Source: Zobellia alginiliquefaciens (lineage in GTDB: Bacteria; Bacteroidota; Bacteroidia; Flavobacteriales; Flavobacteriaceae). From it: 64,000 bases of DNA. Of the stretch, positions 1-64,000 are shown in pieces; the stretch's first letter is position 1, and each line of letters opens with the position of its first letter. The translations under genes were made by a program, and so were the position numbers. Location: assembly GCF_029323795.1 (NCBI RefSeq), contig NZ_CP119758.1:1364001-1428000 (forward strand), given 5' to 3'. The notes beneath the pieces were generated by a model. The model was not told where the DNA came from. It saw only the letters and a list, made by a program, of their open reading frames with translations, and did not search any database.

Positions 1-1770
1 CGTGATGGGCAGTTTGATAAGGCTTTAGCAGATAATCATACTTTGGGCAACGTTATGCAGCGTGCAGGATACAAGACAGCCGCAATTGGCAAGTGGGGTT
101 TACAAGGGTCTAGCCGCTGGTCTAAAAATGGAGATTCTTGGCCGGCACATCCAAACAATAGAGGTTTTGACTATTACTACGGATATATGCGCCACAGAGA
201 TGGGCATGAACACTACCCTGTTGAAGGCGTTTACCGAGGCAGAAAAGAAGTTTACGAAAATAAAAAAGAAGTAAGTGAAGGGCTGGATAAATGCTATACC
301 GGGGATTTATGGTCGGCCGTTGCCAAAAAATGGATTGTAGAACAGGTGAAGGACAAAGCGGAGCAGGAGCCTTTTTTCATGTATTTGGCATTCGATACAC
401 CCCATGCCGTTTTAGAGCTCGCCACACAAGCTTATCCTGAAGGAGGTGGCCTGAACGGTGGATTACAATGGTTGGGCAAACCAGGTAACATGATAAACAC
501 AGCTTCAGGTGAAGTTGATTCGTACATTCACCCTGATTATGCCAATGTTACCTACGACCATGATAAAAATCCGAGTACTCCGGAAGTCGCCTGGCCAGAT
601 GTATACAAGCGATACGCAAGTAGCACACGACGGATCGATAACGAAGTGGGCGATTTACTGCAACTGTTGAAAGACCTTAATATTGACAAAAATACACTGG
701 TCGTTTTCAATTCGGACAATGGCCCGTCTATTGAGTCCTATTTGCCCGATGAAGAATACGAAGCAAATTTTTTCAATAGTTTCGGGCCGTTCGATGGAAT
801 AAAAAGAGATGTTCTTGAAGGCGGAGAACGTACCCCTTTAATTGCGCGTTGGCCATCCAAAATTCCAGAGGGGCAGGTTATTACTTCACCTAGTATTGCC
901 TATGATTGGCTACCCACATTTACGGAGGCTGCAGGTTATCCCGCTCCCGTGAATACTGACGGTGTTTCACTTTTACCAAGCTTAACAGGTAAGGGTGAGC
1001 AAAAGGAAAGCCTAATATATGTTGAATATAACCAGGGTAGAAAAACTCCCGAATACGAAGAATTTTCGACCAACAATCGCGGAAGAGAAAGAAAGCAGAT
1101 GCAAATGATGCGCGAAGGCGACATCGTAGGTATACGTTACAATATCAAAGGAGCAGACGACGACTTTGAATTATACAATATTTTAGATGACACGCATCAA
1201 AGCAAAAACTTGGCAAGCCACCCTGATATGGCAGTTCTTCAATTGCAGATGAAAGAACGTGTACTTCAAATACGGATGCCCGACACTACCGCTGCAAGGC
1301 CATATGACCATGCTATGGTTCCTTCAATTTCTATACCTGATGTAGTCAAAGGGCTAAAATGGACGTCTTTTGAGAGCCATTCACCTTGGTTGCCAAAAGT
1401 AGATGACTTGAAACCCCTTTCCAGCGGAAAATCTAGCACACCTACACTGAAGGAGATGGAAGAAAAAGGCACTATTTTTCTATTTGAGGGTTTTATAAAA
1501 GTTCCTACAGACGGCAGATACACCTTTCATTTAACCGCTACGAGCAACGCCTTTATTCGTATTCATGAAGCGAGTGTTATAGATGCCGATTATGGTTTTG
1601 ACACCGGCTCAACTAAGGAAGGATCTATGAACCTAAAAGCCGGTTTCCATCCTATTAGAGTGTATTGTAAAAAGAGTAATACAGGTAAAAACAATATAAA
1701 ACTTGAATGGAGCGGACCATCCGTAGCGAAAGAAAAAATTCCGGAATCCGCATTTTATTCGATGAATTGA
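1..1770 (+). CDS. Sulfatase with C-terminal PA14-like domain, 5' end outside window
   Basis: A type I (formylglycine-dependent) sulfatase that would remove sulfate esters from a polysaccharide or its oligosaccharides. The reading frame is open from base 1 with no plausible start, so the signal peptide and the CxPSR active-site block lie to the left. Visible family motifs are GKWG early on, DTPHA in the middle, SDNGP (metal ligand) and the GGERTPLIARWP block. The last 110 or so residues (from about base 1470) have the FEGFIKVPTDGRYTFHL pattern of a PA14-type carbohydrate-binding domain. The next sulfatase starts 14 bases downstream, so they probably share a transcript. The middle resembles the sulfatase at 7762. 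Family confident; substrate not determinable. Confidence 0.9.
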   Translation, partial: RDGQFDKALADNHTLGNVMQRAGYKTAAIGKWGLQGSSRWSKNGDSWPAHPNNRGFDYYYGYMRHRDGHEHYPVEGVYRGRKEVYENKKEVSEGLDKCYTGDLWSAVAKKWIVEQVKDKAEQEPFFMYLAFDTPHAVLELATQAYPEGGGLNGGLQWLGKPGNMINTASGEVDSYIHPDYANVTYDHDKNPSTPEVAWPDVYKRYASSTRRIDNEVGDLLQLLKDLNIDKNTLVVFNSDNGPSIESYLPDEEYEANFFNSFGPFDGIKRDVLEGGERTPLIARWPSKIPEGQVITSPSIAYDWLPTFTEAAGYPAPVNTDGVSLLPSLTGKGEQKESLIYVEYNQGRKTPEYEEFSTNNRGRERKQMQMMREGDIVGIRYNIKGADDDFELYNILDDTHQSKNLASHPDMAVLQLQMKERVLQIRMPDTTAARPYDHAMVPSISIPDVVKGLKWTSFESHSPWLPKVDDLKPLSSGKSSTPTLKEMEEKGTIFLFEGFIKVPTDGRYTFHLTATSNAFIRIHEASVIDADYGFDTGSTKEGSMNLKAGFHPIRVYCKKSNTGKNNIKLEWSGPSVAKEKIPESAFYSMN

Positions 1771-1784
1771 AAACATAGTATCAC

Positions 1785-3125
1785 ATGAAAAAATTCTTCC
1801 TTTTAATATTTCTCGTTAGCAGTATTTTTAAGGGTTCGGCACAAGACCAACCTAATATTGTGTTGCTCTTTGTTGATGACTGGGGCTGGGCCGATGTCGG
1901 TTTTAGAAATTCTAAATTCCACACCCCTAATATTGACCAATTGAAGAAAGAAGGTTTCAATTTTAACCGTGCCTATATCGCAACGCCAACCTGCAGTCCC
2001 AGCAGGGCATCACTTTTGACCGGTAAAGAGCCGGTACGTTTTCAAATGGTACGCCATATCATTGATGACAAAGAAAAAGCAGCAAAAAATAACGTAGAAG
2101 GCGGAAAGTTCAACTTATGGCCCACGGACCCTGTTCAAATGCCTTCTATAAATTTCCTTCCATTAGAAGAGGTAACCTATGCGGAACGTCTTAAAGAATT
2201 TGGCTATTACAATATGTTCATAGGAAAATGGCATTTAGGGAAAGAAAAATACCATCCGGTACATCAAGGTTTTGACGCTCAATATGGAACAGGTAATCAT
2301 GGTCATCCAGGTAATTATTATGCACCTTTTTTTAGAACTGGAAACCCTTTACCCAATATTGAAGAAGGCTATTACCTAACCGATGTGCTAACGAACGGAG
2401 CTGAAAAATTCATCTCCGAATACGAAAAGGACCAACCTTTTATGCTGTCACTATGGTACTATAATGTACATGGGCCACACGTGGGCCGAAAAGATTGGGT
2501 GGAGCGTTATAAAAAAGAAGGGCTTACCGGTAAAGACGCCCAGTATGCCGCCATGGTAAGTGCCATGGACGAATCCGTAGGAAAAGTAAGAAAGGCCTTA
2601 GATGAAAAAGGGATTGCCGATAACACTGTTGTAATTCTGCTCTCTGACCAAGGTGGCTATTTCAGTAATGCCCCATTATCCGGTGGCAAAACAGGTGGAA
2701 ACACTTTAGGTGAAGGCGGTGCAAGAGTCCCTTTCATAATTCGATATCCTGGGGTGACCATGCCCGGTATTTCTTGTGATGTACCGGTCCAATCTGTTGA
2801 TGTTTTCCCAACTCTGGTAGAAATCGCTTCCGGCAAAAAGCCAAAAACAAAAGACATTCAAGGTAAAAGCCTAATGCCCCTACTCCAAGGTAAAAAATTC
2901 AAAGAACGCAACCTGTTTTTCTTCCGAAGTTATGAAGACCAATATACCGCTATCATGAGCGGCGACTGGAAAATGGTAAAATACCACAGTGGACGTCATG
3001 ATCTTTTCAATATTAAACAGGATAAAAGCGAATCTAAAGACCTTATTGATATAGAGACCGACCAAGCCAAGAAAATGAAGAAACAGCTTGAAAAATGGGA
3101 GAAAGAAGCGGTTCCCGAATTTTAG
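1785..3125 (+). CDS. Secreted type I sulfatase
   Basis: Formylglycine-dependent sulfatase of 446 residues. A signal peptide (residues 1-20, hydrophobic core then SAQ) predicts export. The metal-binding DD pair lies at about residues 31-32 and the modification site is Cys70 in CSPSRASLLTG, followed by GKWHLG and SDQGG. The usual DN after the late metal-binding Ser-Asp is DQ here, as in a subset of bacterial sulfatases. It sits 14 bases after the upstream sulfatase and 23 bases before the next, in an apparent operon. It needs a formylglycine-generating or anaerobic maturase enzyme encoded elsewhere. The sulfated substrate is unknown. Confidence 0.92.
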   Translation: MKKFFLLIFLVSSIFKGSAQDQPNIVLLFVDDWGWADVGFRNSKFHTPNIDQLKKEGFNFNRAYIATPTCSPSRASLLTGKEPVRFQMVRHIIDDKEKAAKNNVEGGKFNLWPTDPVQMPSINFLPLEEVTYAERLKEFGYYNMFIGKWHLGKEKYHPVHQGFDAQYGTGNHGHPGNYYAPFFRTGNPLPNIEEGYYLTDVLTNGAEKFISEYEKDQPFMLSLWYYNVHGPHVGRKDWVERYKKEGLTGKDAQYAAMVSAMDESVGKVRKALDEKGIADNTVVILLSDQGGYFSNAPLSGGKTGGNTLGEGGARVPFIIRYPGVTMPGISCDVPVQSVDVFPTLVEIASGKKPKTKDIQGKSLMPLLQGKKFKERNLFFFRSYEDQYTAIMSGDWKMVKYHSGRHDLFNIKQDKSESKDLIDIETDQAKKMKKQLEKWEKEAVPEF

Positions 3126-3148
3126 GAAAGAAACGAGACACAAACAAA

Positions 3149-4636
3149 ATGAAAAATACTTTAATGAAGAACTTAATAGTAACGGTCACGCTCATACTTT
3201 TCAGCTTTTTGACTTTCGCCCAAGAAAAGCCAAATATCATCTGGCTAATGGCCGAAGACATAAGTATAGACCTGGAGTGCTACGGCATGAAAGGTGTAAA
3301 AACCCCCAACCTGAACAAAATGGCGAAAGAGGGCGTAAAATTTGAAAACTGCTTTGTAACCAATCCCATTTGCTCTCCTAGTCGCTCTGCAATGTTGACA
3401 GGTACGCATCAAGTAAAAATAAATGCACATCATCATAGAAGCAATAGAGATGTTCCTTTAGACCCGCAGTTTAAACCTTTTACTTATTGGTTGCGAGAAG
3501 CGGGGTACACGACTATTTTAGGTCATCATGGCGTCATGGGAAAAGGCCGTAAAATAGACGCGAATTTCAAGCATGAACCGTTAGGTCCTTGGAACGGCAA
3601 AACCCAATTCGGGATTTTTGACAAATATGATACGTTTGAAAAGGAAGACCAACCGTTCTTCGCCCAAATTCAATTGGTTGCCAGCCATAGAGGCGATTGG
3701 TGGGACGAGGTTCGAGAAAACTCAAAACACCCTGTTAACCCTGCCGATGTGGAACTCCCAAAATTCATGGCCGATGACCCCATAATTCGTTTGGACTGGG
3801 CAAAATATCTAGACCAAATAGAATTTTTGGACAATGAGGTAGGAATGATTTTTCAAGAATTGGAAGATAAGGGAATGGCCGACAATACTGTTGTTATCTT
3901 TATTGGGGATAACGGCCGGTGCAATATTCGTGGAAAAGGATACCTACAAGATCCAGGGTTGCACATACCACTTATCGTTTATTACCCAAAAGATTTAAAA
4001 GCAGGCCAGATTAGGAAAGATGTAGTTTCAGCTACGGATATTACGGCAACAGTATTAGATTTTGCCGATGTAAAAGTTCCTGAATACATGACCGGAAAAC
4101 CAATGTTCGACAAAAATTTTAAGCGTGAATACGTTTATGGAGCCAGAGACCTTTGGGATGAAGTAGAAGAAAAGTCACGCGCCATTACTTCTGGTGACTG
4201 GAAGTACATTCGTAACGACATGCCCGAAGTACCTTTTGATGCCCAACAAGCCTACTTGGAATTCTATCGCCCAGCGGTTCATAGAATGCGTACACTAAAA
4301 GAAGAGGGCAAACTAAACGAGAACGAAAAATTGTTCTTTGCCCCCAACAAAGACAAGGAGGAACTCTACGACCTTAAAAATGACCCGCAAGAATTGAACA
4401 ACTTGGCCGAGAACCCCAAGTATACGGAGTTGCTTCAGAAAATGCGAGAAAAGACAATGGATTTCGACGAAGAAATGAAACCTGTAAGCTCCGCATATAA
4501 CCCGGTACATCCTATTTCTGTTGATGTCCTGAAATGGGTAAAAGAAGAAAGACCTGAAGATTACCAAAGAATGCTAGATGGAGAGGAAATTGGTTTTAAA
4601 AAAGCCGTTCAAGGCTATAAAGAAAGCCTTAAATAA
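3149..4636 (+). CDS. Secreted type I sulfatase
   Basis: Sulfatase of 495 residues from the ATG at 3149. An in-frame ATG at 3095 would overlap the upstream gene and put a basic stretch before the signal peptide, so I prefer the later start, which gives MKNTLMKNL, a hydrophobic core and a cut after FAQ. The active-site block is CSPSRSAMLTG with Cys75 the likely formylglycine. The N-terminal metal motif is AED rather than ADD, a variant shared by a heparan-sulfatase-like bacterial subfamily. The C-terminus (EELYDLKNDPQELNNLAENP) closely resembles the sulfatase at 11550, so these two are likely the same subfamily. It ends just before a hairpin terminator. Confidence 0.92.
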   Translation: MKNTLMKNLIVTVTLILFSFLTFAQEKPNIIWLMAEDISIDLECYGMKGVKTPNLNKMAKEGVKFENCFVTNPICSPSRSAMLTGTHQVKINAHHHRSNRDVPLDPQFKPFTYWLREAGYTTILGHHGVMGKGRKIDANFKHEPLGPWNGKTQFGIFDKYDTFEKEDQPFFAQIQLVASHRGDWWDEVRENSKHPVNPADVELPKFMADDPIIRLDWAKYLDQIEFLDNEVGMIFQELEDKGMADNTVVIFIGDNGRCNIRGKGYLQDPGLHIPLIVYYPKDLKAGQIRKDVVSATDITATVLDFADVKVPEYMTGKPMFDKNFKREYVYGARDLWDEVEEKSRAITSGDWKYIRNDMPEVPFDAQQAYLEFYRPAVHRMRTLKEEGKLNENEKLFFAPNKDKEELYDLKNDPQELNNLAENPKYTELLQKMREKTMDFDEEMKPVSSAYNPVHPISVDVLKWVKEERPEDYQRMLDGEEIGFKKAVQGYKESLK

Positions 4637-4686
4637 AAAATTTAATGTAGTTGTGTTAGTGAGTTTTTCACACTTGTTTGTTTAGA

Positions 4687-4720
4687 AGCCCTTGGTAGAT
4701 ATGTTACCAGGGGCTTTTTT
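4687..4720. terminator. Intrinsic terminator between convergent genes
   Basis: The 11-bp arms AGCCCTTGGTA and TACCAGGGGCT (one G-T wobble) enclose a 7-nt loop and are followed on the plus strand by six T. This closes the three-sulfatase transcript and may also serve the convergent receptor gene. Confidence 0.8.
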
Positions 4721-4732
4721 GTTCTAAACAAC

Positions 4733-7465
4733 TTACCCTTTTCTTGGTCTACTATTAAGTTTGTGCATATAACTCACAATAAAGTAACGCCCCAGACTTT
4801 CGGAAGTGGTCTCCTCAAAGTAATTAGTGGTACTACGTCTGTAGATATCAATATTTTTATCCAATAGATCAATAAACAACAGCTTTAGAACGTGACTTTT
4901 CTGTTTGGAAAATGCATAGGATACCGTGGCATTCCAAAGCGGAATATTCTCATTAGAAGCAAAGGCATTATCTGTATAAATAAAATAATCGAACTGTGTA
5001 TTGAAGTTCACCTTTTTGGTCAAATCACAATCAAGCATTGAAAAGTATTGCTGTTTGGTATACTTTCTATCCAAATCACGCTCAATTGAAAATGAGGTAT
5101 TGTTCCCACTATACGTAGCTCCAGCTTTTAAATCAACCAGACTTTTATTGTTGTTCTCAAGTGTAGCACTGAAAAGAAAATCCTTTGAAGTGACCTCATT
5201 AAGCTGAAAATTGATAATCGCATTGTTAGTATTAAAAAAGTTTCGGTTACGAATGGAATAGCGCACACCCAGACTTTTTATTCTCTGACTAAAACCTAGT
5301 GTTGCATTCAGCCTACGTTTAATACCATTATTTTCGTAGCTCAATGTTCTAACGTAATCATCATCTACATCAACACTTTTAATAATAGCGTCTTTTGAAT
5401 ACTGAAACTGAACTCGGGTATTAAAACTAAAAGATGATTTAAAATCATGGACAATGGCAGATATAGTAAATGCATCCATCTTCTCGGCCACCAAGTCCGG
5501 GTTTCCCTTTCTGATAGAAAACGGATTTAAATCGTTTATCACGGTAGAACTCTCATTAGGTCTTGGTCTTCGGATATTCTTTTTATAATTCAACCTGTAT
5601 TTCTGCCCTCTTTTCGGGATATATTGTACAGTTGCCATGGGATTAACGAACAACTGATTTGTAACTGCAACTCTTTCTTTCACCACACCAAACGACCGTA
5701 CAACGTCCTGCAATTCCATTGCGGCATAGGTATTTATTTTTCCCGTAGTAAAGCTATGTGCCAAACGGGTCTGATAATTATTTTCGTTATGGTCGTAATC
5801 GTATTTCAGAAGTTCTTCTTTGTTTTCGGTGTTCAACGTTACCTTGTTTTGATAAACATTTTCCCTATCAACTTTATATCCCATGTAAGACTCAATCTTT
5901 ATGTAATGATTGCTTCCCAAGGGTTCCGTATACTTAAAATTAAAGTTTGTAATAGAAGTATTCAGTTTCTGATCACGAATGGTATTGAGTTCCCTAACTG
6001 ACTCCTTAGCTGTATTCACCCGCCTGGTTATGAAAGTGTTTTGGTTGTTTTGCATGGTTGAACTATTAAAAGAAGTCTTAAGTCCGGTAGCCAAGCTCCT
6101 ACCCTTTTTTCTTAGTTTTTGGTAAAAGTTCATTCCCAGATTGGCCCGCTTTCTATTTCTGTTCACATTAGAGAGATTGTCATTTTTGGTACTCAGTTCT
6201 TCTTCCTTAAAATAGCGCCCCATACGATTAGAGTAGCTTTTTATATCATCAGAAATTAATTGCCCTTTTACAATAAAACTATTGTTGGGGTTAGATTTAT
6301 TCTTGTAATCCAGGTTTACATTATGGTTGTCTTTGGTATTGATGTATTCATTCTCTGCTACGTAATCGAAATTATTGGCATTGGAAAAAGTGATTCGTTT
6401 TGACACTGAAGTACCATCATTTTTAGAATAGTTATAGAAATAATCTCCGTTTAAAGACTGTTTTTCTTTAAACTCATGACCTATATTCAACCCTGCCACC
6501 CCTGTATTTAGATATCCGCTTAAACTTTTTGTTTTTTGGGCCGAATTTTGTTCCTCTTCTGCATTATCACCATCGCCGTCCACACCATCTGCATTCTTTA
6601 AAAAATCTTGAATATTTGAGCCGGTAATATTGATGTTATTTATCTTACCGATAACAGAAAATTGAGTTTTAGAAGTAAATTTATTGTAATTGAGATTACC
6701 AAAATATCTATTATCAAGTCCAGCTCCCGCAGACACCTTGCCGAAGCCGTTATTCTTTTTGGATTCTTTCAACGAAAAATTAATGACCACTTCTTTGTTT
6801 CCGTCCGCCACGCCCGTTAGTTCAGATTCATCGCTCTTCTTGTCAATGATCTCTACGTTTGCAATAGCATCTGCCGATAGGTTTTTTAATACTATGGAGG
6901 GGTCTCCTCCAAAAAATTCTTTCCCATCAATCATAATTTTTGTCACCTCGTTGCCCTGTGCATTTACTTTTCCGTCAGAATCTACTTCCATACCCGGAAT
7001 CTTATTCAACAACTCTTCTAAGTTATCATCTGGATCAACTTTAAAAGAGTTGGTATTGAACGCTATGGTATCTTGTTTTATCTGTACTGACACTACAGCG
7101 GTTAGGGTAACCCCTTCCAATTCATACGTATCCTCTAAGAGCTTTAAGTTTCCAAAATCTAGGGATGCTCCGGTGTACATAATGTTTTTGTATAAGGGGA
7201 TATACCCTAACGAAGAAATATTCAAAATGTAATTACCTTTCTGAGCCTCGGTAATTTTAAAATCTCCATTTATATCCGTAATGGTATAATCCACATAGGT
7301 AGAGTCCTTTGTACTCAACAAGACTACCGCAACAGCTTCCAAAGGTTCCGTACCTTCTGAAACCACTTTTCCTGAAATAGCATCCACAGATTGCCCTTGT
7401 AATAAATAAAAACATAAAAAGAAAAACACATTTGTAAAAATATTCTTCCGTAGACAATGCATCAT
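4733..7465 (-). CDS. TonB-receptor-like outer membrane beta-barrel protein
   Basis: Outer-membrane protein of about 910 residues. After a signal peptide ending near LLQGQ there is a carboxypeptidase-regulatory-like beta-sandwich (ISGKVVSEG...GDFKITEAQKGNYILNISSLGY), then a plug-like segment (NKIPGMEVDSDGKV, IMIDGKEFFGGDP) and a long beta-rich barrel. This matches the OMP_b-brl family of TonB-dependent-receptor-like proteins common in Bacteroidota, not a classical SusC, and no SusD partner is next to it. Start: I chose the ATG ending at 7465 (MMHCLRKN), because the extra 11 residues of the longer frame do not look like a signal sequence. It is divergent from the sulfatase at 7762. The ligand is unknown; uptake of sulfated oligosaccharide products is only an inference from position. 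Confidence 0.82.
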   Translation of the reverse strand: MMHCLRKNIFTNVFFFLCFYLLQGQSVDAISGKVVSEGTEPLEAVAVVLLSTKDSTYVDYTITDINGDFKITEAQKGNYILNISSLGYIPLYKNIMYTGASLDFGNLKLLEDTYELEGVTLTAVVSVQIKQDTIAFNTNSFKVDPDDNLEELLNKIPGMEVDSDGKVNAQGNEVTKIMIDGKEFFGGDPSIVLKNLSADAIANVEIIDKKSDESELTGVADGNKEVVINFSLKESKKNNGFGKVSAGAGLDNRYFGNLNYNKFTSKTQFSVIGKINNINITGSNIQDFLKNADGVDGDGDNAEEEQNSAQKTKSLSGYLNTGVAGLNIGHEFKEKQSLNGDYFYNYSKNDGTSVSKRITFSNANNFDYVAENEYINTKDNHNVNLDYKNKSNPNNSFIVKGQLISDDIKSYSNRMGRYFKEEELSTKNDNLSNVNRNRKRANLGMNFYQKLRKKGRSLATGLKTSFNSSTMQNNQNTFITRRVNTAKESVRELNTIRDQKLNTSITNFNFKYTEPLGSNHYIKIESYMGYKVDRENVYQNKVTLNTENKEELLKYDYDHNENNYQTRLAHSFTTGKINTYAAMELQDVVRSFGVVKERVAVTNQLFVNPMATVQYIPKRGQKYRLNYKKNIRRPRPNESSTVINDLNPFSIRKGNPDLVAEKMDAFTISAIVHDFKSSFSFNTRVQFQYSKDAIIKSVDVDDDYVRTLSYENNGIKRRLNATLGFSQRIKSLGVRYSIRNRNFFNTNNAIINFQLNEVTSKDFLFSATLENNNKSLVDLKAGATYSGNNTSFSIERDLDRKYTKQQYFSMLDCDLTKKVNFNTQFDYFIYTDNAFASNENIPLWNATVSYAFSKQKSHVLKLLFIDLLDKNIDIYRRSTTNYFEETTSESLGRYFIVSYMHKLNSRPRKG

Positions 7466-7581
7466 TAAACCAAATTGAATTACAGCCCATAAGAGCAAAG
7501 TTTAAAGATAACTTGTAGTAAATGAACAGGTGTACCTAAGAATACAAGAAATGTATTGCAGAGTACAAATTCTACCTAACT

Positions 7582-7618
7582 TATGATCAATTTGCTCTAA
7601 CTATGCAACATATGATCA
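7582..7618. promoter_or_regulatory. Direct repeat TATGATCA in a divergent promoter region
   Basis: TATGATCA occurs at 7582-7589 and 7611-7618, start-to-start 29 nt, close to three helical turns. It lies in the 296-base gap between the divergent receptor and sulfatase genes. It could be a pair of regulator half-sites; no matching regulator is known and an 8-bp repeat could be chance. Confidence 0.2.
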
Positions 7619-7761
7619 GGGGAATAAACTATACGAGGTAAAATAACTACATTGCTTAGTGCTTTATTTAAGTAAAATAAGGGAAAAACAAGACAGCTTA
7701 TTTTAATCGTTATACACCCTCAAAATTAACCATATCAACATTAAGATTAAAGAACACCATT

Positions 7762-9237
7762 ATGAGATTACGCTTTGCCGCTAACGTATCATTTCTATTT
7801 GCCATTGTCCTGCTTTTATCTTTAGGCTCTTGCAAAGAAGAAGTAAAAACAGTAACCAAAACGGAACCAAAAAAGGTACAAAAGCCCAACATCATCTATA
7901 TTTTAGCGGATGACCTTGGTTATGGCGATTTAAGTTCCTACGGTCAGAAAAAAATTGAAACGCCCCGTATTGATGAATTGGCTACGAGAGGGATAAAATT
8001 AACCCAACATTATAGTGGCGCACCAGTTTGTGCACCAGCAAGATCATCTCTCATGACGGGACAGCATACCGGTCATACCCCAATTAGAGGTAATAAAGAG
8101 CTGGCAGGGGAAGGGCAAACAGCTTTACCGGGCAATTCAGTAACTATTGCCGAATTGATGAAAAAAGCAGGCTATACCACAGGAGCCTTTGGGAAATGGG
8201 GATTAGGTTTTGTTGGTACGGAAGGGGACCCCGTAGCACAAGGTTTTGATGAGTTCTATGGATATAATTGCCAACGTATGGCGCATAGATACTACCCCAC
8301 TCACTTATGGCACAATGAAGAAAAGATACTTCTGGAAGGTAACGACTGGACAAATACCGAAACCTATGCACCTGACAAAATCCAAGAAGCTACATTAGAA
8401 TTTATAGACAAGAATAAAGAGAAGCCATTTTTTGCCTACGTTCCTTTTGTGCTTCCTCATGCAGAGCTTATTTCCCCCAAAGATTCCATATTTGATAAGT
8501 TTAAGGAAAAATTTGAGGAAACACCCTATACGGCCGAAAACGATTTTACCTCGGACTACGGTCCTGATATCGTTCACATGGAATATGCCCCACAACTTAA
8601 GCCACATGCCGCATTTGCTTCCATGGTCTATCGTATGGATGTGTATGTGGGGCAAATTTTAGACAAGCTAGATGAATTAGGTATTGCAGATAATACCATT
8701 GTTATGTTCGCAAGCGATAACGGCCCACACGCAGAAGGTGGTGCAGACCCTGATTTTTTTAATAGTGCAGGAGGTTTAAAAGGAATTAAAAGAGACCTGT
8801 ACGAAGGTGGCATTCGCTCCCCTTTTATCGTTACGTGGCCCAATAAAATTAAAGCCGGAACAACTTCTGACCACGTTTCCGCATTTTGGGATGTCATGCC
8901 CACTCTTGGCGAAATTACTAAAGTAGATGTTCCTGCGAGCAGTGATGGTATTTCGTTTTTGCCTACACTTCTGGGTCAAGACGGTCAAAAGAAACATGAA
9001 CATCTGTATTGGGAATTCCCAATTCAGCAAGGTAGAAAAGCGGTGCGCAAAGGAGATTGGAAAGGTGTTGTTTATAATTTCAATAAAAAACCTCAAGGTA
9101 TATTCGAGCTTTACAATCTAGCCGATGACGAAGCTGAAACTAAAAATATAGCCGACCAGCACCCAGAAATAGTTAAAGAAATGAGGCAAATCATGGAAAC
9201 CGAAAGTGAGGCGTCAGAACTATTCCCTTTTAAATAA
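7762..9237 (+). CDS. Type I sulfatase, predicted lipoprotein
   Basis: Sulfatase of 491 residues. The N-terminus is a lipoprotein signal (LLLSLGSC, Cys24), so the mature enzyme is probably membrane-anchored. The metal-binding ADD is at residues 49-51, and the formylglycine site is Cys90 in CAPARSSLMTG, the alanine version of the CxPxR signature. Later motifs are GKWGLG, LPHAE, SDNGP and a GGIRSPFIVTWP block. The layout (FYGYNCQRMAHRYYP, FFNSAGGLKGIKRDLYEGG) parallels the truncated sulfatase at the left edge, so the two are probably subfamily paralogues. It is first in a run of three co-directional sulfatases. Substrate unknown. Confidence 0.92.
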   Translation: MRLRFAANVSFLFAIVLLLSLGSCKEEVKTVTKTEPKKVQKPNIIYILADDLGYGDLSSYGQKKIETPRIDELATRGIKLTQHYSGAPVCAPARSSLMTGQHTGHTPIRGNKELAGEGQTALPGNSVTIAELMKKAGYTTGAFGKWGLGFVGTEGDPVAQGFDEFYGYNCQRMAHRYYPTHLWHNEEKILLEGNDWTNTETYAPDKIQEATLEFIDKNKEKPFFAYVPFVLPHAELISPKDSIFDKFKEKFEETPYTAENDFTSDYGPDIVHMEYAPQLKPHAAFASMVYRMDVYVGQILDKLDELGIADNTIVMFASDNGPHAEGGADPDFFNSAGGLKGIKRDLYEGGIRSPFIVTWPNKIKAGTTSDHVSAFWDVMPTLGEITKVDVPASSDGISFLPTLLGQDGQKKHEHLYWEFPIQQGRKAVRKGDWKGVVYNFNKKPQGIFELYNLADDEAETKNIADQHPEIVKEMRQIMETESEASELFPFK

Positions 9238-9269
9238 TTGACCATAAAAAACACTAAACCAACCTACCG

Positions 9270-11543
9270 ATGAAACCGTTTTATTTTGCACTTTATTTTT
9301 TTCTGACCTTATCTTGTTACGCCCAAAAATCTCAACAGAAGGATGCGGACAAGCGCCCCAACATAATTTTAATAATGGTGGATGACTTGGGGTATGAGGG
9401 CATTGGCAGCTATGGCGGAACTTCATATAACACACCCAACATTGATAAACTAGCGGCAACCGGTATGCAATTCAATCAGGCTTATGCACAACCGCTTTGT
9501 ACGCCAACCCGTGTAAAACTGATGACGGGGCAGTACAATTTCAGGAATTGGGAAGCTTTTGGAATTCTAAACCCAAGGGAAAAGACCTTCGGCCATATCA
9601 TGCAAGATGCGGGTTATGCCACATGTATGGTGGGCAAATGGCAATTACAAAGTTACGACCCACCAGGCTACCCCGGAGGTGAACACAGAAGAGGAATCGG
9701 CATGAAAGTAGAAGATTCCGGTTTTGATGAATACAGTATGTTTCATGCCTTTCACACAGAAGACAAAGGCTCACGTTTTGCCAACCCAACAATTTATCAA
9801 AACGGTGAGTTTTTAAAGGAAACCGGTGGCAAGTACGGTCCTGATATTTTCTCGGCATATCTAAACGATTTTGTAAGTCGTAAAAAAGGTGGTCCTTTTT
9901 TTGTGTATTACCCTATGGCTTTGACACACGGCCCTTTCAATCCTACGCCTAACAGTGACGATTGGAAATACCCTGAAAAAAGATTGGATGAAGAAACTAC
10001 CTATTTTAAGGATATGGTAGAGTATTTAGATAAAATTATTGGAGATATAGTGACCAACCTTGAAAAGAACGGTCTTCGTGAAGACACACTTCTTATGCTT
10101 TATTCCGATAACGGCACGCACCAAACTATCTTTTCCAGAATGGTAGACCGCACGGTTCAAGGAGGAAAAGGGCTAACGACCGAAGCGGGTATAAAGGTCC
10201 CATTTATCGCAAATTGGCCAAGTCATATTAAAGCCGGTACGGCATCGGACGAATTTATTGATGCCATTGACTTCATGCCCACTATCCTTGAGGCTACGAA
10301 CACCCCAACTCCCTCCGGTTTTGAACCTGATGGGGAAAGTTTTTTACCCGTATTAAAAGGAAAACCTGTAGAACGCAGAAATTGGGTATTTATGAGCTAT
10401 GACCCAAAACCGGGCTGGGACAAAAAGCAATTCGCTCCAGCGGAATTTGTATTGAACGAGAACTACAAACTTTACGGAGATGGCAGGTTTTATAACACCA
10501 AAAAAGATGTTTTGGAAAAAGATTCGTTATCATCCAATAAACTCTCTTTAAAGGAGAAACAACTTAAAGGGAAATTTCAAAAGGTTTTAGACTCGTTAAA
10601 AAAATATCCTACCTACGGATGGATAGAACGTTTGGCCCCAGAGTTTGACTCGTTAGTATCAAAACATGCCCGTATAGAATTGGTTGCCGAAGGATTTAAT
10701 TGGTCCGAAGGCCCAGTTTGGCTTCCCAAAGAGCAGAAACTTATTTTTTCCGATGTTCCCGAAAACAAAATCTACGAGTGGGATAATATAGAAGGATTAA
10801 GTCTGTACATGGCGCCTTCCGGCGATACGGGTATTGAAAAAGGAAGTAATGGCAAAGGCTCAAACGGACTTATTCTTAATCCTCAAGGAGAATTGGTATT
10901 ATGCCAAGTAGGCGACCGCAGAATTAGTAAACTTATAAGTTTAACGGATTCTCTTCATCCTAAATTTGAACCGGTAATTACCAATTATGAGGGTAAAAAG
11001 TTCAACTCACCCAATGATATGGATTATGACAATGACGGAAACTTATATTTTACGGACCCTTCTTTTGGTTTGGGAGGTGGTAAAAGTGATATTGGTTTCA
11101 ACGGCGTCTATTTTTATGGAAAAAATAAAAAATTAGTCCTTTTAGACGACTCCATAAAAGCTCCAAATGGGATTGCGGTATCTAATGACAACAAAACTTT
11201 ATACGTTGCAGATTCTTTCAAGGAGCAACCAAAAATCTTAGCATACGATATTGTTGGGAATGGAAAGGTAAGCAACAAAAGAATATTTTTTGATGCTACG
11301 GAACTACACAAAGCGAGCATCAGCAAACAATCTCCGGATGGAATGAAGATTGATGAAAAAGGCAATATTTTCTTGGCTGGACCCGATGGTGTTTTAGTTA
11401 TATCTCCCTCTGGAAAGCATTTGGGAACCATTAGGACCGATAAAAACACTGGAAATTGTGAATTTAGCGATAATGGAAGGTACCTGTTCATTACTGCAGA
11501 TAATTACCTTTTGAGAGTAAATCTAAGACCCTATTCGAAATAA
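9270..11543 (+). CDS. Fusion: sulfatase plus SMP-30/gluconolactonase-like domain
   Basis: A 757-residue bifunctional protein. A signal peptide (cut near CYA-Q) precedes a sulfatase domain (about 28-445) with MVDDLGYEG, Cys77 in CTPTRVKLMTG (threonine version of the signature), GKWQLQ and SDNGT. A lysine-rich linker follows, then from about residue 467 to the end a six-bladed propeller of the SMP-30/gluconolaconase/LRE type: SEGPVW, NSPNDMDYD, FTDPSFGLGG, APNGIAVSND, YVADS. The SMP-30 metal ligands (Glu of SEGP, Asn of NSPND, Asn/Asp of APNGIAVSND) are all present, so both halves may be active. SMP-30 enzymes open sugar lactones. The fusion suggests sequential action on one oligosaccharide, which is inference. 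It lies 32 bases after one sulfatase and 6 before the next. Confidence 0.9.
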   Translation: MKPFYFALYFFLTLSCYAQKSQQKDADKRPNIILIMVDDLGYEGIGSYGGTSYNTPNIDKLAATGMQFNQAYAQPLCTPTRVKLMTGQYNFRNWEAFGILNPREKTFGHIMQDAGYATCMVGKWQLQSYDPPGYPGGEHRRGIGMKVEDSGFDEYSMFHAFHTEDKGSRFANPTIYQNGEFLKETGGKYGPDIFSAYLNDFVSRKKGGPFFVYYPMALTHGPFNPTPNSDDWKYPEKRLDEETTYFKDMVEYLDKIIGDIVTNLEKNGLREDTLLMLYSDNGTHQTIFSRMVDRTVQGGKGLTTEAGIKVPFIANWPSHIKAGTASDEFIDAIDFMPTILEATNTPTPSGFEPDGESFLPVLKGKPVERRNWVFMSYDPKPGWDKKQFAPAEFVLNENYKLYGDGRFYNTKKDVLEKDSLSSNKLSLKEKQLKGKFQKVLDSLKKYPTYGWIERLAPEFDSLVSKHARIELVAEGFNWSEGPVWLPKEQKLIFSDVPENKIYEWDNIEGLSLYMAPSGDTGIEKGSNGKGSNGLILNPQGELVLCQVGDRRISKLISLTDSLHPKFEPVITNYEGKKFNSPNDMDYDNDGNLYFTDPSFGLGGGKSDIGFNGVYFYGKNKKLVLLDDSIKAPNGIAVSNDNKTLYVADSFKEQPKILAYDIVGNGKVSNKRIFFDATELHKASISKQSPDGMKIDEKGNIFLAGPDGVLVISPSGKHLGTIRTDKNTGNCEFSDNGRYLFITADNYLLRVNLRPYSK

Positions 11544-11549
11544 AAACCC

Positions 11550-13055
11550 ATGTTCAAAAACCACAATTTACCCGCAGTATTAGTATTCCTTCTATTGTTC
11601 TGCTCTTGTGCAGAGAAGAAAAAGGAAGAAGCAAAAGTTACCGAAGAACGCCCAAACATCGTCTTTATTATTGCCGATGATATGGCTTGGGACGATAGTG
11701 GTGCCTATGGGCACCCCCATATAAAAACTCCAAACATAGACCAACTGGCCCAAGACGGTATGCGTTTTGACAATGCATTTTTAACGGCCAGCTCATGTAG
11801 CCCAAGCAGAACAAGTATTATAACCGGGCTATACCCTCATAATACGGATGCAGAGCAGCTGCATTGGCCTTTACCAGCAAGCAAGGTTACTTTTGTTGAG
11901 GAATTGAAAAAATCCGGATACTGGACGGCTCAAGCAGGAAAATGGCATTTAGGAGATTCCATTAAAACACGTTTTGACCTTGTAAAAGATGTAGGCACCA
12001 AAGGATTTCAACTTTCACCTACCGGAGAAAAAACTAAAGAAAGTGGCGATGGTAGTGGTTGTGAAGATTGGGTTCCACTGTTGAAAGATAGACCGCAAGA
12101 CCAACCTTTCTTTTTATGGCTGGCAGCAGTTGACCCGCACAGACCCTATACAGAAGATATTATAGACAACCCACATAGCCTAGAAGATGTAGTGCTTCCT
12201 CCCTATTTTCCAGATACCAAAGAGGTACGTAAAGATTTTACGCATTATTACAACGAGATAACCCGTCTTGATAATTACGTTGGGGAAGTAGTAGCTGAAC
12301 TGGATAGACAAGGTGTTTCGGAAAACACCATAATCCTTTTCATTAGCGATAACGGCAGACCTTTTCCCAGAGATAAGACTACACTGTACGATGGAGGAAT
12401 CAAGACACCTTGGATCGTAAAATGGCCAAAAGAAGTGGAAGCTAATTCGGTTAATACAAATTTGGTAAGCTCAATAGATATAGCACCTACTTTCTTAAAG
12501 CTAGCAGGTTTAGAGCCCTTATCCAGCTTTGAGGGCGAAGACTTTTTTCCTTTGTTAGCCGATACAAAATCAGAAATTAGAGATTTCATTTATGCCGAAG
12601 ACCATTGGCATGATTACGAAGATTACACCAGAGCCATACGTACCGAAGAATTCAAATATATACGGAATTTTTATACGGATTTACCCAATACGCCTTCGGC
12701 AGATGCTTTTGTGAGCGATACATTTAAATCTATGCAAAGTTTAAAGAAGAAAGGTAAGCTAAACGAAGCGCAAATGGCTTGTTTCATAACCCCGCGACAA
12801 GAAGAAGAATTATACGATGTTGTCAATGACCCTTATGAACTTAAAAATCTAGCGCAAGACCCTGCACATGAGCAAACTCTTAAGAAATTACGAACGGAAT
12901 TAAATAACATACGGAAAGCATCAAAAGATAGCCTACCTGATTTTAGAACACCAGATGAGTTTGACCGTGAAACAGGCAAATCAAATTCTTTCCGAAAAAG
13001 ACCTAGACCTTCCAAGGTTGAAATGGAGAAAATTATACAGGCCATGAGTAAATAA
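11550..13055 (+). CDS. Type I sulfatase, predicted lipoprotein
   Basis: Sulfatase of 501 residues. The N-terminus is short and hydrophobic and ends in LLFCSC, followed by a charged linker (AEKKKEEAK), which suggests lipidation at Cys18 or Cys20. IADDMAWDD gives the metal ligands, and Cys83 in CSPSRTSIITG is the predicted formylglycine. GKWHLG, DPHRPY and SDNGRPFPRDK follow. The C-terminal tail ends in a basic segment (KSNSFRKRPRPSK). It is most similar within the window to the sulfatase at 3149, and the start codon is 6 bases after the fusion gene, so the three are probably co-transcribed. It is convergent with the regulator at 13066. Confidence 0.92.
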   Translation: MFKNHNLPAVLVFLLLFCSCAEKKKEEAKVTEERPNIVFIIADDMAWDDSGAYGHPHIKTPNIDQLAQDGMRFDNAFLTASSCSPSRTSIITGLYPHNTDAEQLHWPLPASKVTFVEELKKSGYWTAQAGKWHLGDSIKTRFDLVKDVGTKGFQLSPTGEKTKESGDGSGCEDWVPLLKDRPQDQPFFLWLAAVDPHRPYTEDIIDNPHSLEDVVLPPYFPDTKEVRKDFTHYYNEITRLDNYVGEVVAELDRQGVSENTIILFISDNGRPFPRDKTTLYDGGIKTPWIVKWPKEVEANSVNTNLVSSIDIAPTFLKLAGLEPLSSFEGEDFFPLLADTKSEIRDFIYAEDHWHDYEDYTRAIRTEEFKYIRNFYTDLPNTPSADAFVSDTFKSMQSLKKKGKLNEAQMACFITPRQEEELYDVVNDPYELKNLAQDPAHEQTLKKLRTELNNIRKASKDSLPDFRTPDEFDRETGKSNSFRKRPRPSKVEMEKIIQAMSK

Positions 13056-13065
13056 AAGTGATTCC

Positions 13066-14217
13066 CTAAAAGCCAACTACCATTTCAAGGTTTAAATCGG
13101 TATTGACCCTATGCTGTCCTTTTACTTTAAATAGCGCTGTAAAGTACTTTTTGCCTTTCAAATGTTTCTTTTCAAACTTTTGAAGGCTATCATTATTCGT
13201 AAAATATTCAACAGTTGCGCTTACGCCAATATCATGTTGTGAAAAGAATACAAAATGGTCCGCGTTTCCCATACTTGGATACTTGGATACGATGGCATAC
13301 TCTTGATCAACCACGGCATTTCCTAACGTAATTAAGGTGTCATTTAAAGTAGGGTGACGTGATAGTTCCAAAGTCCGTGCCGTTAGATTAAAATACGGAT
13401 TCGCTTCATTAAAAAAGCGTATAAATTGATTCTCATTTTTCACCGGCCCGGCATAGATGGCATTACCTTCCTTAATTTCCGGCAACGTTGTTTGCGTTGA
13501 GAACCGTATAGAAAACTCTTTATCATATTCTTGAAAGAATTGCTGTAATCTTTGTGTGGCCATAGCGGCCATACGGGTAGTGTAACTATATTTTGAAGGA
13601 TGTAATACGCCTTTCAACTCGGGTTTTGCCTCTAACAGGTCATAAAATCCGTCTACGGTATTTATCTCAAAATCTCTGGTCCACCCTTTTCCTCCGGTCA
13701 TAGTTTGGCCCATAGCTCCAAAATGGTCTCCAAGAACAAGGTTTGTAGATTTATCCGTACCCAGCAAAGACCGCCACAACTGTGGCGCTTTTGGTGTCAT
13801 ATTTGTAAGCAACAATGCCACCAGTGCAATAACCAAAAGTCCGTAGGGAAGCAATTGTGACCAACTTATCTTGTTCATCTGTGCTACTGGTGCACGTTTT
13901 TTAACGAAACGTACTTTATACTGCCCCTTATCAATCTTTAATTGCCAAGCATCGGCGTCACCTTCCGTTTCATAATAGGCCGTCAACTTTTTTCTAAGGT
14001 TGTAGATGTTAACCCTGACCCTTGGATTATTTCTCTCTTCAGATAAATTATTTTTAAAAAACTCTAACTCAATTACAGTCTCCTTTAAGTGCGTGTCATT
14101 TTTAGTGGCTTCATAAAGGTATTGCAGCAAACCTCTACTAGTAGGTGCATTCTTAAAGGTTTCACTATCCTTTATTTTAGAAACGATTTCTTGTTCGATC
14201 CTTTCGGTTAGATGCAT
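13066..14217 (-). CDS. Membrane-anchored winged-helix regulator (putative)
   Basis: 383 residues. The N-terminal 105 carry the pattern of the winged-helix domain found in TolB- and adenylate-cyclase-like signalling proteins: SRGLLQYLYEAT, LKETVIELEFF, PRVRVNIYNLRKKLTAYYE and DKGQYKVRF. A single hydrophobic segment at about 120-139 then crosses the membrane. The remaining 240 residues should lie in the periplasm and match nothing I recognise. This is the architecture of a one-component ToxR/CadC-type regulator that senses outside and binds DNA inside. It sits 10 bases from the end of the sulfatase cluster, convergent, so control of that cluster is a reasonable inference, not shown. The C-terminal domain might instead bind a small ligand. 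Confidence 0.7.
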   Translation of the reverse strand: MHLTERIEQEIVSKIKDSETFKNAPTSRGLLQYLYEATKNDTHLKETVIELEFFKNNLSEERNNPRVRVNIYNLRKKLTAYYETEGDADAWQLKIDKGQYKVRFVKKRAPVAQMNKISWSQLLPYGLLVIALVALLLTNMTPKAPQLWRSLLGTDKSTNLVLGDHFGAMGQTMTGGKGWTRDFEINTVDGFYDLLEAKPELKGVLHPSKYSYTTRMAAMATQRLQQFFQEYDKEFSIRFSTQTTLPEIKEGNAIYAGPVKNENQFIRFFNEANPYFNLTARTLELSRHPTLNDTLITLGNAVVDQEYAIVSKYPSMGNADHFVFFSQHDIGVSATVEYFTNNDSLQKFEKKHLKGKKYFTALFKVKGQHRVNTDLNLEMVVGF

Positions 14218-14419
14218 GAAGAATTTTAGTAAATAATTGGTTTGAGTTGAGTATTAACCGTGGTTACTACTATTAGGTAGGGGTAAAATACTAAGAATAA
14301 AGCGTAAATTATACATTTGATTTGATCATTTACTTCTTTAAAATTATCTATGCTGTATATTTTAGCTTATCAAACCAGTAAATGAAAACCAAAACGGTGG
14401 TTGGAACAGGGTTAAACTA

Positions 14420-14455
14420 AAAAGAGTCTCATCGGTTTCGATAAGACTCTTTTAC
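14420..14455. terminator. Bidirectional terminator hairpin
   Basis: AAAAGAGTCT pairs perfectly with AGACTCTTTT, with an inner ATCG/CGAT helix, and both strands end in a T-rich tract. It could end the minus-strand acyl-CoA dehydrogenase transcript. Confidence 0.65.
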
Positions 14456-14552
14456 GAGAACACTATATGAAAATGAAAAATTTTATTTCTATTTGATTAA
14501 CACTGTAAACTTACGGCGGGAGTGCGCCATTTGAAAAAAAATGATGTGAACT

Positions 14553-14582
14553 AGCCGATTTCTGTTGTGAAAACGGCTTTTT
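14553..14582 (+). terminator. Terminator-like hairpin on plus strand
   Basis: AGCCGATTTC pairs with GAAAACGGCT (one mismatch) around a 6-nt loop, followed directly by five T. No plus-strand gene lies upstream for more than 1.4 kb, so what it terminates is unexplained. Confidence 0.5.
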
Positions 14583-14704
14583 AGTTGTGTATGGATAAAA
14601 TCAGCTAGTGAAAACCAGAAAGTTCGAACTTCACAATTGAACACTATGAATTAGAATGTTCAGAAAACATCCTAATTTATGCCGTAACAATTGCTAAAAT
14701 TAGA

Positions 14705-15883
14705 TTATTGGAAAGCCGGAAAGCCCGTAATATCCATTCCGGTAATCAATAAGTGAATATCATGGGTTCCCTCATAAGTAATTACACTCTCCAAGTTCAT
14801 CATGTGACGCATAATGCTATAATCCCCTGTAATTCCCATTCCGCCTAATATTTGTCTAGCTTCACGAGCAATCTTAATGGCCATATCCACATTATTTCTT
14901 TTAGCCATAGAAATCTGGGCAGAAGTGGCTTTTCCTTCATTTTTTAATTGCCCTAGACGGAAAGCCAGTAACTGGGCCTTGGTGATTTCAGTAATCATCT
15001 CGGCCAATTTCTTTTGCTGCAATTGAAAGGAAGCAATCGGTTTTCCAAATTGCACCCTTTCTTTAGCATATCTGAGTGCCGTATCATAACAATCCATAGC
15101 GGCACCAATGGCTCCCCAGGATATTCCATAGCGTGCAGAATCCAAACAACCTAAGGGCGCACCCAGTCCTGATTTGTTGGGCAATATGTTTTCTTTGGGC
15201 ACTTTTACATTATCAAAAATTAACTCGCCGGTTGCCGAAGCTCGTAAAGACCATTTATTATGGGTTTCCGGAGTAGAAAAACCTTCCATACCGCGTTCTA
15301 CAATAAGCCCGTGAATCCGACCTTCTTCATTTTTTGCCCAGACTACGGCAATATCCGCAAAAGGTGAATTAGAAATCCATAGCTTAGCACCATTTAAAAG
15401 GTAATGGTCTCCCATATCCTTAAACTTGGTTTCCATACCGCTAGGATTAGAACCGTGATTGGGCTCTGTGAGACCAAAACACCCCATCATTTCGCCAGTA
15501 GCCAACTTTGGCAAATACTTTTTTCGTTGCTCTTCAGTTCCGTAAGTAAAAATTGGATACATCACCAATGACGATTGTACGGATGCAGTTGAACGCACGC
15601 CACTATCGCCACGCTCTATTTCTTGCATAATGAGTCCGTAGCTGATCTGGTCCAATCCCGCTCCCCCATACTCCTCTGGAATATAAGGTCCGAACGCACC
15701 TATTTCGGCCAAACCTCCTAAAATTTGTTTCGGAAATTCTGCGTTCTGAGCATACTCTTCAATAATAGGGGAAATATCCCTTTTTACCCATTGGCGGGCA
15801 GCATCGCGCACCAATTTATGTTCTTCGGAAAAAAGGTCATCAAGATTATAATAGTCGGGAGCTTCGAACAAATCAGGTTTCAT
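14705..15883 (-). CDS. Glutaryl-CoA dehydrogenase-like acyl-CoA dehydrogenase
   Basis: FAD-dependent acyl-CoA dehydrogenase of 392 residues. Features typical of glutaryl-CoA dehydrogenase are RSTASVQSSLVMYPI, the flavin-binding GCFGLTEPNHGSNP, RASATGELIFDNVKVP, and the C-terminal YEGTHDIH with Glu371 as predicted catalytic base. It would oxidise and decarboxylate glutaryl-CoA to crotonyl-CoA in lysine and tryptophan breakdown. I chose the ATG ending at 15883; the nine extra codons of the longer frame (MLHLIKIHF) fall in a repeat and add nothing recognisable. A perfect 12-bp inverted repeat lies 16-63 bases upstream of the start. The window also holds a saccharopine-dehydrogenase-like gene (54028), consistent with a lysine pathway although far away. 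Confidence 0.85.
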   Translation of the reverse strand: MKPDLFEAPDYYNLDDLFSEEHKLVRDAARQWVKRDISPIIEEYAQNAEFPKQILGGLAEIGAFGPYIPEEYGGAGLDQISYGLIMQEIERGDSGVRSTASVQSSLVMYPIFTYGTEEQRKKYLPKLATGEMMGCFGLTEPNHGSNPSGMETKFKDMGDHYLLNGAKLWISNSPFADIAVVWAKNEEGRIHGLIVERGMEGFSTPETHNKWSLRASATGELIFDNVKVPKENILPNKSGLGAPLGCLDSARYGISWGAIGAAMDCYDTALRYAKERVQFGKPIASFQLQQKKLAEMITEITKAQLLAFRLGQLKNEGKATSAQISMAKRNNVDMAIKIAREARQILGGMGITGDYSIMRHMMNLESVITYEGTHDIHLLITGMDITGFPAFQ

Positions 15884-15899
15884 AAAATGGATTTTTATC

Positions 15900-15946
15900 A
15901 AATGTAACAATGAAATATAACACTATAAACCATAATTGTTACATTT
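15900..15946. promoter_or_regulatory. Perfect 12-bp inverted repeat upstream of the acyl-CoA dehydrogenase
   Basis: AAATGTAACAAT at 15900-15911 is the exact reverse complement of ATTGTTACATTT at 15935-15946, with a 23-nt spacer. It begins 16 bases upstream of the minus-strand dehydrogenase start and overlaps the end of trmN6. It could be an operator with half-sites about 3.3 turns apart or a hairpin in the mRNA leader; there is no T-run that would make it a terminator. Confidence 0.5.
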
Positions 15947-16649
15947 TCAAATAAAAATCTTTTGTCAACGCTACATATTCCGCTGTGTACTCGTGTCTTC
16001 CAGTTTCGATAATCAACTCGCTCAAATCAACATCCGATTCAGCAAAACCAAATTGCAACAAACTTCGTTTAACTTCTGATGTTGTACTTCCCTTCACCCT
16101 AGTAATCCGCTGCGCATATAATCCAAAAGATTTTGCCAACTGTAAAAAAGCCGTTTCTTCTTTAAACGGAATAATCGTAGCAAACGAACCATCTTGGGCC
16201 AACAATTTTGACACCCCCTCCAATAGCTCATCAAAAGGTAACGATTGATTCTGCCTTGCATTATCACGCGAGCTGTCTCCGCTAGAAACATCTTCGGAAT
16301 AAAAAGGCGGATTAGAAACAATCAAATCATACGGATCCTCCCATTCATCCACGAATTCATCAAGTCCTGCATGGTAACAAAAAAGTCGATCACCCCAATC
16401 CGAAGCTTCAAAATTTGAGACACACTGCTCATAAGCACCTTCATCAATCTCTAACGCATCAATACTATCGGCCAAACTACGCTGTGCTATCATCAATGCT
16501 ATGAGTCCTGTTCCCGCGCCGATATCTAAAATAGATTCGGGGTTGTTTTCAATGGCTGCCCACGCCCCCAATAACACGCCATCAGTTCCCACTTTCATGG
16601 CACATTGGTCCTGTTCTACACTAAACTGCTTGAATTTGAACGGTTTCAT
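15939..16649 (-). CDS. trmN6: tRNA1(Val) (adenine(37)-N6)-methyltransferase
   Basis: SAM-dependent methyltransferase of 236 residues that would methylate N6 of adenine 37 in tRNA-Val. The N-terminus MKPFKFKQFSV...MKVGTDGVLLGAW is diagnostic of the YfiC/TrmN6 family. The SAM-binding loop is LDIGAGTGL (41-49), and NPPF (113-116) is the adenine-N6 methyltransferase motif. Length is normal. It lies upstream of the acyl-CoA dehydrogenase on the same strand with a 55-base gap holding the inverted repeat, so co-transcription is uncertain. Confidence 0.88.
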   Translation of the reverse strand: MKPFKFKQFSVEQDQCAMKVGTDGVLLGAWAAIENNPESILDIGAGTGLIALMIAQRSLADSIDALEIDEGAYEQCVSNFEASDWGDRLFCYHAGLDEFVDEWEDPYDLIVSNPPFYSEDVSSGDSSRDNARQNQSLPFDELLEGVSKLLAQDGSFATIIPFKEETAFLQLAKSFGLYAQRITRVKGSTTSEVKRSLLQFGFAESDVDLSELIIETGRHEYTAEYVALTKDFYLKM

Positions 16650-16826
16650 TCTTAAAATCGGTATTTACACATTTCTATACCGGTGAAATATCCGAATAAA
16701 ATTTCACCTCTTAAGGGTTTTGTTACACTGAGTATAAAAAATTGTCCTTAGTCTTGAAATTACCTAATTTTCTTTGAAATATTTTACTCATCAATAAATA
16801 CCTCTCAACCCTTAAATTAATTTGTA

Positions 16827-17870
16827 ATGCAAGACAACAAAAATGCCGGAAGGCGTAAATTCTTAAGAAACACCCTAACCGTAGCAGCTGGCTCAAGCCT
16901 AATTACACCATCTCTTTTTGGAGTGCCATCCATTCTAAAGTATTACAAGAAACCGAACTCTAAATTTAATGGAGTACAAATAGGCGTGATTACCTATTCT
17001 TTCCGAAGTATGGAGGATCAAAGTGCCGAAGCCACGCTTAAATACGTATTGGATTGTGGCATCAATGCCATTGAACTGATAGGCGACCCTGCAGAAGTTT
17101 TTGCCGGCAGACCCGAAAACACATTGGACAGAAGTGTATTTTTCGGGTTGATGAAAAAGAAACGGGGAGGAAACATTACCAAAGACGAAGCAAAAGAACT
17201 CACAGAAATACAGGCAGAACAAGCAGTTTACAACCAACAAGTTACCGAATGGCGAAAAAATGCGGATATGAAAAAGTTCAAGAAATTTCGCAAAATGTAC
17301 AATGATGCGGGGGTTGACATCTATGCCTTTAAACCTAGAAATACCTTTGGCAAAAAAAATTCGGACGCTGATATTGACTGGGGCATGAAAACTGCCAAGG
17401 TGTTAGGAGCTAGCCATGTTACCGTTGAGCACCCTGGAGACGATGCCACCACACTAAGACTGGGCAATTTTGCCAAAAAACATGGAATTTACATTGCCTA
17501 TCATGGTCATGAGCAACAAACTCCTACTTTCTGGGACACTGCTTTGGAGCAATCCAAATTCAATGCTTTAAACCTAGATTTAGGTCATTTTGTAGCTGCA
17601 GGAAATACTGCACCTTTAGATATCATAAAGAATAAGCATGGGTATATTAAAAGCATGCATTTAAAGGATAGGCAAATACCCGCGAACGGTAAGGGCAATC
17701 TAGTTTGGGGAAGTGGTGACACACCGCTAGCTGGCGCTCTACAATTGATTCGGGATAAAAAGTATAATTTTCCGGGAACCGTAGAACTGGAATATGAAAT
17801 TCCTGAAGGCTCCAATGCCGTAGCGGAAGTTCAAAAATGTGTCTCCTTCTGTGAGAAGGCACTAAAATAA
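16827..17870 (+). CDS. Tat-exported sugar phosphate isomerase/epimerase-like TIM-barrel protein
   Basis: 347 residues. The N-terminus has a twin-arginine signal (GRRKFLRN, then a weak hydrophobic stretch to SLFG), so the protein is exported folded. The rest follows the xylose-isomerase-like TIM-barrel (AP endonuclease 2 family): QIGVITYSFRSM, CGINAIELIG, GASHVTVEHPG, IAYHGHEQQ, NLDLGHFVAAG, KSMHLKDRQ, PGTVELEYEI. The histidine and glutamate residues typical of metal-binding sites are present. In Bacteroidota such proteins often act on unusual periplasmic sugars; the actual substrate cannot be read here. It stands alone, divergent from trmN6 and convergent with rimM. Confidence 0.82.
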   Translation: MQDNKNAGRRKFLRNTLTVAAGSSLITPSLFGVPSILKYYKKPNSKFNGVQIGVITYSFRSMEDQSAEATLKYVLDCGINAIELIGDPAEVFAGRPENTLDRSVFFGLMKKKRGGNITKDEAKELTEIQAEQAVYNQQVTEWRKNADMKKFKKFRKMYNDAGVDIYAFKPRNTFGKKNSDADIDWGMKTAKVLGASHVTVEHPGDDATTLRLGNFAKKHGIYIAYHGHEQQTPTFWDTALEQSKFNALNLDLGHFVAAGNTAPLDIIKNKHGYIKSMHLKDRQIPANGKGNLVWGSGDTPLAGALQLIRDKKYNFPGTVELEYEIPEGSNAVAEVQKCVSFCEKALK

Positions 17871-17911
17871 ATGTAACGGATCCTAAAGAGGTAGACTAGG
17901 TTAACTCTGGT

Positions 17912-18442
17912 TTACCCTAAATATAGGTCAACCAAGCCATCTGGAGTACTTACATGAACAACCTTGCTATCGCGGTCAACCTTCCTCACGATTTGGTCTA
18001 TTATGGGAACTAAAATTTCTTTCCCATCTTTTTCAATTTCGAAAATGGCCTGAGAGGTAGTATCGTTTACTCCAGTAATTTTCCCAATATTACCATGAGT
18101 ATCATCTAGCACATCAAAACCGATGACCTCATGAAAGTAGAATTTATCCCCTTCCAACTTGGGAAGTGCCGATAAAGGTAGATAAAGTTCATGTCCCATT
18201 ATCCGGTCTGCTGCCATTTCATCTTTTACTTCTTCAAAATCTATTCGTAGAAGTGACGATTTATGCAGGCGACATCTATCAATAAAAAATGGAACCAGTA
18301 CATTGCCTTTCATCAAGACAAAAACTGATTCCATGTTTTCGTAAATCTCGGGCTCATCGGCATCCAGCTTAACCAGCACCTCACCCTTAAAACTATATTT
18401 AGAAACGATTTTACCGAGGTAGAAACAATCTTCCTTACGCAT
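17912..18442 (-). CDS. rimM: Ribosome maturation factor RimM
   Basis: 176 residues, the usual size. The N-terminal RimM domain begins CFYLGKIVSKYSFKGEVLVKLDADEP, and the C-terminal PRC-barrel half has FYFHEVIGFDVLD, GNIGKITGVNDTTSQAIFEI and EILVPIIDQIV. It helps assemble the 30S head. It lies 17 bases after rpsP on the same strand, the standard rpsP-rimM operon. Confidence 0.95.
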   Translation of the reverse strand: MRKEDCFYLGKIVSKYSFKGEVLVKLDADEPEIYENMESVFVLMKGNVLVPFFIDRCRLHKSSLLRIDFEEVKDEMAADRIMGHELYLPLSALPKLEGDKFYFHEVIGFDVLDDTHGNIGKITGVNDTTSQAIFEIEKDGKEILVPIIDQIVRKVDRDSKVVHVSTPDGLVDLYLG

Positions 18443-18459
18443 TTTCGTCCCTAATTTAT

Positions 18460-18996
18460 TTATTCTTCTTCTTTAGACGCTTCAGCCTCTACAGATGGAG
18501 CTTCTTCAGCAGCAGCCTCATCACCTTCCGGTGCTTCTGGCAATGCAGCTTCGGCAGCAGCTTGTGCTCTCTTTTCGTTTACTTCTTTTTCAGCTTTTAA
18601 AGCCTCAGCTTTCGCCGCTTCTTTTTCCTGGTCAAGACCTTCAACCTTAGAAGCAATTTTACCTGTTTTTTCTTCTACCCAAGCATTAAATTTTTCTTCA
18701 GCTTGCTCTTCAGTTAATGCTCCTTTACGCACACCACCTAATAAATGATGCTTTAAAAGAACACCTCTGTAAGAAAGAATTGCTTTAGCAGTATCTGTAG
18801 GTTGTGCACCGTTTTGTAACCACTTTACAGAACTATCAACATCAAGTTCAATAGTTGCAGGGTTTGTATTAGGATTGTAGATACCTAATTTTTCCAAGAA
18901 TTTACCATCTCTTTTAGCTCTAACATCTGCTGCTACGATCCAGTAGAATGGTTTTCCTTTTTTCCCGTGTCTTTGTAATCTAATTTTTACTGGCAT
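18460..18996 (-). CDS. rpsP: 30S ribosomal protein bS16 with long acidic tail
   Basis: 178 residues. The first 80 or so are the bS16 core (MPVKIRLQRHGKKGKPFYWIVAADVRAKRDGKFLEKLGIYNP, then VKWLQNGAQPTDTAKAIL). The rest is an extension rich in Ala, Glu and Lys that most bacteria lack but Flavobacteriia often have. It is first in an operon with rimM and is read from a good Bacteroidota promoter at 19092-19121. Confidence 0.95.
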   Translation of the reverse strand: MPVKIRLQRHGKKGKPFYWIVAADVRAKRDGKFLEKLGIYNPNTNPATIELDVDSSVKWLQNGAQPTDTAKAILSYRGVLLKHHLLGGVRKGALTEEQAEEKFNAWVEEKTGKIASKVEGLDQEKEAAKAEALKAEKEVNEKRAQAAAEAALPEAPEGDEAAAEEAPSVEAEASKEEE

Positions 18997-19091
18997 ATCA
19001 CATTAATTTGTAGGGTGCCCGACCCTTGTTATTAATTCTAGTTTTTTAACTCGTTCGCCTTCAACAAGCAATGCTCATCTGAAAGCGGGTG

Positions 19092-19121
19092 CAAATATAA
19101 TTCAAATTGTCGAATTGACAA
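19092..19121 (-). promoter_or_regulatory. Promoter for rpsP-rimM
   Basis: On the minus strand TTG (19121-19119) is followed after 19 nt by TATATTTG (19099-19092). This is an exact fit to the Bacteroidota -33/-7 consensus and leaves a leader of roughly 90 nt before the rpsP start. Confidence 0.7.
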
Positions 19122-19360
19122 CATTGATTCAACGTTATTTGAACAACTGCATATAAAAACTTAAAAAGACATGTTTTACAAACACAAAAATAGTTCTTAA
19201 ATACCCGCTACCATAAGCCGCTGCCATAAAATTACAAATTGATACACCACTAAATTTTGAGTTACTTAACCATACAAAACATCAAAATGGTACTCGTTAA
19301 TAACTCTTAGCAATTCCGTTTTTTCTAACAGCTGCTTTTTAGTAATTTTATAGGCACTTT

Positions 19361-19377
19361 TCAGGTCAATGACCTGA
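19361..19377. promoter_or_regulatory. Perfect palindrome just upstream of dnaE
   Basis: TCAGGTCA-A-TGACCTGA, 8-bp arms around one base, ending 27 bases before the dnaE start. It is compact and GC-richer than its surroundings, like an operator for a dimeric regulator. The rest of the 408-base gap holds the rpsP promoter and nothing else I can identify. Confidence 0.45.
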
Positions 19378-19404
19378 CCGCGTTGAACACTCAGAATATT
19401 CTAT

Positions 19405-22400
19405 ATGTACCTCATCTTTGATACCGAAACCACTGGTCTTCCAAAAAACTGGAATGCCCCTATTACCGACACTGACAACTGGCCACGTTGTATACAAATT
19501 GCATGGCAGCTGCATGACGAAATGGGTAAATGTATTGAACATCAAGATTATTTGGTGCGCCCTGATGGATTCAATATTCCATACGATGCCGAGCAAATTC
19601 ACGGTATTTCTACCGAGCTAGCCGAGCAACAAGGTGTATCGCTTGCTGAAGTTTTAGAGAAATTCAACATTGCCATGTCCAAAACAAAATTCATTGTTGG
19701 ACAGAACGTGGGATTCGATTTAAATATCATGGGTGCGGAATTCCACCGCTTAGGCGTTGAAAACCCATTGCAGGAATTACCCGTTTTAGATACGTGTACC
19801 GAGCATACGGCACAACTGTGCCAGATTCCCGGTGGTCGTGGTGGCAAGTTCAAACTTCCTACATTGACCGAATTGCATCAATATTTATTCGGTGAGCCTT
19901 TTGGAGAAGCGCATAATGCTACTGCGGATGTTGAGGCAACTACACGTTGTTTTTTAGAGCTTATCCGTAAGCAACAATACACCATTGAGCAATTAGATGT
20001 ACAGCCAGATTATTTCAAGAATTTCTCTGAGGCCAACCCGCAAGAGATTCAGCTTATCGGCCTTAAGCACATCAACCTAAAAAAAGCATCGAAAAAAATA
20101 GCGGATGCGCTTTGGGAAAAAGATACGGGTGGAGTTTCACAAGAGGAAATACAAGAAAACCTTGCAACTTTAGAAAACGCAAGTTTCGCCCATTTACACA
20201 ACCACACGCAGTTCTCCATATTACAATCTACCATTAGCGTCCCGGATTTGGTAAAAGCCGCAGCAAAAGCAAAAATGCCTGCCGTAGCCATGACAGATCA
20301 TGCCAACATGATGGGGGCTTTTCACTTCGTAAATGGAGTCCTGAACCACAATAAAGGTGTTGTTGCAAGAAACGAAGCCAACTTAAAACGCTACGAAGCT
20401 ACACAGAACGGAACACTGGAAGAAGGTGAAGAACCATTAGCGGAATTACCGGAACCAGAACAGGAAATCACCCCTATAATCGGTTGTGAATTTCAAGTCT
20501 GTGAAGACCACACCAACAAGTCTCAAAAAGACAATGGGTATCAAATAGTGATGCTCGCTAAAAGCAAAAAGGGTTATTTGAATTTAGCAAAAATGTCTTC
20601 CATTGCCTTTGTTGACGGTAAATATTATGTACCTCGTATCGATAAAAAAGTCATCGAGCAGTACAAAGAAGATGTCATGGTGTTGACAGGAAACCTTTAT
20701 GGCGAAGTACCCAGTAAAGTATTGAACGTTGGTGAAAACCAGGCAGAAGAAGCCCTTATTTGGTGGAAAGAAACTTTTGGCGATGACCTTTATATAGAGA
20801 TCATGCGTCACGGTCAAGAAGATGAAGACCGTGTAAATCAAGTTTTGATTCAGTTTGCCAAAAAACACAATGTAAAACTCGTTGCCACAAATAATACCTA
20901 TTACGCCGAAAAAGAAAACGCTCATGCGCACGATATTCTTTTATGCGTAAAAGACGGTGAAAAGCAGTCCACCCCTATTGGTCGTGGTCGTGGCTATCGT
21001 TACGGTTTGCCTAACCAAGAATACTACTTTAAGTCTTCGGATGAGATGAAAGAGCTTTTTAAGGATATTCCTGAAGCTATCATTAATATTCAAGAAATCG
21101 TTGACAAAGTAGAGACCTTTACTTTGGCACGCGATGTACTGTTACCTGCTTTTGATATTCCTGAAGAATTTCAATTTGAAGAAGATAAATTGGACGGCGG
21201 TAAGCGTGGTGAGAACAAGTTTCTGCGTCACATTACCTATGAAGGTGCCAAAAAGAGATACGGTGAAATTACACCCGAAATTGATGAACGACTAGATTTT
21301 GAGCTTCAGGTAATTGAAAAAACAGGTTACCCTGGTTATTTCTTGATTGTTGAAGATTTCATTAGGGCCGCCAGAGATATGGATGTTTCCGTAGGTCCCG
21401 GTCGTGGATCTGCTGCAGGTTCTGCAGTTGCCTACTGTTTATGGATTACCAATTTGGACCCTATTCAGTACGACCTACTTTTTGAGCGTTTCCTAAATCC
21501 GGATCGTGTAAGTATGCCCGATATCGATATTGATTTTGATGACGAAGGGCGTAGCCGAGTTATGGATTATGTAATTGACAAGTACGGATCCAATCAGGTG
21601 GCGCAGATTATCACCTACGGTACTATGGCTGCAAAATCATCTATTCGTGATACGGCAAGAGCACTAGACCTTCCTTTGGGAGATGCAGACCGTATGGCGA
21701 AGTTGATTCCGAACATGTCTAAGCTGAAAAAGATTATCGGAGTCGATGAAAAAGTACTTAGAAGTAAGTTCAATAGTGAAGAGCTAGAGAAAATTAATGA
21801 GCTTCTGAATATATCGGAAGGCGACGGTTTAGAGTCCGAAACCCTTAACCAAGCTTACGTTTTAGAAGGTTCCGTTCGTAATACCGGTATTCACGCCTGT
21901 GGGGTGATCATTACCCCAGATGATATTACCAAGTTCGTACCCGTGGCACTTGCCAAGGATTCCGACATGTACTGTACGCAGTTTGACAACTCCGTAGTGG
22001 AAGATGCCGGACTGCTGAAGATGGATTTCTTGGGATTGAAAACGCTGACCTTAATTAAGGATACCGTTAAAATCGTAAAAGCGAAACACGGTGTTGAACT
22101 TGATCCGGAGAATTTTCCGTTGGATGATGAAAAAACATACGAGCTTTTCCAAAGAGGTGAAACCGTTGGGGTGTTCCAATATGAATCTCCCGGGATGCAA
22201 AAACACATGCGCTCGTTAAAGCCTACCGTTTTTGCGGATCTTATTGCCATGAACGCCTTGTACCGACCAGGTCCCATGGAATACATACCAAGTTTCATTG
22301 CCCGTAAACATGGTACCGAAGAAATTGTGTATGATTTGGATGCCTGTGAAGAATATTTAGCGGAAACCTATGGTATTACGGTATACCAAGAGCAGGTGAT

Positions 22401-23838
22401 GCTCCTTTCGCAAAAGTTGGCGGACTTTACCAAAGGTGAAGCCGATGTCTTGCGTAAGGCGATGGGTAAAAAGCAGAAGCACGTACTTGACAAAATGAAG
22501 CCAAAATTCATTGATCAAGCTTCCGCAAAAGGACATGCCGTTGATAAACTGGAGAAAATTTGGAAAGACTGGGAAGCCTTTGCCGCTTACGCATTTAACA
22601 AATCGCACTCCACTTGCTATGCATGGATCGCCTACCAAACCGCCTATTGTAAAGCCCACTACCCTGCCGAATATATGGCGGCGGTATTGAGTAATAATAT
22701 GAATGATATTAAACAGGTTACCTTCTTTATGGAAGAATGTAAGCGTATGGGCTTAGATGTACTTGGGCCGGACGTTAATGAATCTTTCTACAAGTTTGCC
22801 GTAAATGATGCCGGCGCCGTACGTTTTGGCATGGGCGCCGTAAAAGGAGTTGGTCGTGGAGCGGTTGAAACCATAGTAGAAAATAGAAAAGACGGTCCGT
22901 ACAAGTCGGTTTTTGATTTTGCCAAACGCATAGATTTACGTGCAGCAAACAAAAAAGCATTTGAAAGTTTAGCCGTAGCCGGTGGTTTTGATTCTTTTGG
23001 GGACACCCATAGGGCACAGTATTTTCACGATGAGGGAGATGGGGTTACTTTCTTGGAAAAAACCGTTAAGTACGGTGCCAAATTTCAAGAAAGCGAAAAT
23101 TCTAGTCAAGTGAGTCTTTTCGGAGATGCCAGTGAAGTTCAAATACCCGAACCTACCGTACCTCCTTGCGAAGAATGGGGCACCATGGAAAAACTCCGTA
23201 GAGAAAAAGAAGTAGTAGGTATTTACATTTCGGGTCACCCGTTAGACGATTTCAACACAGAAATTAAAGCGTTCTGCAATGCCTCCCTCGCAAATTTAAG
23301 TGACCTCTCAACCGTGGTGAACCGGGAACTCGCCTTTGCAGGTGTTATTACAGACGTTCAGCATCGGGTATCTAAAAACGGAAAAGGGTGGGCCTCATTT
23401 ATTGTTGAGGATTACACAGAATCTTATGATTTCCGAATTTTCGGTGAAGAATACCTTAGGTTCAGGCATTTCTTAATGATAAATTCGTTCGCTTACATCA
23501 AGGTTTTTGTAAAGGACGGATGGACGAACAGGGATACCGGAAAAAAGGGAGACCCACGAATTCAATTCAACAGTTTTATGCTCCTTCAAGAAGTAATGGA
23601 GTCTTACGCCAAAAAGCTCACAATTAAATTGAATATTGACGACCTTAAGGAAGAAGACATTCATCAACTGAAAGACACGCTTATATCCCACCCTGGAAAT
23701 CACCCCCTTAATTTTATAGTCTATGAAATGGACGAAGAAATTAAAGTAAGCCTATCCAGTAGAAAGCAAAAAGTACAAATAAGCAGCGAACTGTTAGCCA
23801 CCCTAACGGACAATCAAGTTCATTATAAACTCAATTAA
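19405..23838 (+). CDS. dnaE: DNA polymerase III alpha subunit with fused N-terminal 3'-5' exonuclease
   Basis: Replicative polymerase of 1477 residues. Residues 1-190 form a DnaQ-type DEDDh exonuclease: DTETTGL (Asp6, Glu8), Asp105 in GFDLN, and His170/Asp175 in HNATADVEAT. The PHP domain starts near 262 (HLHNHTQFSIL, MTDHANMMGAFHF). The polymerase core has GPGRGSAAGS and catalytic aspartates in PDIDIDFDDEGR (about 705). Finger and thumb motifs follow, then an OB-fold near the C-terminus. Proofreading and polymerisation in one chain is usual for Flavobacteriia, whereas in E. coli they are separate subunits. A 17-bp palindrome sits just upstream. Confidence 0.97.
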   Translation: MYLIFDTETTGLPKNWNAPITDTDNWPRCIQIAWQLHDEMGKCIEHQDYLVRPDGFNIPYDAEQIHGISTELAEQQGVSLAEVLEKFNIAMSKTKFIVGQNVGFDLNIMGAEFHRLGVENPLQELPVLDTCTEHTAQLCQIPGGRGGKFKLPTLTELHQYLFGEPFGEAHNATADVEATTRCFLELIRKQQYTIEQLDVQPDYFKNFSEANPQEIQLIGLKHINLKKASKKIADALWEKDTGGVSQEEIQENLATLENASFAHLHNHTQFSILQSTISVPDLVKAAAKAKMPAVAMTDHANMMGAFHFVNGVLNHNKGVVARNEANLKRYEATQNGTLEEGEEPLAELPEPEQEITPIIGCEFQVCEDHTNKSQKDNGYQIVMLAKSKKGYLNLAKMSSIAFVDGKYYVPRIDKKVIEQYKEDVMVLTGNLYGEVPSKVLNVGENQAEEALIWWKETFGDDLYIEIMRHGQEDEDRVNQVLIQFAKKHNVKLVATNNTYYAEKENAHAHDILLCVKDGEKQSTPIGRGRGYRYGLPNQEYYFKSSDEMKELFKDIPEAIINIQEIVDKVETFTLARDVLLPAFDIPEEFQFEEDKLDGGKRGENKFLRHITYEGAKKRYGEITPEIDERLDFELQVIEKTGYPGYFLIVEDFIRAARDMDVSVGPGRGSAAGSAVAYCLWITNLDPIQYDLLFERFLNPDRVSMPDIDIDFDDEGRSRVMDYVIDKYGSNQVAQIITYGTMAAKSSIRDTARALDLPLGDADRMAKLIPNMSKLKKIIGVDEKVLRSKFNSEELEKINELLNISEGDGLESETLNQAYVLEGSVRNTGIHACGVIITPDDITKFVPVALAKDSDMYCTQFDNSVVEDAGLLKMDFLGLKTLTLIKDTVKIVKAKHGVELDPENFPLDDEKTYELFQRGETVGVFQYESPGMQKHMRSLKPTVFADLIAMNALYRPGPMEYIPSFIARKHGTEEIVYDLDACEEYLAETYGITVYQEQVMLLSQKLADFTKGEADVLRKAMGKKQKHVLDKMKPKFIDQASAKGHAVDKLEKIWKDWEAFAAYAFNKSHSTCYAWIAYQTAYCKAHYPAEYMAAVLSNNMNDIKQVTFFMEECKRMGLDVLGPDVNESFYKFAVNDAGAVRFGMGAVKGVGRGAVETIVENRKDGPYKSVFDFAKRIDLRAANKKAFESLAVAGGFDSFGDTHRAQYFHDEGDGVTFLEKTVKYGAKFQESENSSQVSLFGDASEVQIPEPTVPPCEEWGTMEKLRREKEVVGIYISGHPLDDFNTEIKAFCNASLANLSDLSTVVNRELAFAGVITDVQHRVSKNGKGWASFIVEDYTESYDFRIFGEEYLRFRHFLMINSFAYIKVFVKDGWTNRDTGKKGDPRIQFNSFMLLQEVMESYAKKLTIKLNIDDLKEEDIHQLKDTLISHPGNHPLNFIVYEMDEEIKVSLSSRKQKVQISSELLATLTDNQVHYKLN

Positions 23839-23946
23839 GCTAGCTTTTTAGATGAAAAATATAGAATTTTGACATTATAAATTAGATTGATAGCGCAATA
23901 GCTAAAACCAATGTATCGTTAGTAAGGAAACCGTAAGATATTTGAC

Positions 23947-23954
23947 TAACTTTG
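23947..23954 (+). promoter_or_regulatory. -7 element of the trxA promoter
   Basis: TAACTTTG fits TAnnTTTG and lies 25 bases before the trxA start. The -33 region is poor (no clear TTG at the right spacing), so confidence is moderate. Confidence 0.45.
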
Positions 23955-23979
23955 CATAATATATTTAAAATTTAAAATC

Positions 23980-24297
23980 ATGGCATTAGAAATAACAGAC
24001 GCTACTTTTGATGAAGTAGTATTAAAAAGCGATAAACCGGTAGTAGTTGATTTTTGGGCAGCGTGGTGCGGACCTTGTAGAATGGTTGGACCTATCATTG
24101 AGGAAGTAAGTTCTGAATATGACGGTAAAGCTGTTGTAGGTAAAGTAGATGTAGATGCGAATCAAGAATTTGCGGCTAAATATGGTGTTAGAAACATCCC
24201 TACTGTATTGGTATTTAAAGACGGTGAAATTGTAAACCGTCAGGTTGGTGTTTCTCCAAAAAAAGTATACACAGACGCGATTGACGCGGCATTATAA
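23980..24297 (+). CDS. trxA: Thioredoxin
   Basis: 105 residues, standard thioredoxin size. The redox site is WCGPC (29-33) preceded by VVVDFWAA; the cis-proline loop is NIPTVLVF. It is cytoplasmic and reduces protein disulfides. It follows dnaE by 141 bases and has its own promoter element and a strong terminator, so it is probably monocistronic. Confidence 0.96.
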   Translation: MALEITDATFDEVVLKSDKPVVVDFWAAWCGPCRMVGPIIEEVSSEYDGKAVVGKVDVDANQEFAAKYGVRNIPTVLVFKDGEIVNRQVGVSPKKVYTDAIDAAL

Positions 24298-24330
24298 TTT
24301 TACGTTTCCCTGCAAATGGGACGATATAAA

Positions 24331-24360
24331 AAAAATTCCGCATTTAGCGGAATTTTTTTT
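24331..24360 (+). terminator. Terminator of trxA
   Basis: AAAAATTCCGC and GCGGAATTTTT form an 11-bp perfect stem with a 5-nt loop, continuing into a run of eight T. Confidence 0.88.
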
Positions 24361-24419
24361 GTCCATACCTCAACTCGTATCGCAACAAGCCTTTTCCGTT
24401 TAATACCTATCTTAGTGCT

Positions 24420-25349
24420 ATGAACCTGCAATCGGAATTAAATAATACATCACTTTTCCAAAACCTGGAGCTATTGGCCAACCAAGTAGTGGAAGGCTTC
24501 ATTAGTGGCATACACAAGAGTCCGTTTCATGGCTTTTCAGCAGAATTTGCAGAACATAAAATTTATAACCCAGGAGAAAGCACCAAGCATATTGACTGGA
24601 AACTTTTTGCAAAAACGGACAAGCTCTATACCAAAAGATATGAAGAAGAAACCAATTTAAGGTGCCATATGATTTTGGATAGCTCAGCATCAATGTACTA
24701 CCCGGAGGTAAAGAACCTATCCGCTAGTAATCTGAACAAAATAGGCTTTAGTGCGCTCGCCATAGCAGCACTCATGAACATTTTAAAAAGGCAACGAGAC
24801 GCCGTTGGACTCAGTGTATATTCAGACACCTATAATTTCTATTCACCCGAAAAAGGTAGTGAAAGACACCACCAGATGCTTTTGGCCAAGTTAAGTGAGG
24901 TCTGTTTAGACAAAAATCCCGCTCCGCAAACGGAAACCTACACCTATTTATACCAGATTGCGGAAAACATAAAAAGAAGGAGTCTCATATTTCTTTTTAC
25001 GGATATGTTTCAAAATTCTACAAATGATGAAAAAATTTTTGAAGCTCTCCGACATTTAAAATACAACAAGCACGAGGTAGTATTATTCCATCTTTTGGAC
25101 AAATCTACCGAGTACCATTTTGATTTTGACAATACCCCTAAACGTTTTCTAGATGTAGAGACCGGCGAACACATAGATTTGTATTCCAGCAACATAAAAG
25201 AATCCTACGAACGTAGTGTCCGCCACTATTTTGAAGATTTAAAATTAAAATGCGCCCAATATAGAATTAAATATGTGGAGGTAGATGTACGGGAGGATTT
25301 TTCAAAAATGCTGAACACCTATTTGGTAGAAAGGCAGAAATTTATCTAA
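24420..25349 (+). CDS. DUF58 domain protein (von Willebrand A-like)
   Basis: 309 residues. It has the DUF58 signature GFSAEFAEHKIYNPGESTKHIDWKLFAKTDKLYTKRYEEE, then a VWA-like core with LDSSASM (from about residue 86) as an incomplete metal-ion-dependent adhesion site. DUF58 proteins usually work with MoxR AAA ATPases and are cytoplasmic when, as here, no membrane segment is present. No MoxR gene is adjacent, which is a little unusual. Function is otherwise unknown. Confidence 0.85.
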   Translation: MNLQSELNNTSLFQNLELLANQVVEGFISGIHKSPFHGFSAEFAEHKIYNPGESTKHIDWKLFAKTDKLYTKRYEEETNLRCHMILDSSASMYYPEVKNLSASNLNKIGFSALAIAALMNILKRQRDAVGLSVYSDTYNFYSPEKGSERHHQMLLAKLSEVCLDKNPAPQTETYTYLYQIAENIKRRSLIFLFTDMFQNSTNDEKIFEALRHLKYNKHEVVLFHLLDKSTEYHFDFDNTPKRFLDVETGEHIDLYSSNIKESYERSVRHYFEDLKLKCAQYRIKYVEVDVREDFSKMLNTYLVERQKFI

Positions 25350-25373
25350 AGATGAAACTTTTATTAAAAAATG

Positions 25374-25404
25374 TTTGTGCAATTGAAAATGCGGTGTATA
25401 TTTG
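25374..25404 (+). promoter_or_regulatory. Promoter of tRNA-Asp
   Basis: TTTG at 25374-25377, a 19-nt spacer, then TATATTTG at 25397-25404, an exact Bacteroidota promoter. It ends 17 bases before the tRNA. Confidence 0.8.
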
Positions 25405-25421
25405 CACTCGCTAAACGCCAC

Positions 25422-25495
25422 GGTCTGGTAGTTCAGTTGGTTAGAATACCTGCCTGTCACGCAGGGGGTCGCGGGTTCGAGTCCCGTCCAGACCG
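25422..25495 (+). tRNA. tRNA-Asp (anticodon GTC)
   Basis: Cloverleaf readable by eye. The 7-bp acceptor stem is GGTCTGG with CCAGACC, the D-arm is GTTCAGTTGGTTAGAAT, the anticodon stem-loop CCTGCCTGTCACGCAGG has GTC in the loop, and the T-arm is CGGGTTCGAGTCCCG. The discriminator is G and CCA is not encoded. It has its own promoter and a terminator three bases downstream. Confidence 0.97.
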
Positions 25496-25497
25496 CG

Positions 25498-25529
25498 AAA
25501 AGCCTTCAACGCAAGTTGGAGGCTTTTTT
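25498..25529 (+). terminator. Terminator of tRNA-Asp
   Basis: AAAGCCTTCAAC pairs with GTTGGAGGCTTT (one G-T wobble) around GCAA, followed by a T-run. Confidence 0.88.
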
Positions 25530-25575
25530 AGTTTTACGGTTATTCCAAAACTAGAAATAAAATAAGTTCTAAAGG

Positions 25576-26304
25576 TTAATAATTATCCTCAAAAAAGAAC
25601 TGATGAATATCAATAAGGCTACTCCGTTTAATCTGTACCAAATCTTTGGTGTCTTTTAGGAAAATACCTAAAGAACGTTCGTTGTAAACAAACTTCATAT
25701 CGTTTGAATAATCCGTGACCACATACATATCTCCAGAGAGTTTGTAAAATGGTATAGCCATCTTATTTTTAATTCTAACTCCCCTATTCACAATTTTACC
25801 TTTCACCAATATTTTTTCGGTCTTATTATTGTCACTTTCCTTAGATGCTGTTTTTACATATGACACCATCATATTGGTCCATTCAAAACTATCTATTAAA
25901 AACCACTTTATTTTCGTAAAATCTATACCATACTCATTAATCCAACCGTGGCTCGTAAAACCTAACAACACTTGCTTTCTTCCGTTTAACTCTGGGTCAT
26001 CTCCAGGTAGAAATTCTTGAATTTTAAACGTAATGAGCGAGGCAGAAGACATGTCTTTCAATTTCTTTCCATCAAAATCCAGTGTTTTTAAAGAGAAACT
26101 TGTTATTTCCGGATTGTTGGCCAACAACCATTCCGTGGCAGTAAGTTCCGCCCTTTCTTTCATCTGCTCTACCGCAGCTATACCTGCCCCAATAGCAACC
26201 AACGCACCAACAGCTCCAGCAACCGCAGCACCACTATCTTGAGCATGCCCCTGTTTTGGAAATGACAAAAGAAGGACGAATAAAAGAACTCCTATATTTT
26301 TCAT
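25576..26304 (-). CDS. Hypothetical secreted protein
   Basis: 242 residues, function not recognised. There is a clear signal peptide (MKNIGVLLFVLLLSFP...GHAQ). Next comes a small-residue segment (AAVAGAVGALVAIGAGIAAVEQM) that could be a membrane-inserting or glycine-zipper helix, then a soluble, mostly beta-looking region (ITSFSLKTLDFDGKKLKDMSSASLITFKIQEF). Alone between tRNA-Asp and a long gap; not obviously in an operon. Confidence 0.75.
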   Translation of the reverse strand: MKNIGVLLFVLLLSFPKQGHAQDSGAAVAGAVGALVAIGAGIAAVEQMKERAELTATEWLLANNPEITSFSLKTLDFDGKKLKDMSSASLITFKIQEFLPGDDPELNGRKQVLLGFTSHGWINEYGIDFTKIKWFLIDSFEWTNMMVSYVKTASKESDNNKTEKILVKGKIVNRGVRIKNKMAIPFYKLSGDMYVVTDYSNDMKFVYNERSLGIFLKDTKDLVQIKRSSLIDIHQFFFEDNY

Positions 26305-26846
26305 ACACTTACTTCTCTTTTTAATTACCTTTTATTAAAGACCGAGCCCGCAAAATTTGATAATCCCCCAATCACCTCCTTCAACAGGCCGGTCTATATT
26401 TTTATTAAAATCTTACAGCATGAAATAGCTCAGATTCATGAGATCAAACCTACCATCATAAAAAGACAATCCCTTACAGATATCCGTAAGGGATTGAAAT
26501 TTGTTCAATGACCAAAAAAGGAACTACAGCAGATATTTCAGCTCAATCTTCAAAAAAAAAAAAAAAACTGCCTTATTTGGAAACGTACTTCAGAGCATTA
26601 GAAACCAACTTATTATAAGATGGGTGCTAATAGGACCTTTTGGCAAACCCTATCATTATATAGACTACATCGGAATTATTGTATTTGTGAGCTCAAGTTA
26701 TTGGTGCAATTTCCGAGTCATCAGAACCGAGCAACGGAGTTATAGATTCACACTTGTAAATATTACCGTAAAACGTATCCGAGTTTATCGGAAAGTGGTA
26801 ATTACACAACATAACCTGTTTCTTAATTTCAAAATTCCATTCTTAA
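26305..26846. other. 542-base intergenic region, AT-rich, with poly-A run
   Basis: Between two minus-strand genes. It holds one copy of a duplicated hairpin (26460-26496) and a run of about 16 A at 26552-26567. A plus-strand open frame from 26501 runs through the poly-A tract into lysines and then hydrophobic and aromatic residues without a recognisable start or family; I do not think it is coding. Confidence 0.5.
26460..26496 (-). terminator. Terminator hairpin, copy 1 of a near-identical pair
   Basis: CAATCCCTTAC and GTAAGGGATTG make a perfect 11-bp stem with an 8-nt loop, followed on the minus strand by GTC and five T. It is almost identical, including flanks, to the hairpin at 27074-27110. 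It lies about 350 bases past the 64-residue gene. Confidence 0.65.
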
Positions 26847-27041
26847 TCATACTCCAATACAACGCGGGCAAGGGTTAGCACGTTTAAACGTTTTTTGAGC
26901 TTTGGTAAGTGCTAAATCATAAGTGGCGTGATGGCCCAAATCGGTTTTACTTAAAGTAAATGCTAGTGAAAAACAATCTTCTGTATGTACATCATGGTCT
27001 CCATTAGATTGCGGGGTATTGTTCACGTAATATTTTGTCAT
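26847..27041 (-). CDS. Small conserved protein of unknown function
   Basis: 64 residues, no signal peptide. The opening TKYYVNNTPQSNGDHDVHTEDC matches a family of short Bacteroidota proteins that begin with YYVN...A/PQxxGDHEVH and a cysteine. The end has a CPRC pair, so Cys22-23 region plus CPRC could bind a metal; that is inference. The pattern of conservation, not just an open frame, is why I call it a gene. Bracketed by the two duplicated terminators, so it is likely its own transcription unit. Confidence 0.65.
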   Translation of the reverse strand: MTKYYVNNTPQSNGDHDVHTEDCFSLAFTLSKTDLGHHATYDLALTKAQKTFKRANPCPRCIGV

Positions 27042-27073
27042 TGCATAAATAGTTTGGCCAAACCTAATACCTT

Positions 27074-27110
27074 AAAAAGACAATCCCTTACAGATAACCG
27101 TAAGGGATTG
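27074..27110 (-). terminator. Terminator of the kinase-regulator operon, copy 2 of the pair
   Basis: Same 11-bp stem as copy 1 (CAATCCCTTAC / GTAAGGGATTG), loop differing by one base, with five T following on the minus strand. It lies 39 bases beyond the response-regulator stop. Confidence 0.8.
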
Positions 27111-27148
27111 ACATCTATTGGCCGGGTAACATAATAGAAAATATAGTG

Positions 27149-27814
27149 TTAGAGTCTACCTTGCTTAATAAGCTTAGCAATAAGGTGATGGGTATTTTTA
27201 GCTCCAAAAGCATCAAACAATCTACTGACTTTTTTATCTATAGTACTTTCGCTATTGGGAGAAATATTCTGATTTTTCAATTTTTCGGAAATCTCTTTTT
27301 TCGTGAAACCTTCCGCCAAATCCTGTAAAATCATCAAATCATACTTATCCAACTCAAAAAGAGTATTGGCACTATTTAGATTAATTTGTGGAGAAACGTA
27401 GGTTCTATTTTGATAAACTTCTTGCATAGCGATAACCAGTTCGTTCAACCCGTTACGCCCTTTACAGACGTAACCGTTTATTTTTTGGTCCGTAAAAAGT
27501 GAATTAATTTCCGCAGGGTCTTCAATCATAGAATTCACGATAACCCTAATATTCGGATCTACCTCTCGTATAGCAGCAATAAGAGAATGGCCTGACGTTA
27601 GCTTTCGCTCCACAGGACCTTCCTTAAAAGACAAATCGGTTATTAATAGCTCATAGGGCTCACCATTAATACAAGCCAACTTAAACCTATTATAGGCCTT
27701 ATCACAATACAACTCTTCTTGTATTTCTTCAATTTCCAGTCTATTTTCAAGCGCATTTACAATGCCTTTATTGGTATCTTGAAAGTCTTCTGCAATCAGT
27801 ATTTTTTTGAACAT
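27149..27814 (-). CDS. Response regulator, LuxR/FixJ-like
   Basis: About 221 residues from the ATG ending at 27814 (a GTG at 27823 is an alternative). The receiver domain has ILIAEDF (acidic pocket), LLITDLS with the likely phospho-accepting Asp, VNSM and the conserved Lys in VCKG. The C-terminal helix-turn-helix has YDLMILQDLAEGFTKKEISEKL, STIDKKVSRLFDAFGAKN, a NarL/LuxR-type DNA-binding domain. It follows the histidine kinase by 12 bases and should be its partner. Targets unknown. Confidence 0.88.
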   Translation of the reverse strand: MFKKILIAEDFQDTNKGIVNALENRLEIEEIQEELYCDKAYNRFKLACINGEPYELLITDLSFKEGPVERKLTSGHSLIAAIREVDPNIRVIVNSMIEDPAEINSLFTDQKINGYVCKGRNGLNELVIAMQEVYQNRTYVSPQINLNSANTLFELDKYDLMILQDLAEGFTKKEISEKLKNQNISPNSESTIDKKVSRLFDAFGAKNTHHLIAKLIKQGRL

Positions 27815-27826
27815 AGTCTGCACTAT

Positions 27827-29758
27827 TTAATTCGGAATTTCCACTTGGGCTTTAAAACCTTCGCCCTTCTCAGAATCAAAAGTAAGACTTCCGTTAATGG
27901 CCAGAATACGCTTTTCTGTATTCCATAGTCCATTTTTATTATTTAGGCTACCTTTTGCTGCTCCATTGCCATTATCCACATACTGTATTTTCAACTTGGT
28001 CTTGGTCTGTTCAAAATCTATAGAAACTACCGAAGCCCCACTATGCTTTTGCATATTTATCATAAACTCTTGAAGTACCTTATACAGGGTTTTCTTAGTT
28101 AAATCCGATAAGATGCCCCAATCTACCTCCTTACTTCCGGTAACTAATAGTTGGGTATTTTTACCATAACTGCTTAACATACCAAAAAGTACTTCTTTGA
28201 ATCTTGAGCCGGTATCAACATCATTGATTTTCCTAGAAAAATCCCTACTCTGACTATATAAACCGTCAACAACATTTAAAACCTCTGTAGTATCCGAACC
28301 GTTCTGAAGCAATACCATGGCGTGGTTTAGTTTTCCCGCAAAATCATCATGCAGTTTTCTTGAAAATTCCGCCTCGGTTTCATAGGTGGCTTCTATTTTT
28401 GCCGTTCTGTTCTGCTGTTTCAAACGCCTTGCCCTCTGTATGAAAAAGAATACGCCACAAACAGATATTACCAGAACAAATGCTAAACCTGAGTATGATA
28501 TTATTTTCTGATTGCGCTGTTCGGCAACTTCTAATTGATGTTCCGCATTTTTCTTTTCCAAGCGAAGAATAGATTCTTGCTTAAGCGTATCATCATATCT
28601 ATATTTAGCAAATTGGGTCTTTACTTTTAGTTCTTGATCATACAAACTATCCTGCAAAAAAACATAGCGGTCTTTTACTTCAATATCATTGGGTGCCAGT
28701 TTCATTAGTTGCCGCAATGCATCCTTTTCTGCCCGTGGTATTTTTAAATCATTTGAAAGTTGAATTACAGAATCAAAATAGGATTTTGCTTTTCTTGGAT
28801 TCTCCTTACTATAAAACTCCCCCAAGTGGGTATAACTGGCAATTAGACCTCTTTCATCCTTCGCCTCCATCCTTGTTTTCAATGGTTTCTCAAAAGCATT
28901 GGAACTAATTGATTCTCCTGATAACCATTTTGCATAGGCTAAATTATCTTGAACTCTAGCAAGCTCTTTTGGAGTAGTCTTCATACCTGAAGCTTTCTCT
29001 ATTTTGCTCAAAAGTTCAATAGCTTTACCTAACTCACTATTATCAACATAACTAGCGGCTAAATTGTTTTTGTAAATCAAGCGGCTTTTATCGGAATCCG
29101 TTATACCTATTGCCTTTTGGTAATAATTTACGGCATCTGAAAAATTCAAAAGTTTCCTGTGGTTAGTAGCCAAGGTATTATAGCAATTGGCCCTTTTATC
29201 TGGTTTTTTTAAATACCGCAACGCATCCGTTAGCGTTTCTTTACTGCCGAAGAAGTCATTGTTGTTTTTTTGGATGACACCAATGTTCATTAGGCTTTCA
29301 CCAATTTGACTACTATCGTTAACCTTTGCGAAATACTCTTTGGAATGCGAATAATTTTCGACAGCCTTAAAATAGTCGCGCTCTATTTCAGCAAAATAAT
29401 ATCCCCTTAAATAGTAATGGTCCGCTATCAAATTCGCATTATCTATTTTGGAATTATGACTTAGAAGCAAATCACTAAACAGGATTAGACTATCATATTG
29501 CTGAGCAGTAAAATGAAGCAAACTTTTTTCATCAAGAACATATGCATAAAGTGAATCTTCTACAGTGTCTATCAATTTATCATATGACCTATTTATTGCT
29601 TCCTGTCTCTCTTTCGTTGTAAGTGAAATGTCCTTAGAAACATTAAAATAGAACAAGATACTGTCCAAAGCCTCAACGGAGCGAACATCAGCCCTCTCAT
29701 TCCCTGAAGAACAACAAATTATAAAACAAAAGGAAACCAAAAACAGAAACTTCTTCAC
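27827..29758 (-). CDS. TPR-containing sensor histidine kinase
   Basis: About 643 residues. A short N-terminal hydrophobic segment ending CCSSG suggests a lipoprotein or export signal. Some 300 residues of TPR-like helical repeats follow (YYLRGYYFAEIERDYFKAVENYSHSKEYF and similar), then a membrane helix (IISYSGLAFVLVISVCGVFFFIQ). The cytoplasmic kinase part has EFSRKLHDDFAGKLNHAM with the phospho-His and an HATPase (NMQKHSGA, VDNGNG, GLWN). Start: a GTG at 29797 lies inside the upstream gene's terminator hairpin, so I prefer the GTG ending at 29758 (VKKFLFL). Periplasmic TPR kinases of this form are common in Flavobacteriia; the signal is unknown. Confidence 0.85.
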   Translation of the reverse strand: MKKFLFLVSFCFIICCSSGNERADVRSVEALDSILFYFNVSKDISLTTKERQEAINRSYDKLIDTVEDSLYAYVLDEKSLLHFTAQQYDSLILFSDLLLSHNSKIDNANLIADHYYLRGYYFAEIERDYFKAVENYSHSKEYFAKVNDSSQIGESLMNIGVIQKNNNDFFGSKETLTDALRYLKKPDKRANCYNTLATNHRKLLNFSDAVNYYQKAIGITDSDKSRLIYKNNLAASYVDNSELGKAIELLSKIEKASGMKTTPKELARVQDNLAYAKWLSGESISSNAFEKPLKTRMEAKDERGLIASYTHLGEFYSKENPRKAKSYFDSVIQLSNDLKIPRAEKDALRQLMKLAPNDIEVKDRYVFLQDSLYDQELKVKTQFAKYRYDDTLKQESILRLEKKNAEHQLEVAEQRNQKIISYSGLAFVLVISVCGVFFFIQRARRLKQQNRTAKIEATYETEAEFSRKLHDDFAGKLNHAMVLLQNGSDTTEVLNVVDGLYSQSRDFSRKINDVDTGSRFKEVLFGMLSSYGKNTQLLVTGSKEVDWGILSDLTKKTLYKVLQEFMINMQKHSGASVVSIDFEQTKTKLKIQYVDNGNGAAKGSLNNKNGLWNTEKRILAINGSLTFDSEKGEGFKAQVEIPN

Positions 29759-29786
29759 AAGCAACAGGGAATTGTGAGACTGAATT

Positions 29787-29813
29787 AAAAAAGCCACACA
29801 TTAATGCATGGCT
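29787..29813 (-). terminator. Terminator of the first Nudix regulator gene
   Basis: On the minus strand AGCCA...TGGCT enclose an inner CATTAATG palindrome and are followed by six T. It ends the 29881-30618 transcript and sits just upstream of the kinase gene. Confidence 0.65.
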
Positions 29814-29880
29814 CAAAATAGTAAATTAAATTGGCACTTGTCGTATTGAACACCCATTTGAGGCTTCCAGGAAAGCTTCT

Positions 29881-30618
29881 TTACATACTGATCAAATAAT
29901 TCTTATTGGAAATTTTATCATACACGTCCTTACTGAACATATATAACTGAGCTGGCTTTTTTGAAACACCAACTTGCTTTTCATCCAAAGCAATTATATA
30001 CTTTCTACTGATTAACTTTCTTCTAAAATTACGGTTATCAATTTCAACACCTAATATAGATTGATAGAGATCCTGTACATCATTCATGGTGAATTTTAAG
30101 GGCAACAATTCAAAAGTTATAGGCTCGGACAAGCATTTAGCCTTTAGGTCTTCATGAGCTTCCTCAATAATTTTCTTATGGTCAAACCCTAGTTTTGGCA
30201 ATTCCCCTAGAGGAAACCATTTTGCCTTATGCCTATTAGCCTTTAAATCAACATCATTGGTTTTCAACAAAAAATAATAGGCTACGGTAAAAGTCCTTGA
30301 GCTAAATTTCTTGCTCTTAACCCAAATTTGGTCTGACTTCCCCATTAGCCGGTCAGGAGCTCCAAATACCTTAAATTGCTTCTTATACAAATTGGTTAGA
30401 CCGGTTAGCTCTTTTAATACCCTAGCAGAGGCTTCATCTAGAGTTTCATGCTCATACACATGGTAACCGGTCAATACATAATCATCCACAAGGACATTAG
30501 ATTTTGCCTCGGACTCCAGATACCGCTTTATCAATAGAACATTAAGCGATTTTGCCTTAATGTCGTATCCAAAAACTACACAATCCACAGATACATTCAA
30601 GATTTCCTTAGCCTTCAT
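29881..30618 (-). CDS. Nudix-fold winged-helix transcription regulator (NrtR/AraR type), copy A
   Basis: 245 residues. Residues 1-150 follow the Nudix fold (VSVDCVVFGYD, NVLLIKR, DDYVLTGYHVYEHETLDEASARVLKELTGL), but the catalytic Nudix box is degenerate: the G-x5-E glutamate is His and REUxEE has become RVLKEL. Hydrolase activity is therefore unlikely. The C-terminal 90 residues (LPLKFTMNDVQDLYQSILGVEIDNRNFRRKL, AQLYMFSKDVYDKI) are the winged helix seen in NrtR-like regulators, some of which control sugar genes in Bacteroidota. It is divergent from the mannitol operon and has a clear paralogue at 39479. Best guess: the mannitol-operon regulator. Confidence 0.85.
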   Translation of the reverse strand: MKAKEILNVSVDCVVFGYDIKAKSLNVLLIKRYLESEAKSNVLVDDYVLTGYHVYEHETLDEASARVLKELTGLTNLYKKQFKVFGAPDRLMGKSDQIWVKSKKFSSRTFTVAYYFLLKTNDVDLKANRHKAKWFPLGELPKLGFDHKKIIEEAHEDLKAKCLSEPITFELLPLKFTMNDVQDLYQSILGVEIDNRNFRRKLISRKYIIALDEKQVGVSKKPAQLYMFSKDVYDKISNKNYLISM

Positions 30619-30817
30619 AAATCTATTTTACATACAAAACTAAACAAATAAGCTCTTTAAATTAAAATTAAACGTCCTTTTGACATTATTAATAAAAATT
30701 CACTAATCCCTAATATTACAAAGCAATAAAAGGTAATTTCACATATATTACGGGTAAAATATCACATTTTTTATGTTAATTAATTTGGTAAGTAAAAAAA
30801 TAAAGTTTTCATTTGTC

Positions 30818-30844
30818 TAATAAACGTTAATATGACGTTTATTA
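30818..30844. promoter_or_regulatory. Perfect inverted repeat, candidate operator of the mannitol operon
   Basis: TAATAAACGT (30818-30827), 7 nt, ACGTTTATTA (30835-30844). The arms are exact reverse complements. It lies in the 251-base gap between the divergent Nudix regulator and the outer-membrane barrel gene, 25 bases before the latter's ATG. That position suits repression of the operon. The binding protein is inferred from adjacency only. Confidence 0.6.
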
Positions 30845-30869
30845 ATTATCAACCTATAACCATCTTGTT

Positions 30870-31766
30870 ATGAAACAAATGCTATCCATTTTACAAACTA
30901 GAATCGGTTTTACTTTGAAAAATTCAAATCATAAAAAACTAGAGCAATTTAACAGAGCTTCTTTTATGCTAGCCCTACCATTAATTCTCTTCTTTGGAAT
31001 CAATTTTGGGTTAGCTCAGGACGATAACAAGGATAAAGACCGCTACAAACCTTTTAACACTGGCGGCCACTTAAAGAACATGCATATATGGCATGGCTTT
31101 GTTGTACATCCAGGAGCTATGTTCGCCACCCATTTAGAATATAATTCAAAAAATGAAAAATTTACACTTGGCGTCTGGGGCGGTGCCGGATTCACCACTA
31201 CCGATGTAATCCATAAGGATTCCGGACAAAACGTAAGGGCCAACTACAAAGAAGTTTCCATATATGCCCTCTATCGTCTTTCCGATAGATTTTTTGCCGA
31301 AGCCGTATCCCACAACAATTACACCGGGGTGGAAGAAAGAGGCGACAAACTAAACTATTGGAGCTATGACAAAACACAGGGATACAATTTTGTGGATATC
31401 AACTTTGGCTACAATGTTACCCCAAACACCCTTCTATATTTAGCCACCATTATAGGTGGTGGTTCTGGAGATTACGAAATCCGACCCGATGGTTCTCTAA
31501 AAAATTCATGGACCCATTATTTTGAAGTGAAAAGCAAGGTGTGGAAAATTGACAATTACGAACTATCCCTATTTGCCGGTGGTGCATGGTCCTTCTTAAC
31601 GGACAAAACATTCTACACCCAAGACAAAGCAAATGTTATTAACGTAGGATTGGCACTGAACAAGAATATTACTGTAGCCAACTACGAATTGCCTGTTGAA
31701 GTTACAGCCATGTGGAACCCCGAGAAGCGAGCAACGGTGTTATCGCTAGATTTTTCTTTATTTTAA
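30870..31766 (+). CDS. Outer-membrane beta-barrel protein, putative polyol porin
   Basis: 298 residues. After a somewhat long export signal (hydrophobic LALPLILFFGINFGLA, cut near AQD) the protein is a series of amphipathic beta strands ending in aromatic LSLDFSLF, as expected for a 10-12-strand outer-membrane barrel. I do not recognise a named family. The gene opens the mannitol operon: 38 bases before the binding-protein ATG and directly after the inverted repeat. A porin for mannitol or related polyols is the natural inference, since an ABC system needs an outer-membrane route. Confidence 0.72.
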   Translation: MKQMLSILQTRIGFTLKNSNHKKLEQFNRASFMLALPLILFFGINFGLAQDDNKDKDRYKPFNTGGHLKNMHIWHGFVVHPGAMFATHLEYNSKNEKFTLGVWGGAGFTTTDVIHKDSGQNVRANYKEVSIYALYRLSDRFFAEAVSHNNYTGVEERGDKLNYWSYDKTQGYNFVDINFGYNVTPNTLLYLATIIGGGSGDYEIRPDGSLKNSWTHYFEVKSKVWKIDNYELSLFAGGAWSFLTDKTFYTQDKANVINVGLALNKNITVANYELPVEVTAMWNPEKRATVLSLDFSLF

Positions 31767-31804
31767 CAAAACCCGAACATAAATAACAGCTAATAGTATT
31801 GATT

Positions 31805-32860
31805 ATGAAAAACGTAAATTCAGCTTTAAAGAAAATCCTTGGCCCATTCGTGGTGGTCACATTACTATTTATGAGCAGTTGTGCCAGACAGTTAGAAACA
31901 AGCAAAGCCTCCAACAGTCTAACCGAAGATACAGAGGAGAGTTTTGTAAGCAAAATAGATCTTTCAGGCAAAAGAATAGGCTATTGCACCCCGTCATTGA
32001 ACGCACCCTACTACCAAGCGCTATTCCAGAGCATTAAGTCCACTACCGAAAATAATGGCATGACCTTCTTATCTGCAGATGGCCAAAATGATATTAACAA
32101 ACAAATTGCAGCGGTTGAGGATCTAATCACAAAAGGTATTGATGCCCTGCTCCTTAACCCGCTAGATCCTGATGCCCTGGTTGGGGTTACCAAAGTCGCT
32201 AAAGCCGCCGGTGTTCCGGTATTCATTATAGACAGTTCTATTGACCCATCGGCAGATTTTGTTACTACCATTCAATCTAACAACTTAGCAAACGGGGAAC
32301 TTGCCGGAGAATGGCTAGCCAAAAAATTCGGCAAAGAAAAAATGAATATTGCCCTATTAAGTGGTAATGCCGGAAACCCTGTAGGCAAAACGCGGAAACA
32401 AGGGCTTTTACAGGGCATTACGGAAGAACAATTAAGAACGTTGGGCTATATTGATTTGAACATTAAAACCCAAATGTATACCAACTGGTCCTATGCCGGC
32501 GGACTAAAGGCCATGGAAGATGTTTTGGTAGCACACCCAGATGTAAACGTAGTCATTACCGAATCGGATGTTTGTGTACTGGGAGCCATAAAGGCAATTG
32601 CCCAGGCGGGTAAAACAGATGATATTTTGATCGTTGCCGGTGCGGACGGACAAAAAGAAGCCATAAAGTACATTATGGAAACAGATTTCTACGGGTGTAC
32701 CGCCATGAACAGTCCGGTACAGATAGGAAAAAATGCCGTTCAGTATGCAATTGAATACATGAACGGAAAAACAGATTTCCCAAAAAACTCATACACTGCA
32801 CCTTTACTGATCACAAAGGAAAATGCGGCAAAATACTACAGGCCAGATGCTATATTTTAA
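31805..32860 (+). CDS. ABC transporter substrate-binding lipoprotein (ribose/polyol type)
   Basis: 352 residues from the ATG at 31805. The signal ends in FMSSC, a lipobox, so it is a membrane-anchored binding protein. The body is the periplasmic-binding-protein type 1 fold: IGYCTPSLNAPYYQALFQSI, DALLLNPLDPDALVGV, VFIIDSSIDPSADFVTTIQSNN, NIALLSGNAGNPVGKTRKQG, VVITESDVCVLGAI, IVAGADGQKEAIKYI. These are the sugar-contacting segments of RbsB-like proteins. Followed 39 bases later by the ATPase. By gene order it matches the mannitol ABC operon known from Zobellia galactanivorans. Confidence 0.92.
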   Translation: MKNVNSALKKILGPFVVVTLLFMSSCARQLETSKASNSLTEDTEESFVSKIDLSGKRIGYCTPSLNAPYYQALFQSIKSTTENNGMTFLSADGQNDINKQIAAVEDLITKGIDALLLNPLDPDALVGVTKVAKAAGVPVFIIDSSIDPSADFVTTIQSNNLANGELAGEWLAKKFGKEKMNIALLSGNAGNPVGKTRKQGLLQGITEEQLRTLGYIDLNIKTQMYTNWSYAGGLKAMEDVLVAHPDVNVVITESDVCVLGAIKAIAQAGKTDDILIVAGADGQKEAIKYIMETDFYGCTAMNSPVQIGKNAVQYAIEYMNGKTDFPKNSYTAPLLITKENAAKYYRPDAIF

Positions 32861-32899
32861 AGGGAATCCGCAACACTTATTAATCAAACCTTGTTAGAC

Positions 32900-34432
32900 A
32901 TGAAAACTGAAAATAGCGCATACCGAGTTGAAATGACCGGAATATCTAAAAGCTTTGGAGTGGTTTCTGTACTTGAAGGTGTAAATCTTAAAGTAAAACC
33001 CGGAGAAATTCATGCATTACTTGGCGAGAATGGCGCGGGCAAATCTACGCTGGTAAAAATCCTTAGCGGTGTACATCAAAAAGATGGTGGAAAAATCTTG
33101 CTGAACGGCGAAGAACTTAACCTAAAAAACACACACGAAGGTCAGGTAAAAGGTATTAGTGTCGTCTACCAAGAACTCTCACTGGTAAACGATCTATCCG
33201 TTGCCGAAAATATCTACTTGCACAAACTTGGCGCAAATAAGTTCTGGATGAACTGGAAAAAAATTACCAAAGACGCACAAGAGCTTATAGATTCTTTGGG
33301 CTTTAAGATTGATGCATCGGCGCGAGTCAGAGATTTAAGTATTGTCCAAAAACAAGTAGTAGAAATTGCCAAGGCCTTATCGGAAGATACAAAAGTACTC
33401 GTACTGGATGAGCCCACTACCGTTTTTGATCCTACGGACACACAAAAGTTATTTGACAATTTGTTCAGGTTAAAGGAAAAAGGCATTTCCATTATTTACA
33501 TCTCTCACCATTTAGAGGAAATATTTAAGATAGCAGATTCCATAACCGTTCTTAGAGATGGTGTAGACACAGGTTGCTTACCCGTTTCCGAGACCGACAC
33601 GGATAGTGTTATTCGATTAATGATCGGTAGGGAACTAAAGGATCTGTACCCCGAACGTAATGCAAAAATAGGGTCAAAACCTGTTTTTGAAGTCAAGAAC
33701 CTAACGGCTAAGAACAACTTGGTTCACGATGTGTCATTTTCCGTAAAACCTGGTGAAGTTCTTGGCGTAGCAGGGTTAGGAGGCAGCGGAAGGACAGAAA
33801 CAGCAAAATTGATTTTTGGTGCCGATAAAAAGAAATCCGGAACCTTGACCCTAAACGGAAAAGAGATTAAAACTAAATCGCCCGTTGATGCCGTAAAACA
33901 TCAAATAGGCTTTGTATCTGAAGATCGCAAGGAAGAAGGTGTCTTTTTGCCTCTTTCCATTCGAAAGAACATTAGCATTACCAATTTTAGATCTATTTCC
34001 AGTAAACTGGGTTTCTTAAAGACAGAAAAAGAGCAAGAAAACGTATCTGCATTAATTAACAAGCTAAATATTAAGACCCCTAGCTCAGAAGTAGATGTAG
34101 GCAACTTAAGTGGCGGCAACCAGCAAAAAGTGGCTTTGGCCAAATGGCTTAGCATAGACAGCAAAGTAATTATAATTGACGAACCTACACGCGGGGTAGA
34201 CGTTGGTGCCAAAGTTGAAATCTATAATCTCATAAACGAAGTTGCCCAGAAAGGTGTTGCCGTTGTGGTCATTTCTTCCGATATGCCCGAAATAATGGGT
34301 ATTTCGGACCGAATCCTGGTTATGCACAAGGGCACCTTCTACGGCGAGTTGACCAAAGAGCAATTTTCCGAAGAAAACATACTACGCTACTCCATTGGAA
34401 AAGCATTAAAAACATCATCATCCAACCATTAA
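32900..34432 (+). CDS. ABC transporter ATPase, RbsA type (two nucleotide-binding domains)
   Basis: 510 residues from the ATG at 32900. The first ABC domain has Walker A GENGAGKST (42-50), a signature-like LSIVQKQ and Walker B LVLDEPTT. The second (from about 260) has a degenerate Walker A (GLGGSGRTE), signature LSGGNQQKV and IIDEPTRGVDVG, as in RbsA, AraG and XylG. It drives sugar or polyol import with the flanking binding protein and permease, 12 bases before the permease. Confidence 0.95.
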   Translation: MKTENSAYRVEMTGISKSFGVVSVLEGVNLKVKPGEIHALLGENGAGKSTLVKILSGVHQKDGGKILLNGEELNLKNTHEGQVKGISVVYQELSLVNDLSVAENIYLHKLGANKFWMNWKKITKDAQELIDSLGFKIDASARVRDLSIVQKQVVEIAKALSEDTKVLVLDEPTTVFDPTDTQKLFDNLFRLKEKGISIIYISHHLEEIFKIADSITVLRDGVDTGCLPVSETDTDSVIRLMIGRELKDLYPERNAKIGSKPVFEVKNLTAKNNLVHDVSFSVKPGEVLGVAGLGGSGRTETAKLIFGADKKKSGTLTLNGKEIKTKSPVDAVKHQIGFVSEDRKEEGVFLPLSIRKNISITNFRSISSKLGFLKTEKEQENVSALINKLNIKTPSSEVDVGNLSGGNQQKVALAKWLSIDSKVIIIDEPTRGVDVGAKVEIYNLINEVAQKGVAVVVISSDMPEIMGISDRILVMHKGTFYGELTKEQFSEENILRYSIGKALKTSSSNH

Positions 34433-34444
34433 AAAAATTAGATC

Positions 34445-35413
34445 ATGGCCTTAACAATAAAACAACAACTTAGTAGTCCAGGAGGATTCCTTAAGTTTCT
34501 GATCAAACACAACACCATCTTCATTTTCATCGTACTAGTGCTGTTTTCTGCAATGATTTCAGATGTGTTCTTTACATCGGTAAATCTGTCCAATTTACTA
34601 AAACAGGTTTCCGGTATTGGTATTATAAGTATTGGAATGTTAATAGTAATCCTAACCGGTGGAATAGACCTTTCTGTTGGTTCCATGGTAGCCTTGTTGG
34701 CCGTTACTTTCGCAATTTTAGTGAATACATTTGCCTTGCCCCTAGCCATTCTACTGACCATTATAATCGGGTTTTCACTGGGAAGCGTAGCTGGTTATCT
34801 TGTAGCCTATCAAAAAATGGCACCCTTTATTGCCACACTTGCCCTAATGACTATTGCAAGAGGCTTGGGCTTTATCTATTCAAAAGGTTCCCCTATCACC
34901 TTCACCACTTACGGAGGATTGTACATGTCCGACTTTGCTAATAATTCAACCTTGGGCATACCTAACATTTCTATCGTGTTTTTTATCATTGTTATCTGTG
35001 CGATGGCAATGCTACGCTACAATGTATTTGGGAGATTGATTATAGCCATAGGAAGCAACGAGGAGGCCTCTAGACTATCGGGCATTAAAGTAAACAAATA
35101 CAAGTTTTTGGTCTATGCAATTTCTGGGGCTTTGGCCGCAACTGCCGCTATCATTGTTGCCTCCAGAACAAATTTGGGATCACCTAATATGGGCATGGCT
35201 TGGGAACTTGACGCTATTGCCGCAGTAGTAATTGGAGGCGCAAGCTTAAATGGAGGAAAAGGAACCGCTATAAACACCTTAATGGGCGTTCTTATTTTAG
35301 GCTTGATAAGCAACATCCTAAATCTACTTAACGTACCCTCCTACCCGCAACAAGTGGTGAAAGGTGCCATAATCATCTTTGCCGTTCTCTTACAAAAATT
35401 CGAGAGCAAATAA
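34445..35413 (+). CDS. ABC transporter permease, RbsC type
   Basis: 322 residues with about eight to ten hydrophobic helices and the family motifs GGIDLSVGSM, RYNVFGRLIIAIGSNEEASRLSGIKV and LGSPNMGMAWELDAIAAVVIGGASLNGGKG. It would form the homodimeric inner-membrane channel of the polyol importer. 24 bases separate it from the dehydrogenase gene, so one transcript is likely. Confidence 0.95.
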   Translation: MALTIKQQLSSPGGFLKFLIKHNTIFIFIVLVLFSAMISDVFFTSVNLSNLLKQVSGIGIISIGMLIVILTGGIDLSVGSMVALLAVTFAILVNTFALPLAILLTIIIGFSLGSVAGYLVAYQKMAPFIATLALMTIARGLGFIYSKGSPITFTTYGGLYMSDFANNSTLGIPNISIVFFIIVICAMAMLRYNVFGRLIIAIGSNEEASRLSGIKVNKYKFLVYAISGALAATAAIIVASRTNLGSPNMGMAWELDAIAAVVIGGASLNGGKGTAINTLMGVLILGLISNILNLLNVPSYPQQVVKGAIIIFAVLLQKFESK

Positions 35414-35437
35414 CTTAAAAACATAACGTTACATATT

Positions 35438-36934
35438 ATGACTAGCTATAAATTAAACAACAAAAACCTCAGCAAGTTTTCAGATGAGGCCCTTATTCCC
35501 CAGTATGATAGATCTGCCTTAAAAACAGGTATCGTCCATGTGGGCATAGGGGGGTTCCACCGATCTCATGAAGCCTATTATACCAATCAATTATTACATG
35601 ACCCAGCCAATTCGGATTGGGGCATTTGTGGCATTGCCCTATTGGATTTTGACACAAAAATTTACAATACCCTTAAAGAGCAAGACGGATTGTACACCCT
35701 TATTGTGAAGGAATTGGACGGCACCTTGACCAAAAAAATCATAGGCTCTATTGTAGAATACCTTTTTGCTCCGGAGAATCCAACACAGGTAATAGAGAAA
35801 ATGGCGAGTACCGATGTTAAGATCATAACCCTGACCATTACGGAAGGTGGCTATAACTACAACGAAGCCACGGGTTCTTTTGACTTTACAAATCCCCTAG
35901 TTCAACAGGACTTAGAGCACCCACAAGCTCCCAAAACAATTTTTGGTTATTTGACCCAAGCATTAAAACTCCGAAAAGAAAGAGGATTGCCCGGGTGCAC
36001 CATTCAGTCTTGCGATAACATTCAGGGAAATGGACATATGACGGAAAGGATGTTATTGAGTTTTGTACATATGGCCGAACCGGATCTCGTACCCTGGATA
36101 AAATCAAATGTATCCTTCCCTAATGCTATGGTAGATAGAATCACTCCCGCCACATCAGAAAAGGATATTACCCTATTAAAAGATACCAGCGGAATTGAAG
36201 ATGCATGGCCCGTAGTTTGTGAGCCTTTTAAACAATGGGTCATAGAAGATGATTTTATCTCAGGAAGACCTGCTTGGGAAAATGTAGGAGCTCAATTTGT
36301 AGAAGATGTAGTTCCTTATGAAAAAATGAAGCTTAGCCTATTAAATGCAGGACATTCCGTTTTGGGAATCCTTGGCGCTCTAATAGGCTATGAAACTATT
36401 GACGAATCTGTTCAGAACAAGGCTATACAAACCTTTTTACACTCCTACATGGATGAAGAGGTGAGCCCTACTTTAGGTGATTTAGAAGGTGTTGACTTGA
36501 AAAAGTATAAACAGTCACTGCTTCAAAGATTTGGAAATATTTACATCAAAGATCAAATAGACAGAATATGTTCTGAGAGTTCCGCTAAAATTCCCATTTT
36601 CATTTTACCCACGGTAAACGCACAATTAGAAAATGACGGCCCTATTGAACATGCGGCTTTTGTAATTGCAGCCTGGGCCATCTACAGTGCCGGTGTTGAC
36701 GAGCAGGGAAACCCCTTAAATATTAAAGATGCCCTAGAATCCCTATTAAAAGAAAAAGCTCTGGTTGCCAAAGACAGTCCCGCATCTTTTTTAGAAATAG
36801 AATCCGTTTTCGGGAAGCTGAATCAATCCAAAAGATTTGTTGATTCTTATTCAGCGGCATATCAAAACATTCTAAAATACGGTGTAGAAGAATGTGTAAC
36901 CCAAATGAACAATAAGGCTATAAATAATATTTAA
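35438..36934 (+). CDS. Mannitol 2-dehydrogenase (copy 1, operon)
   Basis: 498 residues, long-chain mannitol dehydrogenase family; oxidises D-mannitol to D-fructose with NAD. Motifs are HVGIGGFHRSHEAYY near the N-terminus, SCDNIQGNGHMT, PNAMVDRITP, VCEPFKQWVIEDDF and the catalytic set Lys298, Asn303, His306 in KLSLLNAGHSVLG. The fructokinase ATG follows the stop codon directly, which implies translational coupling. The order ABC transporter - dehydrogenase - fructokinase is that of the characterised Zobellia mannitol operon. A paralogue of similar length is at 37830 on the other strand. Confidence 0.93.
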   Translation: MTSYKLNNKNLSKFSDEALIPQYDRSALKTGIVHVGIGGFHRSHEAYYTNQLLHDPANSDWGICGIALLDFDTKIYNTLKEQDGLYTLIVKELDGTLTKKIIGSIVEYLFAPENPTQVIEKMASTDVKIITLTITEGGYNYNEATGSFDFTNPLVQQDLEHPQAPKTIFGYLTQALKLRKERGLPGCTIQSCDNIQGNGHMTERMLLSFVHMAEPDLVPWIKSNVSFPNAMVDRITPATSEKDITLLKDTSGIEDAWPVVCEPFKQWVIEDDFISGRPAWENVGAQFVEDVVPYEKMKLSLLNAGHSVLGILGALIGYETIDESVQNKAIQTFLHSYMDEEVSPTLGDLEGVDLKKYKQSLLQRFGNIYIKDQIDRICSESSAKIPIFILPTVNAQLENDGPIEHAAFVIAAWAIYSAGVDEQGNPLNIKDALESLLKEKALVAKDSPASFLEIESVFGKLNQSKRFVDSYSAAYQNILKYGVEECVTQMNNKAINNI

Positions 36935-37822
36935 ATGAAAAATATAGTTTGTTTTGGAGAAGTTCTATGGGACGTATTCCCTACCCATAAAAAAATTGGA
37001 GGAGCGCCTTTGAACGTTGCAGCACGTTTACAATCATTAGAAAACAGGGTAAGTCTGATCAGCAAGGTAGGAAATGATGGGGCCGGTAGGGAAATAATTG
37101 AATTCCTTAACAAACAGGGTATCAACACCCAAAGCGTAAAAGTGGATTCTACTCTAAAAACCGGAGATGTAAAAGTTACTTTGAACGACAAAGGTTCCGC
37201 CTCATATATTATAGAGTCTCCTAGAGCTTGGGACCATATTGAACTTACCCCAGATGCTGTAGACATCACTCAAACTTCGGATGTCTTTATATATGGAAGT
37301 TTGGCCGCAAGAAACCACACCTCTAAGAATACACTACATGAGCTTTTAAAACTGGCCAAGTATAAAATTTTTGATGTTAATCTTAGAGCTCCGCATTACA
37401 CTATACATGTTTTGTCCGAACTCATGGATGCTGCCGACTTTATAAAGTTTAATGACGATGAAATTTTAGAAATAGCAAAAGCCCTAGATTTTGAATCCGA
37501 GTCTCTGGAAGAAAATATCAAATTTATAGCGAAGTATACCAATACAACATCTATTTGTGTTACAAGGGGCGGTAATGGCGCCATACTCTATTGTAATCAT
37601 TTATTTTATTACAACAACGGCTATCCAATAACAGTTGTGGACACTGTTGGTGCAGGAGATTCTTTTTTGGCATCTCTGATCAACAAAATCCTTAAGGGTG
37701 CTTCCCCTCAAAATGCCCTTGATTTTTCTTGCGCCATGGGTGCAATTGTAGCCAGTAACCAAGGGGCAAACCCAAAAATAGAGAAAGCTACTATTGATAA
37801 AATGATGTATGTACAACCATAG
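36935..37822 (+). CDS. Fructokinase (PfkB family)
   Basis: 295 residues. The PfkB carbohydrate-kinase signatures are GEVLWDVFP...GGAPLNVAARL near the N-terminus and TVGAGDSFLASL (around 236-247, catalytic Asp in GAGDS). It would phosphorylate the fructose made by the preceding dehydrogenase to fructose 6-phosphate. The ATG abuts the upstream stop. It ends 7 bases from the convergent second dehydrogenase. Confidence 0.93.
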   Translation: MKNIVCFGEVLWDVFPTHKKIGGAPLNVAARLQSLENRVSLISKVGNDGAGREIIEFLNKQGINTQSVKVDSTLKTGDVKVTLNDKGSASYIIESPRAWDHIELTPDAVDITQTSDVFIYGSLAARNHTSKNTLHELLKLAKYKIFDVNLRAPHYTIHVLSELMDAADFIKFNDDEILEIAKALDFESESLEENIKFIAKYTNTTSICVTRGGNGAILYCNHLFYYNNGYPITVVDTVGAGDSFLASLINKILKGASPQNALDFSCAMGAIVASNQGANPKIEKATIDKMMYVQP

Positions 37823-37829
37823 AGATATG

Positions 37830-39320
37830 CTATAACAGACCAGAATTAAAATCTTTTATACACTCTTTAATCGTGCGCGTTCTAATATAATTTAGATAGC
37901 GCACGTACTTTTCCACAAAAATTGGACTGCTTTTTAAATCGCCAAAAACAGATTCAATTTCTAAAAACCTAATCGGATTCTGCTGAGACTGAGTGGCCCT
38001 TCTAATCAGAACATTACTTATAGAGTCTGAAATTTTATATGTTTTACCTTGATCATCCAAACCATCATAATATGTACACCATGCGGCAATAACAAAAGCA
38101 GCCCTGTCTATAACCTTGTCTTTTGACAACTGTGTCCGCACCGTCGGCAAAATAAAAATTGGGACTTTTGCAGAGCTTTCATCGCAAATCCTGGAAAGGC
38201 TATCATAGATATAAGGGTTCTTAAATCTAGCAATCAAAGTAGACTTATAATTTTCTACCAAATGAACCTCGGCCTTATCCAGAACAGGAATGACCTCTGC
38301 ATCCATAAAAGTTCTCAGGAAATACATAAAGTCTTCATCGTTTGCAGCCTCACCTACGGTTTTATATCCGTGAAGCGTACCCAAGATACCCAATAGGGTA
38401 TGTCCCGCATTGAGCAACTGAAGTTTCATTTTATCATAAAACTCAATATGCTCCACAAACTGTACACCTACCTTTTCCCACTGTGGCCTTCCGTGAAAAA
38501 AATTATCCTCGATCACCCAGTTCGCAAAAGGCTCGCATACCACTGGCCATTGGTCCTCAATTAAAAAGTCGTTTTTTAAAGTTTCAATGTCTTCCGGGCG
38601 GGTTAGCGGTGTAATCCGATCCACCATTGAATTTGGAAACGTAGTGTTCTCCTTTAGCCACGGCAGCAATTCGGGCTCCATCTTATTTACGTAGTTGAAA
38701 AAAGAAGCTTTCATCGTATCTCCGTTGCCTTTTATATTGTCACATGATAGAATGGTACAACCTGCTAGACCTCGGAACTTCCTCAACTTAAAGGCTTGCA
38801 TCAAATATCCAAAAACGGTTTTTGGATAAAAGGGGTTTCTCATATCTTCGGCAACAACCGGATTCTCCTGATCAAACTCTCCTGTTATCTCGTTTAAGTG
38901 ATATCCGTCTTCGGCAATGGTCAACGAAATTATCTCGATATCCGGATGAGCAAGTCTTTCAATGACCGCCATGGGATTTTCAGGACCAAAAAAGTACTCT
39001 ACAATAGAGCCTATAACTTTTATTTGATGGGAACCATTGGCATCTTTCACCATCAAGCAATACAGCCCATCTTGATCTTTTAGAACATTATAAATTTTTC
39101 GGTCTGCATCCAAAAGGTCTATTCCGCATATACCAAAATTAAATTCATCATGATTTTCTATCAGCTCGTGCATATAATATGCCTGATGCGCTCTATGAAA
39201 ATTGCTTATCCCAATATGTGCAATACTTGTTTTAATTTTATCTCGATCAAATGCAGGAATCAACGCCCTATTCTGTAGCGCGCCTACATTCTCAATATTT
39301 AAGTATAATGGGTTTTGCAT
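37830..39320 (-). CDS. Mannitol dehydrogenase family protein (copy 2, divergent from regulator B)
   Basis: 496 residues, paralogue of the operon enzyme over its full length. It keeps HIGISNFHRAHQAYY, SCDNIKGNGDTM, PNSMVDRITP and catalytic Lys299, Asn304, His307 in KLQLLNAGHTLLG, so it should be active. Differences near the entrance (SNFHRAHQ versus GGFHRSHE, KFRGLAG versus RERGLPG) could change polyol choice, for example arabitol or sorbitol; that is a guess. It is convergent with the fructokinase and divergent from the second Nudix regulator at 39479. Confidence 0.9.
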   Translation of the reverse strand: MQNPLYLNIENVGALQNRALIPAFDRDKIKTSIAHIGISNFHRAHQAYYMHELIENHDEFNFGICGIDLLDADRKIYNVLKDQDGLYCLMVKDANGSHQIKVIGSIVEYFFGPENPMAVIERLAHPDIEIISLTIAEDGYHLNEITGEFDQENPVVAEDMRNPFYPKTVFGYLMQAFKLRKFRGLAGCTILSCDNIKGNGDTMKASFFNYVNKMEPELLPWLKENTTFPNSMVDRITPLTRPEDIETLKNDFLIEDQWPVVCEPFANWVIEDNFFHGRPQWEKVGVQFVEHIEFYDKMKLQLLNAGHTLLGILGTLHGYKTVGEAANDEDFMYFLRTFMDAEVIPVLDKAEVHLVENYKSTLIARFKNPYIYDSLSRICDESSAKVPIFILPTVRTQLSKDKVIDRAAFVIAAWCTYYDGLDDQGKTYKISDSISNVLIRRATQSQQNPIRFLEIESVFGDLKSSPIFVEKYVRYLNYIRTRTIKECIKDFNSGLL

Positions 39321-39367
39321 ATTTTTTTTACAATATAGAATCAGTATCCAAAATCTTTCAATTTACA

Positions 39368-39397
39368 TAAAAAATAAAATTATATCTATATTTTTTA
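39368..39397. promoter_or_regulatory. AT-only inverted repeat in the second divergent promoter region
   Basis: TAAAAAATA (39368-39376) and TATTTTTTA (39389-39397) are exact reverse complements 12 nt apart, between copy 2 of the dehydrogenase and regulator B. The position suits an operator, but AT-only repeats are easily found by chance in such DNA. Confidence 0.3.
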
Positions 39398-39478
39398 AGT
39401 GTTCATTGTATATTGACGAAATAGAACTTCATGCTCCGGCAAACGAGTTTAAACCAAAGATAAGAGAGCTGTATTTAA

Positions 39479-40204
39479 ATGGATTTTAGAAAACTGGATA
39501 ACGTATCTGTCAATTGTGTCATTTTTGGCTTAGGCCCAGAAGGTTTGTATGTTCTTTTGCAAAAACGTACGCTAAATATGTTCCGAAAAGAGTACCCGGT
39601 AATTGATGACTGGGTTATAACAGGAGAACGTGCTTTCACAAACAAAACTTTAGAGGAATCTGCCAACAGTATCTTTAAAAGCATAACCAACCTTAACGAA
39701 TTCAACAGGGTTCAGTTTCACACCTACGGCAATACCTCTAGAATCAAAACCGACAAAGATTTATTATGGACCAAAAGCAAAGGACTAAAGGCACAATCCA
39801 TGACCATTGCGTATTATTTTGTACAGCCTAAAAAGAACATTCAATTAACCGATGATGACTTTAAGTGGTTTCCCGTAAAAGCTTTGCCGGAATTGGGTTT
39901 TGACCACAAAAAAATAATTGATGACGCTCAGGAAGATTTGAAGCAAAAAATCATGGTTGAGCCTATAATATTTGATTTGATATCGCATAAGTTTACGTTA
40001 AATGAACTTCAAATTGCTTTTGAGTCTGTCCTGAACATTGAAATTGACAACCGAAATTTCCGAAAAAAAGTACTGAAGAAAATTTATATTGTTCCTTTGA
40101 ACGAAACCAGAAAGGGCAATGCAAAAAAACCTTCTAAGCTCTATGTTTTTAGCCGAGATGTGTATAATAAAGTAACGGAGAAAGACCTCATCATAAATAT
40201 TTAA
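39479..40204 (+). CDS. Nudix-fold winged-helix transcription regulator (NrtR/AraR type), copy B
   Basis: 241 residues, plain paralogue of the regulator at 29881 (shared VSVxCVxFG, LPxLGFDHKKIIxxAxEDLK, IEIDNRNFRxK, KxPxxLYxFSxDVYxK). The Nudix box is even more decayed (GERAFTNKTLEESANSIFKSITNL), so it is a sensor rather than an enzyme. It starts 158 bases from, and divergent to, the second mannitol-dehydrogenase gene, mirroring copy A with the ABC operon. Effector unknown. Confidence 0.85.
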   Translation: MDFRKLDNVSVNCVIFGLGPEGLYVLLQKRTLNMFRKEYPVIDDWVITGERAFTNKTLEESANSIFKSITNLNEFNRVQFHTYGNTSRIKTDKDLLWTKSKGLKAQSMTIAYYFVQPKKNIQLTDDDFKWFPVKALPELGFDHKKIIDDAQEDLKQKIMVEPIIFDLISHKFTLNELQIAFESVLNIEIDNRNFRKKVLKKIYIVPLNETRKGNAKKPSKLYVFSRDVYNKVTEKDLIINI

Positions 40205-40423
40205 GAGTCTAAAAGTCAATAAAAAATTCGTTCCGAACGAAATACAAACCATGCCTAACAAGACAGAATAAGGCTTTACACTATGAGGTAAACCAGAAAA
40301 TATCTTTCAATTAATGCCTTCACAGCACCATTTATACATATTTTCCTACGTTTTGTAATTTCGTCCAACGATCAAAACAAAGATTTCGTATATTCGTGGT
40401 ATACTATTTGCTCACATAATTAT

Positions 40424-40732
40424 ATGAAGCACTTTTACCTCTTAATTACTTTCTTGTGTATTTCCTTTTGCTATGGGCAAGAATCCCAGGGCAATGGGGA
40501 TATTAAAGGTTTTAAACTTTACCCGAATCCGGTTACGAACGGTAAGGTTTATATTAGCACTTCTGAAACTTCACCTAAACAAGTCTTGATTTATGATGTT
40601 TTGGGAACACAAGTTTTAGAGACCAAAATTAATGGTGAGGAACTGTATCTTTCAAATATTGATGCGGGAGTTTATGTATTGCGTGTTTACCAAAACAACA
40701 AAGTAGCTACCAGAAAGCTGATTATAAAATAG
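40424..40732 (+). CDS. Mini-protein consisting mainly of a T9SS type A sorting domain, copy 1
   Basis: 102 residues. A signal peptide (MKHFYLLITFLCISFCYGQ) is followed by only about ten residues and then a complete type A C-terminal sorting domain: GFKLYPNPV, KQVLIYDVLG, LYLSNIDAGVYVLRVYQNNKVATRKLIIK. Such domains normally direct a large cargo through the type IX secretion system; here there is no cargo. The signal peptide and complete domain argue against a fragment. A tandem paralogue starts 216 bases later. Confidence 0.85.
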   Translation: MKHFYLLITFLCISFCYGQESQGNGDIKGFKLYPNPVTNGKVYISTSETSPKQVLIYDVLGTQVLETKINGEELYLSNIDAGVYVLRVYQNNKVATRKLIIK

Positions 40733-40948
40733 TTCTTAGAACACCATCCAAACCCGCCTTATTTTCAATTGTTTACAATATTAAACGGTATAGCCCATTG
40801 ACAAATACCTGTCGATGAATGGTAACAAAACTGCGATGAATGGAAGGCGATATTTCCTACACCTACATCTAAGTCACTTTCACAACATTTTACAACACCT
40901 ACCCTACCCTTTACCTACCTTTAAACTGTTGACCCCAAATCAATACTT

Positions 40949-41272
40949 ATGCGTACTACCTACTTTATGCTTTTACTAATATTCACCATTAGTATGTCCG
41001 CCCAAAATTCCTTTGATTTCCAAAATCAGAGCAAAGAAGAAATTCCTGGTTTTAAACTTTATCCCAACCCCGCTTTTAATGATGTGGTGAATGTCATTAC
41101 CAGAGACAACCAAGTAAAACAAATTAAGGTTTATGATGTTTTTGGTAAGATTGTCCTAACCGATCAAATCTCCAAAAGCAATCTAAATATTTCTAGACTG
41201 GTACCCGGAGTATATGTACTTCAAGTAACCGAAAACAAAAAAACGAGCAACCGAAAATTGGTCGTAAAATAA
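40949..41272 (+). CDS. Mini-protein consisting mainly of a T9SS type A sorting domain, copy 2
   Basis: 107 residues, same plan as the gene before it: signal peptide (MRTTYFMLLLIFTISMSAQ), a short polar linker, then GFKLYPNPA, KQIKVYDVFGKIV, LVPGVYVLQVTENKKTSNRKLVVK. The two share the LYPNP and GVYVL-VTE/VYQ-RKL-VK pattern but the sequences have diverged, so the duplication is not recent. Function unknown; a surface or secreted peptide is expected. Confidence 0.85.
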   Translation: MRTTYFMLLLIFTISMSAQNSFDFQNQSKEEIPGFKLYPNPAFNDVVNVITRDNQVKQIKVYDVFGKIVLTDQISKSNLNISRLVPGVYVLQVTENKKTSNRKLVVK

Positions 41273-41276
41273 GCAC

Positions 41277-41300
41277 AAAAAAAGCCCCCTCTCGGGAGCT
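41277..41300 (-). terminator. Terminator of the FKBP gene
   Basis: On the minus strand AGCTCCC-GAGA-GGGGGCT (one T-G wobble) runs into a run of seven or eight T. Confidence 0.65.
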
Positions 41301-41387
41301 ATTTCAATCTAATTAAAAACAAGTACTCTATTTACGTTAAGGTATTTCCGTTAATAATTCAAAAACAACTTTACCGCAACTCTAATT

Positions 41388-41819
41388 TTATAATATCTCT
41401 ACCACTTCAAGGTCAAAAACAAGGTCTTTACCTGCTAAAGGGTGATTACCATCTACAACAATACTTTCTTCCTTTACATCTGTGACCAAAAGATTAATTT
41501 CTTGACCACTTTGAGTCTGAGAAACAAGCCCCATACCTACTTTTGGCTCTATATCCTGTGGCAATTGACTTTTAGGTACTTCTTGTATCAATTCCTCTTT
41601 AGGCATTCCGTAAGCTTCCTCTTTTGGGATGTTAACGGTTTTTTTCTCATTGACCTTCATATCAATAAGACCTTTTTCAAAACCAGGTATCAATTCACCT
41701 TGACCCATAGTAAATTCAATAGGCTCTCCTCTTTCAACAGAGCTATCAAAAACTTCACCTGAAGCCAACTTTCCTGTGTAATGTACTTTTACTTTATCGT
41801 TTTGTTTAACTTGACTCAT
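41388..41819 (-). CDS. FKBP-type peptidyl-prolyl isomerase, SlyD-like
   Basis: 143 residues. The FKBP half is VKVHYTGKLASGEVFDSS...GELIPGFEKGLIDM, then an inserted-flap chaperone domain (EEAYGMPKEELIQEVPKSQLP...) as in SlyD, and the closing NHPLAGKDLVFDLEVVEI. The His-rich metal-binding tail of E. coli SlyD is absent. Cytoplasmic, assists proline-limited folding. Confidence 0.92.
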   Translation of the reverse strand: MSQVKQNDKVKVHYTGKLASGEVFDSSVERGEPIEFTMGQGELIPGFEKGLIDMKVNEKKTVNIPKEEAYGMPKEELIQEVPKSQLPQDIEPKVGMGLVSQTQSGQEINLLVTDVKEESIVVDGNHPLAGKDLVFDLEVVEIL

Positions 41820-42084
41820 AATATCATTTTAAAAAACAGCAAAATGCTATTTTATAGCTATTTCGGTAAAGGTACAGGTATAAAAACGGTTACAAAATCT
41901 TTAACCCAAGGCCTCGGGGTATTTAGAAAACATTAACACTTTACACGTTAAACGTTAATAATTTTAACACTTGCCACCTAGTTCAATACCAACTTCCGTA
42001 ACTATACCAAAATTATACACTTTTACCCATCTTGTTTATTTTTTACAGAAAGTATATGACTATTTTTGCTTCAGTAAAGTAATT

Positions 42085-43062
42085 ATGGACGGTACCGAAA
42101 TTTTTAAAATTGATTCTCAAATTGAATTTGATGCACAGGCTCTAAAAGTTTTTAAGCATCAGTTCCAAACCAATGCCGTGTACCGTGAATTTTGTTCTTA
42201 TTTAAAGAAATCCGACGAAAATGTAACCCAAGTTTCAGAAATACCTTTCCTGCCTATCTCTTTTTTTAAGTCGAAAGAAATTATTTCTGGCGAAAAGCAT
42301 CCTAAAACTATTTTTACAAGTAGTGGAACCACCGGAAACGAAACCAGTAAACACTTTGTTAACCGCATTTCCCTTTACGAGCAAAGTTTCCGCAAAGCTT
42401 TTGAACAATTCTACGGTAAAGTTGAAGATTATTGCGTTCTAGCTTTACTACCTTCTTATCTTGAACGGGAAGGATCATCACTCATTTACATGGTGGATGA
42501 TATGATAAAAAAAAGCAAACATGTAGATAGCGGATTTTACCTCAACAACCTTGATAGTTTGAGGGATAAATTGATTCAGCTGGATAAAACCGGTCAAAAA
42601 ATACTACTCATAGGTGTTTCCTTTGCTCTTCTAGATATGGCGGAAAAGCATTCGCTCCAATTGAAAAATACGGTCATTATGGAGACTGGAGGCATGAAAG
42701 GACGAAGAAAGGAATTAATTCGCGAAGAACTACACGATATTCTAAAATCCGGATTTGGAGTACCGGTCATACACTCCGAATATGGTATGACAGAACTGCT
42801 ATCCCAAGGGTATTCCAAAGGCAACGGCATTTTTGAAACCCCACCATGGATGAAAATATTAATCCGTGATACCGAAGACCCGCTAACTTACCAAAACCAC
42901 GGAAAAACCGGAGGTATGAATGTCATTGATTTGGCCAATATTGATTCCTGCGCATTTATAGCTACCCAAGATTTAGGCAAGACCTATGAAAATGGCACAT
43001 TTGAAGTACTGGGCCGTTTTGACCATTCAGATGTTAGGGGTTGTAATCTAATGGTTCTTTAA
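42085..43062 (+). CDS. LuxE-like acyl-protein synthetase / adenylate-forming ligase
   Basis: 325 residues from the ATG at 42085. A start at 41971 would prepend 38 residues containing none of the family and would overlap a TATTTTTG promoter element at 42061. It has the ANL-type phosphate loop TSSGTTGNETSKH, then ALLPSYLEREGSSLIYM, METGGMKGRRKEL, SEYGMTELLSQGY and a final GRFDHSDVRGCNL. This family (LuxE / phenylacetate-CoA-ligase-like, often annotated acyl transferase in Bacteroidota) activates a carboxylic acid as the adenylate. No luxC or luxD is nearby. It overlaps the convergent lipoprotein gene by four bases. Confidence 0.78.
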   Translation: MDGTEIFKIDSQIEFDAQALKVFKHQFQTNAVYREFCSYLKKSDENVTQVSEIPFLPISFFKSKEIISGEKHPKTIFTSSGTTGNETSKHFVNRISLYEQSFRKAFEQFYGKVEDYCVLALLPSYLEREGSSLIYMVDDMIKKSKHVDSGFYLNNLDSLRDKLIQLDKTGQKILLIGVSFALLDMAEKHSLQLKNTVIMETGGMKGRRKELIREELHDILKSGFGVPVIHSEYGMTELLSQGYSKGNGIFETPPWMKILIRDTEDPLTYQNHGKTGGMNVIDLANIDSCAFIATQDLGKTYENGTFEVLGRFDHSDVRGCNLMVL

Positions 43063-43589
43063 AGACCTAAAATCTTTGCATCTACAAAGAAGGTTGTGTT
43101 TACGTCTATCTCATGATCAGTACTGATCAGCTCGTCCGTAACGGTTTCCAATCTAAGATTGAATTTATCTTTTTTAATGTAGTCCTTAAGATCAACATCC
43201 AAAACATCTACATCCAAAACATCACCCACAGTTTCTTCTACCTCATCCTTGGAAGCTATCATAATTTCCTCAAGACCTTCCGCAGAAATATAAACTTTTA
43301 AAGATTCAAGAAAACTAAAATCGCTATCGTCCGGTGTTGTAATCCTTAATTCCAATTCCGTGAGCTTAATTTCCTCGATCAAATCTTTACGTGTATCATT
43401 CACCTCAAATTCCGATTCCGAATTGGTTTCTACATCCGGTGTAAACATATCAAAAGGAAGGTCTATTCCGGTTGAGGATGGAATGGTCACCTGGGTTGTA
43501 TAATCTATATTAAACTTAGTGAGTTCATCTAATTTATCACAAGAAGCAAACACTGAAATAACGGTTATAAGAAGTAAAAACTTACGCAT
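43059..43589 (-). CDS. Hypothetical lipoprotein
   Basis: 176 residues. The signal ends VFASC, a lipobox with Cys17. The mature part is acidic and beta-rich with a small internal duplication (DVLDVDVLDVDLKD). No family recognised. It lies downstream of tyrS on the same strand, after an unusual 14-bp inverted repeat, and its end overlaps the convergent ligase gene by four bases. Confidence 0.78.
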   Translation of the reverse strand: MRKFLLLITVISVFASCDKLDELTKFNIDYTTQVTIPSSTGIDLPFDMFTPDVETNSESEFEVNDTRKDLIEEIKLTELELRITTPDDSDFSFLESLKVYISAEGLEEIMIASKDEVEETVGDVLDVDVLDVDLKDYIKKDKFNLRLETVTDELISTDHEIDVNTTFFVDAKILGL

Positions 43590-43594
43590 ACTAG

Positions 43595-43643
43595 AATGGG
43601 GTTTAAAAGTATTATGGCTACATAACGCTTTTTAAACCCCATT
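43595..43643. repeat. 14-bp perfect inverted repeat between tyrS and lipoprotein gene
   Basis: AATGGGGTTTAAAA (43595-43608) and TTTTAAACCCCATT (43630-43643) are exact reverse complements with a 21-nt loop. There is no flanking T-run, so it is not a standard terminator. It could be an mRNA-stabilising hairpin or operator, 5 bases upstream of the lipoprotein start. Confidence 0.55.
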
Positions 43644-43676
43644 TAGTCTATGATTTCTAGAAAATAAAACGATTGA

Positions 43677-44972
43677 CTAGTTAACTACCAGAACAAAATA
43701 GTTCTTTTTACCCCGTTGCAGCAAAACAAACTTACCATTGATCAAATCATTTTCCGTGATTAGGTAATCTGCTTTTACCTTTTCTTTATTTACTGAAATA
43801 GAATTTTGTTTCAGCTCTCTTCTTGCTTCACTATTAGAAGCCAAGAATCCTGTTTTATCTGCCAAAGCACCGATCATATCAAATCCTGGTGTAAGTTCGG
43901 ATTTGGAAACTTCAGCTTGTGGAACACCATCAAAAACATCTAAAAAGGTCTTTTCGTTCAAACCTTTTAAGTCTTCGGATGTTGACTTTCCAAAAAGAAT
44001 GTTACTCGCTTTTTGAGCGTTCTCCAAATCTTCTTGCGAATGAACCATAACGGTAATTTCTTCTGCAAGTCGCTTTTGTAAGATGCGCATATGTGGCGCT
44101 TTTTGATGCTCTTTCACCAATGTATCTATCTCATCCTTAGAAAGGAACGTAAATATCTTAATATACTTTTCAGCATCTGCATCTGATGTGTTCAACCAAT
44201 ATTGGTAAAACTTGTAAGGAGATGTACGCTCGGAATCCAACCAGATATTACCTCCCTCGGTCTTACCGAATTTAGTACCATCTGCCTTGGTAATCAATGG
44301 GCATGTTAAGGCATACCCTTTTCCTCCGCCAATTCTTCTGATCAACTCCGTACCCGTAGTGATATTCCCCCATTGATCACTACCTCCCATCTGCAATGTA
44401 CAGTTATGGTTCTGGTATAGATATAGAAAATCATATCCTTGAACCATCTGGTAGGTAAACTCGGTAAAAGACATCCCTTCTTTTGATTCTGCCGAAAGTC
44501 GCTTTTTTACGGAATCCTTCGCCATCATATAGTTAACAGTAATATGCTTGCCAACATCCCGTATGAAATCCAAGAAAGAGAAATCCTTCATCCAATCATA
44601 ATTGTTGACCAAAAGAGCAGCATTATCGGCATCACTATCAAAATCTAAAAACCGTGACAGTTGATTTTTTATTCCTTCTTGATTATGGCGTAGCGTTGCC
44701 TCGTCCAATAGATTACGCTCCGCAGATTTACCAGAAGGATCACCGATCATACCCGTGGCACCACCAATAAGGGCATATGGCTTATGGCCTGCCAATTGAA
44801 AATGACGTAACATCATTACCCCCACCAAGTGGCCAATATGTAGTGAATCTGCCGTAGGATCAATACCTACGTATGCAGATTGCATTTCGTTCATTAGGTG
44901 CTCTTCGGTTCCAGGCATTGCGTCGTGCAGCATGCCTCTCCATTTTAATTCTTCTACAAAGTTTGAAGTCAT
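43677..44972 (-). CDS. tyrS: Tyrosyl-tRNA synthetase
   Basis: 431 residues, class I synthetase. The HIGH motif is HIGH (45-48), the Tyr/tRNA-binding region is [11 protein letters not shown], the KMSKS-type loop is KFGKTEGG, and the C-terminal S4-like RNA-binding segment is [17 protein letters not shown]. It charges tRNA-Tyr. The upstream TATATTTG gives a promoter, in a 102-base divergent region shared with the epimerase gene. Confidence 0.96.
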
Positions 44973-44997
44973 GTCCGTTTATTCTGATAATTTGCTG

Positions 44998-45005
44998 CAA
45001 ATATA
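44998..45005 (-). promoter_or_regulatory. -7 element of the tyrS promoter
   Basis: TATATTTG on the minus strand, 25 bases before the tyrS ATG. A TTG at 45024-45022 gives a 16-nt spacer, slightly short of the usual 17-23. Confidence 0.5.
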
Positions 45006-45062
45006 AAAGTAAATCATGGCCCAACCCCTGAATATTAAAGGAATTTATTCCGCGCTATTTGC

Positions 45063-45070
45063 TAACTTTG
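45063..45070 (+). promoter_or_regulatory. -7 element abutting the epimerase start
   Basis: TAACTTTG fits the consensus and ends only four bases before the ATG at 45075, so a transcript from it would be leaderless or almost so. No clear -33 TTG at the right distance. Confidence 0.35.
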
Positions 45071-45074
45071 GCAC

Positions 45075-46082
45075 ATGGTCTTGGTTACAGGAGGAACGGG
45101 GTTAGTGGGCTCACATCTTTTATTTAAATTGATGGAGAACGGTCATTCCGTTAGAGCAATTCATAGAAAGGGAAGCGACCTGAAACGCGTGGCCAAGGTT
45201 TTTGGCTACTATTCAGACGATGCCAAAAGTCTCTTTAACAAAATAGAATGGGTAGAGGCCGATATTATTGACATACCCGCATTGGAAATTGCTTTTGACC
45301 AAATTACCCATGTTTACCATACCGCCGCATTGATTTCTTTTGACCCCAAAAATTTTGATACACTCCAAAAAATAAATACCGAAGGAACCGCCAATATTGT
45401 AAACCTTTGTATTTCAAATGGCATAAAAAAATTGTGTTACACCAGTACCATAGGCGCTATTGGTAAAAGTTTGGAGGATACCATGGCCGATGAAGAAAAT
45501 GCTTGGACACCACGTGAGGCCAATGTGTACGGACTCACCAAACAAGCAGCGGAAATGGAAGTTTGGCGTGGTTCTCAGGAAGGACTACCTGTAGTTATGG
45601 TAAACCCCGGTGTAATTATTGGCCCAGGATTTTGGCATAGTGGTAGCGGCGATTTATTTACCGTGGCCAAAAAGGGTTATCGGTTTTATCCGCCGGGCGG
45701 AACGGGTTTTATTACGGTTCATGATGTGGTTAAAATGATGATTTCCCTAATGGATTCAGAGGTTATAAACGAACGCTATATTGCGGTGGCCGAAAATTTG
45801 ACCTTTAAAGAAATTCTAACCAAAATCACCACGGAACTAGGAATTAAACCGCCATCCGTTCAGCTAAAATTTTGGCAACTTGAAATTGGCAGGTGGTTCG
45901 ATTGGCTCAAAAACCTATTTCTAAAAAATGGAAGAAGAATTACCAAAAATTCAATTCGTTCTCTAAAACACCGAGAGATGTATGATAATCAGAAAATTAA
46001 AAATGATGTCAATTTTGAATTTATATCCCTAGACCAAACTATTTCGTTTTGCTGCAAAAGATTTAAGGAAGAGTATCAGTAG
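45075..46082 (+). CDS. NAD-dependent epimerase/dehydratase (extended SDR)
   Basis: 335 residues. Nucleotide-binding loop VTGGTGLVGSH right at the N-terminus, which fixes the start, and the catalytic Tyr152-x3-Lys156 in VYGLTKQ after STIGAIG. The pattern AALISFDPK...TEGTANIVNLC is typical of extended short-chain dehydrogenases that modify nucleotide sugars or reduce ketones. Substrate unknown. Its last 20 bases overlap the convergent DUF4296 gene. Confidence 0.85.
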   Translation: MVLVTGGTGLVGSHLLFKLMENGHSVRAIHRKGSDLKRVAKVFGYYSDDAKSLFNKIEWVEADIIDIPALEIAFDQITHVYHTAALISFDPKNFDTLQKINTEGTANIVNLCISNGIKKLCYTSTIGAIGKSLEDTMADEENAWTPREANVYGLTKQAAEMEVWRGSQEGLPVVMVNPGVIIGPGFWHSGSGDLFTVAKKGYRFYPPGGTGFITVHDVVKMMISLMDSEVINERYIAVAENLTFKEILTKITTELGIKPPSVQLKFWQLEIGRWFDWLKNLFLKNGRRITKNSIRSLKHREMYDNQKIKNDVNFEFISLDQTISFCCKRFKEEYQ

Positions 46083-46485
46083 CTTTCTCGGCCTTAGCTT
46101 TTTCGCGTTTAAGCTTCTCTTTGGCAACCCTAAGACTATCATTAATTTTCTTCTGTTCCTCTAACGCTTTTCCTTCACGCTCAAGGTTTGCTTCTATTTC
46201 TTTATATATTTCCTCATACTCCACAGGCAGCGAAGCATAATAGCGATCACTTTCTACCAACTGCAGGCTATCTATATCATATTTATTAAAAATATAGTCC
46301 ATGGGTTCTACATCATTTTCGCGCAGCACCTGAACATTTGTTGTTTTAGCGGCATTTACAATGGCCAAATCTTGAAGTATTTGAACCATTTTATCCTTGG
46401 GAATAAGATTTTCCGGCTTTTTCAAAAGCGTTTCATTGCAAGAGATAAGTGTGCAAACAACTGTAAGTAAAGCTAAAACCCTCAT
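46063..46485 (-). CDS. DUF4296 lipoprotein
   Basis: 140 residues. Lipobox CTLISC (Cys16). The DUF4296 core is PENLIPKDKMVQILQDLAIVNAAK, YIFNKYDIDSLQL; the rest is a charged coiled-coil-like tail (EEIYKEIEANLEREGKALEEQ...KREKAKAEKA). It follows pyrC by one base on the same strand, a conserved Bacteroidota neighbour pair. Function unknown. Confidence 0.88.
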   Translation of the reverse strand: MRVLALLTVVCTLISCNETLLKKPENLIPKDKMVQILQDLAIVNAAKTTNVQVLRENDVEPMDYIFNKYDIDSLQLVESDRYYASLPVEYEEIYKEIEANLEREGKALEEQKKINDSLRVAKEKLKREKAKAEKATDTLP

Positions 46486-46486
46486 A

Positions 46487-47821
46487 TTATCTATTGAATG
46501 TTAATCGTTTTGCATTTCGCTCTTCAGAAAAGTTTCCGTTTTCATAGGCCAAATGACCGTTCACAAAAGTATGTGTTACAGAAGACGTAAAAGTAGCCCC
46601 TTCAAAAGGAGACCATTTACATTTATAAGCAATATTCTCTTTGGTAACCTGCCAAGGCGCATTTACATCAACCACCACCAAGTCTGCATAATAACCTTCT
46701 CTTATATAACCTCGTTTTTCAACCTGAAAAAGTATAGCCGGATTGTGACACATCTTTTCCACCACTTTTTCCAAAGAAATCACACCCTCTTGAACCTTTT
46801 CCAATAATGCCGGGAGTGCATGTTGCACCAACGGGCCACCTGAAGGAGCTTTCGTGTATACGTTGTCTTTCTCACTTAATAAATGTGGGGCATGATCCGT
46901 TGCAATTACATCTAAACGATCATCTAATAATGCTTCCCACAATTGCGCTCTATCTGCTGCAGTTTTTACAGCCGGGTTCCATTTTATTAAAGTTCCCTTG
47001 GTATCATAATCGGTATTGGTGAACCACAAATGGTGTACACATACCTCTGCTGTAATTTTTTTCTGTTCTAACGGAATGTCGTTCCTGAACAGTTCCGTTT
47101 CTTTTCCTGTAGACAAGTGAAATACATGAAGACGTGCCCCTGTCTTTTTGGCTAGTGCTATAGCCTTTGAAGACGAAAGATAACAAGCCTCTTCACTACG
47201 TATTTTATGATGGTATTTTACAGGAATATCCTCTCCGTACTTTTCTTTATACTCAGCTAGATTTCTTTTTATTGTCCCCTCATCTTCACAATGGGCGGAA
47301 ATTACCATTTCAGTATTGCTAAAAATGTTTTCTATGACCTCTTCATTATCCACCAACATATTACCTGTAGAAGATCCTAAAAATAACTTTACACCAGAAC
47401 AGGCATTTTTATCCAATCGCTTTAATTCTTCCAAATTATCGTTAGTCCCTCCAAAAGGGAAAGAGTAATTGGCAAAACTTGAGCGAGCACCCATTTCAAA
47501 CTTTTCTTCAAGCTTTTCAATAGTTGTTGTTTGCGGGTTTGTATTGGGCTGTTCCATGTAGGAAGTAATTCCACCAGCAACGGCCGCCCTACTTTCCGAA
47601 GCAATATCTCCTTTATGGGTAAGACCAGGTTCTCTAAAGTGCACTTGATCATCTATAACCCCTGGCAAAAGATATTTGCCCTGAATGTCTATCACCTTGG
47701 CCGTATCATCAGAAATATTAGCCGCAATTTTTACAATTAGATCATCTTGAAGCAACACATCGCTTTCAAAAATGGAATTTTCATTTACGATTTTTGCGTT
47801 TTTGATCAATACTTTTCCCAT
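46487..47821 (-). CDS. pyrC: Dihydroorotase
   Basis: 444 residues, class I amidohydrolase of pyrimidine synthesis (carbamoyl-aspartate to dihydroorotate). PGVIDDQVHFREPGL carries the first metal motif, but the usual His-x-His is Gln-x-His, as seen in Bacteroidota homologues. The carboxylated Lys lies in GVKLFLGSSTG, later ligands in SAHCED, HVFHLSTGKE and ATDHAPH. It is one base from each neighbour, in the same operon as the GT2 enzyme and DUF4296. Confidence 0.9.
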   Translation of the reverse strand: MGKVLIKNAKIVNENSIFESDVLLQDDLIVKIAANISDDTAKVIDIQGKYLLPGVIDDQVHFREPGLTHKGDIASESRAAVAGGITSYMEQPNTNPQTTTIEKLEEKFEMGARSSFANYSFPFGGTNDNLEELKRLDKNACSGVKLFLGSSTGNMLVDNEEVIENIFSNTEMVISAHCEDEGTIKRNLAEYKEKYGEDIPVKYHHKIRSEEACYLSSSKAIALAKKTGARLHVFHLSTGKETELFRNDIPLEQKKITAEVCVHHLWFTNTDYDTKGTLIKWNPAVKTAADRAQLWEALLDDRLDVIATDHAPHLLSEKDNVYTKAPSGGPLVQHALPALLEKVQEGVISLEKVVEKMCHNPAILFQVEKRGYIREGYYADLVVVDVNAPWQVTKENIAYKCKWSPFEGATFTSSVTHTFVNGHLAYENGNFSEERNAKRLTFNR

Positions 47822-47822
47822 A

Positions 47823-48551
47823 CTAAAATCTAGATTTATAGAACATACTTCGCACCTTCATCATAAAAACTCCAAAAATGGCTTCTTGTATAATAGATGA
47901 TGACATTTTTGATTTACCTCTTACCCGATCCCGGAAAATAATTGAAACTTCTTCAATCTTATAGTTCTTTAAATAGGCCCTGAATTTCATTTCTATTTGA
48001 AATGCATACCCAACAAAACGAACAGAATCTAAATCAATATTTTCCAAGACATGACGCTTATATACCACAAACCCGGCCGTAGGATCATGGACCCGCATTC
48101 CTGTAATCATCTTTACATAAAAAGAGGCCCCATAGGACAGTAACACGCGGTAAAGAGGCCAATCTACTACGTTCACTCCTTTTTTATAGCGAGAGCCCAC
48201 AACTACATCAGCACCATTGGCACAGGCCCTATATAACCTTTGTAAATCTTCCGGGTTATGAGAAAAGTCGGCATCCATCTCAAAAATATAATCATACTTT
48301 TTCTCAATGGCCCATTTAAAGCCGTGTATGTATGCCGTCCCCAAACCAGATTTCTCTTTTCGCACTTCTAAAAAAAGCCGATCTGCATACGCTTGCTGCA
48401 GCTCTACTACTTTTTCAGCAGTACCATCAGGAGAACTGTCATCTACAATTAAAACATGAAAATTTTTATTAAGATCAAAGACCGCTTTTATAATAGCTTC
48501 TATATTCTCTATCTCATTGTAAGTGGGGATAATAACTAGGCTGTCTGACAC
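47823..48551 (-). CDS. Polyprenol-phosphate mannose synthase-like glycosyltransferase (GT2)
   Basis: 242 residues starting with GTG. The GT2 motifs are SLVIIPTYNEIENIEAII, VDDSSPDGTA, EMDADFSHNPEDL, GSRYKKGVNVVDWP, and the RVRGKSKMS block of dolichol/polyprenol-phosphate mannose synthases. It transfers a sugar (mannose in characterised members) from GDP to polyprenyl phosphate. No C-terminal membrane helices. First gene of an operon with pyrC; divergent from a GT39 that could use its product. Confidence 0.9.
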   Translation of the reverse strand: MSDSLVIIPTYNEIENIEAIIKAVFDLNKNFHVLIVDDSSPDGTAEKVVELQQAYADRLFLEVRKEKSGLGTAYIHGFKWAIEKKYDYIFEMDADFSHNPEDLQRLYRACANGADVVVGSRYKKGVNVVDWPLYRVLLSYGASFYVKMITGMRVHDPTAGFVVYKRHVLENIDLDSVRFVGYAFQIEMKFRAYLKNYKIEEVSIIFRDRVRGKSKMSSSIIQEAIFGVFMMKVRSMFYKSRF

Positions 48552-48713
48552 GGATTTGCTTGAATTTGGACAAAAATAACATTTTATAATTCTCTAAAAA
48601 ACGCCAACAATCGAATTGTGAAATTTTTAAGCGTTGGCTATCTATCAGAATTTGTAATTTTGAACGTTGTTAATTTGATAGCACAAGCAGTAATTTGAGA
48701 TACCAACTAAAGA

Positions 48714-50381
48714 ATGAAGATTAAACTACCACGAATTTTTCTAATCATACTAGGTATCGGTTTTTTAATAAACCTGCTTCAATCTTATTTCACACCACTT
48801 ATTTTTGATGAGGCGTACTATTGGCACTTTGCAAGCGACATGGCATGGGGCTATTTTGACCACCCACCTTTGGTAGCCGTTCTCATTAAAATAAGCAGTT
48901 TCTTTTTTGATGGGGAATTAGGGGTTAGATTCATGAGCTGTATACTTTCTACCGCTACGTTATTTATATTATGGTGTACGGTAGACCTCCCTAGAAAAAA
49001 GGAATACGCGATACATTTTTTTGTACTGGCGTACTCCATGACGCTTTTGAACGCCTACGGTTTTTTTACGTTACCGGACACCCCTTTATTGTTCTTTACG
49101 GCCTTACTACTTTATGTTTACAAAAGATTCATTGAGAAACCGGATGTACTTTGGGGTATAATCATGGGCGTAACCATGGCCGGGCTTATGTACAGTAAAT
49201 ACCATGCAGCCCTAGTAATCATATTCATATTACTATCTAACTTAAAGCTGGTATTGAATAAATATGCATGGCTTTCTGTTTGTGTAGCTTTACTCTGCTA
49301 TGTACCACATTTTATATGGTTGTACGATAATGATTTTGTCACCATAAATTATCACCTTTTTGATCGCCCCAACGACCCTTACAATTTCACAAAATATACC
49401 TTGGGCTTTTTTGTGAACCTCGTGGCGATTTTTGGACTTACTTTTCCATGGATTTATTGGGGCCTATTTAAAACCAAGGCCAATGATAAATTTACTAGGG
49501 CCTTGCTGTTTTTAGTGTATGGAATTCTAATTTTCTTCTTCTTATCCAGTTTTAACCGAAGAATACAGACGCAATGGATTATTGTGATAAATATTCCACT
49601 AATTATTATTGTTTTCCGATTTATAATGGAAAACGAAACTGCAAAAAAATGGATTTATAGAATGGGATTGGTCAATATAATCATCATCCTTTACCTAAGA
49701 ATAGGACTCGTTTATGAACCCATGTCTCCTATTTATTATGAAACCCATGGCAACAAAGAACTTGCAGAAGATATACAGGCTGAAGTAGGAGATATGCCCT
49801 TGGTTTTTGAAAACTCTTACAGAGGAGCATCTATGTTCGGATTTTATACGGGAAATAATACTTTCTCTCTTAACAATGAAAGTTATAGACTTAACCAGTA
49901 CTCCATTGACAACTCCGAAGCAACCGTACAACATCAAAAAATATTATATCTATCTAGTAGGTCTTCAGATGCCGATGTTAGTTTTACCAAAAACGATAGA
50001 CGTAAAATATATGGTAAATACATAGACAACTTTGAATCGTTTAGGAAACTAAAGACCATTTTAGAAGCACCAATTAATTTCAATCTTGAACAAGAACAAA
50101 CGTTTCAACTCTACAATCCGTATGAGTTTGACATAGACTTAAGTAAATTAAAGTTTAATGTGGCCTATATGACGGATTTTAAGATTGTAAAGGACAAATT
50201 ACCTAATAAACCAACTTTAAAAGATCCCAGTATTTCCACAATCAAAGCAAAGGACACACTTACCTATTCCTTTAAATTTCCGAAGCCGAGAAAATTAAAA
50301 GAGCCAAAGTACGTTAGAATAGGTATAATGGAGAATCATTTGAATTATGGCATTAATGGAAGAAACACAAAAGTAGAGTAA
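48714..50381 (+). CDS. GT39-family membrane glycosyltransferase (ArnT/PMT-like)
   Basis: 555 residues. About ten membrane helices in the first 350 residues, with the family motif FDEAYYWHFASDMAWGYFDHPPLVAVLI in the first periplasmic loop (Asp-Glu is the expected catalytic acidic pair), then a soluble C-terminal domain of about 200 residues. It transfers a lipid-linked sugar to protein or lipid outside the membrane. The neighbouring GT2 gene, read the other way, could supply the donor. Its last A overlaps the ATG of the next gene, so the two are coupled. Confidence 0.88.
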   Translation: MKIKLPRIFLIILGIGFLINLLQSYFTPLIFDEAYYWHFASDMAWGYFDHPPLVAVLIKISSFFFDGELGVRFMSCILSTATLFILWCTVDLPRKKEYAIHFFVLAYSMTLLNAYGFFTLPDTPLLFFTALLLYVYKRFIEKPDVLWGIIMGVTMAGLMYSKYHAALVIIFILLSNLKLVLNKYAWLSVCVALLCYVPHFIWLYDNDFVTINYHLFDRPNDPYNFTKYTLGFFVNLVAIFGLTFPWIYWGLFKTKANDKFTRALLFLVYGILIFFFLSSFNRRIQTQWIIVINIPLIIIVFRFIMENETAKKWIYRMGLVNIIIILYLRIGLVYEPMSPIYYETHGNKELAEDIQAEVGDMPLVFENSYRGASMFGFYTGNNTFSLNNESYRLNQYSIDNSEATVQHQKILYLSSRSSDADVSFTKNDRRKIYGKYIDNFESFRKLKTILEAPINFNLEQEQTFQLYNPYEFDIDLSKLKFNVAYMTDFKIVKDKLPNKPTLKDPSISTIKAKDTLTYSFKFPKPRKLKEPKYVRIGIMENHLNYGINGRNTKVE

Positions 50382-51037
50382 TGGAACCAATACTAAGAAC
50401 TGCGGGCACCGCTGATTGGATTACCATAATACTCATTAGCAGTATAGTATTCTTGGTACTTGCCAAAGGGTTATTTTATAGTCGCTTTCTAAACTTTATA
50501 ATATTACCGTTCAACAACAAGTACATTTTCATGTACAGCAAAAAAGAAAAGTTGATGAACTGGTTTCACATATTTTTCACCATTTTTCAGGTGATTAATT
50601 TTTCGCTTTTTGTTTTCTTGGCTAGACAAATATTAAGAGGCAATACAAATGATGCCTATCCCTTTATGTACCCTATCATTTTAGCGTGCATTTTGGGTTT
50701 TATTGTCGTAAAAATAATCTTACAACTAGGTAACGGCTTCATTTTTGGTTCAGGAAAGACCATTGGCGAGCTTATTTTTAAAAAATTATCGTACTTAAAT
50801 TATAGCGGGATCATCATGTTTTTAGCCAATGTAATACTGGCTTATGTAGCGCAGGGCTCGCATATGGTCGTATATGTTGCCATACTTTTAGTTCTTCTGA
50901 TTAATGTAATTGGGTGGGTCACAGTGTTAAGGAATCACCAAAAATTTATCACTTCCTACTTTTTCTATTTTATTTTGTACCTTTGCGCTCTCGAAATTTC
51001 CCCGTTTGTTATCATTGGCAGTTATCTTAAACAATAG
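50381..51037 (+). CDS. DUF4271 integral membrane protein
   Basis: 218 residues with about six hydrophobic segments and the family pattern FLNFIILPFNNKYIFMYSKKEKLMNWFHIFFTIFQVINFSLF. DUF4271 genes sit next to hemD in many Bacteroidota, as here (7 bases). Function unknown. Start ATG overlaps the previous gene's stop. Confidence 0.88.
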   Translation: MEPILRTAGTADWITIILISSIVFLVLAKGLFYSRFLNFIILPFNNKYIFMYSKKEKLMNWFHIFFTIFQVINFSLFVFLARQILRGNTNDAYPFMYPIILACILGFIVVKIILQLGNGFIFGSGKTIGELIFKKLSYLNYSGIIMFLANVILAYVAQGSHMVVYVAILLVLLINVIGWVTVLRNHQKFITSYFFYFILYLCALEISPFVIIGSYLKQ

Positions 51038-51043
51038 GTTTAT

Positions 51044-51790
51044 ATGAAAGTAAAAACGATTTTGGTTTCCCAACCAGAACCGAAGATGGAAAACTCACCG
51101 TATTCGAAACTGATAGATAAGGAAAAAGTTAAAGTTGACTTCAGGCCTTTTATTCACGTAGAAGGTGTGGACGCTAAAGATGTGCGCCAGCAAAAAATAG
51201 ACCTAAAAAACTATACGGCAATCATTCTAACTAGCCGAAACGCTGTTGATCATTTCTTTAGAATTGCTGAAGAAATGCGCTTCAAGGTACCCGATTCAAT
51301 GAAGTACTTTTGCCAGTCAGAGGCTGTAGCATACTACTTACAGAAATATGTGGTTTATCGCAAGCGTAAAATTTATGTAGGTAAACGTAATTTTCCAGAA
51401 TTGGTTCCCTTGTTCAAAAAATATAAAGGCGAGAAATTTTTGTTGCCTTCTTCAGATGCATTGAAGCCCATTGTACCTGAAATTTTGGACGAACTTGATA
51501 TTGAGTGGAAAAGAGCAATTTTCTACAAAACAGTTATTAGCGACTTATCTGACTTAAGAGATGTGTATTATGACATCTTGGTCTTCTTCAGCCCGTCAGG
51601 TATTGAATCACTATTGCAGAACTTTCCGGATTTTGAGCAAAATGACACAAGAATTGCCGTTTTCGGAAACTCTACGGTAAATGCAGCTACTGATGCCGGT
51701 TTACGCATAGATATTAAAGCACCTACTCCTGAAACCCCATCTATGACCATGGCTCTTCAGAAGTACATTAATACCGCAAACAAGAAGTAA
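51044..51790 (+). CDS. hemD: Uroporphyrinogen-III synthase
   Basis: 248 residues. Typical low-conservation HemD features are VKTILVSQPEP at the N-terminus, IILTSRNAVDHFF, LLPSSDALKPIVPE, AIFYKTV, ILVFFSPSGIESLL and IAVFGNSTVNAATDAGL. It closes hydroxymethylbilane to uroporphyrinogen III in haem synthesis. Last gene before a strong bidirectional terminator. Confidence 0.9.
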   Translation: MKVKTILVSQPEPKMENSPYSKLIDKEKVKVDFRPFIHVEGVDAKDVRQQKIDLKNYTAIILTSRNAVDHFFRIAEEMRFKVPDSMKYFCQSEAVAYYLQKYVVYRKRKIYVGKRNFPELVPLFKKYKGEKFLLPSSDALKPIVPEILDELDIEWKRAIFYKTVISDLSDLRDVYYDILVFFSPSGIESLLQNFPDFEQNDTRIAVFGNSTVNAATDAGLRIDIKAPTPETPSMTMALQKYINTANKK

Positions 51791-51814
51791 ATAGAGCTTT
51801 ACTTCATACCATAT

Positions 51815-51853
51815 AAAAACCCTTTGTTCAAAATTTTGAACAAAGGGTTTTTT
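51815..51853. terminator. Bidirectional terminator between hemD and pckA
   Basis: A near-perfect palindrome: AAAAACCCTTTGTTCAAAA with TTTTGAACAAAGGGTTTTT, T-rich on both strands. Serves both convergent transcripts. Confidence 0.85.
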
Positions 51854-51875
51854 AATTATACTATTGCCATAATTT

Positions 51876-53474
51876 CTAGAATGCATACCGCTGTGGACCA
51901 CCACGACGGATTTCTTCACTTGCAAAGGCTTCAAATTTTTTGAAATTCTCTCTAAAGGCATTCGTTAATTTAAAAGCGGTGGTATAATAAGCCTGGTCAT
52001 CGTTCCATGTAGCTCTTGGGCTCAATACTTTTGTTGGCACACCAGGACATTCCCTAGGTTGAGCGACACCAAAAACGGAATGAATATGGTAATCATCATA
52101 ATTATACAACCCTAAATCGTCATTAAGAACCGCATTGATCATGGCTCGGGTATACTTCAATTTCATTCGCGTCCCTACACCGTAGGGGCCACCGGTCCAC
52201 CCCGTGTTGACTAACCATACATTTACACCGGCATCTTGCATTTTCTTGCTTAACATTTCAGCATATTTAGCGGGATGCAATGGCATGAAAGGAGCTCCAA
52301 AACATGCGGAGAAAGACGGTATTGGCTCCACAACACCCGCTTCCGTACCGGCAACTTTAGCCGTGTATCCGGATATAAAATGATAAGCTGCCTGGCTTGG
52401 TGTAAGTTTGGATATTGGAGGCAGTACACCAAAAGCGTCTGCGGTTAAAAAGAAAATGTTCTTAGGGTTCTTTCCTATGGAAGGGCGCTTTACATTTTCA
52501 ATATGATAAATTGGGTAACTCACCCTCGTATTTTGAGTAATTGAGGTGTTGGCAAAATCTACGTTTCCAGCCTCATCCATTATAACATTTTCTAAAATCG
52601 CACCTTTTTTAATGGCTCCGAAGATTTCAGGTTCGTTCTCTTGAGATAGGTTGATGACTTTGGCATAACATCCACCTTCAAAATTAAAAACGGCATTTTC
52701 ATTGTTCCAACCATGTTCATCGTCTCCAATTAATTTTCGGGATGAATCTGTGGACAACGTAGTCTTACCTGTACCTGAAAGACCAAAAAAGATAGCGGTA
52801 TCTCCTTCTTTACCCACATTTGCGGAACAGTGCATAGGCATGGTATTTTTCTCCACGGGAAGAATGAAGTTTAACGCCGAGAAAATTCCCTTTTTGATTT
52901 CTCCCGTATAACCCGTTCCTCCAATCAGGGCAATTTTTCTGGTAAAGTTTAGAATTGCAAAATTATGTTGCCTTGTTCCGTCTACTTCGGCATCTGCCAT
53001 AAAACCCGGTGCATTGATTACCGTCCACTCAGGTTCAAAATTCTTAAGTTCTTCTTCCGTTGGGCGGATAAACATATTGTAAGCAAACTGATTGGACCAC
53101 GGATACTCATTTATCACCCTAATATCCATTCGGTAATTATGGTCGGCACAAGCATAACAGTCTCGCACAAACAATTCTTTTTCATTCAGATAAGCAATAA
53201 CCTTATCATAAAGCGCATCAAATTTAGAAGACTCAAACGGAATATTGATATCGCCCCACCAAACCTTTTCTTCGGTAACGGCATCTTTAACAATAAACCG
53301 ATCTTTAGGAGATCTTCCCGTAAATTCACCGGTGTTAACGGCTAGAGCACCGGACGATGCTTTTTTACCCATTCCTTTCTCAAGAGTAATGGTTTCTAAT
53401 TCGGAAGGCGATAACTGATAATGCAGATTCTCGTGCGTAATACCGTACGATTGTAAAGAAACAGATTTTCCCAT
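51876..53474 (-). CDS. pckA: Phosphoenolpyruvate carboxykinase (ATP)
   Basis: 532 residues, usual length. Walker A is GLSGTGKTTLS (231-241), the metal site lies in MHCSANVGKEGDTAIFFG, and GDDEHGW and the NTGWTGGPYGVGTRMKL substrate loop follow. It converts oxaloacetate and ATP to PEP, the entry to gluconeogenesis. Confidence 0.97.
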   Translation of the reverse strand: MGKSVSLQSYGITHENLHYQLSPSELETITLEKGMGKKASSGALAVNTGEFTGRSPKDRFIVKDAVTEEKVWWGDINIPFESSKFDALYDKVIAYLNEKELFVRDCYACADHNYRMDIRVINEYPWSNQFAYNMFIRPTEEELKNFEPEWTVINAPGFMADAEVDGTRQHNFAILNFTRKIALIGGTGYTGEIKKGIFSALNFILPVEKNTMPMHCSANVGKEGDTAIFFGLSGTGKTTLSTDSSRKLIGDDEHGWNNENAVFNFEGGCYAKVINLSQENEPEIFGAIKKGAILENVIMDEAGNVDFANTSITQNTRVSYPIYHIENVKRPSIGKNPKNIFFLTADAFGVLPPISKLTPSQAAYHFISGYTAKVAGTEAGVVEPIPSFSACFGAPFMPLHPAKYAEMLSKKMQDAGVNVWLVNTGWTGGPYGVGTRMKLKYTRAMINAVLNDDLGLYNYDDYHIHSVFGVAQPRECPGVPTKVLSPRATWNDDQAYYTTAFKLTNAFRENFKKFEAFASEEIRRGGPQRYAF

Positions 53475-53559
53475 TTTTTAAGAATTGTTAATTCAGAGTT
53501 CATTTTAGGTGGTAAAATTATCAAAATAATAATCTTACATACCAAAAAATGAGAATTTA

Positions 53560-53946
53560 TTAGTAGAAATGTTTATAAACTCGATAGCCGAATATACTCC
53601 ACCCAATAATAAGCAGAGTCCCACCAAGCGGAGTGACCAGACCAATCACTTTAAAATCAAAGGAGGTTAAACTATTTGTTGCCAGTAAATAAATAGAGAA
53701 CGAAAAACAACAAATGCCAACTAGCAGAAAATAGAAAATCAGCTTTTTCATAACTTCGGGCAGTTGTTTCATTGTTCCCAGAATAAGCAAAAGTAATGCG
53801 TGGTACATTTGGTATTTTACCCCGGTCTCAAAAGTTTGGATAGCTTCGGCATCAATGAGCTTTTCTAAACCGTGGGCTCCAAAAGCCCCTAAAATAACAG
53901 CCAAGGCTCCTAATAGGATTCCAGTGAGATAAATTGTTTTGTTCAT
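53560..53946 (-). CDS. DUF423 membrane protein
   Basis: 128 residues with four membrane helices; GALAVILGAFGAHGLEK...FETGVKYQMYHALLLLI is the DUF423 signature. Small inner-membrane protein of unknown function, upstream of pckA in the same orientation (85-base gap). Confidence 0.9.
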   Translation of the reverse strand: MNKTIYLTGILLGALAVILGAFGAHGLEKLIDAEAIQTFETGVKYQMYHALLLLILGTMKQLPEVMKKLIFYFLLVGICCFSFSIYLLATNSLTSFDFKVIGLVTPLGGTLLIIGWSIFGYRVYKHFY

Positions 53947-54027
53947 AACTTATATGATGTATTTTTTTATAAATATAACAATCACTACCTTAGTATCTCG
54001 TTACAACCACTAAAAGTACAAAACTAA

Positions 54028-55407
54028 ATGCCGCGAAATATACTTGTTATAGGAGCAGGGAAATCTACCTCATACTTATTAGATTACTTCCTTGACAAAT
54101 CTGAAGAAGAGGAATTACACCTTACGATTGGTGACCTTAATCCCGATACTATTTCACAGTCTATTAGCAACCATAGAAACTGTACCGTGTTTGAGCTCAA
54201 CATTCAGAATGAAGTTGCCAGACAGCAAGCCATTGCAGAAAGTGACATTGTGGTCTCTATGCTTCCCGCATTTTTACATATTAAAATTGCTGCCGACTGT
54301 ATTGCTCTCAGCAAGCACCTTGTGACCGCTTCTTATGTAAGCGATGCTTTAAAAAAACTTGACCCACAGGCTCAAGAAAAAGGGCTTATTTTTATGAACG
54401 AAGTGGGACTAGACCCCGGTATAGACCACATGAGTGCCATGCAGATTATTGACCGCATAAGGGACAAGGGAGGAAAAATGTTGCTTTTTGAATCGTTTTG
54501 TGGTGGATTGGTTGCTCCCGAAAGCGACAATAACCTTTGGAACTATAAATTCACCTGGAACCCAAGAAATGTGGTTTTAGCGGGCCAAGGCGGTGCCGCT
54601 AAATTCATTCAAGAAGGTACTTATAAATATGTACCCTACCATAAGCTTTTTAGGCGAACAGAATTTTTTGATATTGAAGGGTATGGTCGTTTTGAAGGCT
54701 ATGCGAACCGAGACTCCTTAAACTATAGAGAAGCATACGGCCTAGAAAATATACTTACCCTCTACAGAGGCACTATGCGCAGGACCGGGTTTTCAAAAGC
54801 GTGGAACATGTTCGTACAACTAGGTATGACCGATGACAGTTACACCATTGAGAATTCTGAAAACATGTCTTACCGAGAGTTTACCAATCTGTTTTTGCCC
54901 TATTCCCCAACAGATTCGGTAGAACTAAAATTACGTCACTACCTTAAAATTGACCAAGATGATAGCATGTGGGAAAAATTATTGGAGCTTCATCTATTTG
55001 AAGACGATAAAAAAATAGAGCTAAAAAACGCCACTCCCGCACAAATACTACAATACATCCTAGAAGATAGCTGGACGCTAGCGGATTCTGACAAAGATAT
55101 GATCGTTATGTATCACAAATTCGGTTACGAGCTGAATGGAGAGAAACACCAAATTGATGCGAACATGGTGGTCATAGGAGAAAACAGAACATATACAGCT
55201 ATGGCCAAAACGGTTGGTTTACCCGTTGCCATCGCTACTTTAGCCATTTTAAATAAAAAAATAACAACGCCTGGAGTTCAGATTCCCATTAAAAAGGAAG
55301 TTTATGAACCTATACTAAAAGAACTTAAGGCATACGGAATCGACTTTAAAGAATACGAAGTACCGTATTTGGGATACAACTTAAGCCCCGTCTCCAATGG
55401 AGATTAG
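54028..55407 (+). CDS. Saccharopine dehydrogenase family protein
   Basis: 459 residues. Rossmann start RNILVIGAGKSTSYLLDYF, then GDLNPDT, VSMLPAFLHIKIAADCI, TASYVSDA and the family's FMNEVGLDPGIDHMSAM and SFCGGLVAPESDNNLWNYKFTW. This is the LYS9/saccharopine-reductase type, which handles saccharopine in lysine metabolism. With the Lrp-type regulator 91 bases downstream and a glutaryl-CoA dehydrogenase at 14705, lysine degradation is plausible. Confidence 0.88.
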   Translation: MPRNILVIGAGKSTSYLLDYFLDKSEEEELHLTIGDLNPDTISQSISNHRNCTVFELNIQNEVARQQAIAESDIVVSMLPAFLHIKIAADCIALSKHLVTASYVSDALKKLDPQAQEKGLIFMNEVGLDPGIDHMSAMQIIDRIRDKGGKMLLFESFCGGLVAPESDNNLWNYKFTWNPRNVVLAGQGGAAKFIQEGTYKYVPYHKLFRRTEFFDIEGYGRFEGYANRDSLNYREAYGLENILTLYRGTMRRTGFSKAWNMFVQLGMTDDSYTIENSENMSYREFTNLFLPYSPTDSVELKLRHYLKIDQDDSMWEKLLELHLFEDDKKIELKNATPAQILQYILEDSWTLADSDKDMIVMYHKFGYELNGEKHQIDANMVVIGENRTYTAMAKTVGLPVAIATLAILNKKITTPGVQIPIKKEVYEPILKELKAYGIDFKEYEVPYLGYNLSPVSNGD

Positions 55408-55498
55408 CAATAGCCAGTAACACCACACACCTAGATTTTAGAAAGTATACAATTCAAACAATAATAGCTACTTTTACCATCAATTTATAACTCAAAAT

Positions 55499-55969
55499 AT
55501 GAAACTAGGTAACGATAAGGTGAAAATTGACGGTATTGACAAAAAAATCCTAAGGTACTTAATGGATGACGCCAGAAAACCTATTCTTGAAATTGCTCGT
55601 AATATTGGCATCTCTGGTGCCGCTATTCACCAACGATTGCGAAAATTAGAATCTTCAGGACTACTATCCGGGTCAAAATTCGTTATCAATCCAAAAATAA
55701 TTGGTTACCATACCATGGCCTATATTGGTATTTATCTAGATAAGGCCATGAGCAATCCCGCCGCAGTAAAACAGCTGGAAAAAATACCAGAAGTACTTGA
55801 ATGTCATTACACTACAGGAAACTGGTCCATTCTCATAAAAGTGCTCTGTAGGGACAATGAACACCTAATGCACGTGCTCAATAAAGATATTCAACAAATA
55901 GAGGGTGTATCCCGTACGGAGACCTTTATTTCCCTTGCACAACAAATTGATCGACAAATTCAGATATAA
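55499..55969 (+). CDS. Lrp/AsnC family transcription regulator
   Basis: 156 residues. The N-terminal helix-turn-helix is IDKKILRYLMDDARKPILEIARNIGISGAAIHQRLRKLESSGLL; the RAM effector domain has MAYIGIYLDKA, VLECHYTTGNWSILIKVLCRDNEHL and a closing RTETFISL. It senses amino acids; position beside the saccharopine-dehydrogenase gene suggests lysine or a related compound, inferred only. Confidence 0.92.
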   Translation: MKLGNDKVKIDGIDKKILRYLMDDARKPILEIARNIGISGAAIHQRLRKLESSGLLSGSKFVINPKIIGYHTMAYIGIYLDKAMSNPAAVKQLEKIPEVLECHYTTGNWSILIKVLCRDNEHLMHVLNKDIQQIEGVSRTETFISLAQQIDRQIQI

Positions 55970-55971
55970 TA

Positions 55972-56003
55972 TTTGTATTAAATCTAAATAAGGATTATTT
56001 TTG
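55972..56003 (+). promoter_or_regulatory. Promoter abutting the gene at 56010
   Basis: TTTG at 55972-55975, a 20-nt spacer, TATTTTTG at 55996-56003. A consensus Bacteroidota promoter ending six bases before the ATG, which predicts a leaderless or near-leaderless mRNA. Confidence 0.55.
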
Positions 56004-56009
56004 TCCCCA

Positions 56010-56336
56010 ATGGAGCTAATATACTCATCACAATACTATACATTTTTCCAATCTGACAAGGAAAGATGCTTCTATATTGATATGGGCCAGAAGGTGGTTC
56101 GTTTGTCTTTTTGTCAATTGCTTGCCTTAAGGCAGTCAGTTTGGACAATTAACATTGAAAACCATTTTGAAGGTGACGCCAACCCACATGGGCTTGAAAT
56201 TTTATCGCTTTGCAATAAGGAACATCTTTTTGTTCTTAACACCCTTGAGGTTCTGGACCTTAAAGAACTTTTAATCGGTTCACTATTTATTCTTGATATT
56301 GCCGCTCAGACACCAACACTGAGTGTTAAATCCTGA
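56010..56336 (+). CDS. Small hypothetical protein
   Basis: 108 residues from the ATG at 56010 (a TTG at 56001 falls inside the promoter element). It starts MELIYSSQYYTFFQSDKERCFYIDMGQ and has four Cys residues (about 20, 33, 69 and others). No signal peptide or membrane segment. Similar short proteins occur near ferritin genes in Bacteroidota as far as I recall, but I cannot name a family with confidence. Confidence 0.6.
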   Translation: MELIYSSQYYTFFQSDKERCFYIDMGQKVVRLSFCQLLALRQSVWTINIENHFEGDANPHGLEILSLCNKEHLFVLNTLEVLDLKELLIGSLFILDIAAQTPTLSVKS

Positions 56337-56442
56337 TTTTCCACTATTTTTAATGAGTCTAAAACCAGTTATAAATTAGTCTGGGCCCTAGTTATATGCA
56401 CTCTTTTGTAATAACTTTACGTTAAGTAAAGAAAAGCAAACA

Positions 56443-56955
56443 ATGAAAGATATAGCAAGACAACAGATGAGTATGAAGGTAGAAAGCATGGATATGCTTA
56501 ATACCCAAATACAGATGGAAGGAAAAGCATCGGCCTCTTACCTGGCCATGGCTTCATGGTGCGATCAACGTGGTTATATAGGAAGTGCAGATTTTTTATA
56601 TGCACAAGCTGCCGAGGAGAGAGAGCATATGATGAAAATTTTTAAGTTCGTGAACGATTGTGGTGGCAACGCCCTATCTCCCAACATAGAAAATATAAAT
56701 CACGATTTTTCTTCTTTGGAGGAAATTTTCGAAACTGCTTTAAGCCAAGAAATAGAGGTTACAAAATCAATTAATAGAATTGTAGCAGCCGCTAAGAACA
56801 ACAACGACTTTGGCGTTGAGAACTTTCTACAGTGGTTCGTTACCGAGCAATTGGAAGAAGAAAAAACAATGCGTGATATACTCGACTTATTCGAAATCAT
56901 GGGCCGCGATGGAATTGCCCTTAAATTTATTGATGAGCGTATAAAAGCAGAGTAA
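56443..56955 (+). CDS. Ferritin
   Basis: 170 residues, bacterial ferritin-like four-helix protein. Iron ligands of the ferroxidase site are in EGKASASYLAMASWC, AAEEREHMMKIFKFV and FVTEQLEEEKTM. It stores iron as a 24-mer in the cytoplasm. Ends before a clear terminator. Confidence 0.93.
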   Translation: MKDIARQQMSMKVESMDMLNTQIQMEGKASASYLAMASWCDQRGYIGSADFLYAQAAEEREHMMKIFKFVNDCGGNALSPNIENINHDFSSLEEIFETALSQEIEVTKSINRIVAAAKNNNDFGVENFLQWFVTEQLEEEKTMRDILDLFEIMGRDGIALKFIDERIKAE

Positions 56956-56987
56956 CCAAGAATTTTAAAGTAAAGCTAACTCAAATT

Positions 56988-57023
56988 AAAAAGGCTGTCC
57001 AATTCGTTTTGGACAGCCTTTTT
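56988..57023. terminator. Terminator after ferritin
   Basis: AAAAAGGCTGTCC pairs perfectly with GGACAGCCTTTTT around a 10-nt loop. T-rich on both strands, so it may also serve the convergent metallopeptidase. Confidence 0.88.
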
Positions 57024-57057
57024 AATATTTTCTAAGCTACTGCGTAGCGGAATATTA

Positions 57058-57753
57058 TTAATCCCTGCCACCCAATACTTGCATACCCCAGTATACCAAA
57101 GTGGCCAATGAACCAATTGCCGCTACCAAATACGTACGTGCAGCCCATTTAAGCGCATCTTCCGAACCTTTATATTCTTGTGGTGTTACTACATTCTTAG
57201 CTTTCAACCATGCTAAGGCACGGTTACTAGCATCGTATTCTACCGGTAGGGTTATAAAGCTGAACAATGTTGCCATACCCATCATAATCAGACCGGCTAC
57301 CGCTACCCAATATCCTATACCAACTCCTGCCGCGGCACCCAACATCAACCCACCAAAAACGACCCACATAGACATACTGGACGTAATGCTAACGATAGGC
57401 ACCAATTTAGAGCGTAAAGTCAACCATTCGTACGCTTGTGCATGTTGTACCGCATGACCACATTCGTGAGCCGCAACAGCTGCTGCAGAAGCGTTTCTTT
57501 GGTTATAAACCCCTTCACTTAAATTTACCGTTTTGTTCTGTGGATTGTAATGGTCCGTAAGCATACCTGCGGTTGAAACCACTTTTACGTCTCTAATGCC
57601 ATGGTCAGCCAACATTTTTTCCGCAATTTCAGCACCGCTCATGCCATTACTAAGATGTACTTTGGAATAATGCTTAAACTTACTTTTTAATTTACTACTC
57701 ACCAACCAGCTTACTAAAGCTATAGCACCGATCAATATATAATATCCCATCAT
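57058..57753 (-). CDS. Zinc metallopeptidase, YugP-like (neutral zinc metallopeptidase)
   Basis: 231 residues. N-terminal membrane helix, then the zinc motif HECGH (96-100) in AAVAAHECGHAVQHAQAYEWL, then three more hydrophobic helices. This is the YugP family of membrane-embedded metallopeptidases, substrate unknown. Start uncertain by one residue (MM). Confidence 0.88.
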   Translation of the reverse strand: MMGYYILIGAIALVSWLVSSKLKSKFKHYSKVHLSNGMSGAEIAEKMLADHGIRDVKVVSTAGMLTDHYNPQNKTVNLSEGVYNQRNASAAAVAAHECGHAVQHAQAYEWLTLRSKLVPIVSITSSMSMWVVFGGLMLGAAAGVGIGYWVAVAGLIMMGMATLFSFITLPVEYDASNRALAWLKAKNVVTPQEYKGSEDALKWAARTYLVAAIGSLATLVYWGMQVLGGRD

Positions 57754-57791
57754 AATTTTATTCTTTTAAGATTTGAATTTAAAGATAATCA

Positions 57792-57829
57792 AATCTACCT
57801 CACTTCGACTGCGCTCAGTGAGGTAGATT
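57792..57829. repeat. Palindromic repeat, complete copy
   Basis: AATCTACCTCACT and AGTGAGGTAGATT form a perfect 13-bp stem around the core TCGACTGCGCTC. This core recurs twice within 250 bases. CTTCGACTGCGCTCAGTG-type repeats are widespread between genes in Flavobacteriaceae. Confidence 0.75.
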
Positions 57830-57852
57830 CCGATATTGTTACTCCTCTTCTA

Positions 57853-57880
57853 TCTCGACTGCGCTCAGTGAGGTAGATTC
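57853..57880. repeat. Palindromic repeat, copy lacking the left arm
   Basis: Contains TCGACTGCGCTCAGTGAGG and GTAGATTCC, identical to the core and right arm of the copy at 57792, but the left arm is replaced by unrelated sequence, so it cannot form the same stem. Confidence 0.65.
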
Positions 57881-58009
57881 CATTGTTTCATCCTCTACTG
57901 CGTTCAACAAACTAGAAACTAAGGTTGTTTTTCCTCCTTTACTATATCAATTACACTAAACAAGCAAAACTCAGATTTTTTAAAAACTCTCTTTTTCAAC
58001 CTAATTCTT

Positions 58010-58041
58010 GCACCTCACTGAGCGCAGTCGAAGTGAGGTGC
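58010..58041. repeat. Palindromic repeat, inverted copy
   Basis: GCACCTCACT and AGTGAGGTGC, a 10-bp stem, around GAGCGCAGTCGA, the reverse complement of the core in the first copy. Outer arm bases differ (GCACC versus TCTACC) but remain paired, which is compensated change. The 386-base gap 57754-58139 holds nothing else I recognise. Confidence 0.75.
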
Positions 58042-58139
58042 TTCAACAACAATCAATCACTGGATATATTGAAAAGCAAAAACCTCGCCAAATCAATTTT
58101 GCGAGGTTTTGAAGTTATATGCTGCCAAAATGTCTTTGG

Positions 58140-58394
58140 TTATTTGTACTTGAATTTTAATATTAGCATAAATAAAAGCAGAAAGGCCGTTATGCCGTTT
58201 GCCAGAGTAACCGGCAGACTACTTATTAATATACCGTAGGTGAGCCATAATACAACGCCAATAAAAAGTACCAAATAGGTGGTTAACGAAATGTCTTTTG
58301 TAGACTTATCTCGCCACGTTTTATAGACTTGCGGTACGTAACCCGCCGTAGTGAGAATAGCAGCCGCCAACCCAAGAACTTCAATGTAATCCAT
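58140..58394 (-). CDS. SemiSWEET sugar transporter
   Basis: 84 residues, three membrane helices, the PQ-loop motif (TTAGYVPQVYKTWRDKSTKDISL). SemiSWEETs dimerise to make a facilitative sugar channel in the inner membrane. Its ATG lies 7 bases upstream of the leuS stop region on the same strand, but the order puts it after leuS. Confidence 0.9.
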   Translation of the reverse strand: MDYIEVLGLAAAILTTAGYVPQVYKTWRDKSTKDISLTTYLVLFIGVVLWLTYGILISSLPVTLANGITAFLLLFMLILKFKYK

Positions 58395-58423
58395 AATCTA
58401 TTTAGTTGATGGCCGTATATTTT

Positions 58424-61387
58424 CTACCCTACGATATTTACAATTTTACCGGGTACTACAATCACTTTTTTAGGCGTTCGGCCTTGTAAATGTTGTTCGG
58501 TTTTTTCGTGTGCCATTACCGCGGCTTCAATTTCGTCTTTACTTAAATCTAAAGGAAGCTCTATTTTAAATCGCATTTTTCCGTTGAAGGATACCGGATA
58601 CTCTTTACTGCTTTCCACCAAGTATTTTTCTTCGAATTTTGGGAAGTCTACCGTTGCGATAGAGCCCTCATGACCCAATTTGCTCCAAAGCTCTTCTGCA
58701 ATATGCGGTGCGTAAGGCGATACTAAAATAGCCAAAGCCTCTAACACTTCCCTACTGTTGCACTTTTGCGAACTTAATTCGTTTACAGCGATCATAAAAG
58801 TGGAAACGGATGTATTGAAACTGAAATTCTCAATATCTTCTTCTACTTTCTTTATGGTCTTATGTAGCGTCTTGTAACTATCTTTTGACGGTTCTGTTTC
58901 AGAAACCGCAAAAGCGCCCTCTGGCCCCGAATGATACAAACGCCATAGTTTTTTCAAGAAACTGTGTACACCCGTAATACCGGCGGTATTCCAAGGCTTG
59001 GATTGCTCCAAAGGCCCTAAGAACATTTCATACAAACGCAATGAATCTGCTCCGTACTCCTCACAAATGGCATCTGGGTTGACGACATTGTATTTGGATT
59101 TGGACATTTTTTCGACTTCGCGGCCTACAATGTATTTACCATTATCCACAACAAAAGTAACACCTTCATTTTCCGGTCTCCACTTTTCAAATGCATCCAT
59201 ATTCAATTCATCGGATGAATTAACCATAGAAACATCAACATGAGTTTTATGAATATTGATATTCTTGTTCCAATAAGTTTTTTCTCCCCACTTAGCTTTA
59301 TACTTATCAACAACTTGATCTATAACCTTCTGAACAGCAGAATCTATCTCTTGATTTTCAAGCTTATCTATTAAGCTTTTTGTGAAATAATGAAAAGTCG
59401 GTTCGGTATAAAGAGTTGTAGATACACCATCCCTCAACTCAATGCTTAAAGAATAAACAAAAGCACTAGTCCCAGTTATCATACCCTGATTAATGAGTTT
59501 TTTAGCAAACTCCTCTTTGGGCACCAAACCTAGATCAAACATAAATTTTTGCCAGAAACGGCTGTACAATAAATGGCCCGTAGCATGTTCGCTACCACCA
59601 ATGTACAAGTCCACATCTTGCCAGTAGTCAATCGCTTCTTTTGAGAAAATTTCATCCGCATTATGCGGGTCCATATACCGGTTAAAGTACTGTGAACTAC
59701 CCGCCCAACCCGGCATGGTATTCAACTCAAGAGGAAAAACACTTTTCCCATCAATCAACTCATTACTGACCACTGCCGACTTATTTACGTCCCAAGCCCA
59801 AACCGTAGCATTGCCCAAAGGTGGTTCACCAGTTTCGGTAGGTAGGTATTTATCTACTTCCGGCAGTTTTATCGGTAAATGCTCAGCAGCGATCATTTGC
59901 GGCATGCCCTCTACATAATATACTGGGAAAGGCTCGCCCCAATAGCGCTGACGGCTAAAAACGGCATCACGCAAACGGTAGTTGATCTTCCCCTCGCCCT
60001 GACCTAATTTTTCCAATTCAAAAATGGCACGCTTCATGGCTTTTTTGTACGGCAATCCGTTTAGGAAATCAGAATTGGAAATAACAGTAGTTTCTTTATC
60101 GGAAAAAGCTCCCTCGGAAATATCCACACCTTCAAAAATATTGGGGATGGGAATATTGAAATGCTTCGCGAAGTCATAATCGCGCTGATCACCACAAGGA
60201 ACGGACATAACCGCTCCGGTTCCGTAACCCGCCAACACATAATCCCCGATCCAAACCGGAATAGGCTCCTTGGTAAACGGATGCTCGGCATACGCTCCCG
60301 TAAACGCACCGGAAATGGTCTTTACATCTGCCATACGGTCCCGTTCGGAACGTTTTGCCGTCGCTTCAATATAAGCCTCAACCTCAGCTTTTTGTTCTGG
60401 AGTAGTGATTTTAGCCACCAATTCATGTTCCGGGGCCAAAGTCATAAAGCTCACTCCAAAAATAGTATCGGGACGCGTAGTAAAGACCTCAATCTTTTCA
60501 TCGTGCCCCTTTACATTGAAAATCGCCGATGCACCTTGTGAACGACCAATCCAATTGGTCTGTGAATCTTTTAACGGCTGTGGCCAATCTACCGTATCCA
60601 AACCATCTAATAAGCGCTGTGCATAGGCAGAAATGCGCATGCTCCATTGCGTCATTTTTTTACGGATAACAGGATGACCTCCACGTTCGGAAACGCCGTT
60701 TACGATTTCATCGTTTGCCAGAACGGTTCCCAAAGCGGGGCACCAGTTCACTTCGCTTTCCGCCAAATACGTTAAGCGGTATTGCAATAAAATTTCTTGT
60801 TTTTTCTTATCCGAAAAAGATTTCCAATCCTCTGCTGAAAACTGAACCACGTCTTCGTCGCAAACTGCCTGCACATTTGCATTTCCTTCCGTTTCAAAAA
60901 CAGAAATCAATGTCTCTACAGATTCGGCCTTATCACTTGTTTTATTGTACCAAGAATTGAAAAGCTGAATGAATATCCACTGCGTCCACTTGTAATATTT
61001 TGGGTCAGAGGTGCGTACTTCACGGCTCCAATCAAAAGAAAAACCGAGTTGATCTAACTGTCTACGGTAAGTAGTAATATTCTTTTCCGTAGTAACCGCC
61101 GGATGCTGCCCGGTCTGGATGGCATATTGCTCCGCTGGAAGGCCAAAAGAATCATAACCCTGCGGATGCAAAACATTAAAACCCTTATGTCTTTTGTAAC
61201 GTGCATAAATATCACTTGCTATATAACCAAGCGGGTGCCCAACGTGCAACCCTGCACCCGAAGGGTAAGGAAACATGTCCAACACATAAAATTTTGGTTT
61301 ATCGGAATTATTCTCTGCCTTAAACGTTTGGTTTTCGGCCCAAAACTTCTGCCAATTCTTTTCTATTTCCTTGAAATCGTATTGCAT
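58424..61387 (-). CDS. leuS: Leucyl-tRNA synthetase
   Basis: 987 residues from the ATG ending at 61387. The ten extra codons of the longer frame are not family sequence and the promoter at 61415 is close. HIGH is HVGH (48-51) in YPSGAGLHVGHPLGY, the editing domain has TRPDTIFGVSFM, and KMSKS is VEKMSKSKYN. It is longer than E. coli LeuS by roughly 130 residues because of inserts, common in Bacteroidota. Confidence 0.96.
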   Translation of the reverse strand: MQYDFKEIEKNWQKFWAENQTFKAENNSDKPKFYVLDMFPYPSGAGLHVGHPLGYIASDIYARYKRHKGFNVLHPQGYDSFGLPAEQYAIQTGQHPAVTTEKNITTYRRQLDQLGFSFDWSREVRTSDPKYYKWTQWIFIQLFNSWYNKTSDKAESVETLISVFETEGNANVQAVCDEDVVQFSAEDWKSFSDKKKQEILLQYRLTYLAESEVNWCPALGTVLANDEIVNGVSERGGHPVIRKKMTQWSMRISAYAQRLLDGLDTVDWPQPLKDSQTNWIGRSQGASAIFNVKGHDEKIEVFTTRPDTIFGVSFMTLAPEHELVAKITTPEQKAEVEAYIEATAKRSERDRMADVKTISGAFTGAYAEHPFTKEPIPVWIGDYVLAGYGTGAVMSVPCGDQRDYDFAKHFNIPIPNIFEGVDISEGAFSDKETTVISNSDFLNGLPYKKAMKRAIFELEKLGQGEGKINYRLRDAVFSRQRYWGEPFPVYYVEGMPQMIAAEHLPIKLPEVDKYLPTETGEPPLGNATVWAWDVNKSAVVSNELIDGKSVFPLELNTMPGWAGSSQYFNRYMDPHNADEIFSKEAIDYWQDVDLYIGGSEHATGHLLYSRFWQKFMFDLGLVPKEEFAKKLINQGMITGTSAFVYSLSIELRDGVSTTLYTEPTFHYFTKSLIDKLENQEIDSAVQKVIDQVVDKYKAKWGEKTYWNKNINIHKTHVDVSMVNSSDELNMDAFEKWRPENEGVTFVVDNGKYIVGREVEKMSKSKYNVVNPDAICEEYGADSLRLYEMFLGPLEQSKPWNTAGITGVHSFLKKLWRLYHSGPEGAFAVSETEPSKDSYKTLHKTIKKVEEDIENFSFNTSVSTFMIAVNELSSQKCNSREVLEALAILVSPYAPHIAEELWSKLGHEGSIATVDFPKFEEKYLVESSKEYPVSFNGKMRFKIELPLDLSKDEIEAAVMAHEKTEQHLQGRTPKKVIVVPGKIVNIVG

Positions 61388-61414
61388 GCTGATATCTTTC
61401 TTTTCAATGTGGCG

Positions 61415-61422
61415 CAAAAATA
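61415..61422 (-). promoter_or_regulatory. -7 element of the leuS promoter
   Basis: TATTTTTG on the minus strand, 27 bases before the leuS ATG. The -33 region has only a weak TTTAGG, so moderate confidence. Confidence 0.4.
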
Positions 61423-61468
61423 AGTTTATTCAATTTACTTTCCTAAATTTACGGTCGCATACACGATT

Positions 61469-62347
61469 ATGGGTAAGTCTTTTGAACAGTATCAGAAACA
61501 AAAATTGATATCATCGTACTTTTCGGTGGTATTGAGTATTGCGTTGGTGTTATTTTTATTGGGCACGTTGGGCCTTTTAGTCATCAATACCAACAAGATG
61601 GCGGATCACTTTAAAGAACAGATTACCATTTCTATTTTCCTGAAAGATGAGGCCAAAGAGTCCGAAATAGACCAACTTCAGAAAAATTTACTTCAAGAAG
61701 AACATACCAAAAGTGCCGTTTTCGTCTCCAAAGAAGATGCCGCCAAACAGCATAGCGAGGAAATAGGTGAAGACTTTCAGAATTTCTTGGGTTATAATCC
61801 ACTTAAAAACTCCATTGACGTACAATTACGCGCCAATTTTGTAACTCCGCAAGAAATAGATTCATTGGCTACCAACCTTGCGAAAAAGACCTATATAGAA
61901 GAAGTAAGTTATGACAAACCTTTGGTGGATTTACTGAACGAAAACGTAAAGCGTATTAGTTTTTGGGTTTTAATTGCCTGTGGTGTGCTTACATTCATTG
62001 CCATCTTGCTTATTAACAGCTCTATTAGACTTAGCATTTACTCTAAACGGTTTATCATTAAAACCATGCAAATGGTAGGTGCCACCAAGACTTTTATACG
62101 ACGCCCTTTTATATGGATGAACATTAAATTGGGCATGTTAGGTGCATTAATTGCCCTTTTGGCCTTAACGGGTGCTTTGTATTATTTGGACCAAACTTTT
62201 CCCGAACTAGAGCTTTTTAAAGATGTAGAGCAACTAGGCATACTGTACGGGGCCATTTTTGTTCTGGGTATTTTTATCTCTTTGGTGAGCACATTTTTTG
62301 CCACGCAACGGTTTTTAAATCTAAGAACCGATGAATTATACTATTAA
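61469..62347 (+). CDS. ftsX: Cell division protein FtsX
   Basis: 292 residues. Short cytoplasmic N-terminus (FEQYQKQKLISSYFSVVLSIALVLFLLG), first helix, a periplasmic domain, and three more helices (FWVLIACGVLTFIAILLINSSIRLSIYSKRFIIKTMQMVGATK is the FtsX signature). It works with the FtsE ATPase to control cell-wall hydrolases at division. First of four co-directional genes, ftsX-DUF3098-uppP-truB, a conserved Bacteroidota order. Confidence 0.93.
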   Translation: MGKSFEQYQKQKLISSYFSVVLSIALVLFLLGTLGLLVINTNKMADHFKEQITISIFLKDEAKESEIDQLQKNLLQEEHTKSAVFVSKEDAAKQHSEEIGEDFQNFLGYNPLKNSIDVQLRANFVTPQEIDSLATNLAKKTYIEEVSYDKPLVDLLNENVKRISFWVLIACGVLTFIAILLINSSIRLSIYSKRFIIKTMQMVGATKTFIRRPFIWMNIKLGMLGALIALLALTGALYYLDQTFPELELFKDVEQLGILYGAIFVLGIFISLVSTFFATQRFLNLRTDELYY

Positions 62348-62434
62348 GAGCCCTATTTACAAAGAAAAAACCTCCGAACAAGAAACCTTTACGACCATAA
62401 ACTTTTTTAAGTAGAACTTCGTTAAATTTGCAGC

Positions 62435-62704
62435 ATGGGTAAAAAATCAAAAGAACAGACCGGGCAACAGGCCAAGAAAGAATTTATATTTCAAAATAAG
62501 AACTACATCTTCTTTTTTGTAGGTCTTGCGTGCATTGCCATAGGCTTTATACTTATGAGCGGTGGCGGTAGTGACGACCCAAATGTGTTCAATGAAGACA
62601 TTTATAGTTTTAGAAGAATACGTCTGGCCCCTACCCTAGTATTAATAGGTTTAGGCATTGAGATATATGCCATATTATTGAACCCGCACAAGAAGAAAAA
62701 CTAA
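62435..62704 (+). CDS. DUF3098 membrane protein
   Basis: 89 residues with two membrane helices: FIFQNKNYIFFFVGLACIAIGFILMSGGGSDDPNVFNEDIYSFRRIRLAPTLVLIGLGIEIYAIL matches DUF3098. Always found between ftsX and uppP in this group. Function unknown; cell-envelope role suggested by neighbours. Confidence 0.9.
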   Translation: MGKKSKEQTGQQAKKEFIFQNKNYIFFFVGLACIAIGFILMSGGGSDDPNVFNEDIYSFRRIRLAPTLVLIGLGIEIYAILLNPHKKKN

Positions 62705-62705
62705 A

Positions 62706-63500
62706 TTGGAGACGCTAGACGCCATCATTCTCGGTATCATTCAAGGACTGACCGAATTTTTACCCGTATCATCAAGTGGACATTTAGAATTGGGCAAAGC
62801 TATTTTAGGCGATAATTCCGTACCTGAAGAAAGTCTTTTGTTTACCGTTGTGCTCCATGCCGCTACAGCCTTGAGCACCATTGTGGTTTTTAGAAAAGAT
62901 ATATGGGAAATCATTAGCGGTCTTCTGACTTTTAAGTGGAACGAAGAAATGCAGTTTTCCGTAAAAATCATCATTTCTATGTTACCCGCAGTTTTTGTAG
63001 GTCTCTTTTTTGAAGAACAACTAGAAGCTTTTTTTGGAGGAAACGTTCGGTTTGTAGGCTTTATGCTGATTATAACCGCAGTACTTTTATATTTTGCCGA
63101 TAAAGCGAAAGACACCGAAAAGAAAGTAAGTTTTAAAAACGCATTCATAGTAGGTATTTCGCAAGCCATAGCCATGTTACCCGGTATTTCCAGAAGTGGC
63201 GCTACTATTTCCACCTCTGTACTTTTAGGTGTGGACAAAACCAAAGCCGCTCGTTTTTCATTCTTGATGGTCGTACCCCTTATTTTTGGAAAAATCGCAA
63301 AAGACCTAATGAGCGGTGACCTCAACTTTGACGGTGGAAACAACTTTGCCATGGGTGCCGGTTTTATTGCTGCTTTTGTGGCCGGTCTTGCTGCGTGTAC
63401 TTGGATGATTCAATTGGTAAAAAAGAGCAAATTATCTTACTTTGCCATTTACTGCCTTGTTGTTGGGCTAATTGCCATTGCCTATGGTTATATGGCTTAG
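62706..63500 (+). CDS. uppP: Undecaprenyl-diphosphatase
   Basis: 264 residues from a TTG start one base after the previous stop; the family begins right there (METLDAIILGIIQGLTEFLPVSSSGHLELG), and no ATG or GTG fits better. The catalytic motifs EFLPVSSSGH and PGISRSGAT are intact, with about eight membrane helices. It recycles undecaprenyl pyrophosphate for cell-wall synthesis and gives some bacitracin resistance. Confidence 0.94.
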   Translation: METLDAIILGIIQGLTEFLPVSSSGHLELGKAILGDNSVPEESLLFTVVLHAATALSTIVVFRKDIWEIISGLLTFKWNEEMQFSVKIIISMLPAVFVGLFFEEQLEAFFGGNVRFVGFMLIITAVLLYFADKAKDTEKKVSFKNAFIVGISQAIAMLPGISRSGATISTSVLLGVDKTKAARFSFLMVVPLIFGKIAKDLMSGDLNFDGGNNFAMGAGFIAAFVAGLAACTWMIQLVKKSKLSYFAIYCLVVGLIAIAYGYMA

Positions 63501-63542
63501 ACCGATTTTTGGCCTCACTGAACAGGATTTAATTTTATTTAC

Positions 63543-64000
63543 ATGGATTCTCGAACCGAAGAAGACTTTCTTGACGGACAAATACTACTTATAGACAAGC
63601 CAATTGGTTGGACGTCTTTTCAGGCGGTAAACAAACTAAAATGGGTTATCCGCTCAAAATTTAAGCTTAAGAAATTCAAAATTGGACATGCAGGAACGCT
63701 AGATCCCTTGGCAACAGGCCTTTTGCTTATTTGTTGTGGAAAATTTACAAAGCGGATTCCTGAACTTCAAGGGCAAATAAAAGAATACACGGGTACCATT
63801 ACCCTTGGTGCCACCACCCCTTCTTATGATCTAGAGACAGAAGTAAATAAGACCTACCCTACCGAACATATTACCCAGGCATTACTCAATAAAACCCTGC
63901 CTCAATTTATAGGCGATATTGAACAACGCCCACCTGTTTTTTCTGCATTAAAAAAAGATGGAAAACGCCTTTATGAATACGCCAGGGAAGGGAAAGAAGT
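63543..64000 (+). CDS. truB: tRNA pseudouridine-55 synthase, 3' end outside window
   Basis: The 152 visible residues from the ATG at 63543 run off the edge. LLIDKPIGWTSFQAVNKL, then GHAGTLDPLATGLLLI with the catalytic Asp, KEYTGTITLGATTPSYDLET and QRPPVFSALKKDGKRLYEYAREG are the TruB pattern. It makes pseudouridine 55 in tRNA. Downstream of uppP by 42 bases. Confidence 0.95.
   Translation, partial: MDSRTEEDFLDGQILLIDKPIGWTSFQAVNKLKWVIRSKFKLKKFKIGHAGTLDPLATGLLLICCGKFTKRIPELQGQIKEYTGTITLGATTPSYDLETEVNKTYPTEHITQALLNKTLPQFIGDIEQRPPVFSALKKDGKRLYEYAREGKE

Follow-up and report, generated by a model that had tools for sequence, protein, structure and literature searches.

The window, a stretch of 64,000 nucleotides of Zobellia alginiliquefaciens DNA, contains a putative operon for taking up and breaking down mannitol (outer-membrane barrel, binding protein, ABC transporter, mannitol 2-dehydrogenase and fructokinase) that would be repressed from an operator, O1, situated directly behind its promoter, with the aid of a second operator, O2, about 150 bp upstream. 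We propose that RegA and RegB, two old and distantly related sugar-sensing repressors of the NrtR/AraR type, recognize one and the same operator, AAACGT-N7-ACGTTT, and that different lineages have swapped them or lost one or the other; we assign this scenario a probability of roughly 0.7. The two proteins appear to share the DNA switch, because relatives keep either one of them while the switch remains unchanged, and the locus appears to be best understood as two interchangeable repressors on one switch rather than as two regulators, each ruling its own unit.

Gene content of the locus

The layout of all nine genes agrees with the sequence-only reading, with regA divergent from the barrel-ABC operon and regB divergent from MDH2 (coordinates refer to the window):

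29881..30618, minus strand: regA, NrtR/AraR-type Nudix-like winged-helix regulator, A clade in the tree (Pfam PF21906, PF19368, PF00293)
30670..30688: O2, distal operator AAACGTCCTTTTGACATTA, two mismatches, 152 bp from O1
30808..30815, plus strand: TTCATTTG, -7-like element of the operon promoter, one base off TAnnTTTG, 6 bp before O1
30822..30840: O1, proximal operator AAACGT-TAATATG-ACGTTT, the sole perfect match in the 5.07-Mb genome
30870..31766, plus strand: barrel gene, first of the operon, outer-membrane beta-barrel protein predicted by reading
31799..32860, plus strand: sugar-binding protein of the ABC transporter (Peripla_BP_4, E 2.2e-53), lipoprotein by reading
32891..34432, plus strand: sugar ABC ATPase with duplicated domain (ABC_tran, two stretches)
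34445..35413, plus strand: permease (BPD_transp_2, E 1.8e-43); best models are ribose/arabinose permeases, under the NCBIfam cut-offs
35438..36934, plus strand: MDH1, mannitol 2-dehydrogenase-type (PF01232/PF08125; 1lj8, E 4e-136), catalytic residues kept
36935..37822, plus strand: PfkB-family sugar kinase, probably fructokinase (PF00294, E 2.8e-43)
37830..39320, minus strand: MDH2, second dehydrogenase (Mannitol_dh and Mannitol_dh_C), remodelled coenzyme-binding loop
39321..39478: MDH2/regB intergenic region, no AAACGT-N7-ACGTTT match at up to 4 mismatches; blocks AATTTACATAAAAAA and TTCATTGTATATT
39479..40204, plus strand: regB, NrtR/AraR-type regulator, B clade (PF21906, PF19368)

The barrel gene yielded no Pfam or NCBIfam match, and it occupies the same place in all 27 ABC-type loci, the window counted. 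NCBIfam models for xylose/ribose ATPases and for kinases match the respective proteins below their cut-offs, and for none of the nine proteins did any model reach its curated NCBIfam cut-off; hence mannitol, which we infer to be the substrate, is assigned from protein family, gene order and the work reported on Z. galactanivorans. The mannitol utilization system of Zobellia galactanivorans, reportedly described by Groisillier et al. in 2015, likewise comprises an ABC transporter, a mannitol 2-dehydrogenase and a fructokinase. The same operon with regA is found in G005, a genome of the same genus (one contig of 5,521,712 bases) that is presumably Z. galactanivorans; its MDH1 is 75% identical to that of the window, neither MDH2 nor regB was found in it, and no gene that flanks the locus in the window recurs in the 15 kb retrieved about the G005 locus. 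Gene content, the Pfam assignments and the like operon of G005 bear out the earlier view that a mannitol-type operon is here placed under two paralogous regulators of the Nudix-winged-helix kind.

MDH1 and MDH2, 53% identical to each other, are mannitol 2-dehydrogenase-type enzymes, judging by the family (both possess the Mannitol_dh and Mannitol_dh_C domains) and by the residues. Their closest solved relative is PDB entry 1lj8, the mannitol 2-dehydrogenase of Pseudomonas fluorescens; both share with it N191, D230, K295, N300, H303, R373 and K381, the seven catalytic residues checked. MDH2 differs from 1lj8 in having S/N at G35/G36, A at T132 and D at G134. These changes do not lead us to conclude that NAD binding is lost, as D69 and E133 persist in all 12 MDH2 rows compared (L017, near-identical to the MDH2 of the window, was omitted; the distant-group row L029 fell in the MDH1 column, which leaves the MDH2 counts unaffected). 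The structure model of MDH2 is too poor for use (mean pLDDT 67.9). The genome encodes one more dehydrogenase, with 27% identity to MDH1, and one further NrtR/AraR-family protein, with 34% identity to RegB; no further close copy of either regulator or either dehydrogenase was found in it.

The operator pair and the promoter

The palindrome AAACGT-N7-ACGTTT is present at the ABC operon in all 31 loci scanned (29 perfect, two with one mismatch), whichever regulator adjoins it: A only in 16 loci, B only in nine, a B-like protein only in two, and both A and B in four. These loci are related, so that they do not represent independent events. The count leaves aside L007, L008 and L009 (the same genomes as L085, L084 and L083), L123 (at a contig end, the operon off the piece, no site at up to 2 mismatches) and the regA loci L124 and L125 (each with one 1-mismatch and one 2-mismatch site). 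In 26 of the 31 loci an exact TAnnTTTG element precedes O1 by at most 15 bp (by 6 bp in 19 of these), while the same element occurs in 1.3% of random 23-bp stretches from the loci; those lacking it are the five Zobellia loci with MDH2, each one base off. This arrangement is consistent with repression from O1, which binding of a ligand to the repressor would relieve.

Of the 31 loci, 26 have an O2 (a weaker copy, up to 2 mismatches) at a distance of 141-179 bp upstream of O1, within the 130-190 bp range searched, against about 0.006 per locus expected by chance from the site density; at this threshold it is absent from L011, L094, L104, L012 and L013. It is retained in eight of the nine ABC loci that have regB only, with regA not adjoining. 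In loci bearing regA, O2 may be regA's own operator, as it lies 27-80 bp from the regA start; in G352, G399, G377 and G203 the gene that starts further upstream is a different divergent one, ThrRS-like by reading. O2 may aid repression by looping to O1; as for strict helical phasing, the spacings range over 141-179 bp and we make no claim of phase.

The genome of the strain gives no hint of a wider regulon: it contains 23 sites with at most one mismatch versus 28 for the reversed control pattern, i.e. no enrichment, and among the 15 of these 23 sites that were fetched, 13 lie inside reading frames of at least 90 codons, the others being O1 and the site at 1,153,613. Two control loci without regA or regB, L106 and L107, contain no site at up to 1 mismatch (a single 2-mismatch site lies within the piece of L106), and neither do 14 loci of the distant MDH group, for which only about 1.5 kb per side was covered.

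Regulators A and B and their distribution

RegA and RegB (42% identity) are both built as NrtR/AraR-type regulators, with a winged helix behind a Nudix-like domain; Pfam lists NrtR_WHD (PF21906) and AraR_C (PF19368) for both, and NUDIX (PF00293) for A only. The best solved relative of RegA is BtAraR (5bs6, E 2.8e-36), the NrtR-family L-arabinose repressor of Bacteroides thetaiotaomicron (PMC4666351). RegB matches 5bs6 with E 1.1e-21 in the sequence search and, as a structure model (mean pLDDT 78.1), with E 2.5e-20 in Foldseek, aligning with AraR/NrtR structures across nearly the full length. By eye, the Nudix hydrolase motif is impaired in both proteins, the REUxEE stretch (motif from PMC4666351) being RVLKEL in A and SIFKSI in B. 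Neither resembles the NtrR/NrtR regulators of NAD metabolism closely: NF050029 scores 74.9 and 47.9 bits versus the curated 400 bits.

As in BtAraR, the recognition residues R180 and N181 are kept and the two half-sites lie 7 bp apart, and AraR, too, is able to use two sites. The DNA-contact residues R180, N181, R183 and K204 are identical in all 37 A, B and B-like rows, which speaks for a shared operator. However, the AraR set of DNA contacts (K179, R180, N181, K184, K204, R205, with half-sites GTGT/ACAC) is not reproduced, because K179 is replaced by N in 37 of 37 rows and the conserved site is ACGT-N7-ACGT rather than GTGT-N7-ACAC; the target here is a mannitol-type operon. Residues 184 (R in A, K in B), 200 and 208 differ between A and B, and hence their affinities may differ. 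The arabinose pocket (R34, R86, H131 with Y5, F36, F49, V92) is likewise preserved only in part: of the residues that hydrogen-bond arabinose, R34 and H131 are kept in 37 of 37 rows and R86 in 35, both exceptions being in B, whereas F36 is L in all 37, V92 is T or S in 35, and Y5 is unaligned. At the position of Phe49 all 22 A rows carry His, the 12 core B rows Arg (seven) or Tyr (five), and three others H or Q. A and B also differ from BtAraR by a 13-residue insert after Arg86.

No regA orthologue was found in any of the seven regB-only genomes searched, and in three of the genomes (G352, G203, G377) regB is the sole family match at E<=1e-10; conversely, regA is the sole family match in eight of 14 regA-only genomes. 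Co-occurrence of the two was seen in four genomes, all of them Zobellia. In Z. russellii regA appears to have been lost: only a short stretch resembling the gene start is left, while O1 and O2 are retained. The regulators of L012 and L013, with identities to B/A of 54/52% and 52/43%, are called B-like by these values and K184; the regulator tree does not place them, and it marks L013 and L003 as long branches. Mapped onto the operon tree, the regB label requires four changes, of which supported branches force at least three; among these changes is the loss of regA in Z. russellii. This tree was obtained by a quick method with SH-aLRT support only; its midpoint root and weak deep forks do not fix the order of the A and B events.

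Alternative readings and significance

The mirror-like layout and the paralogy would fit a recent duplication on the spot, in this lineage, of a module of regulator and dehydrogenase, whose copies later diverged. The trees lead us to reject this scenario as highly improbable: 22 regA rows (97/100) and 13 core regB rows (100/97) form separate clades that both span genera. MDH1 and MDH2, too, belong to separate clades extending across genera: the 13 MDH2 rows fall into a single one (100/100), whose neighbours are the MDHs of Ancylomarina and Ap0902 rather than the local MDH1.

The split of roles that had been proposed, with RegA ruling the ABC operon and RegB ruling MDH2 and its own gene, one polyol for each, is in keeping with the divergent gene pairs, with the different residues of A and core B at the Phe49 position, and with the finding that, among the relatives compared, MDH2 occurs only beside regB; a second polyol for this locus is possible. 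Nonetheless, we regard the split as unlikely. A perfect O1 stands at nine ABC operons that have regB without an adjoining regA, and control of MDH2 by RegB does not seem to run through the AAACGT-N7-ACGTTT operator: the gap between MDH2 and regB in the window has no match to it at up to 4 mismatches, the five Zobellia loci have none there at up to 3 mismatches, and none of the 13 such regions examined contains a perfect one. The best sites on the regB side carry one mismatch and lie beside regB in G352, G377 and G203. An operator on the regB side, AAAGCGTAAATT[TC]AACGTTT, is common to G352, G377 and the B-like Ancylomarina locus. The blocks AATTTACATAAAAAA and TTCATTGTATATT in the gap of the window are (nearly) common to Algibacter-type loci. 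It is still less probable that A or B is a leftover that no longer matters in Zobellia, in a transitional redundancy on the way to loss, as the restriction of co-occurrence to four genomes of this genus, the single regulator of other lineages and the remnant in Z. russellii could indicate. All the genes are open, and both regulators look constrained within Zobellia, with dN/dS of 0.046-0.067 for regB and, from a single usable pair, 0.071 for regA, similarly to MDH1 (0.044-0.069) and MDH2 (0.036-0.068), although these values are rough, because most dS values exceed 1.

We prefer two interchangeable repressors on one switch. As this Zobellia has kept both, which may act together in the strain, the operon probably reads two ligands at that switch. 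It is tempting, if speculative, to consider two ancient repressors with different pockets as a two-input gate, in which MDH2 would mainly make or remove the ligand of RegB instead of serving as a second bulk catabolic enzyme; we hold this extension to be doubtful.

Marine flavobacteria degrade mannitol. It is mentioned as a storage carbohydrate of brown algae (PMC9296495). The titles and abstract openings of the literature searched name no regulator of this mannitol operon. The locus offers a concrete operator, a promoter position and two candidate repressors, all of them readily testable. It also provides a natural series for studying regulator replacement, in which a single operator pair is combined with only A, with only B, or with both, and this series extends within a single genus, including the apparent loss of regA in Z. 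russellii.

Genes and distribution of the two regulators

The genes described in the sequence-only reading were all recovered, in the positions and orientations it gave and with the expected domains; the window corresponds to bases 1,364,001-1,428,000 of a single contig of 5,066,785 bases. The two regulators that enclose the operon, RegA and RegB, share 42% identity in pairwise comparison, and the operon's mannitol 2-dehydrogenase-type enzyme, MDH1, shares 53% with MDH2, encoded divergently from regB. The genome is that of a Zobellia: among named organisms, regB has its closest relatives in Z. russellii (94%), Z. amurskyensis (85%) and Z. barbeyronii (80%), where the neighbours on both sides match as well. 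The first gene of the operon (30870-31766), a predicted outer-membrane barrel without a Pfam or NCBIfam family, holds this place in 27/27 loci of the ABC type and perhaps encodes a dedicated porin. Next to regA, at 27149-29797, lie genes that read as a two-component system (TPR-type histidine kinase and response regulator); in Zobellia relatives, too, the system adjoins the corresponding mannitol locus. The mannitol system of Z. galactanivorans was reportedly studied by Groisillier et al. in 2015; our literature search, with subscription papers mostly outside its reach, found no regulator named for this operon.

At E<=1e-40, regA and/or regB were detected in 21 of 397 Flavobacteriaceae genomes, namely both in one (that of the window), regA only in 14 and regB only in six; among 395 genomes spread over the phylum there were six with a match, all Flavobacteriaceae. 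MDH2 (at least 60% identity) occurs in exactly the seven of the 397 genomes that carry regB, accompanied by MDH1 in all seven. A search of nine Zobellia genomes (E<=1e-60) found both dehydrogenases in five (G000, G002, G003, G004, G007), MDH1 without MDH2 in two (G005, G008) and a distant dehydrogenase alone in two (G001, G006). An extra mannitol-type dehydrogenase, 43-45% identical to MDH2, lies elsewhere in the genomes of G001, G006, G002 and G003 (loci L028, L029, L035 and L036), and is the sole match at the threshold used in the first two. A directed search with regA, which covered seven regB-only genomes (G007, G183, G364, G352, G399, G203, G377), found no regA orthologue in any of them. 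In G352, G203 and G377 regB is the sole family member at E<=1e-10, and regA is the sole match in eight of 14 regA-only genomes examined in this way (G021, G093, G198, G233, G271, G308, G323, G374), the other six (G009, G149, G375, G412, G005, G008) having further family matches.

A common operator and its probable readers

Reading the operon promoters revealed a palindrome, AAACGT-N7-ACGTTT. We scanned 31 loci, comprising ABC operons with both regulators (4), B only (9) or A only (14), and cassettes with an NCS1-like transporter under A (2) or a B-like regulator (2). All 31 have the palindrome upstream of the operon; 29 of them have it perfect, and L096 and L015 with a single mismatch. An exact TAnnTTTG, which we take to be the Bacteroidetes -7 element, lies no more than 15 bp upstream of the palindrome in 26 loci, 19 of which have it at 6 bp; in random stretches drawn from the loci the rate is 1.3%. 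In the other five loci, those of Zobellia with MDH2, the motif is one base off. In the genome under study the proximal copy, O1, is the sole perfect match, and L106 and L107, with a related dehydrogenase and neither regulator adjoining, have no site with up to one mismatch.

A second copy (up to two mismatches, searched at 130-190 bp) lies 141-179 bp upstream in 26/31 loci; by chance about 0.006 per locus would be expected, an estimate from 55 occurrences in 527,183 bases elsewhere in the loci, although promoters have a higher A+T content than whole loci. Since this copy is retained in 8/9 regB-only ABC loci, where no regA adjoins, with no mismatch in G352, G377 and G203 (nor in G003, which has both regulators), it probably has a use beyond the promoter of regA itself.

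By sequence, the solved structure nearest to both RegA and RegB is the L-arabinose repressor BtAraR (5bs6), whose fold the predicted model of RegB matches. Both have a broken Nudix catalytic motif, as does AraR (PMC4666351). Table 2 of that paper has AraR K179 contacting the first G of GTGT; the half-site here begins with ACGT instead, whereas the 7-bp spacing is equal, and by this spacing we infer the pairing of half-sites between the two operators. Residue 179 is Asn in 37/37 A, B and B-like rows of the alignment, as expected if RegA and RegB read one operator. An operator near the gene, AAAGCGTAAATT[TC]AACGTTT, accompanies regB in G352 and G377, and G203 too, and precedes the B-like regulator of Ancylomarina; the MDH2/regB intergenic region of Zobellia and Algibacter-type loci contains none with up to two mismatches. 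That region (39321-39478 in the window) has two blocks, approximately AATTTACATAAAAAA and TTCATTGTATATT, nearly alike in both groups of loci.

Origin of the regulators and of MDH2

The sequence-only reading had proposed duplication of a regulator-dehydrogenase module within the locus. The trees argue against this: the 22 A rows group in a single clade (support 97/100), the 13 core B rows in a separate one (100/97), and the 13 MDH2 rows in another (100/100), which joins the dehydrogenases of Ancylomarina and strain Ap0902 (100/99, midpoint root). The regulators of the latter two loci, though unplaced on the tree, appear B-like by residue K184 and by identity (L012, Ancylomarina, 54% to B and 52% to A; L013, Ap0902, 52% and 43%). 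As MDH2 thus groups with enzymes from cassettes under B-like regulators, MDH2-regB is, judged by sequence, an old linked pair rather than a local copy.

In the variant cassettes a single NCS1-like transporter of about 570 residues, as read from sequence, replaces the barrel and the ABC transporter before the dehydrogenase and the PfkB-family kinase; the palindrome is present at all four:

L012:5287-10726, variant NCS1-like cassette under a B-like regulator
L013:5486-10738, variant NCS1-like cassette under a B-like regulator
L095:2219-7356, variant NCS1-like cassette under regA
L097:2801-8043, variant NCS1-like cassette under regA

A tree built from the five shared operon proteins (quick method, SH-aLRT only) requires four changes of the regB-only label, of which supported branches force at least three, including the apparent loss of regA in Z. 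russellii; the regA-only label likewise requires four, at least two of them forced. At the place of regA in Z. russellii (L085) a short stretch resembling its start remains. Read from this tree, regulators have been swapped or lost repeatedly on one and the same operon.

Probable ligands, MDH2 and a proposed model of control

The AraR residues that hydrogen-bond the sugar (R34, R86 and H131; PMC4666351) are all present in 22/22 A rows; among the B and B-like rows R34 and H131 are present in 15/15 and R86 in 13/15. At the position of F49 all 22 A rows have His; of the 12 core B rows seven have Arg and five Tyr, and of the other three B or B-like rows two have His and one Gln. With the hydrogen-bonding residues mostly kept and other pocket residues changed, both proteins probably bind a sugar or polyol, which could hardly be L-arabinose and perhaps differs between them. 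L003 (1,622,436-1,623,065), the third protein of the family encoded in this genome, retains K179, R34, F36, F49 and H131, and is probably an AraR-type protein; the gene beside it reads like an FGGY-type sugar kinase.

MDH2 retains, in 12/12 rows, D69, E133 and the seven residues N191, D230, K295, N300, H303, R373 and K381, presumably catalytic or substrate-binding by their roles in the P. fluorescens enzyme, and its constraint looks equal to that of MDH1. Its coenzyme loop is changed in every one of these rows (G35 to S/T, G36 to N/D/S), the G36 change being already present in both Ancylomarina-type dehydrogenases; further distinguishing changes include T132A and G134D (12/12 each). Most likely MDH2 works as a polyol dehydrogenase, with altered coenzyme handling or substrate.

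We propose that without inducer, dimers of RegA and/or RegB would occupy O1, over the transcription start, and the distal copy O2, possibly holding a DNA loop, and hold expression of the operon down. They would be loosened by a sugar or polyol arising from mannitol uptake, as AraR is by L-arabinose. In this strain, if RegA and RegB are used simultaneously, two regulators would act at one switch, so that two signals could control one operon.
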